A stretch of 64,000 bases of DNA from positions 372,001 to 436,000 of the forward strand of contig NZ_JAJIRO010000001.1 in the NCBI RefSeq assembly GCF_025717535.1, written 5' to 3'. The position numbers and the translations under genes were made by a program. The notes under the pieces are model-generated. The model worked only from the letters and a program-made list of their open reading frames with translations, was not told where the DNA came from and searched no databases. Origin of the DNA: Paucibacter sp. Y2R2-4. GTDB taxonomy: Bacteria > Pseudomonadota > Gammaproteobacteria > Burkholderiales > Burkholderiaceae_C. Position 1 is the stretch's first letter. Each line of letters starts with the position of its first letter. Below are positions 1 to 64,000 of the stretch, piece by piece.

Positions 1-1103
1 AGAAACGCGACTGGTTGGGCCGAGTCTTCGAGGGCGCCAGCGAGTTCAGTCGCATCAACCGACGCATGCACAACAAGCAGATGGTGGTGGACAACCGCGT
101 GGCCATCATCGGCGGGCGCAATATTGGCGACGAGTACTTCGGCATGAATGCCGAATTCAACTTCCACGATCTGGATGTGCTGGGCGTGGGGCCGGTGGCC
201 CGCCAAGCCAGCGCCGTGTTTGATCGCTACTGGAACAGCGATTGGGTGCAGCCGATTCCCGCCAGCGCTGCGCCCACGCATTTCAGCACACGCGCTCGCC
301 GCATCACCGCCGCCGACATCGAACTGCCAGCAGCCGCCGCCGCCCACCCGGCCATGAAGGAATTGCTGGCCGGCCGACACAGCTGGGCTGCGGAACAAGA
401 AGCGCTGAGCCCCATGCTGGCGGCCGGACGTAGCGTGGTACATACCGACTCTCCGTCACGCGCCGAGGGCGTACAAAACCACATGCCCGAGGCCTTCAGG
501 GCCTTGATGCGCTCGGCCCAAAAAGAAGTGCTGATCACCAACGCCTACATCATCCCCGACCCCCACTTCATGCAAGACCTGGCGGACTTGCAGTCGCGCG
601 GCGTGCGGGTGCGCATCCTGACCAATTCCCTGGCCTCCCATGATGTGCCGGCCGTCAACGCGCATTACGAAGATTGGCGCGCGCCGATTTTGAAGACCGG
701 CGCCGCCTTGCATGAGTTGAAACCTGACCCCGCCATCAAGAGCGAGTTCGTCGATTCCGCCCCGGTGCGCTCGGGCTTCTCCGGCCTGCACAGCAAGGCC
801 ATGGTGATTGACCGTCAGCGCAGCTTCATCGGCTCGATGAACTTGGACCCGCGCTCTGAAATCATCAATTCAGAAATGGGCGTGATCATCGACAGCCCTG
901 CGCTGGCCGAGCGCCTGGCGCAGCGCATGGAGCGGGACATGAGCAGCGACAACAGCTGGCACTTAGACCTCCAAGGCCTGCAGGGCGATCAGCAAGTGGT
1001 CTGGCGCAGCGCCGATCAGCTGCTGGAGCGCGCACCGGCTCGCAGCAACTGGCAGCGGCTGCAGAGCTGGTTCTTCAAGCTCATGCCCTCCAGCTATTAC
1101 TGA
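1..1103 (+). CDS. phospholipase D-family protein (cardiolipin synthase-like), 5' end outside window
   Basis: This is the C-terminal part of a PLD-superfamily enzyme. Two HKD motifs are visible: HNKQMVVDN, with its His codon at 69-71, and HSKAMVID, with its His codon at 789-791. Each is followed by the usual glycine/asparagine element (GGRNIGDEYF and GSMNLDPRS). The frame is open to the window edge and already encodes conserved sequence (KRDWLGRVFEG) before the first possible start, so the true start lies upstream. The family transfers or hydrolyses phosphatidyl groups at membranes. The closest architecture is ClsC/YmdC-type cardiolipin synthase, but the substrate is not readable from sequence. 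A lipoprotein phosphoesterase gene follows after 13 bp, suggesting one operon. Confidence 0.88.
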   Translation, partial: KRDWLGRVFEGASEFSRINRRMHNKQMVVDNRVAIIGGRNIGDEYFGMNAEFNFHDLDVLGVGPVARQASAVFDRYWNSDWVQPIPASAAPTHFSTRARRITAADIELPAAAAAHPAMKELLAGRHSWAAEQEALSPMLAAGRSVVHTDSPSRAEGVQNHMPEAFRALMRSAQKEVLITNAYIIPDPHFMQDLADLQSRGVRVRILTNSLASHDVPAVNAHYEDWRAPILKTGAALHELKPDPAIKSEFVDSAPVRSGFSGLHSKAMVIDRQRSFIGSMNLDPRSEIINSEMGVIIDSPALAERLAQRMERDMSSDNSWHLDLQGLQGDQQVVWRSADQLLERAPARSNWQRLQSWFFKLMPSSYY

Positions 1104-1116
1104 GCATGGACCAGCC

Positions 1117-2940
1117 ATGAGGCATCAACTCATCAGACTCGCAAGCTTGGCCGGAGCTTTGACCTTAAGTGCTTGCGCCAGCTTCGCGCCGCAACCTGCG
1201 CCCGACACCTCAGCATCAGGCAAAGACAACTTCCAGACCCTGACCACGCCCATCGTGGCCCTGGGCGACACCCAAGAGCATGAACCCACCGGCTGGCCGC
1301 TGTACGACAACGACAGCGCGGTCGATGCCTATGTGGAGGTGGCGCAGCGCCCGCCCGAGCAGCCCTTGTTTGGCCGCCGCATCATGGAGTGGGCGCTACA
1401 AGCCCACCCGGATGAGAATTTCCTGCATATGGGCGATGTGCTGGACATGTCTTGCCGCTCGGAAGCGCAGCGCATGAGCAAGGTCTTCAATGCCGCAGGC
1501 CGCGCCGGCGCCATCCTGCCGGGCAATCACGACGGACTGATGTTTGGCATCTACGGCTACAGCATCTTGGACGACATCCTGAATCGCGATGCGCAGAAAT
1601 GGAACCAAGCCTGCCGCCGTGGTGCCAGCGTGGAGGACAAGAAGCACAAGACCGAGAACGAGGCTTTCAGCAAGCGCGACTTCATCCAGATGTATTTGGC
1701 CGGCCAGGCGGCGGTGCCCAGTCAGCCCGGCATCGTGCTGCCGCCCGTCAAAGGCTCGCATCGCGTCAGCTGGCGCAACCCCAATCCTGAGGCATTTCTC
1801 AGCGGCATCGAAGCCCATGTGCTGGACGGCTTTGCCTATGCCGACTCCTTCTTGGCCCAGCGCATCAAGCTGCCGCGCGCAGCCGGCGCCAGCCGCGATG
1901 TGATCGTGATCGGCCTGGACACCAACCAAGCCGGTGCCTTGGTCAGCAGCTGGGACACCTTGATGGGCCGCAGTCCCGGCAGCATTGGCCATGTCAACCT
2001 CGACCAGGTTCGTGCGCTGACGCACTGGGTCACCGAAGCCATGAGCAAGGGCGACTTGGTGGTGTTCGCAGGCCACCACAACTGGCGCGCGCTGGGCCTG
2101 CCTTCGCGCCTGCTGCTGCGCAATCTGATGTCTCAAGTGAGCCATCCCTTGGTGTATTTGTCGGCCCATACCCATCGCGGCTTTTGGGCCGCGCATCGCG
2201 AGCTCGACACCCGCCCGGTGCTTGAGCTCAATGTCAGTTCGCTGTCGGACTGGCCTGTTGCCTACCGCCGCGTCAGCTTTGCTTACGACGCTGCCGCTAA
2301 CCGCATCAAGGTGCGTGGTGAGTTGATGCCACGCGGCGAGCAGCCCGTGCAAAGCGATGCCGACCTCCTGGCTGCCTGGGAGGCCCAGACCTGCGGCTCA
2401 CTGGATGTGGCGGTCGAGCAATTGCGAGCGGTTGACCATGAGCTGGTGCTGAAGCAACGTGAGGCACGCGGCAATCTGCTGGGCTGGTTGATCAAGCGTT
2501 TCGGTCCCGATTGCGAAGGCTGCGATCAAACGTTGTATGAACACGCGCAGGTGTATCAGGACGCCCTGCTGGATGCGATTTTGCAGGTCAAGCAATTTGT
2601 CAGCTATGACACCAAAGCCCTGGTGCTCGCCGACTTGCCTAGCTGGTGCAAGGGGAATGACTTTGAAGCCTGCATCCAGTCGCTGCGCGCTGAACAGCCC
2701 AGCGACTACGCCAGCCATGTGAACCTGTTCCGGCGCAAAGCCAAATTGGTGGATCTCTTGGCCAACCATCTCGACGATTTGACCGAGCCCCGCGCCAAGG
2801 CCTATATGACTTGTCGCGCGGTGCAGGCCGCCAAGATTGACTTTGACGCCACCGCCGAAACCCGCAATGAAAACCGAAGCGAAGCCAATCGCCGCGCCGA
2901 GCGATTTTTCTGGACCGAAGCTACCGTGGGCATGGACTGA
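1117..2940 (+). CDS. calcineurin-like metallophosphoesterase, putative lipoprotein
   Basis: The 607-residue product begins with a lipoprotein signal, with lipobox LSAC and acylated Cys at about residue 20. Metallophosphoesterase motifs follow in order: GDTQ, HMGDVLD, PGNHDG, AGHHNW and SAHTHRG. These supply the expected Asp, Asn and His metal ligands. The C-terminal 200 residues are not recognisable and contain several cysteines. The gene lies 13 bp after the PLD gene and 3 bp before another lipoprotein gene. A membrane-anchored phosphatase acting on a lipid or nucleotide ester at the cell envelope is plausible. The substrate is unknown. Confidence 0.82.
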   Translation: MRHQLIRLASLAGALTLSACASFAPQPAPDTSASGKDNFQTLTTPIVALGDTQEHEPTGWPLYDNDSAVDAYVEVAQRPPEQPLFGRRIMEWALQAHPDENFLHMGDVLDMSCRSEAQRMSKVFNAAGRAGAILPGNHDGLMFGIYGYSILDDILNRDAQKWNQACRRGASVEDKKHKTENEAFSKRDFIQMYLAGQAAVPSQPGIVLPPVKGSHRVSWRNPNPEAFLSGIEAHVLDGFAYADSFLAQRIKLPRAAGASRDVIVIGLDTNQAGALVSSWDTLMGRSPGSIGHVNLDQVRALTHWVTEAMSKGDLVVFAGHHNWRALGLPSRLLLRNLMSQVSHPLVYLSAHTHRGFWAAHRELDTRPVLELNVSSLSDWPVAYRRVSFAYDAAANRIKVRGELMPRGEQPVQSDADLLAAWEAQTCGSLDVAVEQLRAVDHELVLKQREARGNLLGWLIKRFGPDCEGCDQTLYEHAQVYQDALLDAILQVKQFVSYDTKALVLADLPSWCKGNDFEACIQSLRAEQPSDYASHVNLFRRKAKLVDLLANHLDDLTEPRAKAYMTCRAVQAAKIDFDATAETRNENRSEANRRAERFFWTEATVGMD

Positions 2941-2943
2941 AAC

Positions 2944-4095
2944 GTGAACACTCTGCGAGCCTTATGGCTGCGGCCCCTGTGCTGCCTCTTTCTCCCTTTG
3001 CTGCTCAGTGCCTGCGCCAGTTGGGTGGCCCCACCCCCGGTGATGAGCCCCTTGCCCATCGTCAATCTGCCCATTGCTGCAGCCGGCATCAGCGATGAGC
3101 GGCAGCGCTTTGGCGCCCTGTTTCAACAAGAGCTGCAAGCTCACCCCGGTGCCAAGCCGCAGCCGCTGCAGGCCTGGCTGTATGGCCTTGAGCCGGCACA
3201 AGCCGCCCCAGTGCTCAGCGTCGAAGCTTTGCAAGCCTTGAATCAACGATTCGAATCCTTGGCCGGCGGCACCTCGGTTCTCTTGATTCCCGGCTTGTTT
3301 TCTGACTGTTTTGATGACCAATCGGTGCCATTCGGCGACGGCTTGGTGCGCGAGCGCAGCCTCAGCCGCACCGAGGCTTACCGTCAATATGCCGATTTAG
3401 GGTTGGCCAGCATTCGGGCCGTGGCGGTGCTGGGGCGCGAGTCCAGCGCGGCCAATGCCAAACGGGTGGCCGAGGCGATTCGGCAAGAGGCCGAGCGCCC
3501 AGGCGTGCAGCGCATCGTACTGCTGGCTTACTCCAAAGGTGTGCCGGACAGCCTGCGCGCCTTGCACTTGCTGCAAAGCGAAGCCCAGGGCCTGCCGCCG
3601 GCGGTGAGCGACTTGATCTCGGTGGCCGGCGTGGTGATGGGCACCCGACTGGCCGACCATTTTGAAGAACTGTTTGAGTCCTTCTCCACGCGCATCGAGG
3701 CCTTTGGGTGCTCAGCCTCCGATGGGCAAGAAGTCAGCAGCGTCACCCAGCGCGAAAGTGTGGCCTGGCTGGTGGCCCACCCACCACCGCGCCAGCTGCG
3801 CTATCACTCGGTGGTCGGCTTTGTACCCAGCGCCGAGGTGGGCATTTCCCTGCGCCCTTTTCACAGCGCCTTGAACACCATAGACCCGCGCAACGATGGG
3901 CAACTGCTCAGCCGGGACGCCATACTGCCGGGCAGCAGCTTGCTGGCTGAAGCCAGGGCCGACCATTGGGACATTGCCCTGCCGCGCGAGCGCCACCCCA
4001 GCGCCTGGATGCGCGCCAGCACCAGCGAACGCGGCTATCCGCGTGAAGCCATGTTCCGCGCCTTGATCAAATGGACCGTGGGAACAAGCCCCTAA
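2944..4095 (+). CDS. putative lipoprotein with alpha/beta-hydrolase-like fold
   Basis: The 383-residue protein starts with GTG and has a lipoprotein signal (LLLSAC, Cys at about residue 24). LLIPGLFSD resembles the oxyanion-hole strand of alpha/beta hydrolases. LLAYSKGVPDS fits the nucleophile elbow, with Ser in an AYSKG context in place of the usual GXSXG. The likely acid and His partners cannot be assigned with certainty. The start codon is only 3 bp after the preceding stop, so translation is probably coupled. The three-gene set (PLD, phosphoesterase, hydrolase-like protein) looks like an envelope lipid-processing unit, but this is inference. Confidence 0.7.
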   Translation: MNTLRALWLRPLCCLFLPLLLSACASWVAPPPVMSPLPIVNLPIAAAGISDERQRFGALFQQELQAHPGAKPQPLQAWLYGLEPAQAAPVLSVEALQALNQRFESLAGGTSVLLIPGLFSDCFDDQSVPFGDGLVRERSLSRTEAYRQYADLGLASIRAVAVLGRESSAANAKRVAEAIRQEAERPGVQRIVLLAYSKGVPDSLRALHLLQSEAQGLPPAVSDLISVAGVVMGTRLADHFEELFESFSTRIEAFGCSASDGQEVSSVTQRESVAWLVAHPPPRQLRYHSVVGFVPSAEVGISLRPFHSALNTIDPRNDGQLLSRDAILPGSSLLAEARADHWDIALPRERHPSAWMRASTSERGYPREAMFRALIKWTVGTSP

Positions 4096-4230
4096 CTTGT
4101 ATGCTGTACAGCAGATACAGCTTGTCACCTGGCGTCATGAGAATCGGATTAAAGTCAAAACAAGCGGACGGCAGGCTCGCTCGTCGGCGCCGTTCGAATT
4201 GCAATGCCGATCTCTCAACAGCAAGGAACA

Positions 4231-4803
4231 ATGATGAACAAACGACTCTTTCTCAGCGCGCTCGGACTGTCTGCCCTGAGCTTGGCCGCTACGCCCGTCC
4301 TGGCTGACGATTACCAAAACACCATCAAAGCCTTCGCCAAGGCCGAAGAAAGCGGCAAGATCGCCGAAAAGGCCTACGGTTACGCCGTCTTCCCCACCAT
4401 CGGCAAGGCAGGCATTGGCATCGGCGGTGCTTTCGGCAAGGGCCGCGTTTATGAGCAAGGCAAGTACATCGGCAACACTTCGATGACGCAGGTCAGCGTT
4501 GGCTTCCAGCTCGGCGGCCAAGGCTTCAGCCAGATCATCTACTTCGAAGACCAGGCAGCCTTGAAGACCTTCACCAAGGGGGAATTCGAGTTCGGAGCTG
4601 AAGCTTCGGCCGTGGCCATCACCGCGGGCGCGGGCGCCAAAGCGACCACCACAGGCTCATCCGCCCAGGTCAGTGGCGGCCGTGAGAACGCCAAATCGGT
4701 GGGCGCCTACAACCACGGCATGGCCATCTTCACCCTGCCCCACGGCGGCCTGATGTATGAGGCCACCGTCAGCGGACAGAAGTTCAATTACAAGAAGAAG
4801 TGA
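4231..4803 (+). CDS. SYLF/YSC84-domain lipid-binding protein, secreted
   Basis: From the ATG at 4231 the product has 190 residues, with a clear Sec signal (LFLSALGLSALSLAATPVLA) followed by a SYLF-type domain. AYGYAVFPTIGKAGIGIGGA is the hallmark of this family, and SAQVSGGRENAKSVG follows in the C-terminal part. AAGGA at 4223-4227 supports 4231/4234 over the in-frame ATG at 4204, which would spoil the signal peptide. SYLF proteins bind phosphoinositides in eukaryotes; bacterial members are mostly uncharacterised periplasmic proteins. The gene is separated by 135 bp from the upstream operon, so it probably has its own promoter. Confidence 0.85.
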   Translation: MMNKRLFLSALGLSALSLAATPVLADDYQNTIKAFAKAEESGKIAEKAYGYAVFPTIGKAGIGIGGAFGKGRVYEQGKYIGNTSMTQVSVGFQLGGQGFSQIIYFEDQAALKTFTKGEFEFGAEASAVAITAGAGAKATTTGSSAQVSGGRENAKSVGAYNHGMAIFTLPHGGLMYEATVSGQKFNYKKK

Positions 4804-4809
4804 TCGCAG

Positions 4810-4839
4810 CAGGGGCGGCCATTTTGCGGTCCGCCCCTG
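4810..4839. terminator. bidirectional terminator-like hairpin
   Basis: A perfect 9-bp stem (CAGGGGCGG at 4810-4818 with CCGCCCCTG at 4831-4839) and a 12-nt loop lie between two convergent genes. No long T-tract follows on either strand, so termination is inferred from position and stem strength. Confidence 0.55.
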
Positions 4840-4855
4840 GCTGAACCAAGCGGGC

Positions 4856-5578
4856 TTACTCGCCCAGATAGGCGGCCCGTACCTTGGGGTCGTTCAGCAG
4901 GGTGCGGCCATCGCCACTCATGCTGATCACGCCCGACTCCATCACATAGCCGCGGTCGGCGATCTGCAAAGCGCGGCTGGCGTTTTGCTCCACCAGCAAA
5001 ATCGTCACGCCTTGGGCATGGATGTCGCGCACCACCTCAAAGATCTTGTCCACCATGATGGGTGACAAGCCCATGGACGGCTCATCCAGCAGTAGCACCT
5101 TGGGCTGTGTCATCAAGGCGCGGCCCATGGCCAACATCTGCTGCTCACCGCCCGACATGGTGCCGGCCAGCTGATTGCGACGCTCTTTCAAGCGCGGAAA
5201 GATGCCAAAAATGCGCTCGATATCGGCATCGATCTGCGCCTTGTCGCTGCGGATGTAGGCGCCCATCAAGAGGTTTTCGGTGATGGTCATGCGGGTGAAA
5301 GTGCCCCGCCCTTCCGGCACCATCACCAATCCTTGCTTGACCAGATCCCAGGCGCCCTGGCCTTTGATCGCTTTGCCCAGGTATTCGATCGATCCATCGG
5401 CCACCGGTTGCAAACCAGTCACCGCTTTCAACGTGGTGCTCTTACCGGCGCCGTTGGCGCCGATCAGGCTGACCAACTGGCCCTCCTGCACCTCAAAGTC
5501 CACGCCTTTGACCGCTTGGATGCCGCCGTAAGCCACTTTCAGGCCTTTGACCTTGAGCAGGGTGTTTTTCTTTTCCAT
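4856..5578 (-). CDS. livF: branched-chain amino acid-type ABC transporter, ATP-binding protein LivF
   Basis: The 240-residue protein is one of two ATPases of a high-affinity branched-chain amino acid-type (HAAT) importer. Walker A (GANGAGKST), the signature (MSGGEQQMLAMGRAL), Walker B (VLLLDEPSMGLSP) and the switch His region (LLVEQNASRAL) are intact and LivF-like. The start at 5578 has an AGGAG about 11 bases upstream. It is the last gene of livHMGF, 27 bp after livG, and ends at a hairpin shared with the convergent SYLF gene. HAAT substrates vary (Leu/Ile/Val, urea, amides), so the exact substrate is open. Confidence 0.93.
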   Translation of the reverse strand: MEKKNTLLKVKGLKVAYGGIQAVKGVDFEVQEGQLVSLIGANGAGKSTTLKAVTGLQPVADGSIEYLGKAIKGQGAWDLVKQGLVMVPEGRGTFTRMTITENLLMGAYIRSDKAQIDADIERIFGIFPRLKERRNQLAGTMSGGEQQMLAMGRALMTQPKVLLLDEPSMGLSPIMVDKIFEVVRDIHAQGVTILLVEQNASRALQIADRGYVMESGVISMSGDGRTLLNDPKVRAAYLGE

Positions 5579-5605
5579 GATTGCTTGTGTCTCCTGGGCT
5601 GTTGC

Positions 5606-6388
5606 TTAAGCGTTGCTGTGGCCGGCGCCGAGGTAAGCCTCGATCACCTTTTCATTGCGCTGCACGTCATAAGGCGTGCCCTCAGCGATTTGCTTGCCGT
5701 AGTCCAGCACGGTGACGCGGTCGCACAAGCCCATCACCAGCTTGACGTCGTGCTCGATCAGCAAAATCGTGCGGCCGTCTTTGCGGATGCGATCGATCAA
5801 CTCGCGCAGCACCACTTTCTCGGTCGCGTTCATGCCAGCGGCCGGCTCGTCCAAGGCAATCAGCTTGGGGTCGGTGGCCAGGGCACGTGCAATTTCCAGG
5901 CGGCGCTGGTCGCCGTAGCTCAGCGTGCGGGCCTTGTACTCTGCGTACTTGCCGATGCCCACATAGTCCAGCAACTCTTGCGCACGTTTGGCGATCGCCG
6001 CTTCCTCTGCCTTGAAGCCTGGCGTGCGGAACACCGCGCCCAAAAGGCCCGAGCCGGTACGGATGTGGCGACCGACCATCACGTTCTCCAGCGCGGTCAT
6101 CTCGGCAAACAGCCGGATGTTTTGGAAGGTGCGCGCGATGCCGGTCTTGGCGACTTCATGCACCGCGGTCGGTGCATAAGCTGCGCCGCCTAACTCAAAG
6201 GTTCCTGCATCCGGGGTGTAAAGCCCGGTGATCACATTGAAAAAGGTGGTCTTACCGGCACCATTGGGGCCGATCAAGCCGTAGACCTGGCCCTTGTTGA
6301 TTTGGATGCCCACATCGGACAAGGCTTGTAGGCCACCGAATCGTTTGGAGACACCGGCGACTTTCAAAATTACGTCTTGCATGCTCAT
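5606..6388 (-). CDS. livG: branched-chain amino acid-type ABC transporter, ATP-binding protein LivG
   Basis: The product is the second ATPase of the importer, 260 residues from the chosen start. GPNGAGKTTFFNVITG (Walker A), LSYGDQRRLEIARAL (signature) and LIALDEPAAGMN (Walker B) are LivG-type. The open frame extends to a GTG at 6409 that would overlap livM by 4 bases. The ATG at 6388 is preferred because AAGGGAA sits 6-7 bases before it and the product then begins MSMQDVILKV. LivG pairs with LivF below the LivH/LivM permeases at the inner membrane. Confidence 0.92.
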   Translation of the reverse strand: MSMQDVILKVAGVSKRFGGLQALSDVGIQINKGQVYGLIGPNGAGKTTFFNVITGLYTPDAGTFELGGAAYAPTAVHEVAKTGIARTFQNIRLFAEMTALENVMVGRHIRTGSGLLGAVFRTPGFKAEEAAIAKRAQELLDYVGIGKYAEYKARTLSYGDQRRLEIARALATDPKLIALDEPAAGMNATEKVVLRELIDRIRKDGRTILLIEHDVKLVMGLCDRVTVLDYGKQIAEGTPYDVQRNEKVIEAYLGAGHSNA

Positions 6389-6405
6389 GGCTGATTCCCT
6401 TGCGT

Positions 6406-7497
6406 TCACTGGCGGACCGGTTGTGCAGCGGCCTTGCCATGCTCAGGCGAAGGCCACAGGCCACGAGGGCGCACCAACATAATGCCTATCATGGCCAGGG
6501 CCACCAGCAACTGACGCAGGATGGATGCATCCAAGCGGCCGCCGGTCATCTCTTGCAAAGGTCCGGCGACATAACGCAGCACCTCAGGCAAGGCCGACAG
6601 CAGCAGCGCACCCAGAATCACACCAGGAATATGGCCGATACCGCCCAGAACCACCATGGCCACGATCATCACCGACTCTTGCAAGCTGAAGGACTCAGGG
6701 CTCACAAAGCCTTGGAAGGACGCAAACATGGTGCCCGAGACACCGCCGAAGGTGGCGCCCATGCCAAAGGCCAAGAGCTTCATATTGCGGGTGTTGATGC
6801 CCATGGCCTTGGCAGCGATTTCGTCTTCACGAATCGCCATCCAGGCGCGGCCGATGCGACTGTTCTCCAAGCGATAGCAGATGATCACGCTGAAGACCAC
6901 CAGCACCAGGAAGAGGTAGTAGTACAGCGTCACCGAGGGCAGCCTAAAACCAAACACCTCCAGGCCCTTGCCGAGATCAAGGCCAAAGAAGTGGATGGCG
7001 TCGATCTGGCCAATGCCGCGCGGGCCGTTGGTGATATTGACCGGATGCTCCAAGTTGTTCAGGAATACGCGGATGATTTCGCCAAAACCCAGGGTCACGA
7101 TGGCCAGATAGTCGCCGCGCAGTTTCAGCGTTGGGGCGCCCAGCAGCACGCCGAAGATGCCGGCCAAACCAGCACCCAGCGGGATGATCAGCCACAACGG
7201 CGAGTGCAAGCCTTCTGGAAATGCGGCGCGGAAAGCTTCAAAGTTGTCGCTCAGATGCGGGCTGGCCAAGAGCGCAAACATGTACGAGCCCACCGCGTAG
7301 AAGGCCACATAACCCAGATCCAGCAGACCCGCGTAGCCGACCACGATGTTCAGGCCCAGAGCCAACATCACATAGAGCAGCGCCAAGTCGATGATGCGGA
7401 CCGGGCCGTTGCCGAACTGCTGCGCGATCAAGGGCACGACCAAGAGGCCCAGTGCCGCCAGCAGGAAGACGAAGATCTTGTTTTTCTGTTCTTGCAT
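6406..7497 (-). CDS. livM: branched-chain amino acid-type ABC transporter, permease LivM
   Basis: The 363-residue multi-spanning membrane protein has the LivM signature LGLNIVVGYAGLLDLGYVAF near residue 50 and the permease/ATPase contact region IGRAWMAIREDEIAAKAMGI. A strong Shine-Dalgarno (AAGGAGA) precedes the ATG at 7497. It lies 18 bp downstream of livH and forms the permease heterodimer with LivH. A long open frame on the opposite strand is an antisense shadow. Confidence 0.93.
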   Translation of the reverse strand: MQEQKNKIFVFLLAALGLLVVPLIAQQFGNGPVRIIDLALLYVMLALGLNIVVGYAGLLDLGYVAFYAVGSYMFALLASPHLSDNFEAFRAAFPEGLHSPLWLIIPLGAGLAGIFGVLLGAPTLKLRGDYLAIVTLGFGEIIRVFLNNLEHPVNITNGPRGIGQIDAIHFFGLDLGKGLEVFGFRLPSVTLYYYLFLVLVVFSVIICYRLENSRIGRAWMAIREDEIAAKAMGINTRNMKLLAFGMGATFGGVSGTMFASFQGFVSPESFSLQESVMIVAMVVLGGIGHIPGVILGALLLSALPEVLRYVAGPLQEMTGGRLDASILRQLLVALAMIGIMLVRPRGLWPSPEHGKAAAQPVRQ

Positions 7498-7515
7498 GTT
7501 TATCTCCTTGCTCGA

Positions 7516-8439
7516 TCAAGCGCGATCGGCCACACGCTCACCCAGCAAGCCCGAAGGCCGCAAGGTCAGCACCAGAATCAAGGCCACAAAGGCAAAGATG
7601 TCGGCGTAATGGCTGCCCAGCACACCGCCGGTTAAGTCACCCAAATAGCCGGCACCGATCGCTTCGATCAAGCCCAACAAGATGCCACCCACCATGGCGC
7701 CGGCCAGATTGCCGATGCCACCCAAGACAGCTGCAGTGAAAGCCTTCAAGCCGGGCATAAAGCCCATGGTGTGCTGCACCGTGCCGTAGTTGGCCGCCCA
7801 CATCAGGCCGGCTACCGCAGCCAAAGCGGCACCGATCACAAAGGTGGTGGAGATGATGAAGTCGGGCTTCACACCCATGAGGCCCGCAACCCGTGGATTC
7901 TCCGCGGTAGCTCGCATGGCGCGGCCCAGCTTGGTGTGATTGACCAGCCACATCAGCGCAGCCAAGATCATCACGGTAGAGCCCAGAATCACGCATTGCG
8001 TGACCGTGATCACCGGGCCACCCAGGTCGATCGGGGTGGTCGGCAAGAGCAGCGGGAACGGCTTGGGGTTCGGCTTCCAGATGATCATGGCCAAGGTCTG
8101 CAAGAGCAGCGACATGCCCATGGCGGTGATCAGCGGCGCCAGGCGTGGTGCATTGCGCAAGGGCCGATAGGCAATTCTCTCGACCAGCAGATTCAGGATC
8201 ACACAGGCCACCACGGCACAGGCCAGCGCGATCAACATCATCAGCCAGCCCGGTAGGCCGCTGTCAGCCAAGGCGCTGACGACGGTCCAACTGACCAGGC
8301 CACCCACCATCAAGATTTCACCGTGGGCAAAATTGATCAGGTTGATGATGCCGTAGACCATGGTGTAGCCCAAGGCCACCAAGGCATACATGCTGCCCAG
8401 CACCAGACCGTTGATGATCTGTTGCAAAAAAGTTTCCAT
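7516..8439 (-). CDS. livH: branched-chain amino acid-type ABC transporter, permease LivH
   Basis: From 8439 the product is 307 residues and begins METFLQQIINGLVLGSMYAL, the canonical LivH N-terminus. LIEAIGAGYLG and the conserved GYTMVYGIINLINFAHGE element are present. The frame stays open to 8631, but that extension runs through a candidate sigma-54 promoter and AAGGAAG lies just before 8439. It is the first gene of livHMGF. No livJ/livK binding-protein gene is adjacent. The periplasmic protein at 12140-13183 is of a different family. Confidence 0.93.
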   Translation of the reverse strand: METFLQQIINGLVLGSMYALVALGYTMVYGIINLINFAHGEILMVGGLVSWTVVSALADSGLPGWLMMLIALACAVVACVILNLLVERIAYRPLRNAPRLAPLITAMGMSLLLQTLAMIIWKPNPKPFPLLLPTTPIDLGGPVITVTQCVILGSTVMILAALMWLVNHTKLGRAMRATAENPRVAGLMGVKPDFIISTTFVIGAALAAVAGLMWAANYGTVQHTMGFMPGLKAFTAAVLGGIGNLAGAMVGGILLGLIEAIGAGYLGDLTGGVLGSHYADIFAFVALILVLTLRPSGLLGERVADRA

Positions 8440-8490
8440 TGCTTGTCTTCCTTTATGTACGAATCTGTCGTCGAACTGAGCTTCTGACTC

Positions 8491-8505
8491 GCAAGCCATA
8501 TGCCA
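8491..8505 (-). promoter_or_regulatory. candidate sigma-54 (-24/-12) promoter of livHMGF
   Basis: Read on the minus strand, TTGGCATATGGCTTGC contains TGGC-N7-TTGC, the exact spacing of the RpoN consensus, with the invariant GG and GC in place. It points toward livH, and a start site about 12 bases downstream would give a leader of about 40 nt. The neighbouring divergent operon encodes a sigma-54-dependent activator. Confidence 0.55.
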
Positions 8506-8753
8506 AAAATCATGGTCTTCGGGTAAGCACCGAGAGCCCCCCATGACGCAAGCCCAGTTCTGGGCATGGTTCCCGCCGCAGCAGGGCGGATTTCCGCACC
8601 CACTGCCCTGCCCTTGGGCGGACTTCGACACAAGGCGCTGACCTCAACACGCCCCGAGCCCCTCGCTGCGTCCCCGGCGCACAAAAACATCTAGCAAGCA
8701 ATCGGGACAGAAGCCCCGGCATTGGGCACACTACGCAGCCTTTCAGAGAAATC

Positions 8754-8793
8754 GATAGTCCGATAGTCCGCTAGACGGATAGACCGATAGAAG
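8754..8793. repeat. five tandem 8-bp units (GATAG-based)
   Basis: Five consecutive 8-bp units start at 8754, 8762, 8770, 8778 and 8786: GATAGTCC, GATAGTCC, GCTAGACG, GATAGACC and GATAGAAG. GATAG recurs exactly every 8 bp except in the degenerate central unit. The array ends 24 bp before the kinase start codon and about 250 bp upstream of the candidate sigma-54 promoter of livH. It could be an activator-binding array or a simple repeat. Confidence 0.75.
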
Positions 8794-8817
8794 CGCAGCT
8801 CCTCGTTCAAGCGCACC

Positions 8818-10785
8818 ATGACCCAGTCCCCATCAAGCCCGGCGCCAACGCCCCTAACAAATGCAGCAGCGCCCGGACCACTCCAAGCCATGGCCCGGCG
8901 CTTGCCACGCACCAGTGCCCTGGTCTATCTGACGGTGCTGCTGATCCTGGCTGGCATGGCTTTAGGCCAGCGCCTGAGCGAGCGCGCGGGCATGGAGCAG
9001 CTGGCCGCGGTTGCTGCGGAACGCTTAGAGCTTTACGCCGCCAGCTTGGAGGCTGAGCTGGCCCGACATGCCTATCTGCCCAGCCTGATGGCGATCGACG
9101 CCGATCTGCAAGGTCTGTTGGCCGCGCCCGAGGATGCGACCCTGCGCCAAAAGGCGAGTCGCAAGCTGGCTGGCATCAAGGTGCGCGCCGGCCTGAGTCT
9201 GAGCTTTGTCACCGACGCTGAAGGCCGGGTGCTGGCCACCAGCGAGCCGCAGCCGGCCGCCGCCGAGGCAGTAGTGCGGCGCCTCGGCGCGCATCTGCGC
9301 TCCAGCAATGCGCATTTCTTCGCCGCCAATGAACACAACGGCAGCACCGACTACTTCTTGCTGCACAACATCAGCCGTGCGGGTCGTCCGCTCGGTCAGA
9401 TCGTGCTGCGCCTGAATCTGGCTCCGCTGGAAGCCACGTGGGTGGACCAAGGCCTGCGCTCGCAAGGCGAGAAGCTGCTGGTGGTGGACGACAAAGAGGT
9501 CGTCATCATGTCTTCGGTACCAGCCTGGAAATACCACTTGCTCAGTGAGCGCAGCGCGGCCGAGCGCGGCGAGCTGCAGACTTCGGGGCGCTATGCCGGG
9601 CCGCTGCGCGGCGCCCTGAATCTGTTTGATGATGATGGTCTGCAAGACGAGGCACGAGTGGTGGCGGTGCCTCTGCTGCAGAACCCGCCGACGCACGAGG
9701 CTTCAGCGCCGCCACCCGAGAGCAAATCGGTCGCAACGCAGAAGCTGCTGGCTCAGCAGCGCGCGCTGGTGCCGCTGGCTTTGCGTTTGGTGACGCTGTC
9801 AGATCCCGCTGAAGTATGGCGTCAGTCTCGCTATGCCGCCTGGGGCGGCGGTGCGGTCGGTGCTTTGATCGGCCTGCTGGCGCTTTACTTGGCCTCGCGC
9901 CGCCGCGCCCATGACCAGCTCCTGCAAGCCAGCGAGGCCCTGCGCCTGGCCCATGCCCATCTGGAGACCCAGGTGGGCGAGCGCACCCAGGAGTTGAGTC
10001 ACACCAATCAGGAATTGAAGCGCCAGATTGCCCAGCGCTTGCAAGCGGAAGACGAGCTGATGCAGGCCGCCAAGCTGGCCGTGCTGGGCCAGATGTCAGC
10101 CGGCATTGCGCATGAGGTGAACCAACCTTTGACCGCCCTGCGCGCGCTTTCCCGCAACAGCTTGCTGCTGTTGGAGAAAGGCCGCACCGAATCGGTGGGC
10201 AACAATTTGCGCACCATCGACGAGATGGTGGAGCGAATGACCGGCATCACCCGCCAGCTGAAGAGTTTTGCGCGCAAGGCCGAGTCGGTGCATGCGCCGG
10301 TGTCACTGGCAGCGGCAGTGCGCGGCGCCAAGCTGCTGCTGGAGCACCGTTTGCAAGCCGAACTGGTGGACTTTGCGATGAGCCCCGAGCTGGACCAAGT
10401 CTGGGTGCGCTGCGAGCCCAATCGCCTAGAGCAGGTGCTGGTGAATCTGTTTGCCAATGCCGTTGATGCGATGAGGGACGCGCCCCACAAGCGCTTGGCC
10501 ATCAGCACCGCCGCCCTGCCCGAGAGCGCCGGCCGTCGCGTCTTGCTGCGGGTGAGCGACAGCGGCGCCGGCATGCCCGCCGATTTGCTGCCGCGCCTGT
10601 TCGAGCCCTTTTTCACCACCAAGCCGGCTGGCCAAGGCCTGGGTCTAGGTTTGGTCATTTCGTCGAAAATCATCCATGAGTTCGGCGGCAGCTTGCGCGC
10701 CCATGCACGGCCGGCCGACGAGGGCGGCGGCATGACGTTTGAATTCGATCTGGAAGTCTGCACAAGGGATGGCATCAATGTTTGA
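8818..10785 (+). CDS. sensor histidine kinase, DctB-like
   Basis: The 655-residue inner-membrane kinase has a transmembrane helix at about residues 36-52, a large periplasmic sensor region of the Cache/DctB type, a second helix near residue 345 and a coiled-coil linker. The HisKA domain follows (MSAGIAHEVNQPLTAL, His at about 432), then the ATPase N-box (NRLEQVLVNLFANAVDAM) and the G boxes (DSGAGMP, GLGLGLVIS). DctB proteins sense C4-dicarboxylates and phosphorylate DctD. No dicarboxylate transporter gene is adjacent; instead livHMGF is divergent, so the ligand may differ. The gene overlaps the next start codon by 8 bases. Confidence 0.85.
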   Translation: MTQSPSSPAPTPLTNAAAPGPLQAMARRLPRTSALVYLTVLLILAGMALGQRLSERAGMEQLAAVAAERLELYAASLEAELARHAYLPSLMAIDADLQGLLAAPEDATLRQKASRKLAGIKVRAGLSLSFVTDAEGRVLATSEPQPAAAEAVVRRLGAHLRSSNAHFFAANEHNGSTDYFLLHNISRAGRPLGQIVLRLNLAPLEATWVDQGLRSQGEKLLVVDDKEVVIMSSVPAWKYHLLSERSAAERGELQTSGRYAGPLRGALNLFDDDGLQDEARVVAVPLLQNPPTHEASAPPPESKSVATQKLLAQQRALVPLALRLVTLSDPAEVWRQSRYAAWGGGAVGALIGLLALYLASRRRAHDQLLQASEALRLAHAHLETQVGERTQELSHTNQELKRQIAQRLQAEDELMQAAKLAVLGQMSAGIAHEVNQPLTALRALSRNSLLLLEKGRTESVGNNLRTIDEMVERMTGITRQLKSFARKAESVHAPVSLAAAVRGAKLLLEHRLQAELVDFAMSPELDQVWVRCEPNRLEQVLVNLFANAVDAMRDAPHKRLAISTAALPESAGRRVLLRVSDSGAGMPADLLPRLFEPFFTTKPAGQGLGLGLVISSKIIHEFGGSLRAHARPADEGGGMTFEFDLEVCTRDGINV

Positions 10786-12121
10786 GGGATTCAAGGTCTT
10801 GTTCGTGGAAGACGACCCGCCGGTGCGCGCCAGTCTCACGCAAACCCTGGAACTGGCCGGACTGGAGGTCTTGGCCTGCGGCTCAGCCGAAGAAGCCCTG
10901 CCCCATATTCAGCCCGGCGCCCAGTTGGTGCTGGCCACTGATGTGCGCTTGCCGGGCATGGACGGCTTGGGCCTGCTCGACCATGTGGTGGCCACCGATG
11001 CCGAGATCCCGGTGGTCTTGATGACCGCGCATGGCGATGTGGCCATGGCGGTGCGCGCCATGCAAACCGGCGCCTATGACTTCATCGAAAAGCCTTTCGC
11101 ACCGGAGCGCTTTGTGGACGCCGTGGTGCGCGCGCTGGACAAGCGGGTGCTGCGCGTGGCGGTGGATGAGTTGCGCGGCCAGTTGCAGCGCCGCAGCGGC
11201 ATGGAGGCCGTGCTCTTGGGCGACTCACCGGCCATGCATCAGGTGCGCCGCCAGGTCTTGAACCTGGCCGACACCTCGGCCGATGTGATGATTCTGGGCG
11301 AAACCGGCACCGGCAAAGAACTGGTGGCGCGCTGCCTGCATGACCAAAGCCAGCGTCGTGACCGCAACTTTGTCGCCATCAACTGCGGCGGCCTGCCCGA
11401 AGCCTTGTTTGAAAGCGAGCTCTTCGGCCATGAAGCCGGCTCCTTCACCTCGGCCGGCAAGCGCCGCATCGGCAAGATCGAGCATGCCAACGGCGGCACC
11501 TTGCTGCTGGATGAAATCGAAACCATGCCGATGGCGCTGCAAATCAAGCTGCTGCGGGTGCTGCAAGAGCGACGCGTCGAGCGGCTCGGCTCGAATGAAG
11601 AACTGCCCATCAATGTGCGAGTGATAGCCGCCACCAAGGCCGATTTGCGGACTTTAAGCGAGCAGCAAAAATTCCGCGGCGACCTGTATTACCGCCTGAA
11701 CGTGGCGACCCTGAGCCTGCCGCCGCTGCGTGAGCGACGCGAAGACATTCCGCTGCTGTTCGAGCACTTCGTGGCCCAGGCCTGCAGCCGCTATGAGCGC
11801 AGCGCGCCGGAGCTGACGCCACAGCGCTTGCGCGAGTTGATGGCCCACGATTGGCCGGGCAATGTGCGCGAGGTGCGCAATGCGGCCGACCGCTTTGTCC
11901 TCGACATCGTCGGCCAGGAGGGTGCCAGCGACTCTCCAGAGGCCGCGCCGAGCAGCAGCTTGGCGCAGCAAATGGACCAAGTTGAAAAAGCGTTGATCGA
12001 GCAGGCACTGCGGCGCTGCCAGGGGCGTGTGCCCGCCGCGATGGAAATGCTGGGCACCGCCAAAAAGACGCTGTACGACAAGCTCAACCGCCACGGCATT
12101 GAGCTGGAGCGCTTCCGCTAA
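10778..12121 (+). CDS. sigma-54-dependent response regulator, DctD-like
   Basis: From the ATG at 10778 (AAGGGA 8 bases upstream) the product has 447 residues. The receiver domain has phospho-acceptor Asp at about residue 55 (TDVRLPGMDG). A sigma-54 AAA+ domain follows with GETGTGKELVA and GGTLLLDEIETM, then a Fis-type helix-turn-helix (AAMEMLGTAKKTLYDKL). The loop that contacts sigma-54 reads GSFTSA at about residue 221, not the consensus GAFTGA; the key Thr is kept. It is translationally coupled to the kinase gene. The target is unproven; the candidate sigma-54 promoter of livH is the nearest one visible. Confidence 0.87.
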   Translation: MFEGFKVLFVEDDPPVRASLTQTLELAGLEVLACGSAEEALPHIQPGAQLVLATDVRLPGMDGLGLLDHVVATDAEIPVVLMTAHGDVAMAVRAMQTGAYDFIEKPFAPERFVDAVVRALDKRVLRVAVDELRGQLQRRSGMEAVLLGDSPAMHQVRRQVLNLADTSADVMILGETGTGKELVARCLHDQSQRRDRNFVAINCGGLPEALFESELFGHEAGSFTSAGKRRIGKIEHANGGTLLLDEIETMPMALQIKLLRVLQERRVERLGSNEELPINVRVIAATKADLRTLSEQQKFRGDLYYRLNVATLSLPPLRERREDIPLLFEHFVAQACSRYERSAPELTPQRLRELMAHDWPGNVREVRNAADRFVLDIVGQEGASDSPEAAPSSSLAQQMDQVEKALIEQALRRCQGRVPAAMEMLGTAKKTLYDKLNRHGIELERFR

Positions 12122-12139
12122 TCAGCCCATGGGCCAAGC

Positions 12140-13183
12140 CTAGCGGTAATGCTGAGGATCAGCGGAGTCGCTGGGCTTGGCGATCACACGCTTGAAGGAG
12201 TCGCTCATGGGCAGTTGCAGGTTTTGTCCCTTGGGTGGGATCGGCGACTGAAACCATTTTCGGTAGATGGTCTGAATCTCTCCAGAGCGATAGAGCCCAC
12301 CAATCACGCTATCAACCAGGGCCTTGAACACCGGGTCTGCCGCGGGCAGGCCGATGGCATAAGGTTCTAAAGAAAAGGCTTCATCGGAGACCAGATAGTC
12401 GCCGGGGCGACTGCTTCCCAAGAGCGCCATGCGCAAGAGCACATCGTCCATGGCATAGGCCACGGCGCGGTCGGTTTCCAGCAGACGAAATGCATCGCGA
12501 TCGTCCTGCCCGACCAAAATCTTCAAATCCAGGCCCTCGCTCACATTGGCCTGATGCAGAAACTGAATGCTGGTGGTGGCGATGGTGGAAGCCACCGGTT
12601 TGCCACGCAGATCGGCGAGGCTGCGCACCGCACTGGCGCGCTTGGAGAGCAGCCGGGTCTCGGCCACAAAGGTGGTCAAAGAAAAGGCCTGCGTTTTTTG
12701 CCGCTCCAGCGTGTTGGTGGTGATGCCGCACTCCAGATCAATGGAGCCATTCGCCACCAAGGGCATACGTGTGGCCGAAGTGACGGCCACCCGCTTGATC
12801 TCCAGCTCTTGCAGCCCCAAGCGCTGCTGCACCGCCTCGATGATGTGTTGGCAAATATCCACCGAGTAGCCGATGGGTTTGAGCTGGGCATTCAGATAGG
12901 AAAACGGCGCAGAAGCCACCCGGTGGCCGAGCACCAAGACGCCGGTGTCCTGAATCTTGCGCAGGGTCGCCGATTCGGCAAGGCTTGCTTGAGTCGCCGA
13001 GCTGGCAGCTTGCGGCGTACCGGGCACCGGCAGTGAATTGGCCCCAGCAGGCGGGCTCGTGCCCAACCCAAGCAAAACCACCGCCCCCAACAGCAACTGG
13101 GCTGGGCTATGGCGAGAAAGCTGTGCAAACAAGAGACGGAAACAGGAAGACTTAACGGGCACTGAATTGGACAACACAGACAT
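12140..13183 (-). CDS. periplasmic substrate-binding protein, family 3 (amino acid ABC type)
   Basis: The 347-residue product from 13183 has a GAGG ribosome-binding site and an N-terminal hydrophobic export segment (LLLGAVVLLGLG). The SBP_bac_3 fold follows: APFSYLN, PIGYSVDICQHI, SIDLECGITTNTLERQK, and ADPVFKALVDSVIGGLYRSGEI near the end. It resembles the GltI/DEBP glutamate-aspartate binding proteins. No permease or ATPase genes are adjacent, so it is an orphan receptor or works with a transporter elsewhere. A long in-frame extension to 13555 is open but lacks family-like sequence. Confidence 0.82.
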   Translation of the reverse strand: MSVLSNSVPVKSSCFRLLFAQLSRHSPAQLLLGAVVLLGLGTSPPAGANSLPVPGTPQAASSATQASLAESATLRKIQDTGVLVLGHRVASAPFSYLNAQLKPIGYSVDICQHIIEAVQQRLGLQELEIKRVAVTSATRMPLVANGSIDLECGITTNTLERQKTQAFSLTTFVAETRLLSKRASAVRSLADLRGKPVASTIATTSIQFLHQANVSEGLDLKILVGQDDRDAFRLLETDRAVAYAMDDVLLRMALLGSSRPGDYLVSDEAFSLEPYAIGLPAADPVFKALVDSVIGGLYRSGEIQTIYRKWFQSPIPPKGQNLQLPMSDSFKRVIAKPSDSADPQHYR

Positions 13184-13317
13184 CGGACCTCGGCAGTTGG
13201 CGGGCGAGGAAGGTTCCCCCAAGCCGTGGCGGGCATTGTCGCCAGCCACAAGCCGCTGACAAGCGTAGAAGCACCAAGGCCTTGGCCTGTGGCAGCATGG
13301 CAGGCATTCGTGATGCC

Positions 13318-14025
13318 ATGCCTTTGCCGATGAGCCGAAAGACCGCACCCATTGCCGACCCCGCCAGCCACTCAGGGGCTGCGCTGTTTGAAGCCGAGGC
13401 CTTGCCTGAGCTGGACGAAGCGCTCGCGCGCTTACCGCAACGAAGCCAGCAGTTGCTAAAAATAGCCCAGCAGGCTTGGGACAGGCAGCAGGGTTTGTGT
13501 TTGTTTGCCTATGGTTCCTTGATCTGGAAGCCGGGGTTTGAGCCCGCACAAACACTGCCGGCTCAGGTCCATGGCTATCACCGAGCCTTGCGTCTGCGCT
13601 CCTTGGTCAACCGGGGCAGCCAAGAGCGACCGGGTTTGGTCCTGACCTTGCTGTCGGGGGGCAGCTGCCACGGCTTGGTCTACCGAGCAAAGCCTGCCGA
13701 GAGTGAAACTCTGCTGAACGTTTTGTGGGCAAGGGAAATGGTGGTGGGCTCGTATGAGCCGCGTTGGCTGAACTGCAAGACGCCACATGGCCCGGTAAGA
13801 GCCCTTGGCTTCACCCTGTCGCGCGCCAGCCCCGGCTATGTGGGCGAGCTCAGCGATGCGGCCTTGCTCGACATCTTCAAGCACTCGCACGGTCGTTACG
13901 GCAGTACCTTGGACTATTTGATGCGCACCGTCCAAAGCCTGCGGGACCGAGGACTGCGAGACGCCGATCTGGAACGGCAATGGAGACTCGCGGCCCGCCA
14001 TGGCCTGTGCCCGGCATTGAATTGA
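13318..14025 (+). CDS. ChaC-like gamma-glutamylcyclotransferase
   Basis: The 235-residue protein carries the ChaC-type substrate loop FAYGSLIWKPGFEP, followed by VHGYHRALRLRS and the R-G-P-G-L region (RGSQERPGLVLTLLSGG). ChaC enzymes cleave glutathione to 5-oxoproline and Cys-Gly in the cytoplasm. The start is uncertain: in-frame starts exist at 13282 (TTG), 13297, 13318 and 13330, and none has a strong ribosome-binding site. The gene is divergent from the binding-protein gene. Confidence 0.83.
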   Translation: MPLPMSRKTAPIADPASHSGAALFEAEALPELDEALARLPQRSQQLLKIAQQAWDRQQGLCLFAYGSLIWKPGFEPAQTLPAQVHGYHRALRLRSLVNRGSQERPGLVLTLLSGGSCHGLVYRAKPAESETLLNVLWAREMVVGSYEPRWLNCKTPHGPVRALGFTLSRASPGYVGELSDAALLDIFKHSHGRYGSTLDYLMRTVQSLRDRGLRDADLERQWRLAARHGLCPALN

Positions 14026-14067
14026 ACTGAGATGTGCTGAGGCTTGAGGCTTGAGGCCCAGGCTCGC

Positions 14068-14736
14068 TCAGGTCTTCAGCAAGGACTGCTTCAAGCGTTT
14101 CAGTCGCGCCAGGTCTTCCTCAGTATCCACATCGAGCAGGACACCGGGATCGTCCAGCTCCACTGCCTGCGAGGGATAACGCGCAACCAGTCGCCTCGCG
14201 CCCTCATCTCCCTGCAGGTCCAATAGCTCTGGAAACAATTCCGCACTGAAGCCGACGGGATGGCCGCGCCGGCCATGGTGTTGAGCAAAGGCCACCGCAT
14301 ATTGCTCCAGCGCCTTGGCCACCGCCAAAATGCTAGAAGCCTGCAAGAGCGGCATGTCGCCGGGCACGATCAACCAACCATCAGCATCGCCGCTGGCCCC
14401 GACGCCGGCGGCAATCGAGTGGCCCATGCCCACCGAGGCGGGCCGACCGCTGCTGTCAAACTCTGGCAGCACGACCACATCGCGGGCCGCCACCAGCCCC
14501 AGCACCAAGGGCGCCAAAGCGGCGGTGGTAACGACCACCACCCGCAAGCGCGTCTCAATCGCGTGGGCCACGGTGGCTGACAGCACGGTATCAGACAGCC
14601 CGGGTTCGGCATCGAACGCCAGCTCCCCTTGATCCCCCAATTTTTGCGCCAACTTGTGGCCTTGACCCAGAAACCGCTGACCTCGGCCAGCGGCCAGCAC
14701 CAGGATTGCTGGTCGCCGTCTTATCATGCCCAACAT
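14068..14736 (-). CDS. MobA-like NTP transferase (MocA-type molybdopterin nucleotidyltransferase family)
   Basis: The 222-residue protein has the nucleotide-binding start LVLAAGRGQRFLGQGHKL, LIVPGDMPLL for the metal-binding Asp, GRRGHPVGF and DVDTEEDL. This is the MobA/MocA nucleotidyltransferase pattern. Members attach CMP or GMP to molybdopterin, and others make unrelated NDP products. A molybdenum role would fit the sulfite dehydrogenase encoded at 52.6-53.9 kb, but the two are not linked. A 21-bp palindrome lies 43 bp upstream of the start. Confidence 0.8.
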   Translation of the reverse strand: MLGMIRRRPAILVLAAGRGQRFLGQGHKLAQKLGDQGELAFDAEPGLSDTVLSATVAHAIETRLRVVVVTTAALAPLVLGLVAARDVVVLPEFDSSGRPASVGMGHSIAAGVGASGDADGWLIVPGDMPLLQASSILAVAKALEQYAVAFAQHHGRRGHPVGFSAELFPELLDLQGDEGARRLVARYPSQAVELDDPGVLLDVDTEEDLARLKRLKQSLLKT

Positions 14737-14778
14737 CCTTTTGAACTTCCCTCAGTGACGCCCGATCATTGCACTGCG

Positions 14779-14799
14779 ACTACTCAGATTCTGAGTAGT
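14779..14799. promoter_or_regulatory. 21-bp perfect palindrome in divergent promoter region
   Basis: ACTACTCAGA and TCTGAGTAGT flank a single central T. The element lies between the divergent MobA-like gene (43 bp away) and pdxH (139 bp away). A one-base centre cannot form an efficient RNA hairpin loop, so a dimeric repressor or activator site is more likely than a terminator. Confidence 0.55.
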
Positions 14800-14938
14800 T
14801 TTGCAGCCTTGTCGCCAGGCTGGCACTTGTGCGCATAGCATGACGTCTGCGCTTTCGATGCAACAGTGGGACCTTCACCTAAGGTGTACTACCGCTTAAA
14901 CCAAGGCCTAGCGGGCCTGAACCCGCCATACTGCTGTC

Positions 14939-15577
14939 ATGAACAAGCTATCCGATCTCCGAAAAAGTTATGAACAAGGCGAGCTCGACGAAAGTCTGGC
15001 GGCCCAGGAACCCCTGAGCCAATTCAAGCAATGGCTGGATCATGCCCTGGCCAGCAAGGTGCCCGAGCCGAACGCCATGACCTTGGCGACCGTGGGCGCA
15101 GATGGCCGCCCGTCGACCCGCATCGTCCTGATCAAGGGCTTTGATGCCCGCGGCATTGTCTGGTTCACCAATTACGAGAGCCGCAAGGGCCAGGAACTGG
15201 CGGCCAATCCGCATGCAGCACTGCAATTCCACTGGGTGGAACTGGAGCGGGTGGTTCGCATTGAAGGCCAGGTGGAGCAGATCGAGCCTGAAGCTTCGGA
15301 TGAGTATTACCAATCGCGCCCCCTGGACTCTCGCTTGGGCGCCTGGGCCTCACCCCAAAGCCAGGTGATCGCTTCGCGCGGCGTGCTGGTTGCCAATGCG
15401 GCCAAGGCGGCGGTTCAGCATGGTTTGAACCCGGCGCGTCCGCCGCACTGGGGCGGCTTCAGGCTCAAACCCGAGCGCTGGGAATTTTGGCAAGGCCGTA
15501 AATCACGGCTGCATGACCGACTCAGCTACCGGCTGCAAGACGATGGTCATTGGCTGAAGGAACGTCTGGCTCCTTGA
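14939..15577 (+). CDS. pdxH: pyridoxamine 5'-phosphate oxidase
   Basis: The 212-residue product matches PdxH throughout: [56 protein letters not shown], and [20 protein letters not shown] at the C-terminal substrate and FMN site. It oxidises pyridoxine or pyridoxamine 5'-phosphate to pyridoxal 5'-phosphate using FMN and oxygen. The length is normal for the family. A 14-bp palindrome (CCTTGAATTCAAGG, 15572-15585) spans the stop codon. Confidence 0.96.
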
Positions 15578-15587
15578 ATTCAAGGTC

Positions 15588-16097
15588 TCAGCGCTTGAGG
15601 CCTTGCCCGTCCACCACACGGTAAAACATGCCGTAGGGATCATCCGTCAGCACGGCAAAGACCCCTTCCACCACCACCGGTTCCAAGGTATAGCGCACCG
15701 GCTGTTTGGTACGGACCTCGACCAGGCCTTCGGGCCCGGCAGGCACGCAAAAAGAACAACTGGTCGGCACCGACGACAGCAAAAAGTGGCTTTGCTTGTC
15801 GCCCGGCTCGAGCGGCATCATGAAGCCTTGGACTTTGACCTTCTGCTTGTCCAAGGCCAAGACCTGGGCTGGGAAGGTCGGCAGCAGGCGGTTTTTCTCT
15901 GCCTTGGTGGTGACCGCGGACAAGACACTCCAGGACAGCACCCCATCCCGCTCCTGCAAAGGCTTGAACGGGCTGCGCGGATCGTGATAGCCCGGTCCTG
16001 CGCCGATCGTGGCCTGCGCCCATGCGCCGCTGCCGCTCAAGCCGATCAATAGACTGAGCGCCAACAAGAGTGAGGCTGGGAACATCTTGCTTTTCAT
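15588..16097 (-). CDS. DUF3299-family exported protein
   Basis: The 169-residue protein from 16097 has a Sec signal (SLLIGLSGSGAWA). Its DUF3299-like body carries KVQGFMMPLEPG, SSVPTSCSFCVPAGPEG and a conserved DPYGMFYRV near the end. A CSFC cysteine pair could bind metal or form a disulphide. It is downstream of a MacB/LolE-like permease and its ATPase on the same strand. This combination resembles metal-linked modules such as ZrgABCDE of Vibrio (from memory), but the His-rich ZrgA-type protein is not present. Confidence 0.75.
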   Translation of the reverse strand: MKSKMFPASLLLALSLLIGLSGSGAWAQATIGAGPGYHDPRSPFKPLQERDGVLSWSVLSAVTTKAEKNRLLPTFPAQVLALDKQKVKVQGFMMPLEPGDKQSHFLLSSVPTSCSFCVPAGPEGLVEVRTKQPVRYTLEPVVVEGVFAVLTDDPYGMFYRVVDGQGLKR

Positions 16098-16182
16098 CCG
16101 GGTCTCTTCAAGGGCAAAAACGCTTCGCCAAAGCTCCATTGTGCCCGGCCCATTTCGACCTCGCGGGTTCAGCGCCGCCGAT

Positions 16183-17412
16183 TCAACGCGGCGCCTGGAG
16201 CAAGTCGCTGACGTCCAGGCGAAATGCAGCGCGCGCCGGCCAAGCCGCCGCGAGCAGGCTTAAGCCTAAGGCCAGCACGGGAATCCCTAGCTCCCACCGA
16301 GAGAACCAGACGCCGCTCATCTGCAAGGAGCGATCCGCCGCCAAAACATGGCCCAGAAGGCCGACCAGGCCATGGCCCAGCAGCAGCCCCAAGCCGCTGG
16401 CCAGCAAGGCCAGATACAAAGCCTCGAGGCTCACCAGGGCAGCCACCCGCCAAGGCGGCGCCCCCAACATGCGCAACATCGCCAGATCCGCCTGCCGCGC
16501 TCGCACCGAGTGCAGCAGGGTGACGAAGACCGAGCCCGCCGCCGCCAGCAAGAGCATCAAACCAAAGCCACGCAGGACCTCGGTGCCCACACCCATCATG
16601 CGCAACAACCGGGCGCTTTCTAAGGCGGGTGCGGCGGCTTGCAGGCCGGGCTGTGCATTGACCCAGCGCGGCAGGCTGATCGCGGCCAGCGGGCTGCGAT
16701 AGCTCAGCAGGGCCAGGGTGACTTCACGCCCCGCCTCTTCATGCGGCGCATCTTCAGCTTGATGATCCGAGCCATGTTGATCTGATCCATGGTGCGCCTC
16801 ATGCACAGCCCAAACCGAGGCCAGATCGGTCAAGACCAAACGGTCGATCACGCCCCCTGTCGAGGCCAAAACGCCCACCACGGTATAGGGCTGTTCGGCA
16901 TGCGCATCGCCCTGCTCCCCCAGGCCGTGACTGCCGCTGAACTGTTGGCCCGGGCGCAGCCCGAGTTGCCGCGCCACTTCGGCGCCCAAAACCGCTTGCA
17001 AAGGTCTTTGCCAGAGCTGCCCAGTTGCCAACTTGGCGCGGTAGAGCTCCAAATACTCAGGCGTGGTACCCACGATTCGGTAGCCCTGCAGGCTGTCGCC
17101 CAAGGACAGCGGAATTGCCCGCGCCACCAAGGGTTGAGCCTTTAACAGTGTCAGCGTTTGCAAGGGGATATTGCCCGTGGGCACATCCAGATGAAAGACG
17201 CCGGACAGCATGATTTGCATGGGGCTGCCCTTCGCCCCCACGACCAAATCAATGCCCGCCAAATCACGCTGCACCCCGGCTTCAATCTGTTCGCTGACCA
17301 ACAACACAAAACTGATGGCGGCCAGCCCCAGACTCAAGAGCAAAAGATTGAGACTGGAAGTCAAGGGCTGCGCCCACAAATAGCGCCAGGCCAGCCGCGA
17401 CAAGCTTTTCAT
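16183..17412 (-). CDS. FtsX-type ABC transporter permease with His-rich periplasmic insert
   Basis: From the ATG at 17412 the product has 409 residues. It has an N-terminal membrane helix, a large periplasmic domain and three C-terminal helices in the MacB/LolCE FtsX pattern (RARQADLAMLRMLGAPPWRV). A His/Asp/Glu-rich stretch near the middle of the periplasmic part (HEAHHGSDQHGSDHQ and onward) is unusual and suggests metal binding. The start overlaps the upstream ATPase stop by 4 bases (ATGA). It is one of three genes with the ATPase and the DUF3299 protein. Confidence 0.82.
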   Translation of the reverse strand: MKSLSRLAWRYLWAQPLTSSLNLLLLSLGLAAISFVLLVSEQIEAGVQRDLAGIDLVVGAKGSPMQIMLSGVFHLDVPTGNIPLQTLTLLKAQPLVARAIPLSLGDSLQGYRIVGTTPEYLELYRAKLATGQLWQRPLQAVLGAEVARQLGLRPGQQFSGSHGLGEQGDAHAEQPYTVVGVLASTGGVIDRLVLTDLASVWAVHEAHHGSDQHGSDHQAEDAPHEEAGREVTLALLSYRSPLAAISLPRWVNAQPGLQAAAPALESARLLRMMGVGTEVLRGFGLMLLLAAAGSVFVTLLHSVRARQADLAMLRMLGAPPWRVAALVSLEALYLALLASGLGLLLGHGLVGLLGHVLAADRSLQMSGVWFSRWELGIPVLALGLSLLAAAWPARAAFRLDVSDLLQAPR

Positions 17413-18104
17413 GCCCAGGCCCCCACCGATGCGGCATGCGGCTTGAGACATAGCTCTTGCCAATGGCCCGCTGCGGAGCCTTGCTGCAAGCGCTCCGCCA
17501 GCCGTGGGTCATGGGTGGCCAAAACCAAACAGGCGCCGCTTTCCTTGGCGCTCAGCAGCAAGAGCTCCAACATGCGCTGCAGGCTCTCGTCATCCAAGTT
17601 GGCGCTGGGCTCGTCGGCCAGCAAGAGCTGCGGCCGGCGCATCAAGGCACGGGCCAAGGCCACACGCTGCGCCTGACCCAGACTAAGCTGATGTGGACGG
17701 CGCTGAGCCAATTCTTCCCCCAGGTCCAAACGATTCAGCAGTTCACGGGCTCGAACGAGATCAGGCACCAGGCCTGCACTGAGGGCCGGCAAAGACAAAT
17801 TCTCCAGTACCGTCAGCGCCGGGCTGAGATGCAAGCGCTGCGGCACAAAGCCGAGCTGAGCCCCGCGCCAGGCGTCACGCTGGCGCGCGTTCAAGTGATG
17901 CAGCGCGGAACCAGCGATGACGATTTGCCCCTCGGTGGGACTCAACAAACCGGCCAACAAGGCCAGCAGGCTGGACTTGCCGCTGCCGGACTTACCCCGC
18001 AGCAGAAGATGCTTGCCAGCGGGCAGCTGAAAGTCGTCAAAGCTGAGCAGCGTGCCCTGGGGGTAGCGGTAGCGCAGGCCGCGCCATTCGATCAAGGCCG
18101 ACAT
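17409..18104 (-). CDS. ABC transporter ATP-binding protein (LolD/MacB type)
   Basis: The 231-residue ATPase has GKSGSGKSSLLALLAG (Walker A), LSLGQAQRVALARAL (signature) and LLLADEPSANLDDES (Walker B and D-loop). This is the LolD/MacB-like class that partners with FtsX-type permeases. Such systems usually transmit force across the membrane instead of passing substrate through a channel. It is translationally coupled to the permease gene. Confidence 0.87.
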   Translation of the reverse strand: MSALIEWRGLRYRYPQGTLLSFDDFQLPAGKHLLLRGKSGSGKSSLLALLAGLLSPTEGQIVIAGSALHHLNARQRDAWRGAQLGFVPQRLHLSPALTVLENLSLPALSAGLVPDLVRARELLNRLDLGEELAQRRPHQLSLGQAQRVALARALMRRPQLLLADEPSANLDDESLQRMLELLLLSAKESGACLVLATHDPRLAERLQQGSAAGHWQELCLKPHAASVGAWA

Positions 18105-18114
18105 CGCCGACGAC

Positions 18115-18672
18115 TCAATCCGAGCGCGTCAAACGGGCAAAAGTGGCGAGGAATTTATCCACCTTGGCGGCCACAACAAAGGCGCAATAGCCTTGCTCCG
18201 GATTGCGGGCGTAGTAATGCTGGTGATAGGACTCGGCCGGCCAGTAATTGCGCTCGGGCAGCAACTCGGTGACGACCTGCCCCCGGTGAGCCACCTGGGC
18301 TTCAGCCAAGACCTCGCGGGCCACGGCCTCTTGCGTTTCATGATGAAAATAGATGCCTGAGCGGTACTGGGTGCCCACATCGGCGCCTTGGCGATTCAAA
18401 CTGGTCGGGTCGTGAATGGCAAAAAATACCTCCAGCAATTCGCGCAGGCTGACGACAGCGGGATCAAAGTCCACTCTCACCACTTCCGCATGGCCGGTCT
18501 TGCCTCCGCAGACTTGCTCATAGGCCGGCTGCAGCACATCGCCATTGCAATAGCCCGACTCGACATGCTGCACGCCGCGCACCCGTTCAAACACAGCTTC
18601 GGTGCACCAAAAACAGCCCCCGCCGAGGGTGATGCGTTCGGATACGGAGGCGGTCAGGACGGGGGAATTCAT
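18115..18672 (-). CDS. msrA: peptide-methionine (S)-S-oxide reductase MsrA
   Basis: The 185-residue protein has the MsrA active site GGGCFWC with catalytic Cys at residue 20. VESGYCNG, DPTSLNRQGADVGTQYRS and NYWPAESYHQHYY follow. It repairs oxidised methionine, using thioredoxin as reductant. No signal peptide is seen, so it is cytoplasmic. It starts 78 bp from the end of the DUF748 gene, on the same strand. Confidence 0.95.
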   Translation of the reverse strand: MNSPVLTASVSERITLGGGCFWCTEAVFERVRGVQHVESGYCNGDVLQPAYEQVCGGKTGHAEVVRVDFDPAVVSLRELLEVFFAIHDPTSLNRQGADVGTQYRSGIYFHHETQEAVAREVLAEAQVAHRGQVVTELLPERNYWPAESYHQHYYARNPEQGYCAFVVAAKVDKFLATFARLTRSD

Positions 18673-18749
18673 GGCAGATCTCGGTCAAAAAACTCAGGGC
18701 CTGTTCGGCAAGCAATCGAATGGAAGCATAGCCGAGTCGCACCTTCGCT

Positions 18750-21700
18750 TCAGTGACTGCTCAGCTTCAATTCGGCGTAAGGTGCCCAGGCCTGGGCGGG
18801 AGGCGCTTCTTGCGCCGGGGCCGACGCGGCCGCCTCCTTGGCCGGCAAAACTTGCGGTGGCAAGAGTCGCGGTGCGCCCAAGAACAAGCGGCCATTGGGC
18901 AGGCCCTTGGCGATCAAGGCATCACGCAGCACCACCCCGCGCTCCAAGGCCAACTGACGCACGCGTTCCTCACTGACCTCAAAACTATCCAGCAAAAGCC
19001 GGCGCATCTCAGCGGCGGGGATGTCCTTGGCCATGCCGAGGAAGTTGCGCGGCTTCGTCGGCAGCTTGCTGCTTTCGTAGACCACCTTTAACAAGCGCGC
19101 TTTTTCAGCATCACTGAGCGGACCTAAGTCCTTAATTTCTTCCTGCGCAGTCGCGAACGATGCGCCCGTGCGCTGGCGCTGCAACTCGCGTTTGCGCTCG
19201 GCAAACAGGGCTTCGTCCAACTGCCGCTGCTTCATGGCCTCGCGCTCGCCAAGCGGATCGGCCCAAGCGGTGATGGTCAAGGCCAAACCAGGGCGCTCGT
19301 TCAGCATCTTGGCGACCTTGTCCAGGTCTGCTGGCGCGCTCGCTTGGGCCGTGCCCGGCACGAACTCCATGCGGCTCAGGTCGGCTCCTCCGCTGCCCGC
19401 AAACAAGGAGAACGGTGAAGTGATGGCCTTGCTGAAGAGATTGACGATCACCTTCCAGATCAAGCCTCCGAGGCTGAACTGAGGGTCGTTGAGCGAGCCA
19501 CTGACGGGCAGTTCGATGTCAATCACTCCGTCTTTGTCTTTCAACAAGGACACCGCAAACAGCACCGGCAACTTGGTGGCATCCGGGCTGTCGACCTTGT
19601 CGCCAAAGGTCAGCTGGTTGAGGATGATCTGATTGTTGGCGCTCAAACGTCCGTCCGGATCGATCTTGTATTGCAACTTGCTGGAAAATTTGCCGCGCTC
19701 CAGTCCATAACCCACATATTTAGCGGCATAGGGTGACAGCGGCGCCAACTCAATATCGGTGGCCGACGCTGTCAGGTCGAGGGCCAAGGGTTTGCCCAAA
19801 GGATTCAGCTGCCCAGTAATGTCAAGCAAACCCGTGCCCGCCACACGGCCTCGCAGGGTCAAAGGAGCCATATCGGTCTTGGTCGAGCTGACTGCGCCCA
19901 AGCTGCCCCGCAACTCGGTCAAGCGTGCGCTGTAATTGGGGCGCACAAAGCGATCACTGAAGTCCACCCGGCCTTTTTCAAGCAGAACCTGTCCAACGCT
20001 GACCGCCATGGGCGCGGGCGATGCAGCCGCCTGGGACGCCGCTCCATTCAAAGCCACCTCTTTGGCGTCCGGGGCCAATGGGATCCCGGAGTTTTGATTG
20101 GGCTGCATTGATGCCTTTGAAGGACGAGCTTCCCTCGCCGCATCCCCCGCACCCAATTCGCGCAGATTGATCTGCCCGGCCTCATTGATGATGACCCTCG
20201 CGTAGAAGTCGCTCAAGCTGGCTTCCCCCACCGAGAGTTGCGGCACCTGCCCAGGTTGAAGTTCGAGCTTGAAGCCGTTGAGCTTCATGGCTTGCCAATC
20301 CAGCAGGTCCTCGCCGACCACTTGTTGGCCATCAATGCGACGGGACTGCTGCAGCTTCAAATCGGCCAAAAGCGCGTCACCACTGGCGCGAGCTTGCAAG
20401 CCGGCAGGTAGGAGACTCACATTGAAGTCGCTGCGCAAGCCGAGCTCTAACTTCTGCAAATGCAAACCCAGGGCCGGATCGAGATAACCCTCAGCCAAGT
20501 GCAAGGGCAATCGATCCAGGCGCAGCCGCCCGCTAGCGCTCATGGGCTCGAGACTTGCTTGCCCCTGCCACTGCAAACTCCCCAAAGCCTTGCTGTCAGT
20601 GTTGGACCTGGTCTTGCCACCGCTAGTCAGAGCGCCAAGTTTGAAGCTCAGATTGACCGGTATTGCGCCGCGCGAGGCAGGCCAAGCCAGATCTGCAACA
20701 CTGAGTCCCAGTTGCTCAATCTTGAATGCAGCAGGCGAACCCCGCGTGGCCGCGTCAGTCACCTGCACGAGACCTTGTTCCAGGTTTAGCTTCTTCAGCT
20801 GCAGTGACCAAGGACGATCCGCTGCCTTTGAAGACGGAGGCAGCGTTGGCTTACTTTGATCTTCCTTCTGTGCGAGGATGGTCTTGTGAGCCGACAGAGC
20901 CTGGAAATTCCAAACTCCTTGGAGGTCACGCTTGAGTGCCACCACAGGACGGCTCAATTTGAGTTGACCAGCCACCAGCTGCTGAGCACCCAGATCGACA
21001 TCCAGCTGATCCAAGCCCAAAGCCCCAAGGCTCAAAAGCGTCTCCGGGCCGGTCAATGCGCTCAAGGACAGGCCCCTCAATTCCAGCTCACGCAGACCCA
21101 GTGCCAAGCGCTGTACAGGATCAACGAGCAAGGGGGCTTTCAATTGGATCTGGCCTGCTACGTCCAGTCTGCCCTTGACTCGCGCTTGCAAGAAAGGACG
21201 GGCATAGGGTTCAAAAGAATGCAGGTCCAAGGCCGAAACACGCCAATCCATGTTCAGCGCATCGGGGCTCAAGCGCCCCTGCCCGCTCAGTTTTGCCGCG
21301 GTCTGCGCGGCTGCCGCCTCTGGGCTTATCGACATTCCCCACTCGATGGGCACTTCGGCCTTGAGCGGCCAAGCCACGGCGCCCACCTGAGTGCGCAGAT
21401 CGAAGACGCTCAAGACCACCGGCGAAGCAAGGGACGCATCACGCCAACTGACGCGGCCATCCGTGACTTCCAGCCCAGCCGATGAAACACGCCATGGGGT
21501 CGCCGGCGCTTGAGCCTTGCTGACTCTGGCCTCGGGCACCTCGGCTTTGGCCGGATTGCTTTCAGCCTTGACACTTGCTCCAGGCAAGCAAAGCTGACCA
21601 CGCGCGTCCCGTGAAAGCGCCACTTCAGGACTTTTCCACTGAATCGAACCAAAGTCGAGCTGTCGGCGCAAGGGCTGCACATCACGCAGTTCAATATGCA

Positions 21701-22616
21701 AATCGCGCCAAGACAGCCAGGGATCCCCCCCGGGTGTTTGCAGTGCGAACTTGGCGAGATCCAGGCTGCCGCTCAGCCCCACATTCGGCGCCTGACCGCG
21801 GGGCTGCTGAAACTTCAGGGCTAGCGCAGCATCGACTCGCCCTTGTTTCAAGCGCAAGGGCAAATCGCGAGGCAAATAGTCGATGTAAGGGGCAAGATCA
21901 AAGCCTTCCAACTTGAAATCAAGCTTTGCTTCACGATGCTCTGCAAAGGGCAAAGCCTGCCCCTTGCCGCCAAAATACACGCCATTGAGTCGCCCTGAGG
22001 CCTGCGGTTGCACGTGTACTTTGACATCAGCATCCAGGGTGGAGACAAAGGGCAAGTCCAGGGCCAGCTCGCTCAATTGGTGCTGACGATGGGCCGGCTG
22101 GTCATCCAGCAAGACCTGCCCCTCGCGAAGGCTGATGTTGTAGACCGCCAACTTTGGTGGCGGACTTTCTGCCTCACCGGGAGTCTTAGGACTGGCGAAG
22201 CGAGCCAAGAGGTCATCAATGTCATAGTGACCTGCGCTTAAGTGAGACAAGCGCAAGACCGGCCGCGTGATGCTCAAATGCTCCACGACTGGGCTAGCAA
22301 ACCAAAGCGAACGCAGGGACAAAGCCGCGTCAATGCTCTGAACTTCCAATAGAGGTTCGGACTTGCCGTCCGCACCCGAGATCCGCAAGCCTTCCAAGGC
22401 CACGCCCAAACGCCAGGGTGCCACCGAGAACTCGTCAATCGTCACCTGCCGCCCTAAAGCTTGCGAAGCCAGATGAGCACCGCTGCTTTTGACCCACCAG
22501 GGCAAACCCAGGCACAAGGCCAGAGCCAACATCGCCAGGCCCGCAATGCCCACCATGGTCCAGCGTTTCCAGCCCAGCCCGGTGACTCGTTCAGTAGGTT
22601 TCGAGACTGCAGCCAT
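18750..22616 (-). CDS. giant DUF748 / AsmA-like envelope protein
   Basis: The 1288-residue protein has one N-terminal membrane helix (about residues 20-38) and then a very long, Leu/Ser-rich beta-strand region of AsmA/DUF748 type. FSVAPWRLGVALEGLRI near the N-terminus and the C-terminal segment with IDIELPVSGSLNDPQFSLGG are typical. The last 200 residues resemble an OmpA-like or coiled region (ALTITAWADPLGE). AsmA-superfamily proteins form grooves that carry phospholipid between the membranes; that role here is inference. It is monocistronic or co-transcribed with msrA. Confidence 0.82.
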   Translation of the reverse strand: MAAVSKPTERVTGLGWKRWTMVGIAGLAMLALALCLGLPWWVKSSGAHLASQALGRQVTIDEFSVAPWRLGVALEGLRISGADGKSEPLLEVQSIDAALSLRSLWFASPVVEHLSITRPVLRLSHLSAGHYDIDDLLARFASPKTPGEAESPPPKLAVYNISLREGQVLLDDQPAHRQHQLSELALDLPFVSTLDADVKVHVQPQASGRLNGVYFGGKGQALPFAEHREAKLDFKLEGFDLAPYIDYLPRDLPLRLKQGRVDAALALKFQQPRGQAPNVGLSGSLDLAKFALQTPGGDPWLSWRDLHIELRDVQPLRRQLDFGSIQWKSPEVALSRDARGQLCLPGASVKAESNPAKAEVPEARVSKAQAPATPWRVSSAGLEVTDGRVSWRDASLASPVVLSVFDLRTQVGAVAWPLKAEVPIEWGMSISPEAAAAQTAAKLSGQGRLSPDALNMDWRVSALDLHSFEPYARPFLQARVKGRLDVAGQIQLKAPLLVDPVQRLALGLRELELRGLSLSALTGPETLLSLGALGLDQLDVDLGAQQLVAGQLKLSRPVVALKRDLQGVWNFQALSAHKTILAQKEDQSKPTLPPSSKAADRPWSLQLKKLNLEQGLVQVTDAATRGSPAAFKIEQLGLSVADLAWPASRGAIPVNLSFKLGALTSGGKTRSNTDSKALGSLQWQGQASLEPMSASGRLRLDRLPLHLAEGYLDPALGLHLQKLELGLRSDFNVSLLPAGLQARASGDALLADLKLQQSRRIDGQQVVGEDLLDWQAMKLNGFKLELQPGQVPQLSVGEASLSDFYARVIINEAGQINLRELGAGDAAREARPSKASMQPNQNSGIPLAPDAKEVALNGAASQAAASPAPMAVSVGQVLLEKGRVDFSDRFVRPNYSARLTELRGSLGAVSSTKTDMAPLTLRGRVAGTGLLDITGQLNPLGKPLALDLTASATDIELAPLSPYAAKYVGYGLERGKFSSKLQYKIDPDGRLSANNQIILNQLTFGDKVDSPDATKLPVLFAVSLLKDKDGVIDIELPVSGSLNDPQFSLGGLIWKVIVNLFSKAITSPFSLFAGSGGADLSRMEFVPGTAQASAPADLDKVAKMLNERPGLALTITAWADPLGEREAMKQRQLDEALFAERKRELQRQRTGASFATAQEEIKDLGPLSDAEKARLLKVVYESSKLPTKPRNFLGMAKDIPAAEMRRLLLDSFEVSEERVRQLALERGVVLRDALIAKGLPNGRLFLGAPRLLPPQVLPAKEAAASAPAQEAPPAQAWAPYAELKLSSH

Positions 22617-22755
22617 ATTTGAAGTTAGCGCCCAAGAGTGAAAATCGATGCCGGTGCAGCGGCATTATCAAATAGCGCCCAATGCCAAAGCCCGAAGCCG
22701 ACTTCAAAACAGTCGGCGCCAAAGCCTCGAAACCCTGCCCTGACTGGACACACGC

Positions 22756-23559
22756 TTGGACTTCAACAGTTTTCTCTACGCATTGAAACCGGTTTTGATG
22801 ACGCTGATTCAACCGCCTCTGCCTTTTTTGGGCTTGATGTTGTTCGGCGCGGGGCAGCTTCGATCACGACGTAACTTGGGGCGAGTGCTGCTCTTCACAG
22901 GTTTTATTGCGGCCTATTTGAGTTGCACCGAAGGCATGGGGCAATTGCTGGCCAAGTATTGGATTGGTACACCTGCCGCACTGAACCCGCCCCAATTGGC
23001 GATGTTGAAAGCAGAATCGGAGCGCGACCACAAGCTTGCCGTGCTCGTCTTAGGCGGGGGAATTCGTCAGGACGTCCCGGAGTACGCAGGTCCACGCCCA
23101 AATGAAATCAGCCAGGAGCGGCTCTTGTTTGGCATTTGGCTGGCCAAGCGATTGAATGCGCCACTGGGCTATTCGGGCGGAATCGGCTGGACCGCAAAGC
23201 GGCAGATCGATACGGAGGCTGCTGTGGCCGGTCGTATCGCACGAGATGAACACGGTATGCCTCTGCGCTGGGCGGAAGAGCAATCGAAAGACACGCGTGA
23301 AAACGCGGCCCTAAGCCTAAGTATGCTCAAGAAAGACGGCATCAAAACTGTGGTCTTGGTTACACAGGATATGCACATGCCACGGTCAATGAGAGCCTTC
23401 CAAACTAAGGCAGGCGACGAAATTCGTGTCATCGCTGCGCCAGTTGGTCAACGCCGTGATGCCATGTCTAAGTGGCATGACTGGGTACCCAGCGCTACTG
23501 GACTGGCTCGAGTCAACTACGCCGTTTACGAGTGGGTTGCCAATGTGGCCGGACATTGA
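22756..23559 (+). CDS. YdcF/ElyC-like DUF218 membrane protein
   Basis: The 267-residue product uses a TTG start at 22756. Aligning with ElyC-type proteins, the segment FLYALKPVLMTLIQPPLPFL sits where their first membrane helix begins, which supports this start. Two N-terminal helices precede the DUF218 domain, with AVLVLGGGI, NAPLGYSGGIG, SKDTRENA and LVTQDMHMPRSM. Relatives act in cell-envelope or peptidoglycan homeostasis, with chemistry not established. The codon use looks less GC-rich than in the neighbours. Confidence 0.8.
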   Translation: MDFNSFLYALKPVLMTLIQPPLPFLGLMLFGAGQLRSRRNLGRVLLFTGFIAAYLSCTEGMGQLLAKYWIGTPAALNPPQLAMLKAESERDHKLAVLVLGGGIRQDVPEYAGPRPNEISQERLLFGIWLAKRLNAPLGYSGGIGWTAKRQIDTEAAVAGRIARDEHGMPLRWAEEQSKDTRENAALSLSMLKKDGIKTVVLVTQDMHMPRSMRAFQTKAGDEIRVIAAPVGQRRDAMSKWHDWVPSATGLARVNYAVYEWVANVAGH

Positions 23560-23623
23560 GCTAAATACCTTCTAAGGGCCGTGCTTACAGCTTGGGCTTT
23601 AAGTTTCAGCGCCCAAAAGAGAA

Positions 23624-23754
23624 ACCCCTCGAAGCCGGAGAGACTGCGAGGGGTGGGTGGCTTACGCCACCTTTGGAGCTCTAAGGCGATTTGCCGAAGG
23701 GCTCCTGGCGCGCAGAGACTGCGCCAGTGCTTATGCCTTCAAAAGGCTTTTGAA
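23624..23754. ncRNA. run of consecutive hairpins, candidate structured RNA or complex terminator
   Basis: Four stems lie between convergent genes: ACCCCTCG/CGAGGGGT (23624-23631 with 23647-23654), GGTGGC/GCCACC with a 4-nt loop (23656-23671), CTGGCGC/GCGCCAG (23705-23711 with 23721-23727) and a 17-bp palindrome TTCAAAAG-G-CTTTTGAA (23738-23754). The first and third stems share the sequence AGAGACTGCG at their loop/3' side (23639-23648 and 23714-23723). A GGAGC/GCTCC pair may enclose the middle. This exceeds what simple termination needs. I could not match it to a known RNA family. Confidence 0.45.
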
Positions 23755-23778
23755 ATTTAGGCGACGAAACTCACTGTT

Positions 23779-25356
23779 TCAAGACCCAGACAAACCCGAT
23801 GCTGTCGATCCGAACAGGTTTTCAAAGACAGCCTCGGCGCGGCGCTGCACTTCCGCCGGCATGGTGATTGTCCTGCCCCATTCACGTGCAGTCTCACCGG
23901 GCCACTTATTGGTGGCATCCAAGCCCATCTTGCCGCCCAAGCCGCTGACCGGCGAAGCGAAATCCAGATAGTCGATCGGCGTGCCATCGACCAAAGTGGT
24001 GTCGCGCACCGGGTCCATGCGCGTGGTGATAGCCCAAACCACTTCCTTCCAGTCACGGATATTGACGTCTTCGTCCACGATCACAATGAATTTTGTGTAC
24101 ATGAACTGACGCAAATAACTCCACAAACCGAACATCAGCCGCTTGGCATGGCCGGGATAGGCCTTCTTGATAGAAATGACCGCCATGCGGTAGCTGCAAC
24201 CCTCGGGCGGCAGGTAGAAATCGACAATCTCGGTAAACTGCTTTTGCAAGATGGGCACGAACACCTCGTTCAAGGCGACGCCCAAAATGGCGGGTTCATC
24301 AGGCGGCTTGCCGGTATAGGTCGAGTGATAGATCGGATCTTTGCGCTGCGTGATGCGCCGAACCTCGAACACCGGGAACCAGTCTTGCTCGTTGTAATAG
24401 CCGGTGTGGTCGCCAAAGGGGCCCTCCAGGGCATGCAAATAGCCCCCTTTTTCCTTCAGAGGCACGCCGTCTTCGCTGAAGCCGGTGAACCCCGCGGCAG
24501 CAACCGGAATGCATCCTTCAAGCACGATTTCTGCACTGGCGGGAACCTGAAGCATTCGACCGCCCTCACCGACACCACTCTCGACCAATTCGGTTCGAGA
24601 GCCACGCAAGAGCCCGGCAAACTGATACTCGGACAAGCTGTCCGGCACCGGCGTCACCGCCCCCAAAATGGTGGCGGGGTCAGCGCCAAGCGCCACCACG
24701 ATCGGAAAGTCCTGGCCAGGATTGGCCAAAGCGAATTCCCTGAAGTCGAGGGCGCCTCCGCGATGCGCCAGCCAGCGCATGATCAATTGATTGCGCCCGA
24801 TCAGTTGCTGCCGATAAATACCCAGGTTTTGCCGTGCTCGAGGCTTCGGCACCGATTGCGGGCCGCGCGTGACCACCAAACCCCAGGTGATCAAGGGTCC
24901 GATATCGCCAGGCCAGCAGGTTTGGATGGGTAAATATTTCAGATTGACATCCGAACCCTCAAAGACCTCCTCTTGGCAAGCACCGCGCCGCTGCAGGTTT
25001 GGTTTCATGTCCCACAAGGACTTGAGCATGTGCACCAAACGGCCGGCATCTTTCAGTCCCTTAGGAGGCTCAGGCTCCTTCAAGCTGGCCAGCACATGAC
25101 CCACCTCACGAAGTTCCTGCAAGCTTTTAGCCCCCATGCCCAGGGCAACGCGCTGGGTTGTGCCAAAGAGGTTGCTCAAAACGGGAACGGCGTGACCCGT
25201 TGGTTTCTCAAACAAAAGCGCTGGGCCTTCTTGGCGCAAAACAAGGTCGCTCAGTGCGGTCATTTCGAGTACGGGCGAGACTGGCTCACGGACACGACGG
25301 AGCTCCCCCATCACTTCTAGTCCGTGGATGAATTCACGTAAATCTCGGTACTTCAT
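23779..25356 (-). CDS. ubiD: UbiD-family 4-hydroxy-3-polyprenylbenzoate decarboxylase
   Basis: The product is 525 residues from the ATG at 25356; a TTG two codons earlier is also open. It matches UbiD along its length: [61 protein letters not shown] and [16 protein letters not shown]. It removes the carboxyl group of 3-polyprenyl-4-hydroxybenzoate in ubiquinone synthesis, using prenylated FMN made by UbiX. No ubiX is adjacent. No good ribosome-binding site is visible before the start. Confidence 0.95.
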
Positions 25357-25620
25357 AACCAATAGTAATATTGAAATGCACTTACAAGCTTGACGGGTTA
25401 TTTTTGCAACCTAAAATCCGCCCATCCTGCTTATCCAGGGTTTACCCGTGTTTTTGTCCTGGGGAGGGCAAAAACGCCCCGCTGCCGATGGACGGCGTTC
25501 CGAAGCAAGCTGACCCAAAGTCAGCAAAAACTTAACGGACCGGCCCATTATCACTGCCGCACTTGTGCCGCCGAGCCCTTAGGTTCGATAGCCCTGCGCT
25601 GCAGAGAAGAAAGGAGTCGC

Positions 25621-26517
25621 ATGACAGCGCGTCGTGATCTTTTATCCCTGGCTCGCAATACTGGAGCCGCTACTTCCTTGTTTTTCAAGGACATTGGCCA
25701 AGGCCTTTTGGTCGTCAGCCACAACACTTTGGCCCTGGTGGGCTTGGCTGTCGTCGCCGTTGTGATTACTTTTGTCAGCCAAGCTGACTTACGCCATCGC
25801 CTGGAAGACCAGGCTTTGGGCTGGCTGCATGAACGCGAAGAAGCCCGCGCCTTGGCTCAGGGCAATATCTTGGTCAACAGCAATGATGCTGAGGCCATCA
25901 ACCGTGCGACCGCGTCCGATCCTAAGGATCTGCCACGCCAGCAGGCTGCAATTGCCCATTGGCTGGCCAATCGTTACAAAGTGGCGCCTGAGCCCATCAG
26001 CAGACTGGTCCAAGAGGCCTGGTCGGTCGGCCAGCGCGCCAAGGTTGAGCCCACATTGATCCTGGCCATCATGGCGATTGAATCCAGCTTCAATCCTTTT
26101 GCTCAAAGCAATGTGGGTGCGCAGGGCTTGATGCAGGTGATGACCCGGGTGCACAACGACAAGTACGAAGCGTTTGGCGGCAATCTTGCAGCTTTTGACC
26201 CCATCACCAATTTGCGAGTTGGCGTCCAGGTTTTGAAAGAGTGCATTCAGCGTGCGGGCAGCGTGGAAGAAGGCCTGCGCTTCTATGTGGGTGCAGCCAA
26301 TCTGAGCGATGACGCGGGTTACGCTGTGCGCGTGATGGCCGTCCATGAGCAGATGAAGGCCGTGGCTGCGGGCCGCGCCGTACCCAACGCCCCAGCAGCC
26401 GCCCCCGCTCCTGCGGCCAAACCGCTGCGTGAGGCCGCAGGCCCTGTGGCCCAACCCTTGCCGGTGGACATTGAATCTGCGTCCATCGAGCCTCAGCGCG
26501 TCGCACTGGCTCGCTGA
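25621..26517 (+). CDS. membrane-anchored lytic transglycosylase (SLT domain)
   Basis: The 298-residue product starts at 25621 after AAGGAG. One membrane helix (ALVGLAVVAVVITFV) is followed by a periplasmic linker and an SLT domain. Its catalytic Glu lies in IMAIESSFNP, with SNVGAQGLMQVM and the substrate-binding YVGAANLSDDAGY after it. It cleaves the MurNAc-GlcNAc bond of peptidoglycan. The C-terminus is Ala/Pro-rich and poorly conserved. An in-frame upstream extension to 25390 is open but is probably 5' leader. Confidence 0.88.
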   Translation: MTARRDLLSLARNTGAATSLFFKDIGQGLLVVSHNTLALVGLAVVAVVITFVSQADLRHRLEDQALGWLHEREEARALAQGNILVNSNDAEAINRATASDPKDLPRQQAAIAHWLANRYKVAPEPISRLVQEAWSVGQRAKVEPTLILAIMAIESSFNPFAQSNVGAQGLMQVMTRVHNDKYEAFGGNLAAFDPITNLRVGVQVLKECIQRAGSVEEGLRFYVGAANLSDDAGYAVRVMAVHEQMKAVAAGRAVPNAPAAAPAPAAKPLREAAGPVAQPLPVDIESASIEPQRVALAR

Positions 26518-26582
26518 TCAAGCTCCGACGCACACCGGTACTAGCTTGGCGGACAGGTCTCGCGCTGCCGCTACACTGCAAG

Positions 26583-26712
26583 CTTCGCGCGACTGGCGAT
26601 GAAGGCTGACTCAAATTTGAGGCAGTCCAAGGTGGTGGACCACCGGGGAGCGCGAACCACTTGGGAGATTTTCCCTCCCCTGGTGGCATCCAGCCGTTCG
26701 CCTGGGCACCCC
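26583..26712 (+). promoter_or_regulatory. ZTP (pfl) riboswitch aptamer upstream of glyA
   Basis: P1 pairs TTCGCGC (26584-26590) with GCGCGAA (26650-26656). GACTGGCGA follows the 5' strand. A GGTGG-TGGA-CCACC hairpin (26631-26644) runs into GGGGAGCGCG, the hallmark of the pfl motif. A variable linker with its own hairpin leads to the conserved 3' element CGCCTGGGCA (26699-26708). ZTP riboswitches sense the purine intermediate ZMP/ZTP, a sign of 10-formyl-tetrahydrofolate shortage. glyA is a classic target because it feeds one-carbon units to folate. Confidence 0.88.
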
Positions 26713-26715
26713 TGA

Positions 26716-26772
26716 AGTGCTCGCATTGACGAAGTCAGTGCGTGCCGCCAGGGACTCCACTACTTGAGCACT
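26716..26772 (+). promoter_or_regulatory. candidate riboswitch expression platform before glyA
   Basis: AGTGCTC (26716-26722) pairs with GAGCACT (26766-26772). It encloses an 8-bp inner hairpin (GCATTGAC/GTCAGTGC with loop GAA, 26723-26741). The outer stem ends 10 bases before the glyA start codon. No T-tract follows, so control of ribosome access is more likely than termination. Confidence 0.5.
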
Positions 26773-26782
26773 GCCATCCACC

Positions 26783-28030
26783 ATGTTTGACCGTAGCACT
26801 TCTACCCTCGCCCTTGTCGATCCCGATCTCTGGGCCGCCGTTCAAAACGAGAACCAGCGCCAAGAAGAACATATCGAGCTGATCGCTTCCGAGAACTACA
26901 CCTCGCCGGCCGTCATGCAGGCACAGGGCAGCCAGCTGACCAATAAGTACGCCGAAGGCTATCCCGGCAAGCGCTACTACGGTGGTTGCGAGTATGTGGA
27001 CGTGGTTGAGCAATTGGCCATTGACCGCCTGAAGCAGTTGTTCGGCGCTGAAAACGCCAATGTGCAGCCCAATTCCGGCTCGCAGGCTAACCAGGGCGTG
27101 TTCTTCGCCCTGCTGCAACCAGGTGACACCATCATGGGCATGAGCCTGTCGGAAGGCGGTCACCTGACCCACGGCATGCCACTGAACATGAGCGGCAAAT
27201 GGTTCAAGGTCGTCAGCTACGGCCTGAACGAGCGCGAAGAAATCGACTACGAGGCCATGGAGCGCACCGCGCGCGAGCACAAGCCCAAGCTGATCATTGC
27301 CGGCGCCTCGGCCTACAGCCTGCGTATTGACTTCGAGCGTTTCGCCAAGATTGCCAAGGAAGTCGGCGCCTATTTCATGGTGGACATGGCTCACTACGCC
27401 GGCTTGATCGCTGCGGGCGTGTACCCCAACCCAGTACCCCACGCCGATGTGGTCACCTCCACTACCCACAAGAGCCTGCGCGGCCCGCGTGGCGGCATCA
27501 TCCTGATGAAGGACCATGTCGCCAAGCAGATCAACAGCGCCATCTTCCCAGGCATCCAAGGCGGCCCCTTGATGCACGTCATTGCCGGCAAGGCCGTGGC
27601 CTTCAAGGAAGCGCTGACCCCCGAATTCAAGGCCTACCAAGAACAGGTCTTGAAGAATGCCGTGGTCTTGGCTGAAGAGTTGACCAAACGCGGTCTGCGC
27701 ATTGTCTCCGGCCGCACTGAGAGCCATGTGATGTTGGTGGACCTGCGTCCTAAGAACATGACCGGCAAGGAAGCCGAAGCCGTGCTGGGCCGCGCCCACA
27801 TGACTTGCAACAAGAACGGCATCCCGAACGACCCGCAAAAGCCCATGGTCACCAGCGGCATCCGTCTGGGTACGCCGGCCATGACCACGCGCGGCTTCAA
27901 GGAAGAACAAGTCCGTTTGACCGCCAATTTGATTGCCGACGTTTTGGACAACCCGAACGACGAAGCCAATCTGGAAGCGGTGCGCGCCAAGGTTGCCGCC
28001 TTGACCCGCGACTTCCCGGTCTACCGCTAA
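26783..28030 (+). CDS. glyA: serine hydroxymethyltransferase
   Basis: The 415-residue enzyme converts serine and tetrahydrofolate to glycine and 5,10-methylene-THF, using pyridoxal phosphate. Diagnostic motifs are intact: [46 protein letters not shown], and the PLP lysine at about residue 230 in [16 protein letters not shown]. No good Shine-Dalgarno precedes the ATG, which fits riboswitch control of initiation. nrdR follows 21 bp downstream. The 446-codon open frame on the other strand is a shadow. Confidence 0.97.
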
Positions 28031-28051
28031 ACCGACCCAGCTCCCGTCGCC

Positions 28052-28495
28052 ATGCGCTGCCCCTTTTGTAGCCACGCCGAAACCCAGGTCGCCGAGACGC
28101 GGGAATCCGACGAAGGCGATGTGGTGCGGCGCCGGCGTCGGTGCTTGGGCTGTGACAAGCGATTCACCACTTACGAGCGGGCGGAAATCGCCCTGCCGGT
28201 GATCGTCAAAAAAGACGGCACGCGCGCGGACTTCGACGCCAAGAAGCTGCGCGCCTCAATGCAACTGGCGTTGCGAAAGCGCCCGGTCAGCATCGAGCAG
28301 ATCGACGCTGCCCTGGCCAAGATTGAAGAAACCCTGTTGACCAGCGGTGCGCGCGAATTGCCGTCAAACCGACTCGGCGAACTCGTGATGCGTGAACTCA
28401 AGCGCATCGACAAAGTGGCTTACGTTCGCTTCGCTTCGGTTTACCGCAGCTTTGAGGACGTTGACGAGTTCCGCAAGCTGATACGCGATATCTGA
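28052..28495 (+). CDS. nrdR: transcriptional repressor NrdR
   Basis: The 147-residue protein has an N-terminal zinc ribbon (MRCPFCSH, Cys 3/6, and [13 protein letters not shown], Cys 31/34). The ATP-cone domain follows ([19 protein letters not shown]). NrdR represses ribonucleotide reductase genes in response to dATP/ATP binding. The glyA-nrdR order is a common gammaproteobacterial and betaproteobacterial arrangement. Confidence 0.96.
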
Positions 28496-28554
28496 GCGTT
28501 CTGAGCGCCCGATCACGGCTTCACCCTTTCGAGGTGGTCCAGCCCCCTAGAGCA

Positions 28555-28569
28555 GGGCTGAAAGCTTGC
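28555..28569 (+). promoter_or_regulatory. possible sigma-54 promoter before pilin cluster 1
   Basis: GGGC-N7-TTGC keeps the invariant GG and GC at sigma-54 spacing, 53 bp upstream of the first pilin gene. The first four bases also form the 3' arm of CAGCCC/GGGCTG (28540-28560), so it may just be part of an nrdR terminator-like hairpin. Confidence 0.3.
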
Positions 28570-28622
28570 TTTGCCCCACCTAAATTTGTGCTGATCTCAT
28601 CCACCAGCACTGAGGGGGCGCC

Positions 28623-29168
28623 ATGCAAGTACGCCAAGTCAGACTCATCGCCTCTCACGGCTACAGCTTGGTCGAGCTGTGCGTCTGCGTCGCTATCGTC
28701 GGCATCTTGCTGGCCTTGGCTCTGCCCTCATTGGAGCGCATCAGACAACGTCAACGCTTAGAAGCCATCGCCGCGACTCTATTTACAGACTTGCAGGAAG
28801 CGCGCAGCCTGGCGGTCTCCCGTGCTGACACAGTGCAAGTGCGCTTCAACCGTCACCCCAACGGCACTTGCTACATCTTGCACACCGGCGCTGCAGGAGA
28901 CTGCCAATGTGATGCTGGAGGGCTGGCGGTATGTGCCAACACCGACAAGGTCTTGAAGCTGGCTTGGATTCCCAAGACCAACAAGGTCGAGCTCAGAGCC
29001 AATATCGCAAGCTTCAGCTTTCAGGCTAGACAAGGCGCGGTGACCAGCACGGGCAGCATTGATGTCAACGCGAGCAGCGGTGAGTCCATCCGCCATATCG
29101 TCAGCATCGCGGGTCGGGTCCGGACCTGCACGCCCTCCGCCGATATGGGTCAATACCCTCGGTGCTGA
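28623..29168 (+). CDS. type IV minor pilin, FimT/GspH family (cluster 1, first copy)
   Basis: The 181-residue prepilin has a 13-residue leader ending in Gly, cleavage before YSLVE (Glu at +5) and a hydrophobic helix (VAIVGILLALALP). The globular part is GspH/FimT-like, with cysteines in CYILHTGAAGDCQCDAGG and a C-terminal pair (RTCTPSADMGQYPRC). FimT proteins prime pilus assembly, and in some species they bind DNA during uptake. It is the first gene of cluster 1. The cysteine layout matches the second FimT copy at 29788. Confidence 0.83.
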   Translation: MQVRQVRLIASHGYSLVELCVCVAIVGILLALALPSLERIRQRQRLEAIAATLFTDLQEARSLAVSRADTVQVRFNRHPNGTCYILHTGAAGDCQCDAGGLAVCANTDKVLKLAWIPKTNKVELRANIASFSFQARQGAVTSTGSIDVNASSGESIRHIVSIAGRVRTCTPSADMGQYPRC

Positions 29169-29287
29169 CACGACACGGCCGCAAACGACACCCCCTCATT
29201 TAAGTGGACTCCGACCAGCGGCCGCCGTCCACCGATTAGCGGTCCGAAGCGCGCACGATTCAGATCGGTGTTTTTCATAATTCATCC

Positions 29288-29791
29288 ATGAAAGCACAAG
29301 CGCATGCCCGTGACCCACAGATGAAGGCGCGGTCTTGGATTGGCCGAACCGATCGAGGCTTTACCTTGATTGAGCTGGTCTTGGTTGGGGTGATTGTGGG
29401 CATCTTGGCCTTGATTGCTCTGCCCGCTTATCAAAAGCAAATGGCCAAAGGGCGGCGTGCCGACGCCATCACCGCATTGAGCGCCATCGTTCAAGCGCAG
29501 GAGCGATGGCGCAGCAATCGGGGCAACTACGCCTCCTCGCTGGGTGATGAGGGCTTGAAACTCGGCACTCAGTCGGCAGGTAAACACTATGAGCTCAGCT
29601 TGGTAGGCATACGCCAGCCGCCGAGCTTTGCTTTTGGCTATATCGCCAAGGCCGTACCCGATAGCAACAGCGTTCAGGCCCGGGACAGCCAATGTGCAGA
29701 AATGTCAATTCGAGTCGACGGCGGCAATATTCAGTACGAAGCCAAGGACAGCAACGCCGCCGACGCCAAAGCCCAGTGTTGGCCACAATGA
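29288..29791 (+). CDS. type IV pilin, PilE-like minor pilin
   Basis: The product is 167 residues from 29288. A start at 29321 would give a more usual 13-residue leader in place of 24, and neither has a clear ribosome-binding site. Cleavage is expected before FTLIELVLVGVIVGILALIA, with Glu at +5. ADAITALSAIVQAQERWRSN and the spaced C-terminal cysteines (SQCAEMS, AQCWPQ) match PilE-type minor pilins. The stop overlaps the next start by 4 bases, so translation is coupled. Confidence 0.85.
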   Translation: MKAQAHARDPQMKARSWIGRTDRGFTLIELVLVGVIVGILALIALPAYQKQMAKGRRADAITALSAIVQAQERWRSNRGNYASSLGDEGLKLGTQSAGKHYELSLVGIRQPPSFAFGYIAKAVPDSNSVQARDSQCAEMSIRVDGGNIQYEAKDSNAADAKAQCWPQ

Positions 29792-30363
29792 AGACTCCCA
29801 GCTCAAGCGGCGTGACTTTGGTTGAGGTGATGGTCACCCTGGCCATTCTGGGCATTCTGGCGGCCATGGTGGCTCCTTCGTTTGCTGACATCTTGAACCG
29901 TCGCCGCGTTCAAATGGTCGCCGCTGAGCTGAGCAGCGATTTGGCTTTCGCCCGAGCGGAAGCGGGCTTGGGAGGCAAGCGCAACGATGTGATCGTCTCT
30001 TTTGGCCTCCCGGCAACAATGAGCTGCTACACGATCCGATACTTCGGTGCCAGCGGTGGCTGCGACTGCAGCCGCCCGCCCGGCAGTGCTTGTACCGGCC
30101 AGACTGCCGAACTGAGAACCGTGCAGATTCCAAGCAGCAATGGGATTCGACTGAGCCTGGCGGGGCAGTTCGACCCCTTCGAGCCCAATAGCATCGCGTT
30201 TCAGCATCCCCGCATGACCAACTCTGTGGCGGGTTTCGCGGTCACCGTCATCGGACCAAGAGGCGCACAGCTCCAAGTGCAGGTCAACACCATGGGTCGG
30301 GTCTCAACCTGCGCGCCTAGCGGCAGCACGATGAGCGGGGTCACACCATGCGCAAGCTCCTGA
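29788..30363 (+). CDS. type IV minor pilin, FimT/GspH family (cluster 1, second copy)
   Basis: The 191-residue prepilin has an 8-residue leader (MKTPSSSG) and then VTLVEVMVTLAILGILAAMV. Its globular part carries CYTIRYFGASGGCDCSR and a C-terminal GRVSTCAPSG, echoing the FimT copy at 28623. The start at 29788 is set by the ATGA overlap with the PilE-like gene; the frame is open further upstream only as a shadow. Two FimT paralogues around one PilE-like pilin are unusual. Confidence 0.83.
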   Translation: MKTPSSSGVTLVEVMVTLAILGILAAMVAPSFADILNRRRVQMVAAELSSDLAFARAEAGLGGKRNDVIVSFGLPATMSCYTIRYFGASGGCDCSRPPGSACTGQTAELRTVQIPSSNGIRLSLAGQFDPFEPNSIAFQHPRMTNSVAGFAVTVIGPRGAQLQVQVNTMGRVSTCAPSGSTMSGVTPCASS

Positions 30364-31085
30364 GGCCATTGCATCGATCTCGCCAACGCGGCATCAGCCT
30401 GGTGGAGCTGATGGTGGGCATCACCGTCGGAATGATTGTGGTGGCCGGCGCCAGCTTGATGATGACAGGCCAGTTGGCGGAACACCGGCGCTTGATGCTG
30501 GAAACCCAGGTTCAACAAGACCTTCGCGCAGCGGCCGATTTGATGCTGCGTGATTTGCGCCGCAGCGGCTCGTGGGCGGTGCCGATGCGTGGCGTCTGGA
30601 GCCCGTCTGCAAGCGATGCGGCGCCGATCGCCAATGCCTACGCCAATACCAGCCTGACGCAGGTCCAGGGCAGCCCCATACTGGAGTACAGCTATTCCCG
30701 GCACCAAGATCGACTCAGCCCCGTCGCCCCCCCCGCAGTTTCGCCTGAAGACAATATCGTCACCTCCAGCACCGAACGCTTTGGCTTCAAGCTCGAAGGT
30801 GGCATCCTGAAGTTCCGACTTGGCGACGCCTACCAACCGCTGACAGATCCCAACACGCTGCGCGTCACCGCTTTCAATGTTGCGATGAACGAACAGACCT
30901 TGCCGTTGACCGATTTTTGCAGCAAGCCCTGCGATGTCGGCAATGCGGCCTGCCCGCCCCGCCAGATGCTGCGTCGCTTTGATATCTCACTGACAGGCCA
31001 GGCGGCGCATGACCCTGAGGTGGTGCGCACGATTCGACTCAGCAGCCGCATGCGCAACGATGAGATCGTCGGAGCCTGCCAATGA
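30348..31085 (+). CDS. type IV pilus minor pilin PilW-like
   Basis: The 245-residue prepilin has a leader to Gly15 and then ISLVELMVGITVGMIVVAGA with Glu at +5. The PilW-like amphipathic stretch QVQQDLRAAADLMLRDLRRS follows. It overlaps the second fimT by 16 bases and the PilX-like gene by 4 bases. PilW belongs to the minor-pilin complex that initiates pilus polymerisation. Confidence 0.85.
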   Translation: MRKLLRPLHRSRQRGISLVELMVGITVGMIVVAGASLMMTGQLAEHRRLMLETQVQQDLRAAADLMLRDLRRSGSWAVPMRGVWSPSASDAAPIANAYANTSLTQVQGSPILEYSYSRHQDRLSPVAPPAVSPEDNIVTSSTERFGFKLEGGILKFRLGDAYQPLTDPNTLRVTAFNVAMNEQTLPLTDFCSKPCDVGNAACPPRQMLRRFDISLTGQAAHDPEVVRTIRLSSRMRNDEIVGACQ

Positions 31086-32419
31086 ACACGCTGTCTAGAC
31101 TCGGTGTGACGCCAAGGCCGATGCCACGGCTGAGGGCAGGCGCCCACCGTCGTCAAACACAGTCAGGCGCGGCGACCCTTGTCGTCGTGATGGTGCTCTT
31201 TCTGATCATGGCCATGATGGCGGCGTTCGCCAACCGCAATATGGTGTTTGAGCAGCGCATTGGCAGCAATTACTACCGGGCCGGCGTGGCGCTGGAGACC
31301 GCCGAAGCCGGGGCAGATTGGGCCTTGGCCATGTTGAATGGCGACGCCATCAACGCCGCCTGTTTGCCGGCCGGAGCCATCAGCAACAGCTTCCGGGAGC
31401 GCTATCTCGGCATCGTCTCTACAAGCAGAGTGGTCAGCCCAATCCGGCTGGACAACAAGCCAGTGGCCGATTGTGTTCGCAGCGAAGCCCAAGGCTGGGT
31501 TTGCCGTTGCCCCGCTGCAGCTTGGACACCGCCGGCCGCGCCGCCGGCCGCCGCCGCCAATATGCAGCCCAGCTTTCAGGTCACGTTTCCCAAACCGATC
31601 GTGGGCAACCGCCCCGGCATCGTTCGCATCATTGCCACCGGCTGCACCAGCAGCACCTTGTCGGATTGCGAAGGCGTGGAAATCGCCCGCGATGCCGTGG
31701 TCGGCCAATCGGTGGTGTCGGTCGACGCCGCCTTGGTCAGCGCGCTCAAAATGCCACCGCCCACACCACTAACAGTCAAGGGCAACATCACGCTGGATGC
31801 CAATGGCATCGGCCTGCATAACAGCGACCCCAAGACCAGCCAAGGGCTCTTGCTTCAAACCGGCGACGCAGACATCCCCAATCTTCAAGACGCAAGGCTC
31901 GAGAGCGTCCCGGGCACACCGGGTGACTTGGCGATTATCAAATCGGACCCTCAGTTGCTGGCCGCCGACTCGGCCAAGATGTTTGCGATGTTTTTTGGCA
32001 TGTCCGCGGCCCAGTACAGCCGGCAACCGGCGATGCGCCAAATCACTTGCGCTGACGACTGTGGTCCGACCCTGGCCGCCGCCTACGCTCGAGGGGTTCG
32101 CATGGCCTGGATCGACGGGCCGATGAGCATCAACACCACCACCCTTTTAGGCACTCCGACCAGCCCGATGTTGGTCGTCGTCAATGGGGCGCTGAACATT
32201 GACGCGGCCCTGCAAATGACCGGCCTTCTTTATGCACGGGGCAATGCCAGTTGGAGCAATACCAGCGGCTTACAAGCCTTGCTCACCGGCGCCTTGGTGG
32301 TGGAAGGCGATCTCAACATCGCGGGCACGGTGGACCTTTGGTATCGCTGGGAAGTGATGGAGCAATTGAAGAACGCGACCGGCAGCTTTGTGCGCGTTCC
32401 TGGCAGTTGGTGGAACTGA
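31082..32419 (+). CDS. PilX-like pilus assembly protein with large C-terminal domain
   Basis: The 445-residue protein is far longer than typical PilX (about 170-200). The N-terminal helix GAATLVVVMVLFLIMAMM lacks Glu at +5, as PilX/GspK-type pilins do. NYYRAGVALETAEAGADWAL is the PilX hallmark. The last 200 residues contain beta-rich repeats (VKGNITLDANGIGL, MLVVVNGALNIDAALQM, ALVVEGDLNIAGTVDL) recalling polymer-forming or bactofilin-like repeats. The 618-residue protein at 58127 has the same kind of tail. Confidence 0.75.
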   Translation: MNTLSRLGVTPRPMPRLRAGAHRRQTQSGAATLVVVMVLFLIMAMMAAFANRNMVFEQRIGSNYYRAGVALETAEAGADWALAMLNGDAINAACLPAGAISNSFRERYLGIVSTSRVVSPIRLDNKPVADCVRSEAQGWVCRCPAAAWTPPAAPPAAAANMQPSFQVTFPKPIVGNRPGIVRIIATGCTSSTLSDCEGVEIARDAVVGQSVVSVDAALVSALKMPPPTPLTVKGNITLDANGIGLHNSDPKTSQGLLLQTGDADIPNLQDARLESVPGTPGDLAIIKSDPQLLAADSAKMFAMFFGMSAAQYSRQPAMRQITCADDCGPTLAAAYARGVRMAWIDGPMSINTTTLLGTPTSPMLVVVNGALNIDAALQMTGLLYARGNASWSNTSGLQALLTGALVVEGDLNIAGTVDLWYRWEVMEQLKNATGSFVRVPGSWWN

Positions 32420-32420
32420 C

Positions 32421-33782
32421 ATGCCCCCCCGTCACCCTCTGCGCAGACTCCTCGAGCCACGCATTCGTCAGCCCAACACGAATGAGCAGGCCATCCAAGG
32501 GGTTGCCTTGATCGAGGCCTTGGTGGCCATGTTGATCATGGCCTTCGGCATGGTGGCCTTGATCGGACTACAAAGCAGTTTGCGCGCCAGCTCCGACCTC
32601 TCCAAGCAAAGAGGCGAAGCCGTGCGCCTCGCCCAGCAGCAGATGGAAACCCTGCGTTCCTACTCCGTCTTGCAGCACCCCGACCCCGCCAACCCCGGCC
32701 CCAGCGTCACATCGTTCAGCGACATCACGGACAGCAACAATGGCGATGCGGGAGACCCCAATAGCAACGCGACCTTCGTGCTGTCCCGCACGGTCACGCC
32801 TGGACCTCAAGGTTTGCCCAATTTGGACGCGGTGCGCATACGGGTCGATTGGAAGGACCGCTCAGGCGCGGACCAATTCGTATTGATGGACAGTTTCATC
32901 GCCGGCATGGACCCCAGTTTGAGCGGCTCATTGGGCATTGCACCCGCGGCGCTCAATACCCATCGCCCCGGCGGGCGGGAGGCCTCGATCCCGGTGGCAG
33001 CCAAAGACCTCGGTGACGGGCGCAGCGCCTTTGTCCCCTCGGCCATGGACACCGTGGCCTGGCTTTTCAACAATTTGACGGGGGTGATCACCAGCAAATG
33101 CACCGTGGCCATGGGCAAACCCAACGCCGAAATCGTGCCTGAGGATTTGAGCAACTGCCAATCGACCTTTGCCTATTTGCTGAGTGGCACCGTCAACTTC
33201 GCGCTCAGCCCACCACCCTATGCCGCCCAAGCAAGCCTGGCCTCCCTGCCCTTTGCACTAAGAATCGCCAACTCCCCGGCCAAGCCGCCAGCCTCAAGTG
33301 CACCGGCTGCGCCCTCCCATGAGTGCTATCCACTCGGGCTGAACCCCAGCGCTGCAGCCCACGTCAATTTCTATTGCATCGTCTACCCCAATGCCGACGC
33401 CAACAGCAGCTGGTATGGCCGCTTGATCCTCAGAAATCTGGCCGACGAAGTGCCAGCGCCTGCTAGGGCCGTAGACCTGCTGGCCCCGCAACTGATCTTC
33501 ACCGCACCGGCCTTGCCCTTCATCAGTACGAGCGCCGTGGACATCCCCGTCAAAGCCTGCCGTTACAGCGCTGACTACAACGGCGACCGCAAGATCGACA
33601 ACGCCGAGCATCCTTTGGACTATGCGCGGGTCTCAGGCCCACTCACCCGGCAGAACTTCCTGATCCTCAATGCCGCGTCACCCTGCCCCGCCGGCAGCCC
33701 CGTCGATCCGGCTCAAGGACAGTTTCGCAATACCGCCACCGTCTTGCACCAGCCACTGGGCAGTGAAACCCCGACTCCCTAA
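32421..33782 (+). CDS. PilV-like minor pilin, enlarged
   Basis: The 453-residue prepilin from the ATG at 32421 has a 27-residue leader and then VALIEALVAMLIMAFGMVAL with Glu at +5. SSDLSKQRGEAVRLAQQQME matches PilV. A very long, cysteine-containing C-terminal region of about 350 residues replaces the usual short PilV domain. It could be a surface-exposed tip module. It is the last gene of cluster 1. No PilY1 follows, although pilY1 commonly sits here in other genomes. Confidence 0.8.
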   Translation: MPPRHPLRRLLEPRIRQPNTNEQAIQGVALIEALVAMLIMAFGMVALIGLQSSLRASSDLSKQRGEAVRLAQQQMETLRSYSVLQHPDPANPGPSVTSFSDITDSNNGDAGDPNSNATFVLSRTVTPGPQGLPNLDAVRIRVDWKDRSGADQFVLMDSFIAGMDPSLSGSLGIAPAALNTHRPGGREASIPVAAKDLGDGRSAFVPSAMDTVAWLFNNLTGVITSKCTVAMGKPNAEIVPEDLSNCQSTFAYLLSGTVNFALSPPPYAAQASLASLPFALRIANSPAKPPASSAPAAPSHECYPLGLNPSAAAHVNFYCIVYPNADANSSWYGRLILRNLADEVPAPARAVDLLAPQLIFTAPALPFISTSAVDIPVKACRYSADYNGDRKIDNAEHPLDYARVSGPLTRQNFLILNAASPCPAGSPVDPAQGQFRNTATVLHQPLGSETPTP

Positions 33783-33886
33783 AGTCCGCCGCCACCTGAC
33801 TGGAGTCGCTCAAGCCTGAGACAATCCTCTTTTTTGCCCGCCCATGCCTCCTAGGACGGCGGGTTCAGTGAGCAACAAGGATTGCA

Positions 33887-34900
33887 GTGTTCAAGAATTT
33901 GATGGTGTACCGGGTCGGGCCCGACTGGCAGCCCACGGTGGAGCAAATCGAAGACCAACTGGCCAAGACGGTCTTTGTGGAATGTGGCGCAACCCAACAG
34001 CAGTCCATGGGCTGGGCGCCGCCGCGCGGCATTGAGCACGCGCCTTTGATTGAAGACATCGGCGGCCATTGGCTGCTCAAGCTGGTGATCGAGCAACGCG
34101 TGCTGCCCGGCTCGGTGGTCAAGCGCAAGACCGAAGAAATGGCCGCCCGCATCGAAGCCGAAACCGGTCGCAAGCCTGGCAAAAAGCAGACCAAAGACCT
34201 AAAGGAACAGGCCACCTTGGAGCTGCTGCCCATGGCCTTCACCAAGCAGTCGGCCATTCGCGTTTGGATTGCGCCGGCCCAGCATCTGCTGATGATTGAT
34301 GCCGGCAGTGCCAGCCGCGCCGAAGAGGTCGTGACCCTCTTGATCAAGGAATTGGCAGGCCTGAACCTGCATCTGATCCAAACCGCCGAAGCGCCCGCCA
34401 CCTGCATGGCCGCCTGGCTGATGGACGGTGTGCCGCCGGAAGGTTTCAGCATCGATCGCGAATGCGAACTGAAGAGCGCGGACGAAATGAAGTCGGTGGT
34501 GCGCTACGCCCGCCATGCACTCGATATCGAAGAGGTGCGCCAGCATCTGGCCGGCGGCAAGGCCCCCACCCGCTTGGCAATGACCTGGCGCGACCGCGTC
34601 TCCTTCATGCTGACCGACACGCTGCAAATCAAGAAGATCAGCTTCCTGGACTTGGTTTTTGAAGGCCGCGATTCGCCTGAGAAAGATGAAGCCTTCGATG
34701 CCGACGCGGCGCTGGCCACCGGCGAGCTGTGCAAGCTGATCCCGGAGCTGATCGACGGCCTCGGCGGTGAGCACGACTTCTTGGCCGCAGGCGCCGCTCT
34801 GGCCGCTTTGCCTCAGCCTGCCGAGCAGGCCTTGCCTGGTGCGGCAACAGCGGCTGCAGAGCCAGCAAACAGTGCCGCCGAACCAGCACCTTGGGACTGA
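33887..34900 (+). CDS. rdgC: recombination-associated protein RdgC
   Basis: The 337-residue product starts with GTG after AAGG and matches RdgC: MFKNLMVYRV, QSMGWAPPR, LKLVIEQRVLPGSVV and KISFLDLVFEGRD. RdgC forms a ring-shaped dimer on DNA and restrains RecA loading. The C-terminus has an Ala/Pro-rich tail. It lies upstream of the riboflavin genes with a 6-bp gap, so they may share a transcript. Confidence 0.94.
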   Translation: MFKNLMVYRVGPDWQPTVEQIEDQLAKTVFVECGATQQQSMGWAPPRGIEHAPLIEDIGGHWLLKLVIEQRVLPGSVVKRKTEEMAARIEAETGRKPGKKQTKDLKEQATLELLPMAFTKQSAIRVWIAPAQHLLMIDAGSASRAEEVVTLLIKELAGLNLHLIQTAEAPATCMAAWLMDGVPPEGFSIDRECELKSADEMKSVVRYARHALDIEEVRQHLAGGKAPTRLAMTWRDRVSFMLTDTLQIKKISFLDLVFEGRDSPEKDEAFDADAALATGELCKLIPELIDGLGGEHDFLAAGAALAALPQPAEQALPGAATAAAEPANSAAEPAPWD

Positions 34901-34906
34901 GAGTCA

Positions 34907-36028
34907 GTGCAGATGTCGCCCAGCGTTTTCCTCGATGATTTGAGCGCCATGCGCCATGCGCTGGCCCTGGCCGAGCAGGCCATCGGTCTGAGCGACCCCA
35001 ACCCGCGCGTGGGTTGTGTGATCGTGGATGCGCAAGGGCAATTGCTGGGCTCGGGCCACACCCAAGCGGCGGGCCAGGCTCACGCCGAAGTGATGGCCTT
35101 GCGCGATGCGCAAGCCCGCGGCGCCAATGTGCGCGGCGCCACCGCCTATGTCACCCTGGAACCCTGCGCCCACCATGGCCGCACGCCGCCCTGCTGCGAC
35201 GCCTTGATCGCTGCTGGCCTGAAGCGCGTAGTCGCCGCCAATGACGACCCCAACCCCTTGGTGGCCGGCCAGGGTTTGGCGCGCATGCGCGCAGCCGGAA
35301 TTGAGATCGAGCTGGGCCTGCTGGCGGATGAAGTTAGAGAGCTGAATCTAGGATTTTTCTCTCGCATGCAGCGCGGCCGCCCTTTTGTGCGGCTGAAAGT
35401 GGCGGCCTCCATGGATGGTCGCACCGCCTTGCTCAACGGCCTGAGCAAATGGATCACCGCCTCAGCGGCGCGCGCCGATGGCCACGCTTGGCGGCGGCGT
35501 GCGGGTGCCGTGCTGACGGGCATTGGCACCGTCAAGGACGATGATCCGCGCTTGGATGTCCGGCTGGTCGAAACCACGTTGCAGCCGCTACGGGTAGTCA
35601 TCGACTCGCGCCTTGAAACGCCTGCCGATGCCCGATTGCTGGCGCCTCCGGGTCAGGTCTTGATCTATTGCGCGCTCGATCCGATCAGCAAGGCAGACCA
35701 TGCAGCTGCCCTGCGCGCGCAAGGCGCCGAATTGCTGCAATTGGCCGGTCCACAAGGCAAGGTTGATTTGGACGCCGTAATGCTGGACCTGGGGCGACGC
35801 GGCATCAATGAGCTGCATATCGAAGCCGGCCACAAGCTGAATGGCTCGATGCTGCGCGAGGGCCTGGTCGACGAGTTGCTGATCTATATGGCGCCCAAAT
35901 TGCTGGGCATGGGTCGCGAGATGGCCGCCTTCGGTCCGCTGGAGAGCCTGGACCAAGCCCTGCAATGGCGCTGGATCGACAGCCAAATGGTCGGCGAAGA
36001 CCTGCGCCTGCGGGCCCGACCGCGCTGA
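34907..36028 (+). CDS. ribD: bifunctional riboflavin deaminase/reductase RibD
   Basis: The 373-residue protein has an N-terminal CMP/dCMP-deaminase-type zinc domain: HAEVMAL (His at about residue 59 from the GTG) and PCAHHGRTPPCCDALI. It also has a C-terminal RibD reductase domain: KVAASMDGRTALLNGLSKWI, GAVLTGIGTVKDDDPRLDVR and IEAGHKLNGSML. It performs the second and third steps of riboflavin synthesis. The start is either GTG 34907 or ATG 34913. Confidence 0.95.
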   Translation: MQMSPSVFLDDLSAMRHALALAEQAIGLSDPNPRVGCVIVDAQGQLLGSGHTQAAGQAHAEVMALRDAQARGANVRGATAYVTLEPCAHHGRTPPCCDALIAAGLKRVVAANDDPNPLVAGQGLARMRAAGIEIELGLLADEVRELNLGFFSRMQRGRPFVRLKVAASMDGRTALLNGLSKWITASAARADGHAWRRRAGAVLTGIGTVKDDDPRLDVRLVETTLQPLRVVIDSRLETPADARLLAPPGQVLIYCALDPISKADHAAALRAQGAELLQLAGPQGKVDLDAVMLDLGRRGINELHIEAGHKLNGSMLREGLVDELLIYMAPKLLGMGREMAAFGPLESLDQALQWRWIDSQMVGEDLRLRARPR

Positions 36029-36068
36029 CTTGAAGCAAAGCCTGACCCCGCGCCTCTACAATCGGGGT

Positions 36069-37202
36069 ATGCCCATATCATCTGTTCCCGAGCTGGTCGC
36101 CGAACTCGCGGCCGGTCGCATGGTTATCCTGGTTGACGAAGAAGATCGCGAAAACGAGGGCGACCTGGTTCTCGCGGCCGAGCATGTCACCCCCGAAGCC
36201 ATCAACTTCATGGCCAAGTACGGCCGTGGCCTGATCTGCCTGACGCTGACCCGCGAACGCTGCGAACGCTTGCAGCTGCCGCCCATGGCCAGCCGCAACG
36301 GCACCAAACACGCCACCGCTTTCACCGTCTCCATCGAAGCCGCCACCGGCGTGACCACCGGCATTTCGGCCGCTGACCGAGCCCGCACCGTGCAAGCGGC
36401 GGTGGCCCGTGGCGCAGAAGCTCGTGACCTGGTGCAGCCCGGCCACATCTTCCCGCTGCAAGCGCAAGACGGTGGCGTGCTCATGCGCGCGGGTCACACC
36501 GAAGCCGGATGTGACTTCGCCCGCATGGCCGGCCTGGAGCCTGCTGCGGTGATCTGCGAAATCATGAAGGACGATGGCACCATGGCCCGCTTGCCGGATC
36601 TGGTCGAGTTCGCCAAAGAGCATGGCCTGAAGATCGGCACCATTGCCGACCTGATCGAACACCGCAGCCGCAATGAATCGCTGGTCACTCGCGAAACCGA
36701 ACGCAAGCTGCAGACCGCTCAGGGCGAGTTTGATTGCAAGGTCTTCCGCGATCGCACCGGCGCAGTCCACTTGGCACTGACCCATGGCAGCTGGACGCCC
36801 AGCGACGAGGTGCTGGTGCGAGTGCACGAGCCTTTGTCCATTTTGGATCTGCTGGATGCCAACCCTTCGGCGCATTCCTGGCCGCTGCCGGCGGCGCTGG
36901 CTGAGCTCAAGCGCGCCCCCGCCGGCGTTGCGGTGCTGCTCAATTGCGGCGAAGAGGCTTCGAGCTTGCTCACTCAGCTGAAGGCCACACCGGCCGGCCC
37001 CGTGACGGCGCCAGCGCCCAAGATCATGGACCTGCGCACCTACGGTGTGGGCGCCCAGATCCTGCGCGACCTGGGTGTGCACAAGATGCGTCTGCTCGGC
37101 AGCCCGCGTCGCATGCCCAGCATGACCGGCTATGGCCTGGAGGTCACTGGTTTTGTGGCCGCCGGTCAGTCGTCAGATGCCCAGCCCCAACAAAAAAACT
37201 GA
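36069..37202 (+). CDS. ribBA: RibBA-like: DHBP synthase with degenerate GTP cyclohydrolase II half
   Basis: From the ATG at 36069 the product is 377 residues. The N-terminal DHBP synthase domain is intact ([37 protein letters not shown]). The C-terminal half keeps the GTP cyclohydrolase II fold but lacks the zinc site, which in active enzymes reads roughly HxECxTGD...CDC; no matching Cys cluster is present. It likely supplies only 3,4-dihydroxy-2-butanone 4-phosphate, and a separate ribA is needed. Such degenerate RibBA proteins are known in betaproteobacteria. Confidence 0.9.
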
Positions 37203-37214
37203 AGGACAGAGCTC

Positions 37215-37688
37215 ATGCAAGGATCCGACAAGGGCCACGGCAAGGCACAAGCCCCATTGAACGGTGAAGAGCTGCGCGTCGGCATCGTGCAGGCCCGCTT
37301 CAACGACGCCATCACCAGCCGTCTGGCCGAAGCTTGCATCACCGAGTTGCAAGAACTCGGCGTGGTCGATCGGCACATTCGCCACGTCACCGTGCCGGGC
37401 GCGCTGGAAGTGCCGATCGCCCTGCAAGCCATGGCGGACAGCGAAGACTACGACGCCCTGATCGCCTTGGGCTGCATCATCCGCGGTGAAACCTATCACT
37501 TCGAGTTGGTCGCCAATGAAAGCGGCGCAGCGGTCACCCGCGTGGGGCTGGATCACAACATTCCCATCGCCAATGCCATTTTGACGGTGGAAAACGAAGA
37601 ACAAGCCTGGGCGCGTGCCGAGGAAAAAGGCCGTGACGCGGCGCGTGTGGCGGTCGAGATGGCCAATTTAATGGAAGAACTGCAGTGA
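37215..37688 (+). CDS. ribH: 6,7-dimethyl-8-ribityllumazine synthase
   Basis: The 157-residue protein has [34 protein letters not shown] and [20 protein letters not shown]. These match lumazine synthase, which condenses the RibB and RibD products before riboflavin synthase. It overlaps nusB by 4 bases (GTGA), the usual ribH-nusB coupling. Confidence 0.97.
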
Positions 37689-38227
37689 GCACGAACGAGA
37701 ACGCCCCGGCCAGCCCGAAGAGCAAGACCCCGAGCAACGGCAAGCCCGTGGCCAAGCGCAGCCAGGCCAAGTCGGCACGCCGCCGTTCGCGCGAAGCCGC
37801 GCTGCAAGGCCTCTACCAATGGCTGATCACCGGTGACGATGTCGCCACCATTGACGGCCATATGCGCGACCAAGACGATTTCAGCAAGGTCGATCAAGCC
37901 CATTTCGACGCGCTGCTGAACGGTTGCATTTTGGAAGCTGCCGACCTTGACGCCGTGCTGGCCCGCCATGTGGACCGCAAGACCACTGACCTGTCGCCCA
38001 TCGAGCATGGGGTGCTGATGATTGGCGCCTATGAGCTCAAGCATTGCATCGACATTCCCTACCGCGTCGCCATCAATGAAGCGGTGGAATTGGCCAAGGC
38101 CTTTGGTGGTACCGATGGCCACAAATACGTGAACGGCGTGCTCGACCGCGCTGCCAGTGATCTGCGCCCCACCGAGGTCGCGGCCCGCAACAGCGCCAAG
38201 ACCAGCGGCGACAGCAAGGCCAAATGA
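37685..38227 (+). CDS. nusB: transcription antitermination factor NusB
   Basis: The 180-residue protein starts with a GTG that overlaps the ribH stop. A basic, disordered N-terminus leads into [17 protein letters not shown] and the helical NusB fold ending in [20 protein letters not shown]. It binds NusE/S10 and boxA RNA at rRNA operons. It is coupled to the downstream aminotransferase by an ATGA overlap. Confidence 0.95.
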
Positions 38228-39411
38228 GGCTTGCCGGCCGGCTCGAACAGATTGAGCCTTTCTATGTAATGGAGTGCGCCAAGGCGGCGGCGGAAATCGC
38301 CCGCGGCCCCTTGTGCGACCCGGCACTGGGCGGCCGGCGCATGATCTTTCTGAACATCGGCGAGCCCGACTTTGTGGCCCCTGCTGCGGCTCAAGCCGCG
38401 GCCAAGGCCTGCATTGATGCTGGCCTCACGCAGTACACCCCGGCCACCGGCTTGCTGGCCTTGCGACAAGCCTTGTCGCGCTGGTACGCTGAGCGTTTCG
38501 CCTTGGACATCAGCCCAGAACGCATCGTCATCACCGCCGGCGCCTCCGCCGCGCTGCAGCTGGCCTGTTTGGCCTTGTTCGAGCGCGGCGACGAGGTCTT
38601 GATGCCGGACCCCTGCTATCCCTGCAACCGCCATTTCGTGGCCGCTGCAGACGCCAGCGCCATCTTGCTGCCCTGCGGGCCTGAGCAACGCTTTCAGCCC
38701 AGCCAAGCGCAGGTCGAAGCGGCCTGGAATGCCAATACGCGCGGCGTGCTGCTGGCCTCGCCCAGCAACCCGACCGGCACCTCGATTGAAGCCGAGGTTT
38801 TGCGCGACATCGTAGAAACCGTGCGCGCCAAAGGCGGCGTGACCCTGGTCGACGAGATCTATCTGGGCCTGAGCTATGACAGCCGTTTCGAACGCAGTGC
38901 TTTGGCCTTGGGCTCCGATGTCATCTCGGTGAACAGCTTCTCTAAGTACTTTGGCATGACCGGCTGGCGACTGGGCTGGATGGTGTTGCCGCCCGACTTG
39001 GTGGCCCCCATCGAGAAGCTGAGCCAAAACCTCTTCATCTGCCCTTCCAGCATCGCACAGCATGCGGCGCTGGCCTGCTTCGGGACGGCATCAATGGCCG
39101 AGTACGAGCTGCGGCGGCAGGCGTTTCGCGAACGCCGAGATTACCTGGTGCCGGCGCTTCAAGCGCTCGGCTTGCCTGTTCCCGTCATGCCGGATGGCGC
39201 CTTCTACGCATGGATTGATGTCTCCGGCGTTTGCGACAACAGCTGGGACTTGGCTTTCGAGCTGATGCACAAGGCGCAGATCGCCCTGACGCCAGGCCGA
39301 GACTTCGGTCGCGCGGACGCGCAGCGCTGGATGCGCCTCTCCTTCGCCTCCAGCATGGAAGATTTGCGCGAAACCGTCGCTCGCCTGGGCGAGTTTTTGC
39401 ACCGAGCATGA
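38224..39411 (+). CDS. PLP-dependent aminotransferase, class I/II
   Basis: The 395-residue protein is a fold-type I aminotransferase, with [21 protein letters not shown] and the PLP-lysine motif [17 protein letters not shown]. It starts at ATG 38224, overlapping nusB. Placement between nusB and ybgC is common in betaproteobacteria. An alanine- or aspartate-like amino donor is likely, but substrate specificity cannot be read. Confidence 0.88.
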
Positions 39412-39857
39412 AGCGACTGCCCCCACCGTTTGAGCGCGAGATGCGCGTGTATTGGGAAGACACCGACGCCGGCGGCGTGGTGTTCTATGCCAACTACCTG
39501 AAGTTCTTCGAGCGCGCGCGCACCGAGTGGCTCAGGGCACAGGGCTTCTCGCAAGAAGCCATGCGTTTGCAAACCGGGGTGATGTTCGTCGTCAGCAACA
39601 CCCAGGTGCGTTACCTGAGCCCGGCGCGGCTGGATGACTTGCTGCGCGTCACGGTCGAAGTCCGCGAGCTCGGCCGCGCCAGCATGCTGCTGTTTCAGCG
39701 CGCTTTTTGCGGCGAGCGCCTGCTGGCGGAAGGTGAAATCCGCATTGGCTGCGTCAGCAGCTTAGACACAATGGGGCCGGCTCACGCCGACCTGAAGCCC
39801 ACCCGTATTCCAGCCTCGCTGCTCGAGGCCATCAACCAAGACTGTTCGGATTCATGA
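39408..39857 (+). CDS. ybgC: acyl-CoA thioesterase YbgC
   Basis: The 149-residue hotdog-fold protein has YWEDTDAGGVVFYANYLKFF with the catalytic Asp/His-type region and RARTEWLRAQGFSQ. It hydrolyses acyl-CoA at the membrane. The start at 39408 is fixed by the ATGA overlap with the aminotransferase, and its stop overlaps the tolQ start. YbgC usually opens the tol-pal cluster, as here. Confidence 0.95.
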   Translation: MKRLPPPFEREMRVYWEDTDAGGVVFYANYLKFFERARTEWLRAQGFSQEAMRLQTGVMFVVSNTQVRYLSPARLDDLLRVTVEVRELGRASMLLFQRAFCGERLLAEGEIRIGCVSSLDTMGPAHADLKPTRIPASLLEAINQDCSDS

Positions 39858-40555
39858 ATCAAGATTTATCGATTGTTTCCTTGATTGCCCACGCCAGCCT
39901 GGCGGTGCAGTTGGTGATTGCCGCCCTGCTGATCGTGTCGCTGGCCAGTTGGAGCGTGATCTTTGGCAAGCTGATTGCACTGTCGCGCATCAAGACCGGC
40001 AACGACGCTTTTGAACAAGAATTCTGGTCTGGCAAGAATCTGAACGACCTTTACAACGGCGTGGCCACCAAGACCAACGGCGCCCCGCTGGAGCGGATTT
40101 TTGCCTCCGGCATGCGCGAGTTTTTGAAGCTGCGTGAACGCCGCGTCACCGAAGCCGGCGCCCTGCTGGACGGCGCGCGCCGCGCCATGCGGGCCAGCTT
40201 CCAACGCGAACTCGACGCGATGGAAAGCAATCTGTCCTTCTTGGCTTCGGTCGGCTCCGTCTCGCCCTATGTGGGTCTGTTCGGCACCATCTGGGGCATC
40301 ATGCACGCCTTTGTTGGCTTGTCGAATGTGCAACAAGTGACCCTGGCCACCGTGGCCCCCGGCATTGCCGAAGCTTTGGTGGCCACCGCCATTGGCTTGT
40401 TCGCGGCCATTCCTGCCGTGTTGGCCTACAACCGATTTGCGCGCCAGATCGACCGCAGCGCCATCACGCTGGAGTCCTTCATCGAAGAGTTCTCCAATAT
40501 CTTGCAACGCAATGCCAGCCAGCCGCCTGCCCAGGCCGCTGGTTCGGTGCGCTGA
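39854..40555 (+). CDS. tolQ: Tol-Pal system inner-membrane protein TolQ
   Basis: The 233-residue protein has three membrane helices; LFGTIWGIMHAFVGLSNVQQ and GIAEALVATAIGLFAAIPAV carry the conserved motor residues. TolQ forms the stator channel with TolR and is powered by the proton gradient. It starts on the ybgC stop (ATGA). Confidence 0.96.
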   Translation: MNQDLSIVSLIAHASLAVQLVIAALLIVSLASWSVIFGKLIALSRIKTGNDAFEQEFWSGKNLNDLYNGVATKTNGAPLERIFASGMREFLKLRERRVTEAGALLDGARRAMRASFQRELDAMESNLSFLASVGSVSPYVGLFGTIWGIMHAFVGLSNVQQVTLATVAPGIAEALVATAIGLFAAIPAVLAYNRFARQIDRSAITLESFIEEFSNILQRNASQPPAQAAGSVR

Positions 40556-40571
40556 ACTCCAGGATTAGCAG

Positions 40572-41000
40572 ATGGCAGCCATCAGCGCCCGCGGCTCGCG
40601 TCGCCGCCGCACCATCAATGAAATCAATATGGTGCCCTTCATTGACGTGATGTTGGTCTTGTTGATCATCTTCATGGTCAGCGCACCGATGATCACCACG
40701 GGCCTCGTCGATCTGCCCAGCGTTGGCAAGAGTCGCGCCCAGCCCGAGCATGTGATTCATGTCATCGTCAGTGCCGATGAGAAGTTGAAGATCAAGCTGG
40801 ACAAGGACGAAGGCCAGTCCGTGACCTTGAATCGTTTGGCCGAACGGGTCAAGCAAGCGCAGGACGGGCAGGCCAATACCCCGGTCGTGATTTCGGCCGA
40901 CAAGTCCGTCAAGTACGAGGCGGTGGTCAAGGTCATGGACATCTTGCAAAGCTCCGGCGTGCAGCGCGTGGGCCTGGCGGTTCGCAACAGCGGTGGCTGA
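40572..41000 (+). CDS. tolR: Tol-Pal system protein TolR
   Basis: The 142-residue ExbD/TolR protein has an N-terminal helix carrying the protonatable Asp (NMVPFIDVMLVLLIIFMV) and a periplasmic domain. It works with TolQ to energise TolA. Upstream is tolQ (16-bp gap) and downstream tolA (8-bp gap). Confidence 0.95.
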   Translation: MAAISARGSRRRRTINEINMVPFIDVMLVLLIIFMVSAPMITTGLVDLPSVGKSRAQPEHVIHVIVSADEKLKIKLDKDEGQSVTLNRLAERVKQAQDGQANTPVVISADKSVKYEAVVKVMDILQSSGVQRVGLAVRNSGG

Positions 41001-41008
41001 TTGACCCG

Positions 41009-41917
41009 ATGGCAGCCACGCTTTTTTTACGTAACGCCGATCCATTGCGGCCTCCCGAGGCGCCCGGCCTGGGCCGCGGTTTGCTGTTCGCCGTCATCGC
41101 GCATGCCGCCTTGCTTGCGGCTTTAAGCGCCGGCGTGCAATGGCGCACCAAAGCCCCTCCGGCATTTGAAGCCGAATTGTGGTCCGCAGTGCCCCAAGCA
41201 GCGGCGCCCAAAGAAGTCATTCCGCCCGAACCTGAGCCCGAACCAGAAGTCGCCAAGCCGCAGCCCAAGCCTGCACCGCCTCCGCCACAGGAGGACCTGC
41301 AGGCGGAGCGCGATGCGGAGATCGCCATCGCCAAGGCGCGCGAGCAAAAAATCAAGCGCGAGCAAGAAGCCAAACGCCTGGCCGAAGAAGCCGAGCGCAA
41401 GAAGCAACTCGCCGCCAAGGAAAAGCTCGAACGCGAGAAAGAAGAAAAGCTCAAGCAAGCCAAGCTCGAGAAAGAAAAGCTAGACAAGCAAAAACAGGCT
41501 AAGGAAAGCAAGGAAACCGAGGCCCGTCGCGAAGCGAAGCTGGAAGCGCAGCGCCAAGAAAACCTCAAGCGCATCCAGGGCATGGCGGGCGCCAGCGGCG
41601 GCGCCAATGCCACCGGCACGGCCTTGAAGAGCTCCGGCCCTTCAGCCAGTTATGCCGGCCGCATCATGGCGCGCATTCGTCCCAACATCATTTACAACGG
41701 CGCGCCCAGCGGCAACCCGGTGGCGGAGGTGGAAGTGCGAGTGGCTCCGGACGGCGCCATCATTTCGCGCAAACTGCTCAAGCCCAGTGGCGACGCCGAC
41801 TGGGACAAAGCCGTGCTGCGCGCCATCGACAAGACCGAGACCTTGCCGCGCGACACCGATGGCCGCGTGCCGCCCCTGATGGTGTTCAGCTTCGATCCGC
41901 GCGAGCAAACGCTTTGA
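41009..41917 (+). CDS. tolA: Tol-Pal system protein TolA
   Basis: The 302-residue protein has an N-terminal membrane helix, then a Pro/Glu stretch and a long Lys/Glu/Ala-rich coiled coil of about 90 residues (REKEEKLKQAKLEKEKLDK). The TonB-like C-terminal domain ends in VPPLMVFSFDPREQ. TolA spans the periplasm to bind Pal/TolB at the outer membrane. The cluster stops here: tolB and pal do not follow, and convergent genes begin 17 bp later. Confidence 0.94.
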   Translation: MAATLFLRNADPLRPPEAPGLGRGLLFAVIAHAALLAALSAGVQWRTKAPPAFEAELWSAVPQAAAPKEVIPPEPEPEPEVAKPQPKPAPPPPQEDLQAERDAEIAIAKAREQKIKREQEAKRLAEEAERKKQLAAKEKLEREKEEKLKQAKLEKEKLDKQKQAKESKETEARREAKLEAQRQENLKRIQGMAGASGGANATGTALKSSGPSASYAGRIMARIRPNIIYNGAPSGNPVAEVEVRVAPDGAIISRKLLKPSGDADWDKAVLRAIDKTETLPRDTDGRVPPLMVFSFDPREQTL

Positions 41918-41934
41918 TGCCTTTGCGTCCGCGA

Positions 41935-42432
41935 TCAAGCGGTACGCGAACGGATCAGAGCGTCCAGCGAGATGCGTCCCGAGCCCCATAGCGCCACCAT
42001 CAGGAGCAATGCGCCCCAAAGCTGATGGCCCGCCAGGGCTGCGGGGGCAATCTCGGACAGGCTCAGTACCGCCACCACATTGACGACCGACAAACCCAAG
42101 GCTGCAAAGCGACCGCCCAAGCCCAGAACCAGCAAGACAGGCAAGGCCATCTCACCTGCAGTGCCGGCGTAAGCGGCCCATTCAGGCGGCAGCAAGGGCA
42201 CTTGGTACTCGTCTTGGAACAAGGCCAGGGTGATGGACCAATCACGGATTTTGGTCAAACCCGAGAGAAAAAAGACTTGGGCGACATAGAGTCTGGCGAG
42301 CAGCAGACTGATGGATTGGGCCAGCTCCAAAGCGCGCTGCAGCCAAAAGGGATGAGGCTTGCGGGCATCAACATCAGCGGCAAAGCCAGGATCGCACAAG
42401 AACCGCCAAGTGAGCGTAGCAAGGTCTTTCAT
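41935..42432 (-). CDS. DoxX-family membrane protein (bufferin/Gig operon)
   Basis: The 165-residue protein from 42432 has four predicted membrane helices and DoxX features (LLARLYVAQVFFLSGLTKIRD, GTAGEMALPVLLVLGLGGRF). It is the last gene of the operon that begins with the small peptide gene at 44342-44620. The same order (DUF2282, DUF692, DUF2063, DoxX) is the gigPABT / buf arrangement, in which this member is called GigT or BufD. A redox or quinone-linked role is suggested for the family but unproven. Confidence 0.88.
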   Translation of the reverse strand: MKDLATLTWRFLCDPGFAADVDARKPHPFWLQRALELAQSISLLLARLYVAQVFFLSGLTKIRDWSITLALFQDEYQVPLLPPEWAAYAGTAGEMALPVLLVLGLGGRFAALGLSVVNVVAVLSLSEIAPAALAGHQLWGALLLMVALWGSGRISLDALIRSRTA

Positions 42433-42488
42433 GGTTTGAGCTTTCTCATGGCACGCAGGCCATGGCATTTCTTGAGGGTGAAGCGAAT

Positions 42489-43331
42489 TCAGACTTCAGC
42501 GTCTGTTCGCACCATTTCAAAAGCGCCTTGCAAGAGTTCGCTGCGCAAAGCGTCTTGCAAGAACAAAGAAAAGTCGAAGTCCGGGCCGGCCTGAACCAAG
42601 CCAGCGTCAAGACTGGCACCCGCTTGCAGGGCCTGCAGAAACAGCGCTTCTCCGTGGCGAAGAAGCCGCCCTTGAACACGCCAAGACTGGCGCGAGAGCA
42701 GAACCGAAACGGGCTGAGCGTCATCGACCTCTACGCCCTGCACCTCTGCTGATTGCCAAAGCTGCCAGGCTTGTTGACCGACTTGCAGTACTTGCAAACC
42801 CGGCCGCAGTCGCAAGCCCAAGCGCTCAGGCTCCAGCGCAGCCAATAGCTGTAATGAAGAAGCATCAGCCTGCCCGTCTTCGGCTCGCTCGAGCTGATGC
42901 GCCGCCCACTCCAAGCGCGCCAGATCGATCAGCCAAGCGTCCATGTCTTGCTGCGCACTGAGAAACGCAGGCAGTTGCTCGCCCCACAGCCCTAAGTCTC
43001 CCTGGCTGGGCGGGCATTGCCGCCAAAACTGCCAGGCCATGGCACGAAACCCCTCGTCGCCCAGCTGCGCTTCAACACCAGCGTAGACACCCGCCAAAAC
43101 CTTGGCGGACAAGGCCTGAGCGTTCAAACGGTAGGCCAGCAGTCCTCGATCGAGTCCTGCATGCTCTTCTGATTTCGGATCATCAGGAGCGCTCGGGTCG
43201 AGGCTCGGAGTTGATGTGTTTTTTACGCCGGCCAAGGAGCGCAAACCGAGCGATCTTGCTTCCTTGTTGACGCCGACTTCATGCGCCAACAAGGCCGCTA
43301 CAAAGCCTTCTTGCTGTGCCTTCAGACTCAT
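42489..43331 (-). CDS. DUF2063 MNIO partner protein (BufC/HvfC/GigB-like)
   Basis: The 280-residue protein starts at the ATG that overlaps the stop of the MNIO gene. [20 protein letters not shown] and [20 protein letters not shown] are the DUF2063 signatures. In bufferin systems this partner delivers the precursor peptide to the MNIO enzyme. It lies 56 bp before the DoxX gene. Confidence 0.9.
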
Positions 43332-44308
43332 GATGAACACTGCCCCGCGTCTGTTGGGCAGAGCTCGGCCATCCATGCACCCGCTTGGGCGATTTCACCC
43401 ATCAGCACCGACAAGGCCGGGACCTCGGTATCCCATTCGATCAAGCTCGGTACAGGCCCCAGGCGCCGCAGCGCATGGGCATAGATCTGCCAGACCTCGG
43501 GCGCCACGCGACTGCCATGGTCGTCGATGACGATCCCGGGCAATTCAGCATGGCCGGCCAAATGGATTTCGCCCACCAGGCCGGGCCGCAAGGCGTCAAT
43601 CCATGCACAAGCTTCTTTCACTGAATCCGCCTTGCTAAGGCCGAGATTGCGCGCATTGACGAAAAGATTGTTCACATCCAACAGCAGGGCGCAGCCACTT
43701 TGCCGACAGAGCTGATTGAAGAACTCGGGCTCGCTCAAGGTGTTGCCTTCCCAGCCCACGTAGGCGCTGAGGTTTTCAATCAGCATGGGTCGCCGCAAGC
43801 GCTCCTGCACTTGCTGCACATGACTGACCATCAAGCGCAAGCTGGCCTCAGTGAATGGTATTGGCAAGAGATCGTTCGCATGCACCGCCTGCGATGTCAC
43901 GACCCTCGCAAAGCTGGCGTGGTCAGAAACCCGGACCGGATCCACCCGTTTCACCAAAGCAGCCAGGCGATCCAAATGCCAGCGGTCCAGCCCACAGGCC
44001 GAACCCAGGGACAGGCCCACCCCATGCAGGCTGATGGGATAGTGCTCACGCGCCGCCATCAAGACCGACAAACTAGCGCCGCCTTCAGCAAAGAAGTTCT
44101 CGGAATGAACTTCCAAGAAACCGAGGGGCGGCAAGGTCAGCAGCAGCTCTTGATAGTGAGGCTGGCGCCATCCAATACCCAAGAGCTGACGCAGCTCCCC
44201 ATCGTTCGACAAGGTCTGGCCCACAAGCGGCGTAGGCACAAAAGCGGCTTGCCGCTGCGTGGGCACATGCGCCTTGACGGTGTCGATGGAGGAGTCCATG
44301 CGGCGCAT
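43328..44308 (-). CDS. DUF692 multinuclear iron-dependent oxidase (BufB/HvfB/GigA-like)
   Basis: The 326-residue TIM-barrel MNIO has metal-ligand motifs [59 protein letters not shown] and EWDTEVP. In described bufferin systems the enzyme converts precursor cysteines to copper-binding heterocycles. The start is uncertain: ATG at 44308 or 44299, or TTG at 44317. It follows the peptide gene by 33 bp and overlaps the next gene (ATGA). Confidence 0.93.
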
Positions 44309-44341
44309 CTTGGGCAATTGGCAAACAGCTGTGACTCGGCC

Positions 44342-44620
44342 TTACTTCTTCAGCTTGGCCTTGGCTTCGTCGGCGCTCATGCCGTTCATGGTCTTGCAGC
44401 TGCCCTTGCTGACGTACTTCCACTCTTCTGGCGCCATGTCCGTTTTGGCCTGGCCCGCGCAGGAATGGGATCCACTCAGATTGGCGCAATCATTCTCGCC
44501 AGCCTTGGCGATACCGAAGCATTTTTCCTTAGCGGTCTTGTCTTGGGCTACGGCTTGACCGAACAGCCCCAAGGACAGGGCAGCAGCCACGGCGGAACTG
44601 ACGATGATCTTTGAATTCAT
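44342..44620 (-). CDS. DUF2282 exported precursor peptide (bufferin/GigP-like)
   Basis: The 92-residue peptide has a Sec-type signal ([18 protein letters not shown]) and a mature part with exactly four cysteines (34, 45, 54, 75) in [22 protein letters not shown] and GSCKTMNG. This is the DUF2282 / BufA1 pattern, the substrate of MNIO-type modification. Known relatives bind copper and are induced by copper or gold. The start after AGGAG at 44620 is clear. It is the first gene of the operon and divergent from an ECF sigma gene. Confidence 0.93.
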
Positions 44621-44802
44621 GAAAAGCACTCCTGTACAAGCACGATAAAAGTTGACGAGAGAGAGACCCACACCCCAGACGCTAGACCCCCCAAAAAAAG
44701 GTCACCCTGGAGTCAGGGCCGACGGATCATGCCGCCGACAGCACTCTGTCGCAAGCGCACACTCAGTCCTTACACTGCGGTCTCAAAAATATTTCTACGC
44801 CC

Positions 44803-45384
44803 ATGCCCGAATTCGCCAAAGCGCTGAACGCTCTGCGCCCGCAGTTGCTGAAATACGCCCAAATGCAGTTGCGCAACAGCAGCTGGGCGGAGGACGCCGT
44901 GTCCGAAACCCTCTTGGCCGCGTTTGAGAAGCCGCAGAGTTTCAGCGGCAGCTCACAGCTGAAGACTTGGTTGATCGGCATCCTCAAACACAAACTGATC
45001 GACCAAATCCGGCGCAATTGCCGTGAAATGTCGACCACGGCAGAAGATGGCGAGGACTTGGACGAGGACTTGTTCAAGCCCGACGGTCACTGGCGTGACA
45101 GCCCCAAGCACTGGGGAGACCCCGAGCATTGCCTGGACCAAATGGACTTCATGCGCGTGCTGGAAGCCTGCGTAGAACACCTGCCCGGCCAGCAAGGGCG
45201 CCTCTTCATGATGCGCGAATGGCTGGAGCTGGACACCGAGGAGATCTGTAAGGAATTGAAGCTCAGCCCGACCAATCTGTGGGTCATGCTGCACCGCGCC
45301 CGGCTGAGGCTGCGCGAATGCTTGCAACACAATTGGTTTGACAACAACAAGGGCCAGGCCCTGCCGGCCGGAGAAAAAGCATGA
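44803..45384 (+). CDS. ECF sigma factor divergent from the bufferin operon
   Basis: The 193-residue sigma-70-family protein has region 2 (QLRNSSWAEDAVSETLLAAF, KTWLIGILKHKLIDQIRR) and region 4 (LELDTEEICKELKLSPTNLW). It begins 183 bp from the start of the peptide gene, read in the opposite direction, and is coupled by ATGA to a zinc-binding anti-sigma gene. ECF factors next to bufferin/Gig operons often control them. Confidence 0.92.
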   Translation: MPEFAKALNALRPQLLKYAQMQLRNSSWAEDAVSETLLAAFEKPQSFSGSSQLKTWLIGILKHKLIDQIRRNCREMSTTAEDGEDLDEDLFKPDGHWRDSPKHWGDPEHCLDQMDFMRVLEACVEHLPGQQGRLFMMREWLELDTEEICKELKLSPTNLWVMLHRARLRLRECLQHNWFDNNKGQALPAGEKA

Positions 45385-45617
45385 GTGGCAAGTTTGGGTT
45401 TTCCACTTGCAAAGAAGTCACACATTTGGTGCTTCAAGGTGAAGACCGACAACTGGGTGTGACTGAACGCCTCAAGGTGCGCATGCATCTGATGATCTGC
45501 AAGGCCTGCCCCATCTTTGCTGAGCAGGTGGCCTTGATGCGACAAGCCAGCCAGCGTTGGCGTCAATATTCTGAGACCGCTGACAGTTCAGGAACGGACC
45601 CAAGCCCTCGTCCTTGA
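45381..45617 (+). CDS. zinc-binding anti-sigma factor (ZAS type), small
   Basis: The 78-residue protein has the ZAS signature His36-x3-Cys40-x2-Cys43 (MHLMICKACPIF) with a further Cys10. It has no membrane helix, so it would be a cytoplasmic anti-sigma of the RsrA/ChrR class, releasing its sigma on thiol oxidation or metal binding. It is coupled to the sigma gene (ATGA overlap). Confidence 0.88.
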   Translation: MSGKFGFSTCKEVTHLVLQGEDRQLGVTERLKVRMHLMICKACPIFAEQVALMRQASQRWRQYSETADSSGTDPSPRP

Positions 45618-45646
45618 AGGGCCCGGTTGATCTCCGCTCGCCGGCC

Positions 45647-46303
45647 TCAGTTCAAGGTGCCGCCGCTCAGGCGTAAATCGATGTCGGTATTCATGGCCAA
45701 CTGCAAAGCCAAGCGCACGCCTGCCACCATGGACGCCAGACTCATGCTGGGCTGAGGCGCCGCGCGGGAGGCCTGCTCCGGCAGCAAAGGCACATGCATA
45801 AAGCCGCTACGCACCGGCTGATCTCGCAGCTGGTGTTGCAGACCATAGAAGACATGGTTGCAAACAAAGGTGCCTGCGGTTTGCGAGACCTCAGCCGGAT
45901 GGCCCGCCGCACGCAAGCCCGCCACCATGGCCTTGATCGGCAGCGTCGAGAAATAGGCGGCCGGCCCTTGCGGCAGCACCGGCTCGTCAATCGGCTGGCG
46001 GCCGGCATTGTCGGCAATGCGTGCATCGTCGATATTGATGGCCACACGCTCCAAAGACAGGGCATTGCGTCCACTGGCCTGACCCAAGGCCAAGACCAAG
46101 ACCAAGACCGGCGCATGCTGCGACAAAGCCGCTTGCAGGCTCAGCAAAGACTCGCCGAAGACACAGGGCAGGCAATGGGCCACCACTTCGGCGCCCACGA
46201 TGTGCTCACCCTGCAGCGCCCGCGCGATCTCCCAAGCAGGGTTGATCGTTTCGCCGCCAAAGGGCTCAAATCCCGTCAAGAGGATCTTTTTCTGATGTCT
46301 CAC
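45647..46303 (-). CDS. pcp: pyrrolidone-carboxylate peptidase
   Basis: The 218-residue peptidase C15 has LLTGFEPFGGETINPAWEIA, the Glu region SGRNALSLERVAIN, catalytic Cys in TAGTFVCNHVFYGL and His in GFMHVPLLPEQ. It removes N-terminal pyroglutamate from peptides. It is convergent with the anti-sigma gene. The chemistry is distinct from, but shares 5-oxoproline with, the ChaC-like protein at 13.3 kb. Confidence 0.93.
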   Translation of the reverse strand: MRHQKKILLTGFEPFGGETINPAWEIARALQGEHIVGAEVVAHCLPCVFGESLLSLQAALSQHAPVLVLVLALGQASGRNALSLERVAINIDDARIADNAGRQPIDEPVLPQGPAAYFSTLPIKAMVAGLRAAGHPAEVSQTAGTFVCNHVFYGLQHQLRDQPVRSGFMHVPLLPEQASRAAPQPSMSLASMVAGVRLALQLAMNTDIDLRLSGGTLN

Positions 46304-46493
46304 AGGCCGCTACCGTCCATTTCTTGAAGAAAAATGCTGCGCCTCATGGGAACCGGGGCTCCCAGCCGCGGCATTTAAGCGGTCAGCCACGCTCAATTCG
46401 AAGCAATACCAAGGCAGGCGGACGTTAGCATGCGAGGAACGAGGAGATGGGGCCGCGCCGGTCGCGCCTGCTCCAAAGAATCCGGAGAACTCA

Positions 46494-49037
46494 ATGCCCG
46501 ACCTGTCCGTCCCGCTCAGCTGGCCTTTTGACGACAACAGCCCCTCGGCTGGCATGTACGCACCCAGAGATGCGTCGGGGCAGCCTTCGGGTTTCAGCTG
46601 GCCCATGCCGCCCTATGCGGCCTACCCTCGCCCTCTGCCTCAGACCGAGCCCGAGCCCGCCGAGGTGCTGGGTTTGAACAACAGCCGCAGCTCCGGCCAG
46701 ATCACACAGTTGCAGGTGAACGAGCGCAGCGCCCAAATCCTCGTACCACCCGCGCGCAGCGCCATGCCGCTGAAGTTCAGCCAGTTCAGGGCCTTGAAGC
46801 TGCTTCGCCCCGTCGTCGTGCCGCCTCGCGAACCGGACACGGGCGGCATGAGCTTGCAGCTGGATCACCGTCCCCGCAGTGAATTCAAGCTCTACTTTGT
46901 CGGTGGCGGCGAATTGAAGGGCATGACCATCGGGCATTGCCAAGATGACTTGGGCCTGTTCCTGTTTCCGCCCCTGAGTGATGCCGATGACTCGGTGCTG
47001 CGCATCTTTGTGCCGCGCGAGGTGCTGGCTCATTTTGAGATTGGCGAGCGCATCGGTGAACTGCTGGTCAAAGAGAAACTCGTCACGCCCGAGCAGGTCA
47101 ATGAGGCCGCCAACGAGCAACAAGGCATGCGCTCGCGCCGGGTCGGAGACATTTTGGTGGCGCAGCAAATCGTCAGCGCCGAGCAGTTGGTGCTGGCCAT
47201 CGAGCAACAAGCCCGCATGCCCATGGTGCGCATCGGCGAAGCCTTGTTGGCCCTGGACTTGATCTCTCAAGCTCAACTGGAGCAGGCGCTGGAGATGCAG
47301 CGCAGCGACCGCTCGGTACCGCTGGGTGAGTTGCTGGTACGCAAAGGCGTGGTGACCCGGCAAGCGCTGCAATCGGCACTGGCGCGCAAGATGGGCTATC
47401 CGCTGGTGGATGTCGAGAACTTCGCCATCGAACCTGATGCGGTGGCCAAGTTGCCCCATGCGGTCGCCAAGCGACTGGATGTGCTGCCCTTGCTGGTGCG
47501 CGATGGTCGCCTCATCGTCGCCATGGAAGACCCCACCCGGCGCGACGCGCTGGACGAAATCGAATTCATCTCCCAGCTGAAGGTCACGCCCACGCTGACC
47601 AAGATCGGCTCGCTGCAATTCGCCATCCCGAATGCCTATGAGCGCTACGGCAATGAGGCCGTGGGACGAGACTTGCAGCAGCCCAACTTCCAGTCCGAGT
47701 TCGCCTTAGACAAAGCTGACAAGCTGATGGAGACGCTGGAGCGCGAAGGCCAGGAGCTGAGCCTGCGCGAAGACGACACGCCGATTGAGCAAAGCGACAA
47801 CTCGCTGGTGCGCTTGATCAACACCATGATCATCGACGCCAGCAGCCAAGGCGTCTCGGACATCCACATTGAGACCCATCCGGGTGCTGAAAAGCTGAAG
47901 ATCCGTTTCCGTCGCGACGGTGTGCTGAAGCCCTATTTGGAGCTGCCCAACACCTACCGTAACGCCATGATTGCGCGCATCAAGATCATGTGCGATCTGG
48001 ATATTTCCGAGCGCCGCAAGCCGCAAGACGGCAAGATCAATTTCTCGCGCTTTTCGCCACAGCACCGGCTGGAATTGCGGGTCGCCACCATCCCGACCAA
48101 TAACGGGCTGGAGGACGTGGTGATGCGTTTGCTGTCCTCCAGCAAACCGATTCCGCTGGAAAAGCTGGGCCTCTCACCCAGCAATCTGAAGCAACTCAAG
48201 TACGCCATCAACCGGCCCTATGGCATGGTGCTTTGCGTCGGCCCGACCGGCTCGGGCAAGACCACCACCTTGCATTCGGCCATGGCCCAGATCAACACCC
48301 CTGAGCGCAAGATCTGGACCGCCGAGGACCCGATCGAAATCACCCAAAACGGTCTGCGCCAGGTGCAGGTCAATCCGCGTATCGACTGGACCTTTGCCAA
48401 GGCCTTGCGGGCCTTCTTGCGGGCCGACCCGGACGTCATCATGGTGGGCGAAATCCGTGACGAAGAGACGGCCGAAATTGCCGTTGAAGCCTCGCTGACC
48501 GGCCACTTGGTGATGAGCACCTTGCACACCAATAGCGCGGCCGAAACCGTCACCCGGCTGTTGGACATGGGCATGGACCCCTTCAACTTTGCCGACTCCT
48601 TGCTGGCCGTGCTGGCGCAGCGTTTGGTGCGTCGTCTGTGCCCGCAATGCCGCACCAGCAGCCCACTAAGCGAAGCCGAGCAAAACGAGTGGTTGGACGA
48701 CTATCTGCATGTGTTTGGCAGCGAGCAAGCGCCCTCGCGCGAGAGCGTGCTGCAAGAATGGCTGGGCAACTTTGGTGAGAACGGGCGCTTGATGCACTTC
48801 CACAGCCCCGGTTGCGAGGCCTGTGAGCACAGCGGCTTCAAGGGTCGCGCCGGTTTGCATGAATTGCTGATGGTGTCCAAAGGCATCAGACGCCAGATTC
48901 AAACCGGCGCGCGCGCAGAAGAACTGCTGCAAACCGCATTGCTGGAGGGCATGCGCTCGCTGCGACAAGACGGCATTGCCAAAGTCTTGCAAGGGGTTAC
49001 GACCATGAGCGAAGTTCGAGCCACCAGCAATGCCTAG
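46494..49037 (+). CDS. GspE/PilB-family ATPase with four N-terminal MshEN-like repeats
   Basis: The 847-residue protein has an unassigned N-terminal region (about 1-180). Four tandem repeats of the R/L-G-E-x-L ... Q-L type follow at about 183-209, 214-240, 243-270 and 275-301 (for example IGERIGELLVKEKLVTPEQV and VPLGELLVRKGVVTRQAL). The secretion ATPase core comes next: GPTGSGKTTTLHSAM, DPDVIMVGEIRDEETAEI, VMSTLHTN. CPQC and CEAC cysteine pairs flank the C-terminal zinc site. GspE-N/MshEN repeats bind c-di-GMP in some relatives. No other secretion genes are adjacent. Confidence 0.88.
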   Translation: MPDLSVPLSWPFDDNSPSAGMYAPRDASGQPSGFSWPMPPYAAYPRPLPQTEPEPAEVLGLNNSRSSGQITQLQVNERSAQILVPPARSAMPLKFSQFRALKLLRPVVVPPREPDTGGMSLQLDHRPRSEFKLYFVGGGELKGMTIGHCQDDLGLFLFPPLSDADDSVLRIFVPREVLAHFEIGERIGELLVKEKLVTPEQVNEAANEQQGMRSRRVGDILVAQQIVSAEQLVLAIEQQARMPMVRIGEALLALDLISQAQLEQALEMQRSDRSVPLGELLVRKGVVTRQALQSALARKMGYPLVDVENFAIEPDAVAKLPHAVAKRLDVLPLLVRDGRLIVAMEDPTRRDALDEIEFISQLKVTPTLTKIGSLQFAIPNAYERYGNEAVGRDLQQPNFQSEFALDKADKLMETLEREGQELSLREDDTPIEQSDNSLVRLINTMIIDASSQGVSDIHIETHPGAEKLKIRFRRDGVLKPYLELPNTYRNAMIARIKIMCDLDISERRKPQDGKINFSRFSPQHRLELRVATIPTNNGLEDVVMRLLSSSKPIPLEKLGLSPSNLKQLKYAINRPYGMVLCVGPTGSGKTTTLHSAMAQINTPERKIWTAEDPIEITQNGLRQVQVNPRIDWTFAKALRAFLRADPDVIMVGEIRDEETAEIAVEASLTGHLVMSTLHTNSAAETVTRLLDMGMDPFNFADSLLAVLAQRLVRRLCPQCRTSSPLSEAEQNEWLDDYLHVFGSEQAPSRESVLQEWLGNFGENGRLMHFHSPGCEACEHSGFKGRAGLHELLMVSKGIRRQIQTGARAEELLQTALLEGMRSLRQDGIAKVLQGVTTMSEVRATSNA

Positions 49038-49163
49038 CAGCGCGTCTAGACCGCTCTGATCACTTCTTGCACTAGGGCAAGTCCCAGGGCTTGACCCCCT
49101 AACTCCCCGCTGTAGGCCCATCACGTCTGGTGATAGGCTGGATCTTTGAAGGGGAGGATGTGA

Positions 49164-50465
49164 ATGATCACAGCAAGCTACCAAACAAAGAACGGCCCTT
49201 CGATGGCCGCATGGCATGGCGCAGCCGAGCAGCAACGCTCCATGATCAACTCGCACGAGCGCTGCCAAGTATTCGGCCTGTCACCGCACCACAAAGCGGA
49301 TCTGAGCCGCCTGAGCGCCAGCAGCCTGCAGGAGTTGCAGATCCGCAATGCTCGCTTGTGCGCACAAGCCCTGCCGGTGATGGACATGCTCTACCAGCAG
49401 CTGATCCATTCGCACAGCATGGTGCTCTTGAGCGATGCCAGTGGCGTGGTCTTGCATGCACTCGGCGACCCCGGTTTTCTAGAGCGTGCGCAGCAAGTGG
49501 CCCTCGCCCCCGGCGCGGTCTGGTCGGAAGCCGCCAAGGGCACCAACGCCGTCGGCACCGCCTTGATGAATGAGGCGCCGACTGTGGTCAACGGACAAGA
49601 CCACTATCTGCGTGAGTTTCACTTCCTGACCTGCTCGGCCGCGCCGATCTTTGACCACAAAGGCGGCTTGCTGGGCGTCATCAATGTCTCCGGTGATCGC
49701 CGCAGCTACCACCCGCACACCCTGGCCTTGGCCACTTTGTCGGCCCGCCTGATCGAAAGCCAATGGTTCAATGATCAGTTCCGGCAAAGCCTGCGCCTGC
49801 ATCTGCATCCACAGGCCCAAAGTCTCGGAACGATTCAAGAAGGCGTTTTGGCCTTGGACGAAGCCGGCCGCGTGCTGGGCGCGAATCGTTGCGCCATCGA
49901 GTTGTTGGGCGAGAGCGCCGCCCAATTGCGCCGCGGAGGCTTGCAGTCTTTGTTTGGCACTGAGTTGACGCACCTGTTGGCGCAAACCCGTCGCCAGCCT
50001 GATCGCCCTCTTCAGCTGACCACCAGCATCGGTTCGGCCTTGGTTCATGCCAGTCTGAGCCTGGGGCGTGCTCAGCTGGGAATGATGGCGTGCGAAGACA
50101 CTGGCGCTGCATTTGCAGACGCCGCGCAACTCAGCCTGCGGGAAGCCAGCGAAGCCATCCATGTGGCGGCGCAAAAGCCGGTCGCTGTCGATCTCACCTC
50201 CAGCGTGAACCTCCAGACGAGCGTCAATTCAAACCCAGTGAAGCAAGGCGCCATCATCGGGCACGGCCCCTCGCCACTGGCTCAATCCCTGTGCACCGAC
50301 ACCGCCAAGCTGCTGAGCTTGCGTCAAACCGAGTTGCAGGCCATCCAGGCCGCCGTGCGCGGCTGCCGTGGCAATTTGGCCTTGGCAGCGCGCCAGTTGG
50401 GCATTGGACGCAGCACGCTGTACCGCAAGCTCAAGGGCGCGGCTGAACTGGCGGGCGGGGACTGA
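49164..50465 (+). CDS. AcoR-like regulator with GAF domain and Fis helix-turn-helix, lacking AAA+
   Basis: The 433-residue protein has a GAF-type N-terminal region (VWSEAAKGTNAVGTALMNEA, FHFLTCSAAPIFDHKGGLLG), a PAS-like segment (EEGVLALDEAGRVLGANRCA in outline) and a C-terminal Fis helix-turn-helix (GNLALAARQLGIGRSTLYRK). AcoR-type activators normally carry a sigma-54 AAA+ domain between these parts; here there is none. It is therefore likely a DNA-binding regulator not dependent on sigma-54. Its 3' end overlaps the convergent transporter gene by 35 bp. GGGGAGG precedes the start. Confidence 0.85.
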   Translation: MITASYQTKNGPSMAAWHGAAEQQRSMINSHERCQVFGLSPHHKADLSRLSASSLQELQIRNARLCAQALPVMDMLYQQLIHSHSMVLLSDASGVVLHALGDPGFLERAQQVALAPGAVWSEAAKGTNAVGTALMNEAPTVVNGQDHYLREFHFLTCSAAPIFDHKGGLLGVINVSGDRRSYHPHTLALATLSARLIESQWFNDQFRQSLRLHLHPQAQSLGTIQEGVLALDEAGRVLGANRCAIELLGESAAQLRRGGLQSLFGTELTHLLAQTRRQPDRPLQLTTSIGSALVHASLSLGRAQLGMMACEDTGAAFADAAQLSLREASEAIHVAAQKPVAVDLTSSVNLQTSVNSNPVKQGAIIGHGPSPLAQSLCTDTAKLLSLRQTELQAIQAAVRGCRGNLALAARQLGIGRSTLYRKLKGAAELAGGD

Positions 50466-51339
50466 TCAAGCCCAGCGCCATCGCGGTACCCAGCAGCACC
50501 ACCGCGCAGCCCGCCGCCATCTTCAGACTGAACAACTCGCCCAGGAACAAATAGCCCCACAGCACCGCGAAGACGGGAATCAAAAAGGTCACCGCAATGG
50601 TGTTGGTGGGGCCGATGCGGCTCATCAAGCGGAAGTACAAGATATAGGCCAGGGCGGAGCAGAGCAAGGACAAGGCGACCGCTGCAGCCCATGCTTGGCC
50701 GCTGGGCGGGGTGCTGGGCCAAGCCCAAAAAGCCGGCAGGCACAGCATCAAGGCGCCATAGCATTGGCTGCCGGTGGCCACCGTCAAAGGGGCGATATGC
50801 GCCGTATAGCGCTTGCTGAAGTTGGCCGCCAGGCCGTAGCAAAAGGTCGCGCAGAGACAAGCCAGCAAAGCCCAGACTGCACGCAACTCGGCGTCATGGT
50901 CCGCGCCCGGTTTGAAACCCGCTTTGTCCCAAGCCAGGAAGACCACGCCCGCAAAGCCCAAACCCAGGCCCAGCGAGCGCAAGGGCGTCAATCGCTGGCC
51001 CAGCCAGGCCCATGCAATCACCGCACCCCACAGCGGCGTGGTCGCATTCAAGATGCTGGAAAAACCAGCCGTGATAGACAGCGCCGCATAGCTGAACAAG
51101 GCAAAGGGAATCGCGCTATTGAGCAAGCCGATGACCGCCAAGGCGCGCCACTCGCGACGCAACTCCTGCAGACCCTGGCGTGCTGCCAACAAGGGCAAGA
51201 GCATCAAGCTGGCCCCAGTCACGCGCACTGCGGCCATGGCCAGAGGGCCGAACTCATGCGCCCCCAAACGCATGAACAAAAAAGAGGCGCCCCAGATGGC
51301 GGCCAGCAAAACGAGTTCGCCCAGATCAAATGGTTTCAT
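50431..51339 (-). CDS. EamA/DMT-family membrane transporter
   Basis: The 302-residue protein has ten predicted helices in two EamA halves, beginning LVLLAAIWGASFLFMRLGAH and with LNATTPLWGAVIAWAWLGQR in the first half. It exports or imports small metabolites; the substrate is unknown. It is convergent with the regulator gene and overlaps its last 35 bp. Confidence 0.88.
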   Translation of the reverse strand: MKPFDLGELVLLAAIWGASFLFMRLGAHEFGPLAMAAVRVTGASLMLLPLLAARQGLQELRREWRALAVIGLLNSAIPFALFSYAALSITAGFSSILNATTPLWGAVIAWAWLGQRLTPLRSLGLGLGFAGVVFLAWDKAGFKPGADHDAELRAVWALLACLCATFCYGLAANFSKRYTAHIAPLTVATGSQCYGALMLCLPAFWAWPSTPPSGQAWAAAVALSLLCSALAYILYFRLMSRIGPTNTIAVTFLIPVFAVLWGYLFLGELFSLKMAAGCAVVLLGTAMALGLISPRPPVQPRP

Positions 51340-51523
51340 TCAGTGCATTCAAGTCGTCGCGGCCCGACCTTTGCCGCGCCATCAAAACCGTAGAGCATAG
51401 CGATGAAAGAAGGCCCAATCCGCAAGGACGGTGTTCAGAGCTTGGCGGGTGAAGGCACAATCGAGCGCCCTGCCCGGCTGGCCCTGTGAGGCCAGCGTCC
51501 CCAGCCAATTTAGAGAGCCCCTC

Positions 51524-52288
51524 ATGAGGTTAGCCACCTGGAACGTCAACTCCCTCAATGTTCGCCTGCCGCAAATGCTGGACTGGCTGGCGGCCAATCC
51601 GGTCGATGCCCTGGTGCTGCAAGAAACCAAGCTGACCGATGACAAGTTTCCGGCCGCTGAGATCGAGGCCGCTGGCTACCAAGTGCAGTGGTTTGGACAA
51701 AAGACCTACAACGGCGTGGCCCTGCTCAGCCGTTCACCGGCCAGCGATGTGGTCAAAAACATCCCGGGCTTTGCTGATGAGCAAGCGCGTGTGATCGCCG
51801 CCACGGTGGACGGCGTGCGCTGCATTGGCGCTTATTTTCCTAACGGCCAGGCGCCTGACAGCGACAAATTCATCTACAAAATGGCCTGGCTCGACGGGCT
51901 GCAGCGCTGGATGGCGGAAGAGCTGAAGTCGCACGACAAGCTGGTCTTGATGGGCGACTTCAATATCGCGCCGACCGATGCCGATGTGTACGACCCGGTA
52001 GCCTGGGCCGGACAGATCCATTGCACGCCGCAAGAGCGCGCGCATTTTCAGGCCCTGTTGGACCAGGGCATGGTGGATGCATTTCGCCTCTTTGAGCAGG
52101 CGCCCAAGAGCTGGAGCTGGTGGGACTACCGCAACCTGGCCTTCCGCAAGAATCAAGGCTTGCGCATTGATCACATTCTGGTCAGCCAGGCATTGAAGGC
52201 CGAGGTGCGCGCCTGCAGCATTGACAAGCTGCCCCGCAAGAACGAGCGCCCCAGCGATCATGCGCCGGTGATCGTCGACCTGGCCTGA
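51524..52288 (+). CDS. xth: exodeoxyribonuclease III
   Basis: The 254-residue enzyme starts at the ATG at 51524; an open GTG extension to 51431 lacks family sequence. It has RLATWNVNSLNVRLPQML, VLQETKLTDDKFP, LMGDFNIAPTDADVYDP, RIDHILVS and SDHAPVIVDL. It is an AP endonuclease and 3'-5' exonuclease of base-excision repair. Confidence 0.95.
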   Translation: MRLATWNVNSLNVRLPQMLDWLAANPVDALVLQETKLTDDKFPAAEIEAAGYQVQWFGQKTYNGVALLSRSPASDVVKNIPGFADEQARVIAATVDGVRCIGAYFPNGQAPDSDKFIYKMAWLDGLQRWMAEELKSHDKLVLMGDFNIAPTDADVYDPVAWAGQIHCTPQERAHFQALLDQGMVDAFRLFEQAPKSWSWWDYRNLAFRKNQGLRIDHILVSQALKAEVRACSIDKLPRKNERPSDHAPVIVDLA

Positions 52289-52312
52289 GTGAAGCTGATG
52301 CGGATGCGGATG

Positions 52313-52657
52313 CTATTTAGCCGGCGCCCCGCCGCTGACTTCTGACACATAACGCGCCAAAGCCTGGATCTCGGCCTCGCTGAGCGTCTTGGCGAACGAG
52401 GGCATGGCGCCCAGCCCGTTGCGCAAGGCTTTGCGGACGCGTTCGGCGTCCGGCTTGATCTCATCCAGCACCGGCCCCACGCTGCCTTCAGACCCGGCAT
52501 CTCGTAAGGTGTGGCAGATCGCGCAAGCCGGCACCGCAGCCTTGGTGAACAAGCGCTTGCCCAGATCCAACTCGGCATCCGCCGCCCGCGCGGGCAGGCT
52601 TGTGGCCAAGCTCATGACCAAGCAAGCCGCCAGCATCGCCGCAGCAGTGGGCCTCAC
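52313..52657 (-). CDS. sorB: cytochrome c subunit of sulfite dehydrogenase (SorB-like)
   Basis: The 114-residue exported cytochrome c has a signal peptide and one haem motif CAICH, with a distal Met in GAMPSFAKTLSEAEIQALA. The start overlaps the upstream stop by 4 bases (ATGA), coupling it to the molybdopterin subunit. It accepts electrons from SorA. Confidence 0.9.
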   Translation of the reverse strand: MRPTAAAMLAACLVMSLATSLPARAADAELDLGKRLFTKAAVPACAICHTLRDAGSEGSVGPVLDEIKPDAERVRKALRNGLGAMPSFAKTLSEAEIQALARYVSEVSGGAPAK

Positions 52658-53874
52658 GCCAGGGTGACCGTCACCGCGTGATCGGCCCAGCTGTTGTTGT
52701 TGTAGCCGCCCACATTCTCCAAGCGCTGCTCAGGCTGCACATTGCCAGCCATATCGGTTGCTCGGCTGGCCAGCGTGTGCGTGCCTGCCTGCAGCTTGGC
52801 CGCCAAGACGAACTGACGCCAGGCGTATTTGCCCAGATCCGGCCCGACCAGACGCGCCTCTTTCCAGCTCTTGCCGCCGTCCACGGAAACCTCCACCCGC
52901 TTGATGGCATGCAAGCCGCTGAAGGCCACCCCTTGGATTTGCACCTGACCGGCAGCCCCCGCCCGCTCGGGCAGCGGCGAATTGATCCAGCTTTTCACAT
53001 TCATTTCCAGCACCGAGGGCTGGCTCGGGTCGGCCTTGCTGCCGGGCGGCGAAATGCGATAGCCATGCGCCATGATCTTGGCGTCGGACTCCTGCTCGGT
53101 GAAGGCCAAACGCTTCACGTACTTGATCTGATTGACGCCTTGATAGCCCGGCACCACCAAGCGCAAAGGCCCACCATGCGCCAGCGGAATCGGCACACCG
53201 TTCATTTCCCAGGCCAGCAAGGCGTCGCCCATGGCCTTGGCAGGCACCGAGCGCTCGACCACGATGCTCTTGGGGTCCAGGCCCTCGGGCAGGACTTCGC
53301 CGCCGGTGCCGGTCATGAACTCATGCCCCCGCAAGACGCCGCCCAAAGCCTCAACCACCACCCGCACCGGCACGCCGGTCCACACCACGCAACCGGCTGC
53401 ACCGACCAACCAAGGCGTGCCGCTGGGCTTGTTCGGGAAGAAGCCACGTCCATTGCCTGAGCATTGCAGCACCATGGGCGTGGTCTCCACGCCTAGCGTT
53501 TTCAACTCGCGCAAGCTAATGCGGCGCGGGTTTTTCACCCCTTCGATGCTGACTTCCCAGGCATCGCGATCATCCAAGATGCTGGCTGCCGGAGCGCCCA
53601 AGTTGTTGCGCACATAGAGCTGCTCGGCCGGCGTGATCAGGCCTGCACCAAAGGCTTGGCGTTTGGTTTCGATGGTGGCGCTGCTGTGAATCAGCATCGC
53701 ATTGCTGTCTTTCCAAGCCGCATAGGCGGGCAAGGTCTTGGCGGTGCTGGCCGGCGGCGTTTGAGCACGCAGCACGGGGGCGGAAGTGCCAAGACCCAAC
53801 ACGGCCAAGGTGCCGGCGCTGCTGGACAACCACTGACGTCGCCCCAAGACGGGGGCTGCTGACTTGTTGGACAT
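52654..53874 (-). CDS. sorA: sulfite dehydrogenase molybdopterin subunit (SorA-like)
   Basis: The 406-residue protein has a twin-arginine signal (RRQWLSSSAGTLAVLG) and the sulfite-oxidase fold. The molybdenum-ligand Cys lies in VLQCSGNGRGFF; GAAGCVVWTGVPVRVVVEAL and HGGPLRLVVPGYQGVNQIKY follow. The C-terminal dimerisation domain ends in YNNNSWADHAVTVTL. It oxidises sulfite to sulfate in the periplasm. GGAG precedes the start at 53874. Confidence 0.92.
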   Translation of the reverse strand: MSNKSAAPVLGRRQWLSSSAGTLAVLGLGTSAPVLRAQTPPASTAKTLPAYAAWKDSNAMLIHSSATIETKRQAFGAGLITPAEQLYVRNNLGAPAASILDDRDAWEVSIEGVKNPRRISLRELKTLGVETTPMVLQCSGNGRGFFPNKPSGTPWLVGAAGCVVWTGVPVRVVVEALGGVLRGHEFMTGTGGEVLPEGLDPKSIVVERSVPAKAMGDALLAWEMNGVPIPLAHGGPLRLVVPGYQGVNQIKYVKRLAFTEQESDAKIMAHGYRISPPGSKADPSQPSVLEMNVKSWINSPLPERAGAAGQVQIQGVAFSGLHAIKRVEVSVDGGKSWKEARLVGPDLGKYAWRQFVLAAKLQAGTHTLASRATDMAGNVQPEQRLENVGGYNNNSWADHAVTVTLA

Positions 53875-54303
53875 ATTTGTTTCTCCGTCGAAGTTCTCAA
53901 TCCCACGCTGGCCGATGAGCCCGCTGGCGAGGAAGCCGCATTAGAACTCTAAAACTGCGAGGCTTTCACGACAGCACTACAGCGCCAAACCAAAGAGCGC
54001 CCAAACGTAGAACAGGGCAAGGCGGCCCAAGCTTGCAACAGATTGGCCGCCGGCGCTGCCTGTATTTTTCCGGATACGAAACTGCCTTCAAGGCCTTACT
54101 TTTTGCAGCCCTGCAGTCCGGGGAGTCCCATTCAAGTCTCAAACGCTTAAGCTGTCTTGATTGAAGCGTTTGACATCGCCGTCTCTTTGCTGTGAGCCGC
54201 TGCTGTCGCATGGCGCTCAGCCTTGAAACGTCGCCCGTGTTTCGCTGCCGGATGGGTCTCGGCCGCCAGCGGACTTTTGCAGCGATCTTGCGAAAGGGAT
54301 TCC
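53875..54303. other. intergenic region between sorA and the chemoreceptor gene
   Basis: This 429-bp divergent region holds no coding signal. The notable element is a 10-bp inverted repeat with 15-bp spacing near 54139-54173, listed separately. Otherwise it is a normal promoter region for two divergent genes. Confidence 0.7.
54139..54173. promoter_or_regulatory. 10-bp perfect inverted repeat before the chemoreceptor gene
   Basis: TCAAACGCTT (54139-54148) and AAGCGTTTGA (54164-54173) are perfect complements separated by 15 bp. They lie 131 bp upstream of the chemoreceptor start and 265 bp from sorA. The spacing could suit a dimeric regulator or a long-loop hairpin. Confidence 0.45.
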
Positions 54304-55929
54304 ATGCGATTGAACTTGCCCGTCAGTCAACGTGAGCATGCTTTTCCGCACGGCCAAACCTTGGTCTCCACCACGGACTTGAAGGGGCACATCCTCCATT
54401 GCAACCCGGCCTTCGTCGAGCTCAGCGGTTATGCGCAGGAAGAGCTACTCGGCCAAGCACACAACTTGATCCGCCACCCGGACATGCCCGAGGAAGCCTT
54501 CCGCGATATGTGGGCAACCATCAGCGCCGGCCAGCCTTGGTCGGGCGTGGTCAAGAATCGTCGCAAGAATGGCGACCATTACTGGGTCTACGCCAACGTC
54601 ACGCCGCTGACAGACGACGGGGTTCCGATTGCCTATTTGTCGGTACGCACCGAACCCAGCCGAGCTCAGATCGACGCTGCAGAAGCCCTGTATGCGCTCA
54701 TGCGGGCCGAAAAGCAGACCGGTCAGTTGCTCCACGTGCTGCGGCGGGGTCAGGTCTTGCGCCAAGATTGGCGTGGCCGCCTTGCAAAGTGGATTCGAGC
54801 CTGGCCTTGGCTCAAAGCCTGGGCAGGCTACGCCCTGATGGCCGCCTTGGGCTGGGCCAGCGCACGCTTTTGGCCTGAAACCTATCTTCTCAGCGGGCTT
54901 GCCCTGAGCCTCCCGGCCGCCGGCCTGGCTTGGACGGCCCGGCGCCATGCTCAAAAAGCCCTGGTGGCGGTGCAGGCCTATGCCAACCAGATTGCGGCGG
55001 GTGACCTGAGTCGCCGCCTGAGCGCAAGTGGCAACGAACAAACGGCCGCGCTGGAATCCGCGCTGAATCAACTCTGCGTCAACGTCAGTGCCATCGTCCA
55101 AGACACCCGTAAGGAACTGGAGTTGATGCGCGCCGTCACTGCTGAAATTGCCAGTGGCAACCAAAACCTCGCCCAACGCACCGGCGAGCAAGCAGCCAGC
55201 CTCGAACAAACCGCCGCCGCCATGGAAGAAATCACCGGCACCGTGCGCAGCAGCACCGACAACGCCCATCAGGCCTCGACGGTGGCCAATGATCTGGGCG
55301 CCGTCAGCAGCCGCAGCGCCGAGGTGGTTCACCATGTCACCGACACCATGTCGGCAATTTCAAGTTCTTCTCATCGCATTGGCGAGATCATCCAGGTCAT
55401 TGACGGCATCGCCTTTCAAACCAATATCCTGGCCTTGAACGCCGCGGTGGAGTCCGCCAGGGCGGGAGAACATGGCCGAGGCTTTGCTGTCGTGGCCAGC
55501 GAGGTGCGCGCCTTGGCGCAACGCAGCTCCAACGCCGCCCGCGAGATCAAGCAACTGATCAATGAATCGGCCGAAACCGTCTCGGCCGGCGAGCGCCAGA
55601 CCCGCAAGGCGCAAGAGAGCATTGATGAAACGCTGAAGTCGGTCCAAGACTTTGGCCGCTTGATCGCCAATATCCACCACAGCGCCGACGAGCAACTCAG
55701 CGGCATCTCCCAAGTCAATCAGGCCATCAATCAGATGGAAAGCATCACCCAGCAAAACGCGGCCATGGTGGAAGAGCTCGCCAAGTCTGCCGCGGCCATG
55801 CTCAGCCAAGTCGAAGAGGTGCAAGCCTCGGTACAAATCTTCAGACTTGACCGAAAAGACCGCATGGACCGCTTGCCTGATGCCCGCGCCTTGCGCAGAC
55901 TGAGCAAAACGCCAAGAAAGGAGCGCTAG
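54304..55929 (+). CDS. methyl-accepting chemotaxis protein with N-terminal PAS domain (Aer-like)
   Basis: The 541-residue receptor from 54304 (AAGGGA upstream) has a PAS sensor ([40 protein letters not shown]), a hydrophobic segment near residue 160-200 and a cytoplasmic signalling helix with [20 protein letters not shown] and [14 protein letters not shown]. The Aer-like PAS may bind FAD and sense redox or oxygen. No che genes are adjacent. Confidence 0.9.
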
Positions 55930-56049
55930 CACCGCACAAAAGGCTTTTGCATTCATCAATCCGTGATTTCGTCCACAGATGTAATTTTTTCCAGGAGCCT
56001 ACAATTGGTATCAAAGTGGATCGCAACAAATCCCCAGCAAGGAACCAGA

Positions 56050-56487
56050 TTGAGACCAGACCACATCACTCGCAGCAAGCAAAGGTCGCACCGGGCGCAT
56101 GGCTTCACCATGGTCGAGTTGATGATCACCTTGGCGGTGGCGGGGATTCTGGCCGCCGTGGCTCTGCCCTCCTACTCCAGCTACGTCAACAAGAGCCGCG
56201 CCAAAGGCGCTAGCGCCGACTTGGCCGCTCTGGCCTTGAATATGGAAAACAATTTCCAGCTGCAGCTGAAGTACCCGGTCAATGCCGCCGGCACCGTGGC
56301 CAGCAATACCAATTTCAAAGCCTGGTCGCCAGCGCAGTCTGCTTACTTCAATTACACCTTGGTCAGCACCGCCAGCAGCTACACCTTGACCGCCACCGGC
56401 AAGGACAAGCTGAGCGGCTGCAATCTGACGCTGGACAACCTGAATACACGCACGGCCAGCAGCAGCTGCGGTTTCACGACATGGTGA
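56050..56487 (+). CDS. type IV pilin, PilE-like (cluster 2)
   Basis: The 145-residue prepilin is best read from the TTG at 56050: AAGGA at 56039-56043 is correctly spaced and the leader (18 residues, ending HG) is normal. FTMVELMITLAVAGILAAVA follows, with Glu at +5. ADLAALALNMENNFQLQLKY and the C-terminal cysteine pair (SGCNLTL, SSSCGF) match PilE-like minor pilins. The open frame upstream to 55963 would give an atypical 47-residue leader. It opens cluster 2. Confidence 0.85.
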   Translation: MRPDHITRSKQRSHRAHGFTMVELMITLAVAGILAAVALPSYSSYVNKSRAKGASADLAALALNMENNFQLQLKYPVNAAGTVASNTNFKAWSPAQSAYFNYTLVSTASSYTLTATGKDKLSGCNLTLDNLNTRTASSSCGFTTW

Positions 56488-56954
56488 TTCAGGGGCAATC
56501 GGGGCTGAGCTTGATTGAGATGATGGTCAGCATTGCCATCATGATGCTGCTCGCCCTGGCCGTTGCCCCTTTTGCCTCGTCCTGGGGCAGCCAGGCCGCA
56601 GTTCGTCAGACCCAACATATGCTGCAGCAGGCCATGAGCCAGCTCAAGGCCAGCGCCCTGCGCAACCCCAGTGGCGTGAGTGCTTCCGCCGCCGCAGTCT
56701 TGGTCAGCGTGCCCGGGCAGCTCTGTGTGCGCGACGGTCTGCCGGCTGCGCTGGACTGTGGCCAAGCCGGCCAAAGTGGCTGGACCGCCTTGCCGCCCGC
56801 CAGCATCAAGCTCAATGGGGCATTCAGCCAATGCGTGGCCCTGGACAGCGCCGGCATGCCGGTGGCCGCCAGCATCGGCGGCGTCAATTGCGGCACCTCG
56901 ATGAGTTTCAGCATCAGCAAGGGCACGGAAAGCAGCGATGGCACGCTCTACTGA
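56481..56954 (+). CDS. type IV minor pilin, FimT/GspH-like (cluster 2)
   Basis: The 157-residue prepilin has an 8-residue leader (MVIQGQSG) and LSLIEMMVSIAIMMLLALAV with Glu at +5. QTQHMLQQAMSQLKASALRN follows. The fold is GspH/FimT-like, with four cysteines. It overlaps the PilE-like gene by 7 bases and the PilV-like gene by 17. Confidence 0.8.
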   Translation: MVIQGQSGLSLIEMMVSIAIMMLLALAVAPFASSWGSQAAVRQTQHMLQQAMSQLKASALRNPSGVSASAAAVLVSVPGQLCVRDGLPAALDCGQAGQSGWTALPPASIKLNGAFSQCVALDSAGMPVAASIGGVNCGTSMSFSISKGTESSDGTLY

Positions 56955-57396
56955 AACCCTGAGCGTTCAAGGTAAGTCTTCGCCAGGCCGAGCTTCGCAG
57001 CGGCGACGCTCGCAGCGCGGTGACGCTCTGATCGAGGCCTTGGTGGCCACCGTCTTGCTGGGCGTGATTGGCCTGGGCCAGGTCTACGCCGTGGGTCGCG
57101 CCATGGTCGCGCAGAAATATCAAAAAGGCCAAAGCCTGGCGGTGCAAGGCATTCGCGCCGACCTACAAGGCAATGGCGTGGCCAATGGCTGCCCCGCCAG
57201 TGGCAATGCCACCACCAACAGCGTCTTGACCATGGGGGCTGATCTGCAGTTGCAAGGCCTGCAAAAGACTTGCACGGTCACGCCCGTCACCATCACGGTG
57301 AATGGAGTCGCCAAAGCGGCCAGCTTGCCCATCGTTCAATACGCGGTGGATGCCGACACCTTGTTCGGCCCGGGCACCCTGACGGTCGGGAACTGA
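56938..57396 (+). CDS. PilV-like minor pilin (cluster 2)
   Basis: The 152-residue prepilin has a 28-residue, Arg/Ser-rich leader ending in Gly, then DALIEALVATVLLGVIGLGQ with Glu at +5. It is much shorter than the PilV-like protein of cluster 1. The globular part has cysteines in GCPASGNAT and QKTCTVTPV. It overlaps the FimT-like gene by 17 bases. Confidence 0.8.
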   Translation: MARSTETLSVQGKSSPGRASQRRRSQRGDALIEALVATVLLGVIGLGQVYAVGRAMVAQKYQKGQSLAVQGIRADLQGNGVANGCPASGNATTNSVLTMGADLQLQGLQKTCTVTPVTITVNGVAKAASLPIVQYAVDADTLFGPGTLTVGN

Positions 57397-57398
57397 GC

Positions 57399-58118
57399 AT
57401 GCCAAGCCTTCAGCCACGCTTCTTACAGTCCGGGCTGAGCCTGATCAGCTTGATGGTCGGGATGGTGATCTCGATGATGGCGGTCTTGGGCGCACTGGCC
57501 CTGTACCGCAGCACCACCCAAACCGTATTTGGTGATGGGGGACTGGTGCGTAACTCGGTGCAGGACGGCCAACTCGCCTCCGGCTTGCTGAGCGCCCAGA
57601 TCGCCCTGCAAGGCGCCGGCTACGGCCTCACAACTCCCAGTACAGGCAGCCATTTTTTGCTGCTCACGAATGCACTCCTGAACCCCGATGCCATGACGCT
57701 CAGCGGCACGGTCTTGAACGTGACCGCCGCCGCGCAAAACGGCAATGCGGTGGTCTGGATCAGCAACCCCAATCTCTCTGCCAACAGCGCGGACTACCGC
57801 TGCAGCGGACTGGTTTCTGATCCCTCGACGCGAGCGCTCTATCTCATCCAATCCAGCGGCTCTTGCAACCCTTTGAATACGCAGTGGAGCAAGATCACCT
57901 GGCTGCGCCGAACCTTGATTGAAAGCAGCGTCTTGGCGCAAGCGGTGACCTTGTCGGTCCAAAAAGACAGCGCCTGCTGGCCGTTTGGTGCGGTACCCCA
58001 AGCCATCAGCAAAGTGGCCGCTCCCAGCGCCTCCGTCACCGTCAGGCTGGGCTATGGTTCGAGCGTCACAGGCAGCAGCAACACCTACACCAGCTGCTTG
58101 GCCAATCTGAGTTCCTAA
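57399..58118 (+). CDS. PilW-like minor pilin without Glu5 (cluster 2)
   Basis: The 239-residue prepilin starts at ATG 57399. Cleavage after Gly12 leaves LSLISLMVGMVISMMAVLGA: position +5 is Ser, not the usual Glu. Otherwise it is PilW-like, with QDGQLASGLLSAQIALQGAG. Pilins lacking Glu5 (for example GspK) sit at fibre tips. It lies 2 bp after the PilV-like gene. Confidence 0.75.
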   Translation: MPSLQPRFLQSGLSLISLMVGMVISMMAVLGALALYRSTTQTVFGDGGLVRNSVQDGQLASGLLSAQIALQGAGYGLTTPSTGSHFLLLTNALLNPDAMTLSGTVLNVTAAAQNGNAVVWISNPNLSANSADYRCSGLVSDPSTRALYLIQSSGSCNPLNTQWSKITWLRRTLIESSVLAQAVTLSVQKDSACWPFGAVPQAISKVAAPSASVTVRLGYGSSVTGSSNTYTSCLANLSS

Positions 58119-58126
58119 ACCCCATC

Positions 58127-59983
58127 ATGAGCTCATCCCTGCACCTCAAGTCCCCGAGTCGACGTGTTCAGCGCGGCATCTCCTCGGTGCTGTTCATGCT
58201 CCTGAGTGGCTTGTCGCTGGGCGCCATGGTGTTTGGTGCGATCTACTATGTGCGCGGCTTGCAGTCGCAATCGGTCACCGTACACGCACTGACGCAGGCG
58301 CAGCTGAAAGCCTGGAACGGTGTTGAGGCGGTGCGCCAGTATCTGTTTCAACTGGGCGCCACCGAAGCCGCCAAACTGAGCCCGAACCAGGCCGTCACAT
58401 TCGCCGGTGTCACGGGCATTGCGGCCAGTGTGGTGGACGTGACCGCCGCTGACACCACCAACTGCGGCGGCGGCACCCGGGTCGGCTTCAACATCACCGG
58501 CAGCAGCGGCGGCGCCAACTCCTTGCTGGCCGCCACCTTCTGCGCCAAAGGCAATGGCGGCGCGCCGGGCGGCGGTGCCAAGTCGCCAGCCGTCAATATC
58601 AAAGGCAATCTCGACCTGGGCGGCAAGCTGGATGTGCTCGGGGACAGCGGGACCAAGGTGGTCGTGGACGGCAAGGTCACCGGCAGCGGCAGCCTTAGCG
58701 GCATCAACAATCTGTACGCCACCGGCGACATCACGCTGGGTGGCGGCAACAACCTGGATGTGCTCTTCTCCGAGGGCAGCATCAATTTAAGCGGCAGCGG
58801 CCTCTACAGTAGCGTGCAGGCGATGAAGACCGTGACACTCAGCGGCGGCGTAGGCGTAGGCAGCCTTACCGCCAACGGTGCTGTCACCATCGAGAGCAAT
58901 AGCGTCACCGATTTAACGGCACTCGGCAATGTGACCATGAACGGTGCGGCCAAACTCGTGAATCTGAAGAGCGGCGGCAATGTAGTGGGCAATAACTCGC
59001 AGATCAGCGGACAAGCCTTGGTTGCCGGCAACTACGAAGAGAAAAGCAATGGCAGCGTCGCCAGCGGCAAGTACGGGGGCAGCCTGATCTCTCCCGCTTG
59101 GAACACCCAAATCAATATGACGCGTCAAGCCGGACTGAGCATCAATGTGACGCCGCTGACCGCAGGCACGGTGAGCTCGCCCAAGTTTGACGCCTACGCC
59201 TACAAGGCAATTGCTAACTATGTTTTTGAGCGAGTGGGGAGCGACACCAAAGTCACCGTCAACAATGTGAACGGCATCCCGAACGGCAGCTATTTCCTGA
59301 AGGGTGACGGCGGCGCCAATCAGGACTACCTCTGCACCGGCAATGCCTACAGTGCGGGCTCCTGCCCTGCCAAGATTTGTGCGGGCTACTCCGACTACAA
59401 CAGCTGCTTCAACTACAACGGCAGCAAGTGGACGGTGGCCGGTACCACCATGGCGCCCGGCGTGGCCTGGTTCAAAGGTGACCTCGAAACTGCCAGCGGC
59501 ACCTACTACAACAGCTGGATCGCCACCGGCAATATCAATACCGGTGGCAACAATGTGACCTGGGCCGTCAATTACGCCGGCTACGCCAATGTCTGCAGCA
59601 ACAGCCGATTTCCAAGTCTGGCGCCCAGCAACTTCTGCAAGCCCGGAGACACCAAGCTGCAGTCGGTGCCCAGCGGCAATATCGCTTTCGGCTCGGGCGG
59701 CTATGTTGGCACGGTTTACAGCGGCGGCAAGATCGACTTGAGTGCTTCGAATGACATCTTTGGCTCGGTCTTGGCGGGCGATATTCTGACCACCGGCGGC
59801 AGCACCATCGTGCACGGCTATGTATCCGCAGGGCGCCTGGGCAACAATGCCGGCAACAGCACCTTGGGCGCCAGCACCAAGATCGATCTGCGCAATCTGC
59901 CCTCGGGCTTTGACCCCGGCAATACCGACCCGACCGCAGCGGAGCCGATGTCGGCTACGCTGCTGTGGTCACGCTACCGCTGA
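58127..59983 (+). CDS. 618-residue PilX-position protein with beta-repeat region (cluster 2)
   Basis: The N-terminus has a prepilin-like leader ending in Gly17 and then ISSVLFMLLSGLSLGAMVFG, without Glu at +5. VRGLQSQSVTVHALTQAQLK echoes the PilX helix. A long beta-repeat region follows, rich in Gly/Asn/Ser/Val (for example VNIKGNLDLGGKLDVLGDSG, GNVTMNGAAKLVNLKSGGNV), then a Cys/Tyr/Asn-rich part and a second repeat block near the end. The repeats suggest a beta-solenoid. I do not recognise it as a whole. Its last 15 bases overlap the convergent rhlE gene. Confidence 0.65.
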   Translation: MSSSLHLKSPSRRVQRGISSVLFMLLSGLSLGAMVFGAIYYVRGLQSQSVTVHALTQAQLKAWNGVEAVRQYLFQLGATEAAKLSPNQAVTFAGVTGIAASVVDVTAADTTNCGGGTRVGFNITGSSGGANSLLAATFCAKGNGGAPGGGAKSPAVNIKGNLDLGGKLDVLGDSGTKVVVDGKVTGSGSLSGINNLYATGDITLGGGNNLDVLFSEGSINLSGSGLYSSVQAMKTVTLSGGVGVGSLTANGAVTIESNSVTDLTALGNVTMNGAAKLVNLKSGGNVVGNNSQISGQALVAGNYEEKSNGSVASGKYGGSLISPAWNTQINMTRQAGLSINVTPLTAGTVSSPKFDAYAYKAIANYVFERVGSDTKVTVNNVNGIPNGSYFLKGDGGANQDYLCTGNAYSAGSCPAKICAGYSDYNSCFNYNGSKWTVAGTTMAPGVAWFKGDLETASGTYYNSWIATGNINTGGNNVTWAVNYAGYANVCSNSRFPSLAPSNFCKPGDTKLQSVPSGNIAFGSGGYVGTVYSGGKIDLSASNDIFGSVLAGDILTTGGSTIVHGYVSAGRLGNNAGNSTLGASTKIDLRNLPSGFDPGNTDPTAAEPMSATLLWSRYR

Positions 59984-61240
59984 ACCTGCTTGACCCGCGC
60001 TGGCGGCCAATGCGGCAGCTTCGCGCAACTTGTCTTTCTTGCTCTTGCGCAGGCCCTTGACGCCGCCGGTGGGAGCGGGTGCATTGGCCAAATCGGTAGG
60101 CTCAAAACCCTCAATCTGCTCGCGCGGCACCCTTTGTCCCTGGCGCTTTTCAATCAAGCGAAAGTGCGCCTCGCCATTGCTGCTGTGACCGCTGACAAAG
60201 TTAATCGCCACCCCACTCTGACCGGCCCGGCCGGTACGCCCGATACGGTGGGTGTAGTCAGCGGTTGAGCGAGGCAGGTCGTAGTTCAACACCACCGGCA
60301 GATCGGGAATATCCAGGCCTCGCGCCGCGATATCGGTGGCCACCAGTACTTGGATTTCTGAATTCTTCAAGGCGGCCAGCACCTTGGCGCGCCCGCCTTG
60401 GCTCAGTTCACCATGCAAGGCTGCTGCCTTGATGCCCTGCTTCCAGAGCTTGTCGGACACATGTTCGGTAGCGTATTTGGTGGCCACAAAGACCAGCACG
60501 CGAGTCCAGGCCTCGGTCTCCAACAGATGGCGCAACAAAGGCGTGCGGCGGCTCTCATCGACCTGGATGGAACGTTGGTGGATGGCGGCAGTGCGCTCTG
60601 GCTCTGCGGCAATCTCGATGCGCTCGGGCGCATTCAGCAATGCATCGGCCAAGGCCTGCACCGCGGGAGCAAACGTAGCTGAGAAAAACAAGTTCTGACG
60701 CTTCTTGGGGCACAGCGCCAAGACACGCTGCAACTCATCTGCAAAGCCCAAATCCAGCAGACGGTCCGCTTCATCCAAGACCAGGGTGTTAAGCGCGGAC
60801 AAGCGCAAGGCGTTGTGATCCAGCAGATCCAACAAGCGGCCCGGCGTGGCCACAACGATATCGGCCCCGCCGCGCAAGGCCATCATTTGCGGATTAATCG
60901 AAACGCCGCCATAGACCGTTGCAACCTTCAAGGAAACCGGCAGGTCCTGCGCCAAAGCCTGCAGCGCTTCGCCGATCTGGCTCGCCAATTCCCGAGTCGG
61001 CACCAGCACCAAAGCGCGCGTCTGGCGCACGCCACTGCCGCGCTGCTGCAGCACCATTTGCAAGAGAGGCAAGGCAAAAGCTGCAGTCTTGCCCGAGCCG
61101 GTTTGGGCCAAGCCCAGCACATCGGAGCCGCGCAAAATGACGGGAATGGCGGCCGCTTGAATAGCAGTGGGCGCGTGGTAGCCCTGCTCCCGCACAGCGC
61201 GAATCAGAGCGGGCGATAGGCCCAGGGTGGCAAAAGACAT
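59969..61240 (-). CDS. rhlE: DEAD-box RNA helicase RhlE
   Basis: The 423-residue helicase has the Q motif (SFATLGLSPALIRAVREQGY), AQTGSGKTAAFALP, PTRELASQI, VATPGRLLDLL, DEADRLLDLGF, SATFAPAV, ATDIAARGLDIPDLPVVLNY and HRIGRTGRAG. The basic C-terminal tail is of RhlE type. It remodels ribosomal or messenger RNA. Its 3' end overlaps the pilin-cluster gene by 15 bp. Confidence 0.93.
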   Translation of the reverse strand: MSFATLGLSPALIRAVREQGYHAPTAIQAAAIPVILRGSDVLGLAQTGSGKTAAFALPLLQMVLQQRGSGVRQTRALVLVPTRELASQIGEALQALAQDLPVSLKVATVYGGVSINPQMMALRGGADIVVATPGRLLDLLDHNALRLSALNTLVLDEADRLLDLGFADELQRVLALCPKKRQNLFFSATFAPAVQALADALLNAPERIEIAAEPERTAAIHQRSIQVDESRRTPLLRHLLETEAWTRVLVFVATKYATEHVSDKLWKQGIKAAALHGELSQGGRAKVLAALKNSEIQVLVATDIAARGLDIPDLPVVLNYDLPRSTADYTHRIGRTGRAGQSGVAINFVSGHSSNGEAHFRLIEKRQGQRVPREQIEGFEPTDLANAPAPTGGVKGLRKSKKDKLREAAALAASAGQAGSAVA

Positions 61241-61306
61241 GGCAGGGCCTTGGGCAGAGAACAGGGGGAGATTTTAAGGCCGCGCTTCAAGCGCACAGGG
61301 CAGGCA

Positions 61307-61873
61307 TCAGAACAAATCGCCTTGCTCCGCCGCTAACTGCCCACTTGCGCGGGCTTCAATCGCCAGCAATTTCAACTTGGTGTCGGCCCCACCATGGGCC
61401 GAAAACCCCACCGGCTTGCCGCCCGCCCCCAACACCCGGTGACAAGGCACGATGGGTGCAAAGGGATTGCTGCCCTCGGCCTGCCCGACCGCCCGCGCAG
61501 CACCCGCGAGGCCCAAGCGCTGAGCAATATCGCCGTAGCTGAGGGTATGGCCCACTGGGATGCGCCGGGTGATGGCGTACACCTGACGTTTGAACTCCGG
61601 GATATCCGACTCATCCAAATGCACTGCCTGCAACTCGGCGGCTTCGGCACATTCGCCAGCCAAGAGCCGCTGAATGGACTGAATCGCCGGCTGGACAGAC
61701 GCTGTCGGTGACGATTCGCGCGCACTCGGAAAACGCGCTCTGATGCGATCGCGCGTCAGGGATGCCGTCTCCTCCGGCAGCTGAGAGCCCTTGATGCCCC
61801 ACTCACTCCATGCGATAGCGCAGCAACCCAGCGCCGTCTCAAAGCAGTGAAAGTAAAGCTGCGTTGGCATCAA
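61307..61873 (-). CDS. ogt: methylated-DNA--protein-cysteine methyltransferase
   Basis: The 188-residue protein has the active-site PCHRV with acceptor Cys at about residue 144, the HTH region RIPVGHTLSYGDIAQRLG and the C-terminal GFSAHGGADTKLKLLAIEA. It removes O6-methyl groups from guanine by suicide transfer. It overlaps the dusA stop by 4 bases, so the two are coupled. Ogt and Ada-C types cannot be separated here. Confidence 0.9.
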   Translation of the reverse strand: MMPTQLYFHCFETALGCCAIAWSEWGIKGSQLPEETASLTRDRIRARFPSARESSPTASVQPAIQSIQRLLAGECAEAAELQAVHLDESDIPEFKRQVYAITRRIPVGHTLSYGDIAQRLGLAGAARAVGQAEGSNPFAPIVPCHRVLGAGGKPVGFSAHGGADTKLKLLAIEARASGQLAAEQGDLF

Positions 61874-62931
61874 GACGCCGGTTCGTTGACCTGTGAATCC
61901 CGTAGCGCCAAGGTCTGCGCTTGATGTTCAGCCACATGAGCCGCAATGCCTTGACGGGACTGGCTGGCCAACTCCGCCACTGCCCGAGGCGGCAGGGCCT
62001 TGTATTGATGATCCGACCAAATCTGCCGCCAGCGGCGCGAACCGGCTTGACCGTTCCAAAGTCCGAGTGCATGACGCATGGCTTGGGTCCAGTGGTGATA
62101 GGCACCGGCTGCCACATGGCGCTCCAGATAGTCCAGCCAGACCGACTCCACCTGCTCACGCGATTGCGCCGGATTGGGCGTGCCGAAGAAGCGCCGGTCC
62201 CAATCCACCATCTGCCAAGGCTCGTGGTAAGCCTGCCGCCCCACCATCACGCCGTCCACATGCTGCAGCTGCTCAGCGATTTCATCATCCGTCTTGACAC
62301 CGCCATTGAGCACGATGGTGAGCTGCGGAAAGTCTCGTTTGAGTTGATGCACCAGTTCATAGCGCAGCGGCGGAATCTCGCGATTCTCTTTGGGAGACAG
62401 GCCTTGCAACCAGGCATTGCGGGCATGAACGATGAAGACCTCGCAACCCGCATCGGCGATTTGGCCGACAAAGTCGCGCACAAACTCGTAGCTCTCGATC
62501 TTGTCGATGCCAATGCGATGCTTGACGGTGACGGGAATGCTCACCGCATCGCGCATGGCCTTCACGCCATCGGCCACCAGAGTGGGCTCCGCCATCAAAC
62601 AAGCACCAAAAGCGCCGCGCTGCACCCGCTCGCTGGGGCAACCGCAATTCAGATTGACCTCGTCATAGCCCCATTGCTCAGCTAGCTTGGCGCAGGCGGC
62701 GAGATCGGCCGGCTCGGAGCCGCCCAGCTGAAGCGCGACCGGATGCTCCTCGGAGTTGAAGTCCAAATGACGAGGCTGATCGCCGTGCAGCAGCGCACCG
62801 GTCGTCACCATCTCGGTGTACAGCCGGGTCTTTTGAGTCAGGAGGCGATGGAAGAACCGGCAATGTTTGTCGGTCCAATCGAGCATGGGGGCCACCGAGA
62901 GGCGCCAGGGGTTGTTCAGATCTTGTCGCAC
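61870..62931 (-). CDS. dusA: tRNA-dihydrouridine synthase DusA
   Basis: The 353-residue enzyme is taken from the GTG at 62931; the frame is open to a TTG at 62979. It begins close to RLSVAPMLDWTDKHCRFFHR, the DusA signature. NLNCGCPSERVQRGAFGACL carries the catalytic Cys, and VKHRIGID and NGGVKTDDE follow. It reduces U20/U20a in tRNA with FMN and NADPH. Confidence 0.92.
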   Translation of the reverse strand: MRQDLNNPWRLSVAPMLDWTDKHCRFFHRLLTQKTRLYTEMVTTGALLHGDQPRHLDFNSEEHPVALQLGGSEPADLAACAKLAEQWGYDEVNLNCGCPSERVQRGAFGACLMAEPTLVADGVKAMRDAVSIPVTVKHRIGIDKIESYEFVRDFVGQIADAGCEVFIVHARNAWLQGLSPKENREIPPLRYELVHQLKRDFPQLTIVLNGGVKTDDEIAEQLQHVDGVMVGRQAYHEPWQMVDWDRRFFGTPNPAQSREQVESVWLDYLERHVAAGAYHHWTQAMRHALGLWNGQAGSRRWRQIWSDHQYKALPPRAVAELASQSRQGIAAHVAEHQAQTLALRDSQVNEPAS

Positions 62932-63000
62932 GCCGCCATTATCCCAGGCCCCGCCTTTGCCTCGTGGAGAAGGCGGCAATTCCTGCGGCCAGCGCTGGGT

Positions 63001-64000
63001 TCAGTGGGCTGGCGTGGACGGCAGCTCGGCAAGTAGAGGACGCTCTCGCACCCAACGCTCGAACTCCGGGCCGGGCAAAGGGCGACTGATCAAATAGCCC
63101 TGCGCCTGATTGCAACCCTGTTCGCGCAGAAAAGCCAGTTGCTGCTCGGTTTCCACCCCTTCGGCGATCGTTTCGCAACCCAAGCTGCGCGCCAGACCAA
63201 TGATGGTGGCGACGATGGCGCGGTCATCGGCATCGCTGTGGATGTCGCGCACAAAGGACTGGTCGATCTTGAGCCGGTCCATGCGGAAGCGCTTCAGGTA
63301 GCTCAATGAGGAGTAGCCGGTGCCAAAGTCATCAATGGCGATGCAAACGCCCAGCGCGTGCAACTGATTCATGGCCGCCACCACATCATCGGGATGATCC
63401 ATGGCGATGCCCTCGGTCAGCTCCAACTCCAGACACTCGGGCGGCAGGCCGGTCTCTTGCAGAGTGGATTTCACCATTTCAGGCAAGCCCATCTCGCGGA
63501 ACTGCAGCACCGACAAATTGACCGCCACCAAGGGCAAGGCCAAGCCGGCAGCGCGCCAGGCACAAAGCTGCTGACAGGCGCTGCGCATCACCCAGCTGCC
63601 GATGGCGACGATCAGGCCGCTCTCCTCGGCAATCGGAATGAATTCGGCGGGGCTGATCATCCCAAGTGTCGGGTGCGTCCAACGCAGCAGCACTTCGGCA
63701 CCGCGCAGCTGCCCTTGGGCCAAATCAACTTGCGGCTGATAGACCAGATGCAGCTGCCCAAGCTCCAAGGCTTGACGCAACTCGTTTTCCAGCAAGAGCA
63801 TGCGCGCCGACTGCGACTGCATCTCGGGCGTGAAAAACCGATAGGTGTTGCGTCCGGCATGCTTGGCCCGGTACATGGCGGTATCTGCACACATAGACAA
63901 GCTAGCGTAGCTGTCGCCGTCGCTTGGGAACATCGCAATCCCCAAGGAGCAGCTGACGGCCAAATCATGACTGCCCAGTTGATAGCGCGGCTGGCATGCG
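63001..64000 (-). CDS. GGDEF-EAL domain protein, 5' end outside window
   Basis: The frame is open to the window edge. The end of a GGDEF domain is visible (SLGIAMFPSDGDSY, ADTAMYRAKHAGRNTYRFF), followed by an EAL domain with the EVL variant of its signature (GAEVLLRWTHP), EFIPIAEESGLI, AIDDFGTGYSSLSYLKR, DRLKIDQSFV and ETIAEGVETEQQL. The EAL residues for c-di-GMP hydrolysis appear intact. The GGDEF active-site loop and any sensor domain lie outside the window. Confidence 0.9.
   Translation of the reverse strand, partial: ACQPRYQLGSHDLAVSCSLGIAMFPSDGDSYASLSMCADTAMYRAKHAGRNTYRFFTPEMQSQSARMLLLENELRQALELGQLHLVYQPQVDLAQGQLRGAEVLLRWTHPTLGMISPAEFIPIAEESGLIVAIGSWVMRSACQQLCAWRAAGLALPLVAVNLSVLQFREMGLPEMVKSTLQETGLPPECLELELTEGIAMDHPDDVVAAMNQLHALGVCIAIDDFGTGYSSLSYLKRFRMDRLKIDQSFVRDIHSDADDRAIVATIIGLARSLGCETIAEGVETEQQLAFLREQGCNQAQGYLISRPLPGPEFERWVRERPLLAELPSTPAH

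Follow-up and report, generated by a model that had tools for sequence, protein, structure and literature searches.

In Paucibacter sp. Y2R2-4 (Burkholderiales), a type-1 bufferin operon is probably controlled by a dedicated ECF sigma factor that carries its own brake, as judged from comparative sequence analysis. A promoter-like element is conserved between the operon and the divergently encoded sigma gene, where it faces the gene for the bufferin precursor Buf1. What is new here is a predicted second copy of the motif, which lies within the sigma coding sequence and faces the anti-sigma gene. The locus is part of a window of 64,000 nucleotides (GCF_025717535.1, contig NZ_JAJIRO010000001.1, positions 372,001 to 436,000 of the forward strand), and coordinates below are positions in this window.

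The minus-strand operon (44620-41935) is a type-1 bufferin operon with the gigPABT order: it contains a DUF2282 peptide with four cysteines, an MNIO maturase, a DUF2063/RRE partner and a DoxX protein. The first-pass annotation had placed these four genes, with an exported peptide, in one operon of the gigPABT or buf type; all were located with Pfam scores above the cut-offs, and the profile matches bear out content and order. Buf1 (44342-44620, 92 aa; Pfam DUF2282, 84.1 bits, cut-off 22.4) has a signal-peptide-like start, judged by sequence and hydrophobicity only, followed by cysteines 34, 45, 54 and 75, which are invariant in the 16 aligned sequences (this Buf1 and 15 relatives). The MNIO bufferin maturase (43328-44317) scores 308.4 bits with Pfam MbnB_TglH_ChrH (cut-off 25) and 312.6 with NCBIfam MNIO_BufB (cut-off 310). 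Its open reading frame as listed opens with TTG, and the ATG at 44308 or 44299 is the likelier start. Among PDB sequences it matches 3bww (1.8e-33) and 8hci_D, the DUF692 chain of TglHI (4.7e-11). The DUF2063 partner (PME type 1; 42489-43331; Pfam DUF2063, 41.6 bits, cut-off 27.2) most likely starts at the ATG at 43331, overlapping the MNIO stop, and ends at 42489. It falls below the NCBIfam HvfC model (15.2 bits, cut-off 142), and its AlphaFold model (pLDDT 85) matches TglHI chain 8hci_A and NGO1945 (3dee) in fold. The last gene encodes a DoxX-family membrane protein (41935-42468; Pfam DoxX, 64.4 bits, cut-off 23.6) that is below the NCBIfam HvfX model (49.6 bits, cut-off 80). All four genes are on the minus strand. 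Searches of PDB sequences returned nothing for the DUF2063 partner or the anti-sigma factor, and for Buf1 only matches with E 0.36 and worse.

On the plus strand, across a gap that is 182 bp long rather than the 183 bp first given, lie the ECF sigma gene (44803-45384, 193 aa; NCBIfam PRK12520, 289.7 bits, cut-off 255; TIGR02943, 238.7 bits, cut-off 162.2) and the gene for a ZAS anti-sigma factor (45381-45617, 78 aa; NCBIfam antisigmaE, 65.2 bits, cut-off 50), whose start overlaps the sigma stop. This divergent pair had thus been recognized correctly. The Pfam zf-HC2 score of the anti-sigma factor is exactly at the cut-off, and its motif C10-X25-H36-X3-C40-X2-C43 fits the C/H-X23-26-H-X3-C-X2-C pattern given in PMC7907618. 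Its Kyte-Doolittle maximum over a 19-residue stretch is 1.26 and no stretch reaches 1.6, so a membrane segment is not predicted and the earlier reading as a soluble protein holds. Because the ZAS protein is soluble, its input is probably a cytoplasmic thiol or metal signal, as had also been proposed.

The arrangement of Buf1 and sigma genes as a divergon is found in 59 of 97 sigma loci in a 200-genome sample of the family, including the window's own; among named loci, 62 of 80 have it. Given this recurrence, the divergon is taken to be more than a chance arrangement. The 97 loci comprise 59 with Buf1 within 1000 bp, one with Buf1 at 2299 bp and 37 without it. Twelve loci were dropped before the count (eight replaced by longer stretches and four further loci of the window's own genome, including Buf2 locus L001), and two more, L049 and L083, were left out for having no sigma match.

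The predicted sigma-dependent promoter of the bufferin operon (44748-44775, minus strand) comprises a -35 element GTAAGGACT at 44773-44765, a 13-nucleotide spacer and a -10 element CGAC at 44751-44748, 127 nucleotides before the Buf1 ATG. A dyad TAAG-17-CGAC occurs in 24 of 47 short spacers and in at most four in each of five shuffles, and a fuller pattern points towards Buf1 in 47 of the 59 family divergons, compared with 0/59 in reversed sequence, 0/59 on the other strand and 0.0045 per shuffled spacer; the shuffles in both tests preserve single-base composition only. A TGTAA-type element is present in 55 of the 59 divergons, 46 of these with CGAC at the right distance, and the motif faces Buf1 in all 62 named divergons. 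The full motif was not found towards sigma within 300 bp in the 97 loci, nor in any of the 80 named loci. The Neisseria sigmaE promoter consists of a -35 GTMAGBWTT, a spacer of 12-13 nucleotides and a -10 CGTCTAAH (PMC2893595). The -35 agrees with this consensus at 8 of 9 positions and the two spacers of the locus (13 and 12 nucleotides) fit, whereas the -10 is CGAC here and CGTC in Neisseria.

A C/A-rich tract and GGTCACC in the same gap had previously been suggested as an ECF promoter. The GGTCACC is present, at 44700-44706, one base from the position reported, but the tract recurs in only one of 59 spacers and GGTCACC/GGTGACC in five. This candidate was rejected, since a different element, roughly 40-75 bp nearer to sigma, is kept in nearly all spacers; by this conservation, the latter is the better promoter candidate for the Buf1 operon.

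The embedded copy (45247-45272, plus strand) spans sigma codons 149-157 and is a predicted sigma-dependent promoter with a -35 element GTAAGGAAT at 45248-45256, a 12-nucleotide spacer and CGAC at 45269-45272. It is oriented towards the anti-sigma gene, 108 nucleotides from its ATG. In a set of 158 sigma genes, drawn from the 97 and 80 loci after identical proteins were collapsed, the copy is present in 112, compared with 17.2 expected from synonymous shuffles, and is absent from 46. A motif search of these genes gave 111 matches at codon 149 and none elsewhere on either strand. The copy is also missing from two distant plasmid relatives in which the codon region was readable (five relatives were examined, with the region found by pattern and the first three motif matches without a locus label left out). 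Its presence is associated with Buf1 linkage (Fisher test). The embedded copy probably serves as a sigma-dependent promoter of the anti-sigma gene, and hence as a built-in brake. A precedent is sigH-rshA of C. glutamicum, in which the promoter PrshA lies inside sigH (PMC3489674). Our search of the open-access literature found no report of an embedded anti-sigma promoter or of a ZAS-linked Buf1 operon in this family.

Perhaps the codon pattern is instead kept for mRNA structure, codon context or shared descent, with the anti-sigma factor made only from the sigma transcript. The CKE...PT peptide, part of the C-terminal sigma region 4, is conserved in its own right; the Leu61, Ser34 and Leu53 columns are, by another measure, at least as skewed in codon use for no known reason; and a tree-aware pair test of the embedded copy against Buf1 linkage (6 pairs) was not significant. 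However, Cys149 ranks first in skew among 51 two-fold columns (z -22.5), with TGT used against the local preference, and Glu151 is second, in the same direction. At codon 156, a CG ending is seen in 139 of 154 genes, compared with 59 expected. Cys149-Lys150 is written TGTAAG in 114 of 131 cases, a spelling found at none of 60 Cys-Lys pairs in the adjacent ZAS genes and at none of 94 when the Buf1, MNIO, DoxX and ZAS genes next to sigma in the named loci are taken together. We therefore consider these other causes unlikely and retain the embedded promoter as the preferred reading.

Candidate sites beyond the locus are few. The strict pattern TGTAAGGAN13-16CGAC has two matches in the 5.13-Mb genome, both at this locus, and the reversed control also has two. 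The relaxed pattern TGTAAGN15-18CGAC has 11 sites against 24 in the control; because it is rarer than in the control, single relaxed sites are weak. Of its nine additional sites, one is 112 nucleotides before the BufA2 gene of the genome's own Buf2 operon. The promoter model was built from 20 of the 55 sites, and the 17-spacer model gives one match at 35.3 bits, with the next at 12.0, among the 150 of 1697 candidates that were scored. A single target in the genome, as this model and the strict patterns had implied, was widened after the relaxed site before the Buf2 operon was found. Seven one-mismatch sites were discarded, as the eight matches, including the exact one, are no excess over 12 in the control.

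Elsewhere in the family, the pattern lies upstream of 10 of 24 unlinked Buf1 operons and is absent from 14; two of the 24 regions carry a sigmaF-type pattern instead. (A 25th, L123, was removed as a linked locus identical to L014.) It is present in one of four Buf1 regions from genomes without a ZAS match, DUF2282 having been searched in 20 of 107 such genomes. In 22 relatives, the strict pattern occurs outside divergons at 23 sites against 15 in the control, a small excess, with divergon and other sites sorted by hand from coordinates. Twelve of these sites, in eleven stretches, were read; one precedes an MsrP-like gene and two precede thioredoxin-like genes. The first-pass annotation had mentioned neither possible trans targets such as the Buf2 operon, nor the element inside the sigma gene, nor a pair of other than RpoQ/RsqA type.

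In the mechanism that we favour, the ZAS protein would hold sigma in the cytoplasm by means of a zinc site, until that site is disrupted by a thiophilic metal such as copper or by hypochlorite or another thiol oxidant. Free sigma with RNA polymerase would then transcribe the bufferin operon (buf1-MNIO-DUF2063-DoxX) and probably the Buf2 operon too. The MNIO enzyme and its DUF2063 partner would modify the central Cys of Buf1, and the exported peptide would bind copper in the periplasm. Sigma would also act at the embedded promoter to yield extra anti-sigma factor and, with no such element directed at the sigma gene, feedback would on balance be negative. Against this mechanism, meningococcal sigmaE gave no response to peroxide, diamide or singlet oxygen (PMC2893595). 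More speculatively, and rather improbably, the locus might hold a double code. The codons of sigma region 4, the part that reads the -35, would also spell the -35/-10 for sigma's own inhibitor, and the bufferin -35 (AGTGTA) would double as a putative housekeeping -10 (TACACT) of the sigma gene, so that firing of the operon shuts sigma off. The AGTGTAA extension occurs in 39 of the 59 linked spacers but in none of the 24 unlinked ones, a difference that relatedness may explain.

It is quite possible, if somewhat doubtful, that metals are not the signal and that the pair instead responds to reactive chlorine, oxygen or disulfide stress, with bufferin belonging to an oxidant response. Hypochlorite and peroxide induce a related ZAS pair, RpoE2/HrsE of H. 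influenzae, which has msrAB under its control (PMC7907618), and the MsrP-like and thioredoxin-like upstream regions noted above are in keeping with such a role. Against this, the main target encodes a peptide of the copper-binding type (PMC12452194), and gig of C. metallidurans is induced by copper and gold (PMC10304878). A standard gig module that receives a periplasmic signal through a membrane anti-sigma factor would match the gene order and divergent sigma of gigPABT-rpoQ-rsqA (PMC10304878), but is very improbable: the anti-sigma factor is a soluble ZAS protein, and NrsF-linked Buf1 loci in the same bacterial family use a different promoter, GTAACC-N16-CGAA, like that of Caulobacter sigmaF (PMC3511200). 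Membership in rpoQ-rsqA was rejected on the ZAS family and the lack of a membrane segment, where an NrsF-type membrane anti-sigma would be expected. The sigma pair belongs with Neisseria sigmaE/MseR and not with the RpoQ/RsqA membrane type of the original gig locus.

Comparative sequence thus yields a predicted promoter and a few candidate further targets for a copper-peptide operon. Within one bacterial family, this operon appears with either of two regulator modules, one ZAS-based and one NrsF-based, and each module has a promoter of its own. Synonymous codon constraint that exposes an embedded anti-sigma promoter may offer a sequence-only route to built-in feedback in sigma/anti-sigma pairs.

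Among known systems, gigPABT-rpoQ-rsqA of Cupriavidus metallidurans shares the operon's content and order and a divergent ECF sigma with an anti-sigma factor, but that anti-sigma is predicted to be membrane-bound, whereas the Paucibacter locus has a soluble ZAS protein, another sigma subfamily and another promoter (PMC10304878). Control of gig by RpoQ is assumed without direct evidence in the sections concerned of PMC10304878, and the NrsF type of its anti-sigma factor is inferred from PMC3511200, which aligns a C. metallidurans protein. Caulobacter sigF-nrsF likewise exerts ECF control over Buf1-type operons, but with membrane-bound NrsF, the promoter GTAACC-N16-CGAA and an autoregulated sigma (PMC3511200). 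Haemophilus influenzae RpoE2-HrsE is also a soluble ZAS pair, whose putative targets include a DoxX/MNIO-type cluster; it differs in its msrAB neighbourhood, the unlinked cluster and weak autoregulation (PMC7907618).

C. glutamicum sigH-rshA resembles the Paucibacter pair in that a sigma-dependent promoter dedicated to the ZAS gene lies within the sigma coding region, sigH itself being transcribed from housekeeping promoters. It differs in belonging to an actinobacterial disulfide/heat regulon, and codon-level conservation is not among the features described in the corresponding part of PMC3489674. Neisseria sigmaE-MseR/NMB2140-2145 likewise has a small ZAS protein, controls a DoxX/MNIO/DUF2063 operon and has a similar -35 and 12-13-nucleotide spacing (PMC2893595); the gonococcal counterpart of this operon encodes an EGKCG-type peptide (PMC13097082). 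The Neisseria genes form one polycistronic, autoregulated operon (PMC2893595), whereas in Paucibacter Buf1 is on a divergent operon, no motif faces sigma, and a copy lies inside the sigma gene.

The bufferin operon of Paucibacter sp. Y2R2-4 (genome size 5.13 Mb; the window lies within contig 1) is encoded on the minus strand (44620-41935), and comprises genes for a Buf1 precursor (DUF2282), an MNIO enzyme, a DUF2063 partner and a DoxX protein. Short gaps separate these genes, except that MNIO and DUF2063 overlap. Divergent from the operon (44803-45617) are the genes for an ECF sigma factor and, with a start overlapping the sigma stop, a ZAS anti-sigma factor of 78 residues. The first-pass annotation had described a four-gene copper-peptide operon with a divergent ECF sigma/ZAS pair, and the Pfam and NCBIfam scores bear out these families: the operon proteins and sigma factor exceed Pfam cut-offs, the anti-sigma zf-HC2 match is at its cut-off, and NCBIfam assigns the MNIO protein as bufferin maturase and the anti-sigma factor as 'antisigmaE'. 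The four cysteines of Buf1 are invariant in 16 aligned sequences, including its own. Modification of Buf1 is reported to fall on its central cysteines, with a disulfide between the outer two (PMC12452194), and the MNIO products studied in another report are assigned as 5-thiooxazoles (PMC13097082). In the PDB, the best matches to the predicted structure of the DUF2063 protein (mean pLDDT 85) are TglHI chain A (8hci, 8hi7) and NGO1945 (3dee). Judged by the sigma factor, the closest named loci are in an unclassified Burkholderiales assembly (87% identity), and also in Roseateles and Paucibacter, in a ranking that possibly excludes the genome's own records.

A pyroglutamyl-peptidase I gene (45647-46303, minus strand) lies tail-to-tail with the anti-sigma gene; a relative occurs in 35 of 80 named loci, and in L122 it is directly upstream of a Buf1 gene distant from the sigma gene. 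The mature Buf1 peptide may start with glutamine. A TolA gene with YbgC-, TolQ- and TolR-like genes, the latter named by eye (39231-41917, plus strand), is convergent on the DoxX end, and many of the named bufferin loci also have TolA matches.

An anti-sigma relative is encoded by 93 of 200 genomes of the family, and Buf1 is divergent within 1000 bp (here, linked) at 59 of 97 sigma loci read around anti-sigma matches, representing 42 genera. Among the named loci, 62 of 80 are linked, and tblastn finds MNIO in all 62 of these, DUF2063 in 60 and DoxX in 57. Twelve loci have a gap of 500-1000 bp, and at 8 of them (L044, L046, L051, L054, L067, L070, L076, L110) a TlpA/redoxin-like gene, called by longest ORF and in one case checked with Pfam, lies between sigma and Buf1.

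The predicted bufferin promoter (44748-44775, minus strand, directed towards Buf1) consists of GTAAGGACT, a 13-nt spacer and CGAC. The dyad TAAG-17-CGAC occurs towards Buf1 in 24 of 47 spacers shorter than 260 bp, vs no more than 4 in any of five shuffles. Of 59 divergons, 55 have a TGTAA-type element directed towards Buf1, and 46 of these also have CGAC at the right distance; the fuller pattern is present in 47 of the 59, and none was found in the reversed sequences or on the other strand. In the named set, all 62 linked loci carry the motif towards Buf1. Towards sigma, the full motif was absent within 300 bp at all 97 family loci, and was found in 0 of 80 named loci. The -35 element (8 of 9 positions) and spacer fit the Neisseria sigmaE consensus (-35 GTMAGBWTT, spacer 12-13 nt; PMC2893595), whereas the -10 element is CGAC rather than CGTC. 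The promoter originally proposed, GGTCACC with a C/A-rich tract, did not hold up: GGTCACC occurs on either strand in just 5 of 59 spacers, and the tract in one. The -35 element is extended to AGTGTAA (44770-44776) in 39 of 59 linked and 0 of 24 unlinked spacers; its opposite strand reads TACACT, possibly a housekeeping -10 element for the sigma gene.

A second copy of the motif, TGTAAGGAATTGAAGCTCAGCCCGAC, is embedded in the sigma coding sequence (45247-45272), where its codons specify CKELKLSPT of region 4, and it points to the anti-sigma gene 108 nt downstream. The same motif was noticed within sigma genes of unlinked loci. Genome-wide, the strict pattern TGTAAGGAN13-16CGAC matches twice, at this site and at the Buf1 promoter, and the reversed control also has two matches. 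Among 158 distinct sigma proteins, Cys149 is encoded by TGT in 122 and TGC in 34, vs TGC in 130 and 134 of 158 for Cys123 and Cys173. Cys149 shows the strongest skew (z -22.5) among the 51 two-fold codon columns that are conserved, with Glu151 next in that direction. Three further codon columns, Leu61, Ser34 and Leu53, score at least as high by another codon-skew measure. Codon 156 has CG as its last two bases in 139 of 154 cases (59 expected), and the whole pattern is observed in 112 of 158 genes vs 17.2 in within-gene synonymous shuffles. The Cys-Lys pair is written TGTAAG in 114 of 131 sigma cases vs 0 of 60 in the adjacent anti-sigma gene, a close control, and in 0 of 94 in Buf1, MNIO, DoxX and ZAS matches of named loci. 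TGTAAG-N15-17-CGAC lies at codon 149 in 111 of the 158 sigma genes, and nowhere else in them on either strand.

At least one species has the promoter pattern in 34 of the 42 genera and the embedded pattern in 35. By parsimony, Cys149 needs 15 changes, Cys123 23, and Cys173 and the full element 22 each; the element was thus gained or lost repeatedly. The embedded element is present in 87 of 103 linked vs 25 of 55 unlinked sigma genes, an association that is not significant when independent pairs only are considered. It is absent from both distant relatives, a Burkholderia and an Acinetobacter, in which the region was read (two of five). On the Acinetobacter plasmid (L237), DUF692, DNA-binding-domain (DUF2063-like), sigma and zf-HC2 genes form one row, with motif-like sequences (TGTAAT...CGTC and TGTAAT...CGAC) at 1310 (plus) before its first gene and at 1264 (minus) before DoxX. 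On a conjugative Klebsiella plasmid (L234), a related sigma/zf-HC2 pair adjoins MsrPQ, DoxX and a DNA-binding-domain gene.

At loci where the pair and Buf1 are apart, no motif precedes sigma in 34 of 37 family and 15 of 18 named cases. DUF2282 is encoded in 20 of 33 genomes searched for holding an unlinked pair (one, G118, also has a linked locus), and of 24 regions upstream of a distant Buf1 operon, 10 carry the motif. Two of the other 14 have GTAACC-N15-17-CGAA instead; the published sigmaF-type promoter is GTAACC-N16-CGAA (PMC3511200). Among 20 genomes without an anti-sigma match, 4 encode DUF2282, 3 of these with a weak sigma match on the divergent strand; Pfam identifies an NrsF neighbour at two of the three loci and none in the stretch tried at the third. 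In these four Buf1 regions, the sigmaF-type motif is directed towards Buf1 in two and lies on the other strand in three; of the two motifs, only the NrsF-type one was also observed pointing away from Buf1. Against expectation, the Buf1 operon of L148, one of the four, has a sigmaE-type motif in a genome in which no ZAS anti-sigma was found. The operon is thus found with two regulator modules, mostly with different promoters. At unlinked sigma loci, motifs directed away from sigma face, by eye, a YnjB-like transporter gene (L213; the second gene in L071) and a membrane/FAD reductase fusion (L198).

The regulon might be wider. The relaxed pattern TGTAAGN15-18CGAC has 11 sites in the genome, fewer than the control (24), and three are notable by place: those at Buf1, anti-sigma and BufA2. 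The last (L001:990-1016), on contig 3, is 112 nt upstream of a gene for BufA2 (88.5 bits with NCBIfam, cut-off 60), which belongs to a second MNIO operon. Another relaxed motif (C1:140304) is 48 nt upstream of a gene for a membrane protein that is DedA-like by eye. In 22 relatives, the strict pattern yielded 51 listed sites vs 15 in the control; by coordinates, 28 are Buf1 promoters or embedded sites, and the other 23 are a small excess over 15. The 12 of these that were read precede genes for BufA2 (89.2 bits, cut-off 60), an MNIO of BufB type, an MsrP-like protein, exported thioredoxin-like proteins in two genomes, a radical SAM protein resembling ArsS in two species of a single genus, a response regulator and, in four cases, unassigned proteins; the names MNIO, MsrP and ArsS come from 110-residue fragments scoring below full-length cut-offs. 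The nearest listed start is 2-51 nt away in ten cases and more than 180 nt in two. These sites are at most hints of a response to envelope metal and thiol/methionine stress.

The operon alone is of an already known type. What is new, on sequence evidence, is the ZAS-linked Buf1 module with its predicted promoter and a codon-constrained, predicted anti-sigma promoter embedded in the sigma gene; no earlier report of either for this family was found among the open-access papers searched. By homology to MseR and HrsE, the ZAS protein would inhibit sigma in the cytoplasm. MseR-controlled sigmaE is reported not to respond to peroxide, diamide or singlet oxygen (PMC2893595); H. influenzae rpoE2 is described as responding to hypochlorite and peroxide (PMC7907618) and gig to copper and gold (PMC10304878). 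As the signal that would free sigma, we favor thiophilic copper or damage of the hypochlorite type at the zinc site. Once free, sigma would act at the bufferin promoters and, from the embedded site, raise the level of its own anti-sigma factor. The PrshA promoter within sigH of C. glutamicum does likewise, and the authors of that work suggest that it permits a quick shut-down (PMC3489674).
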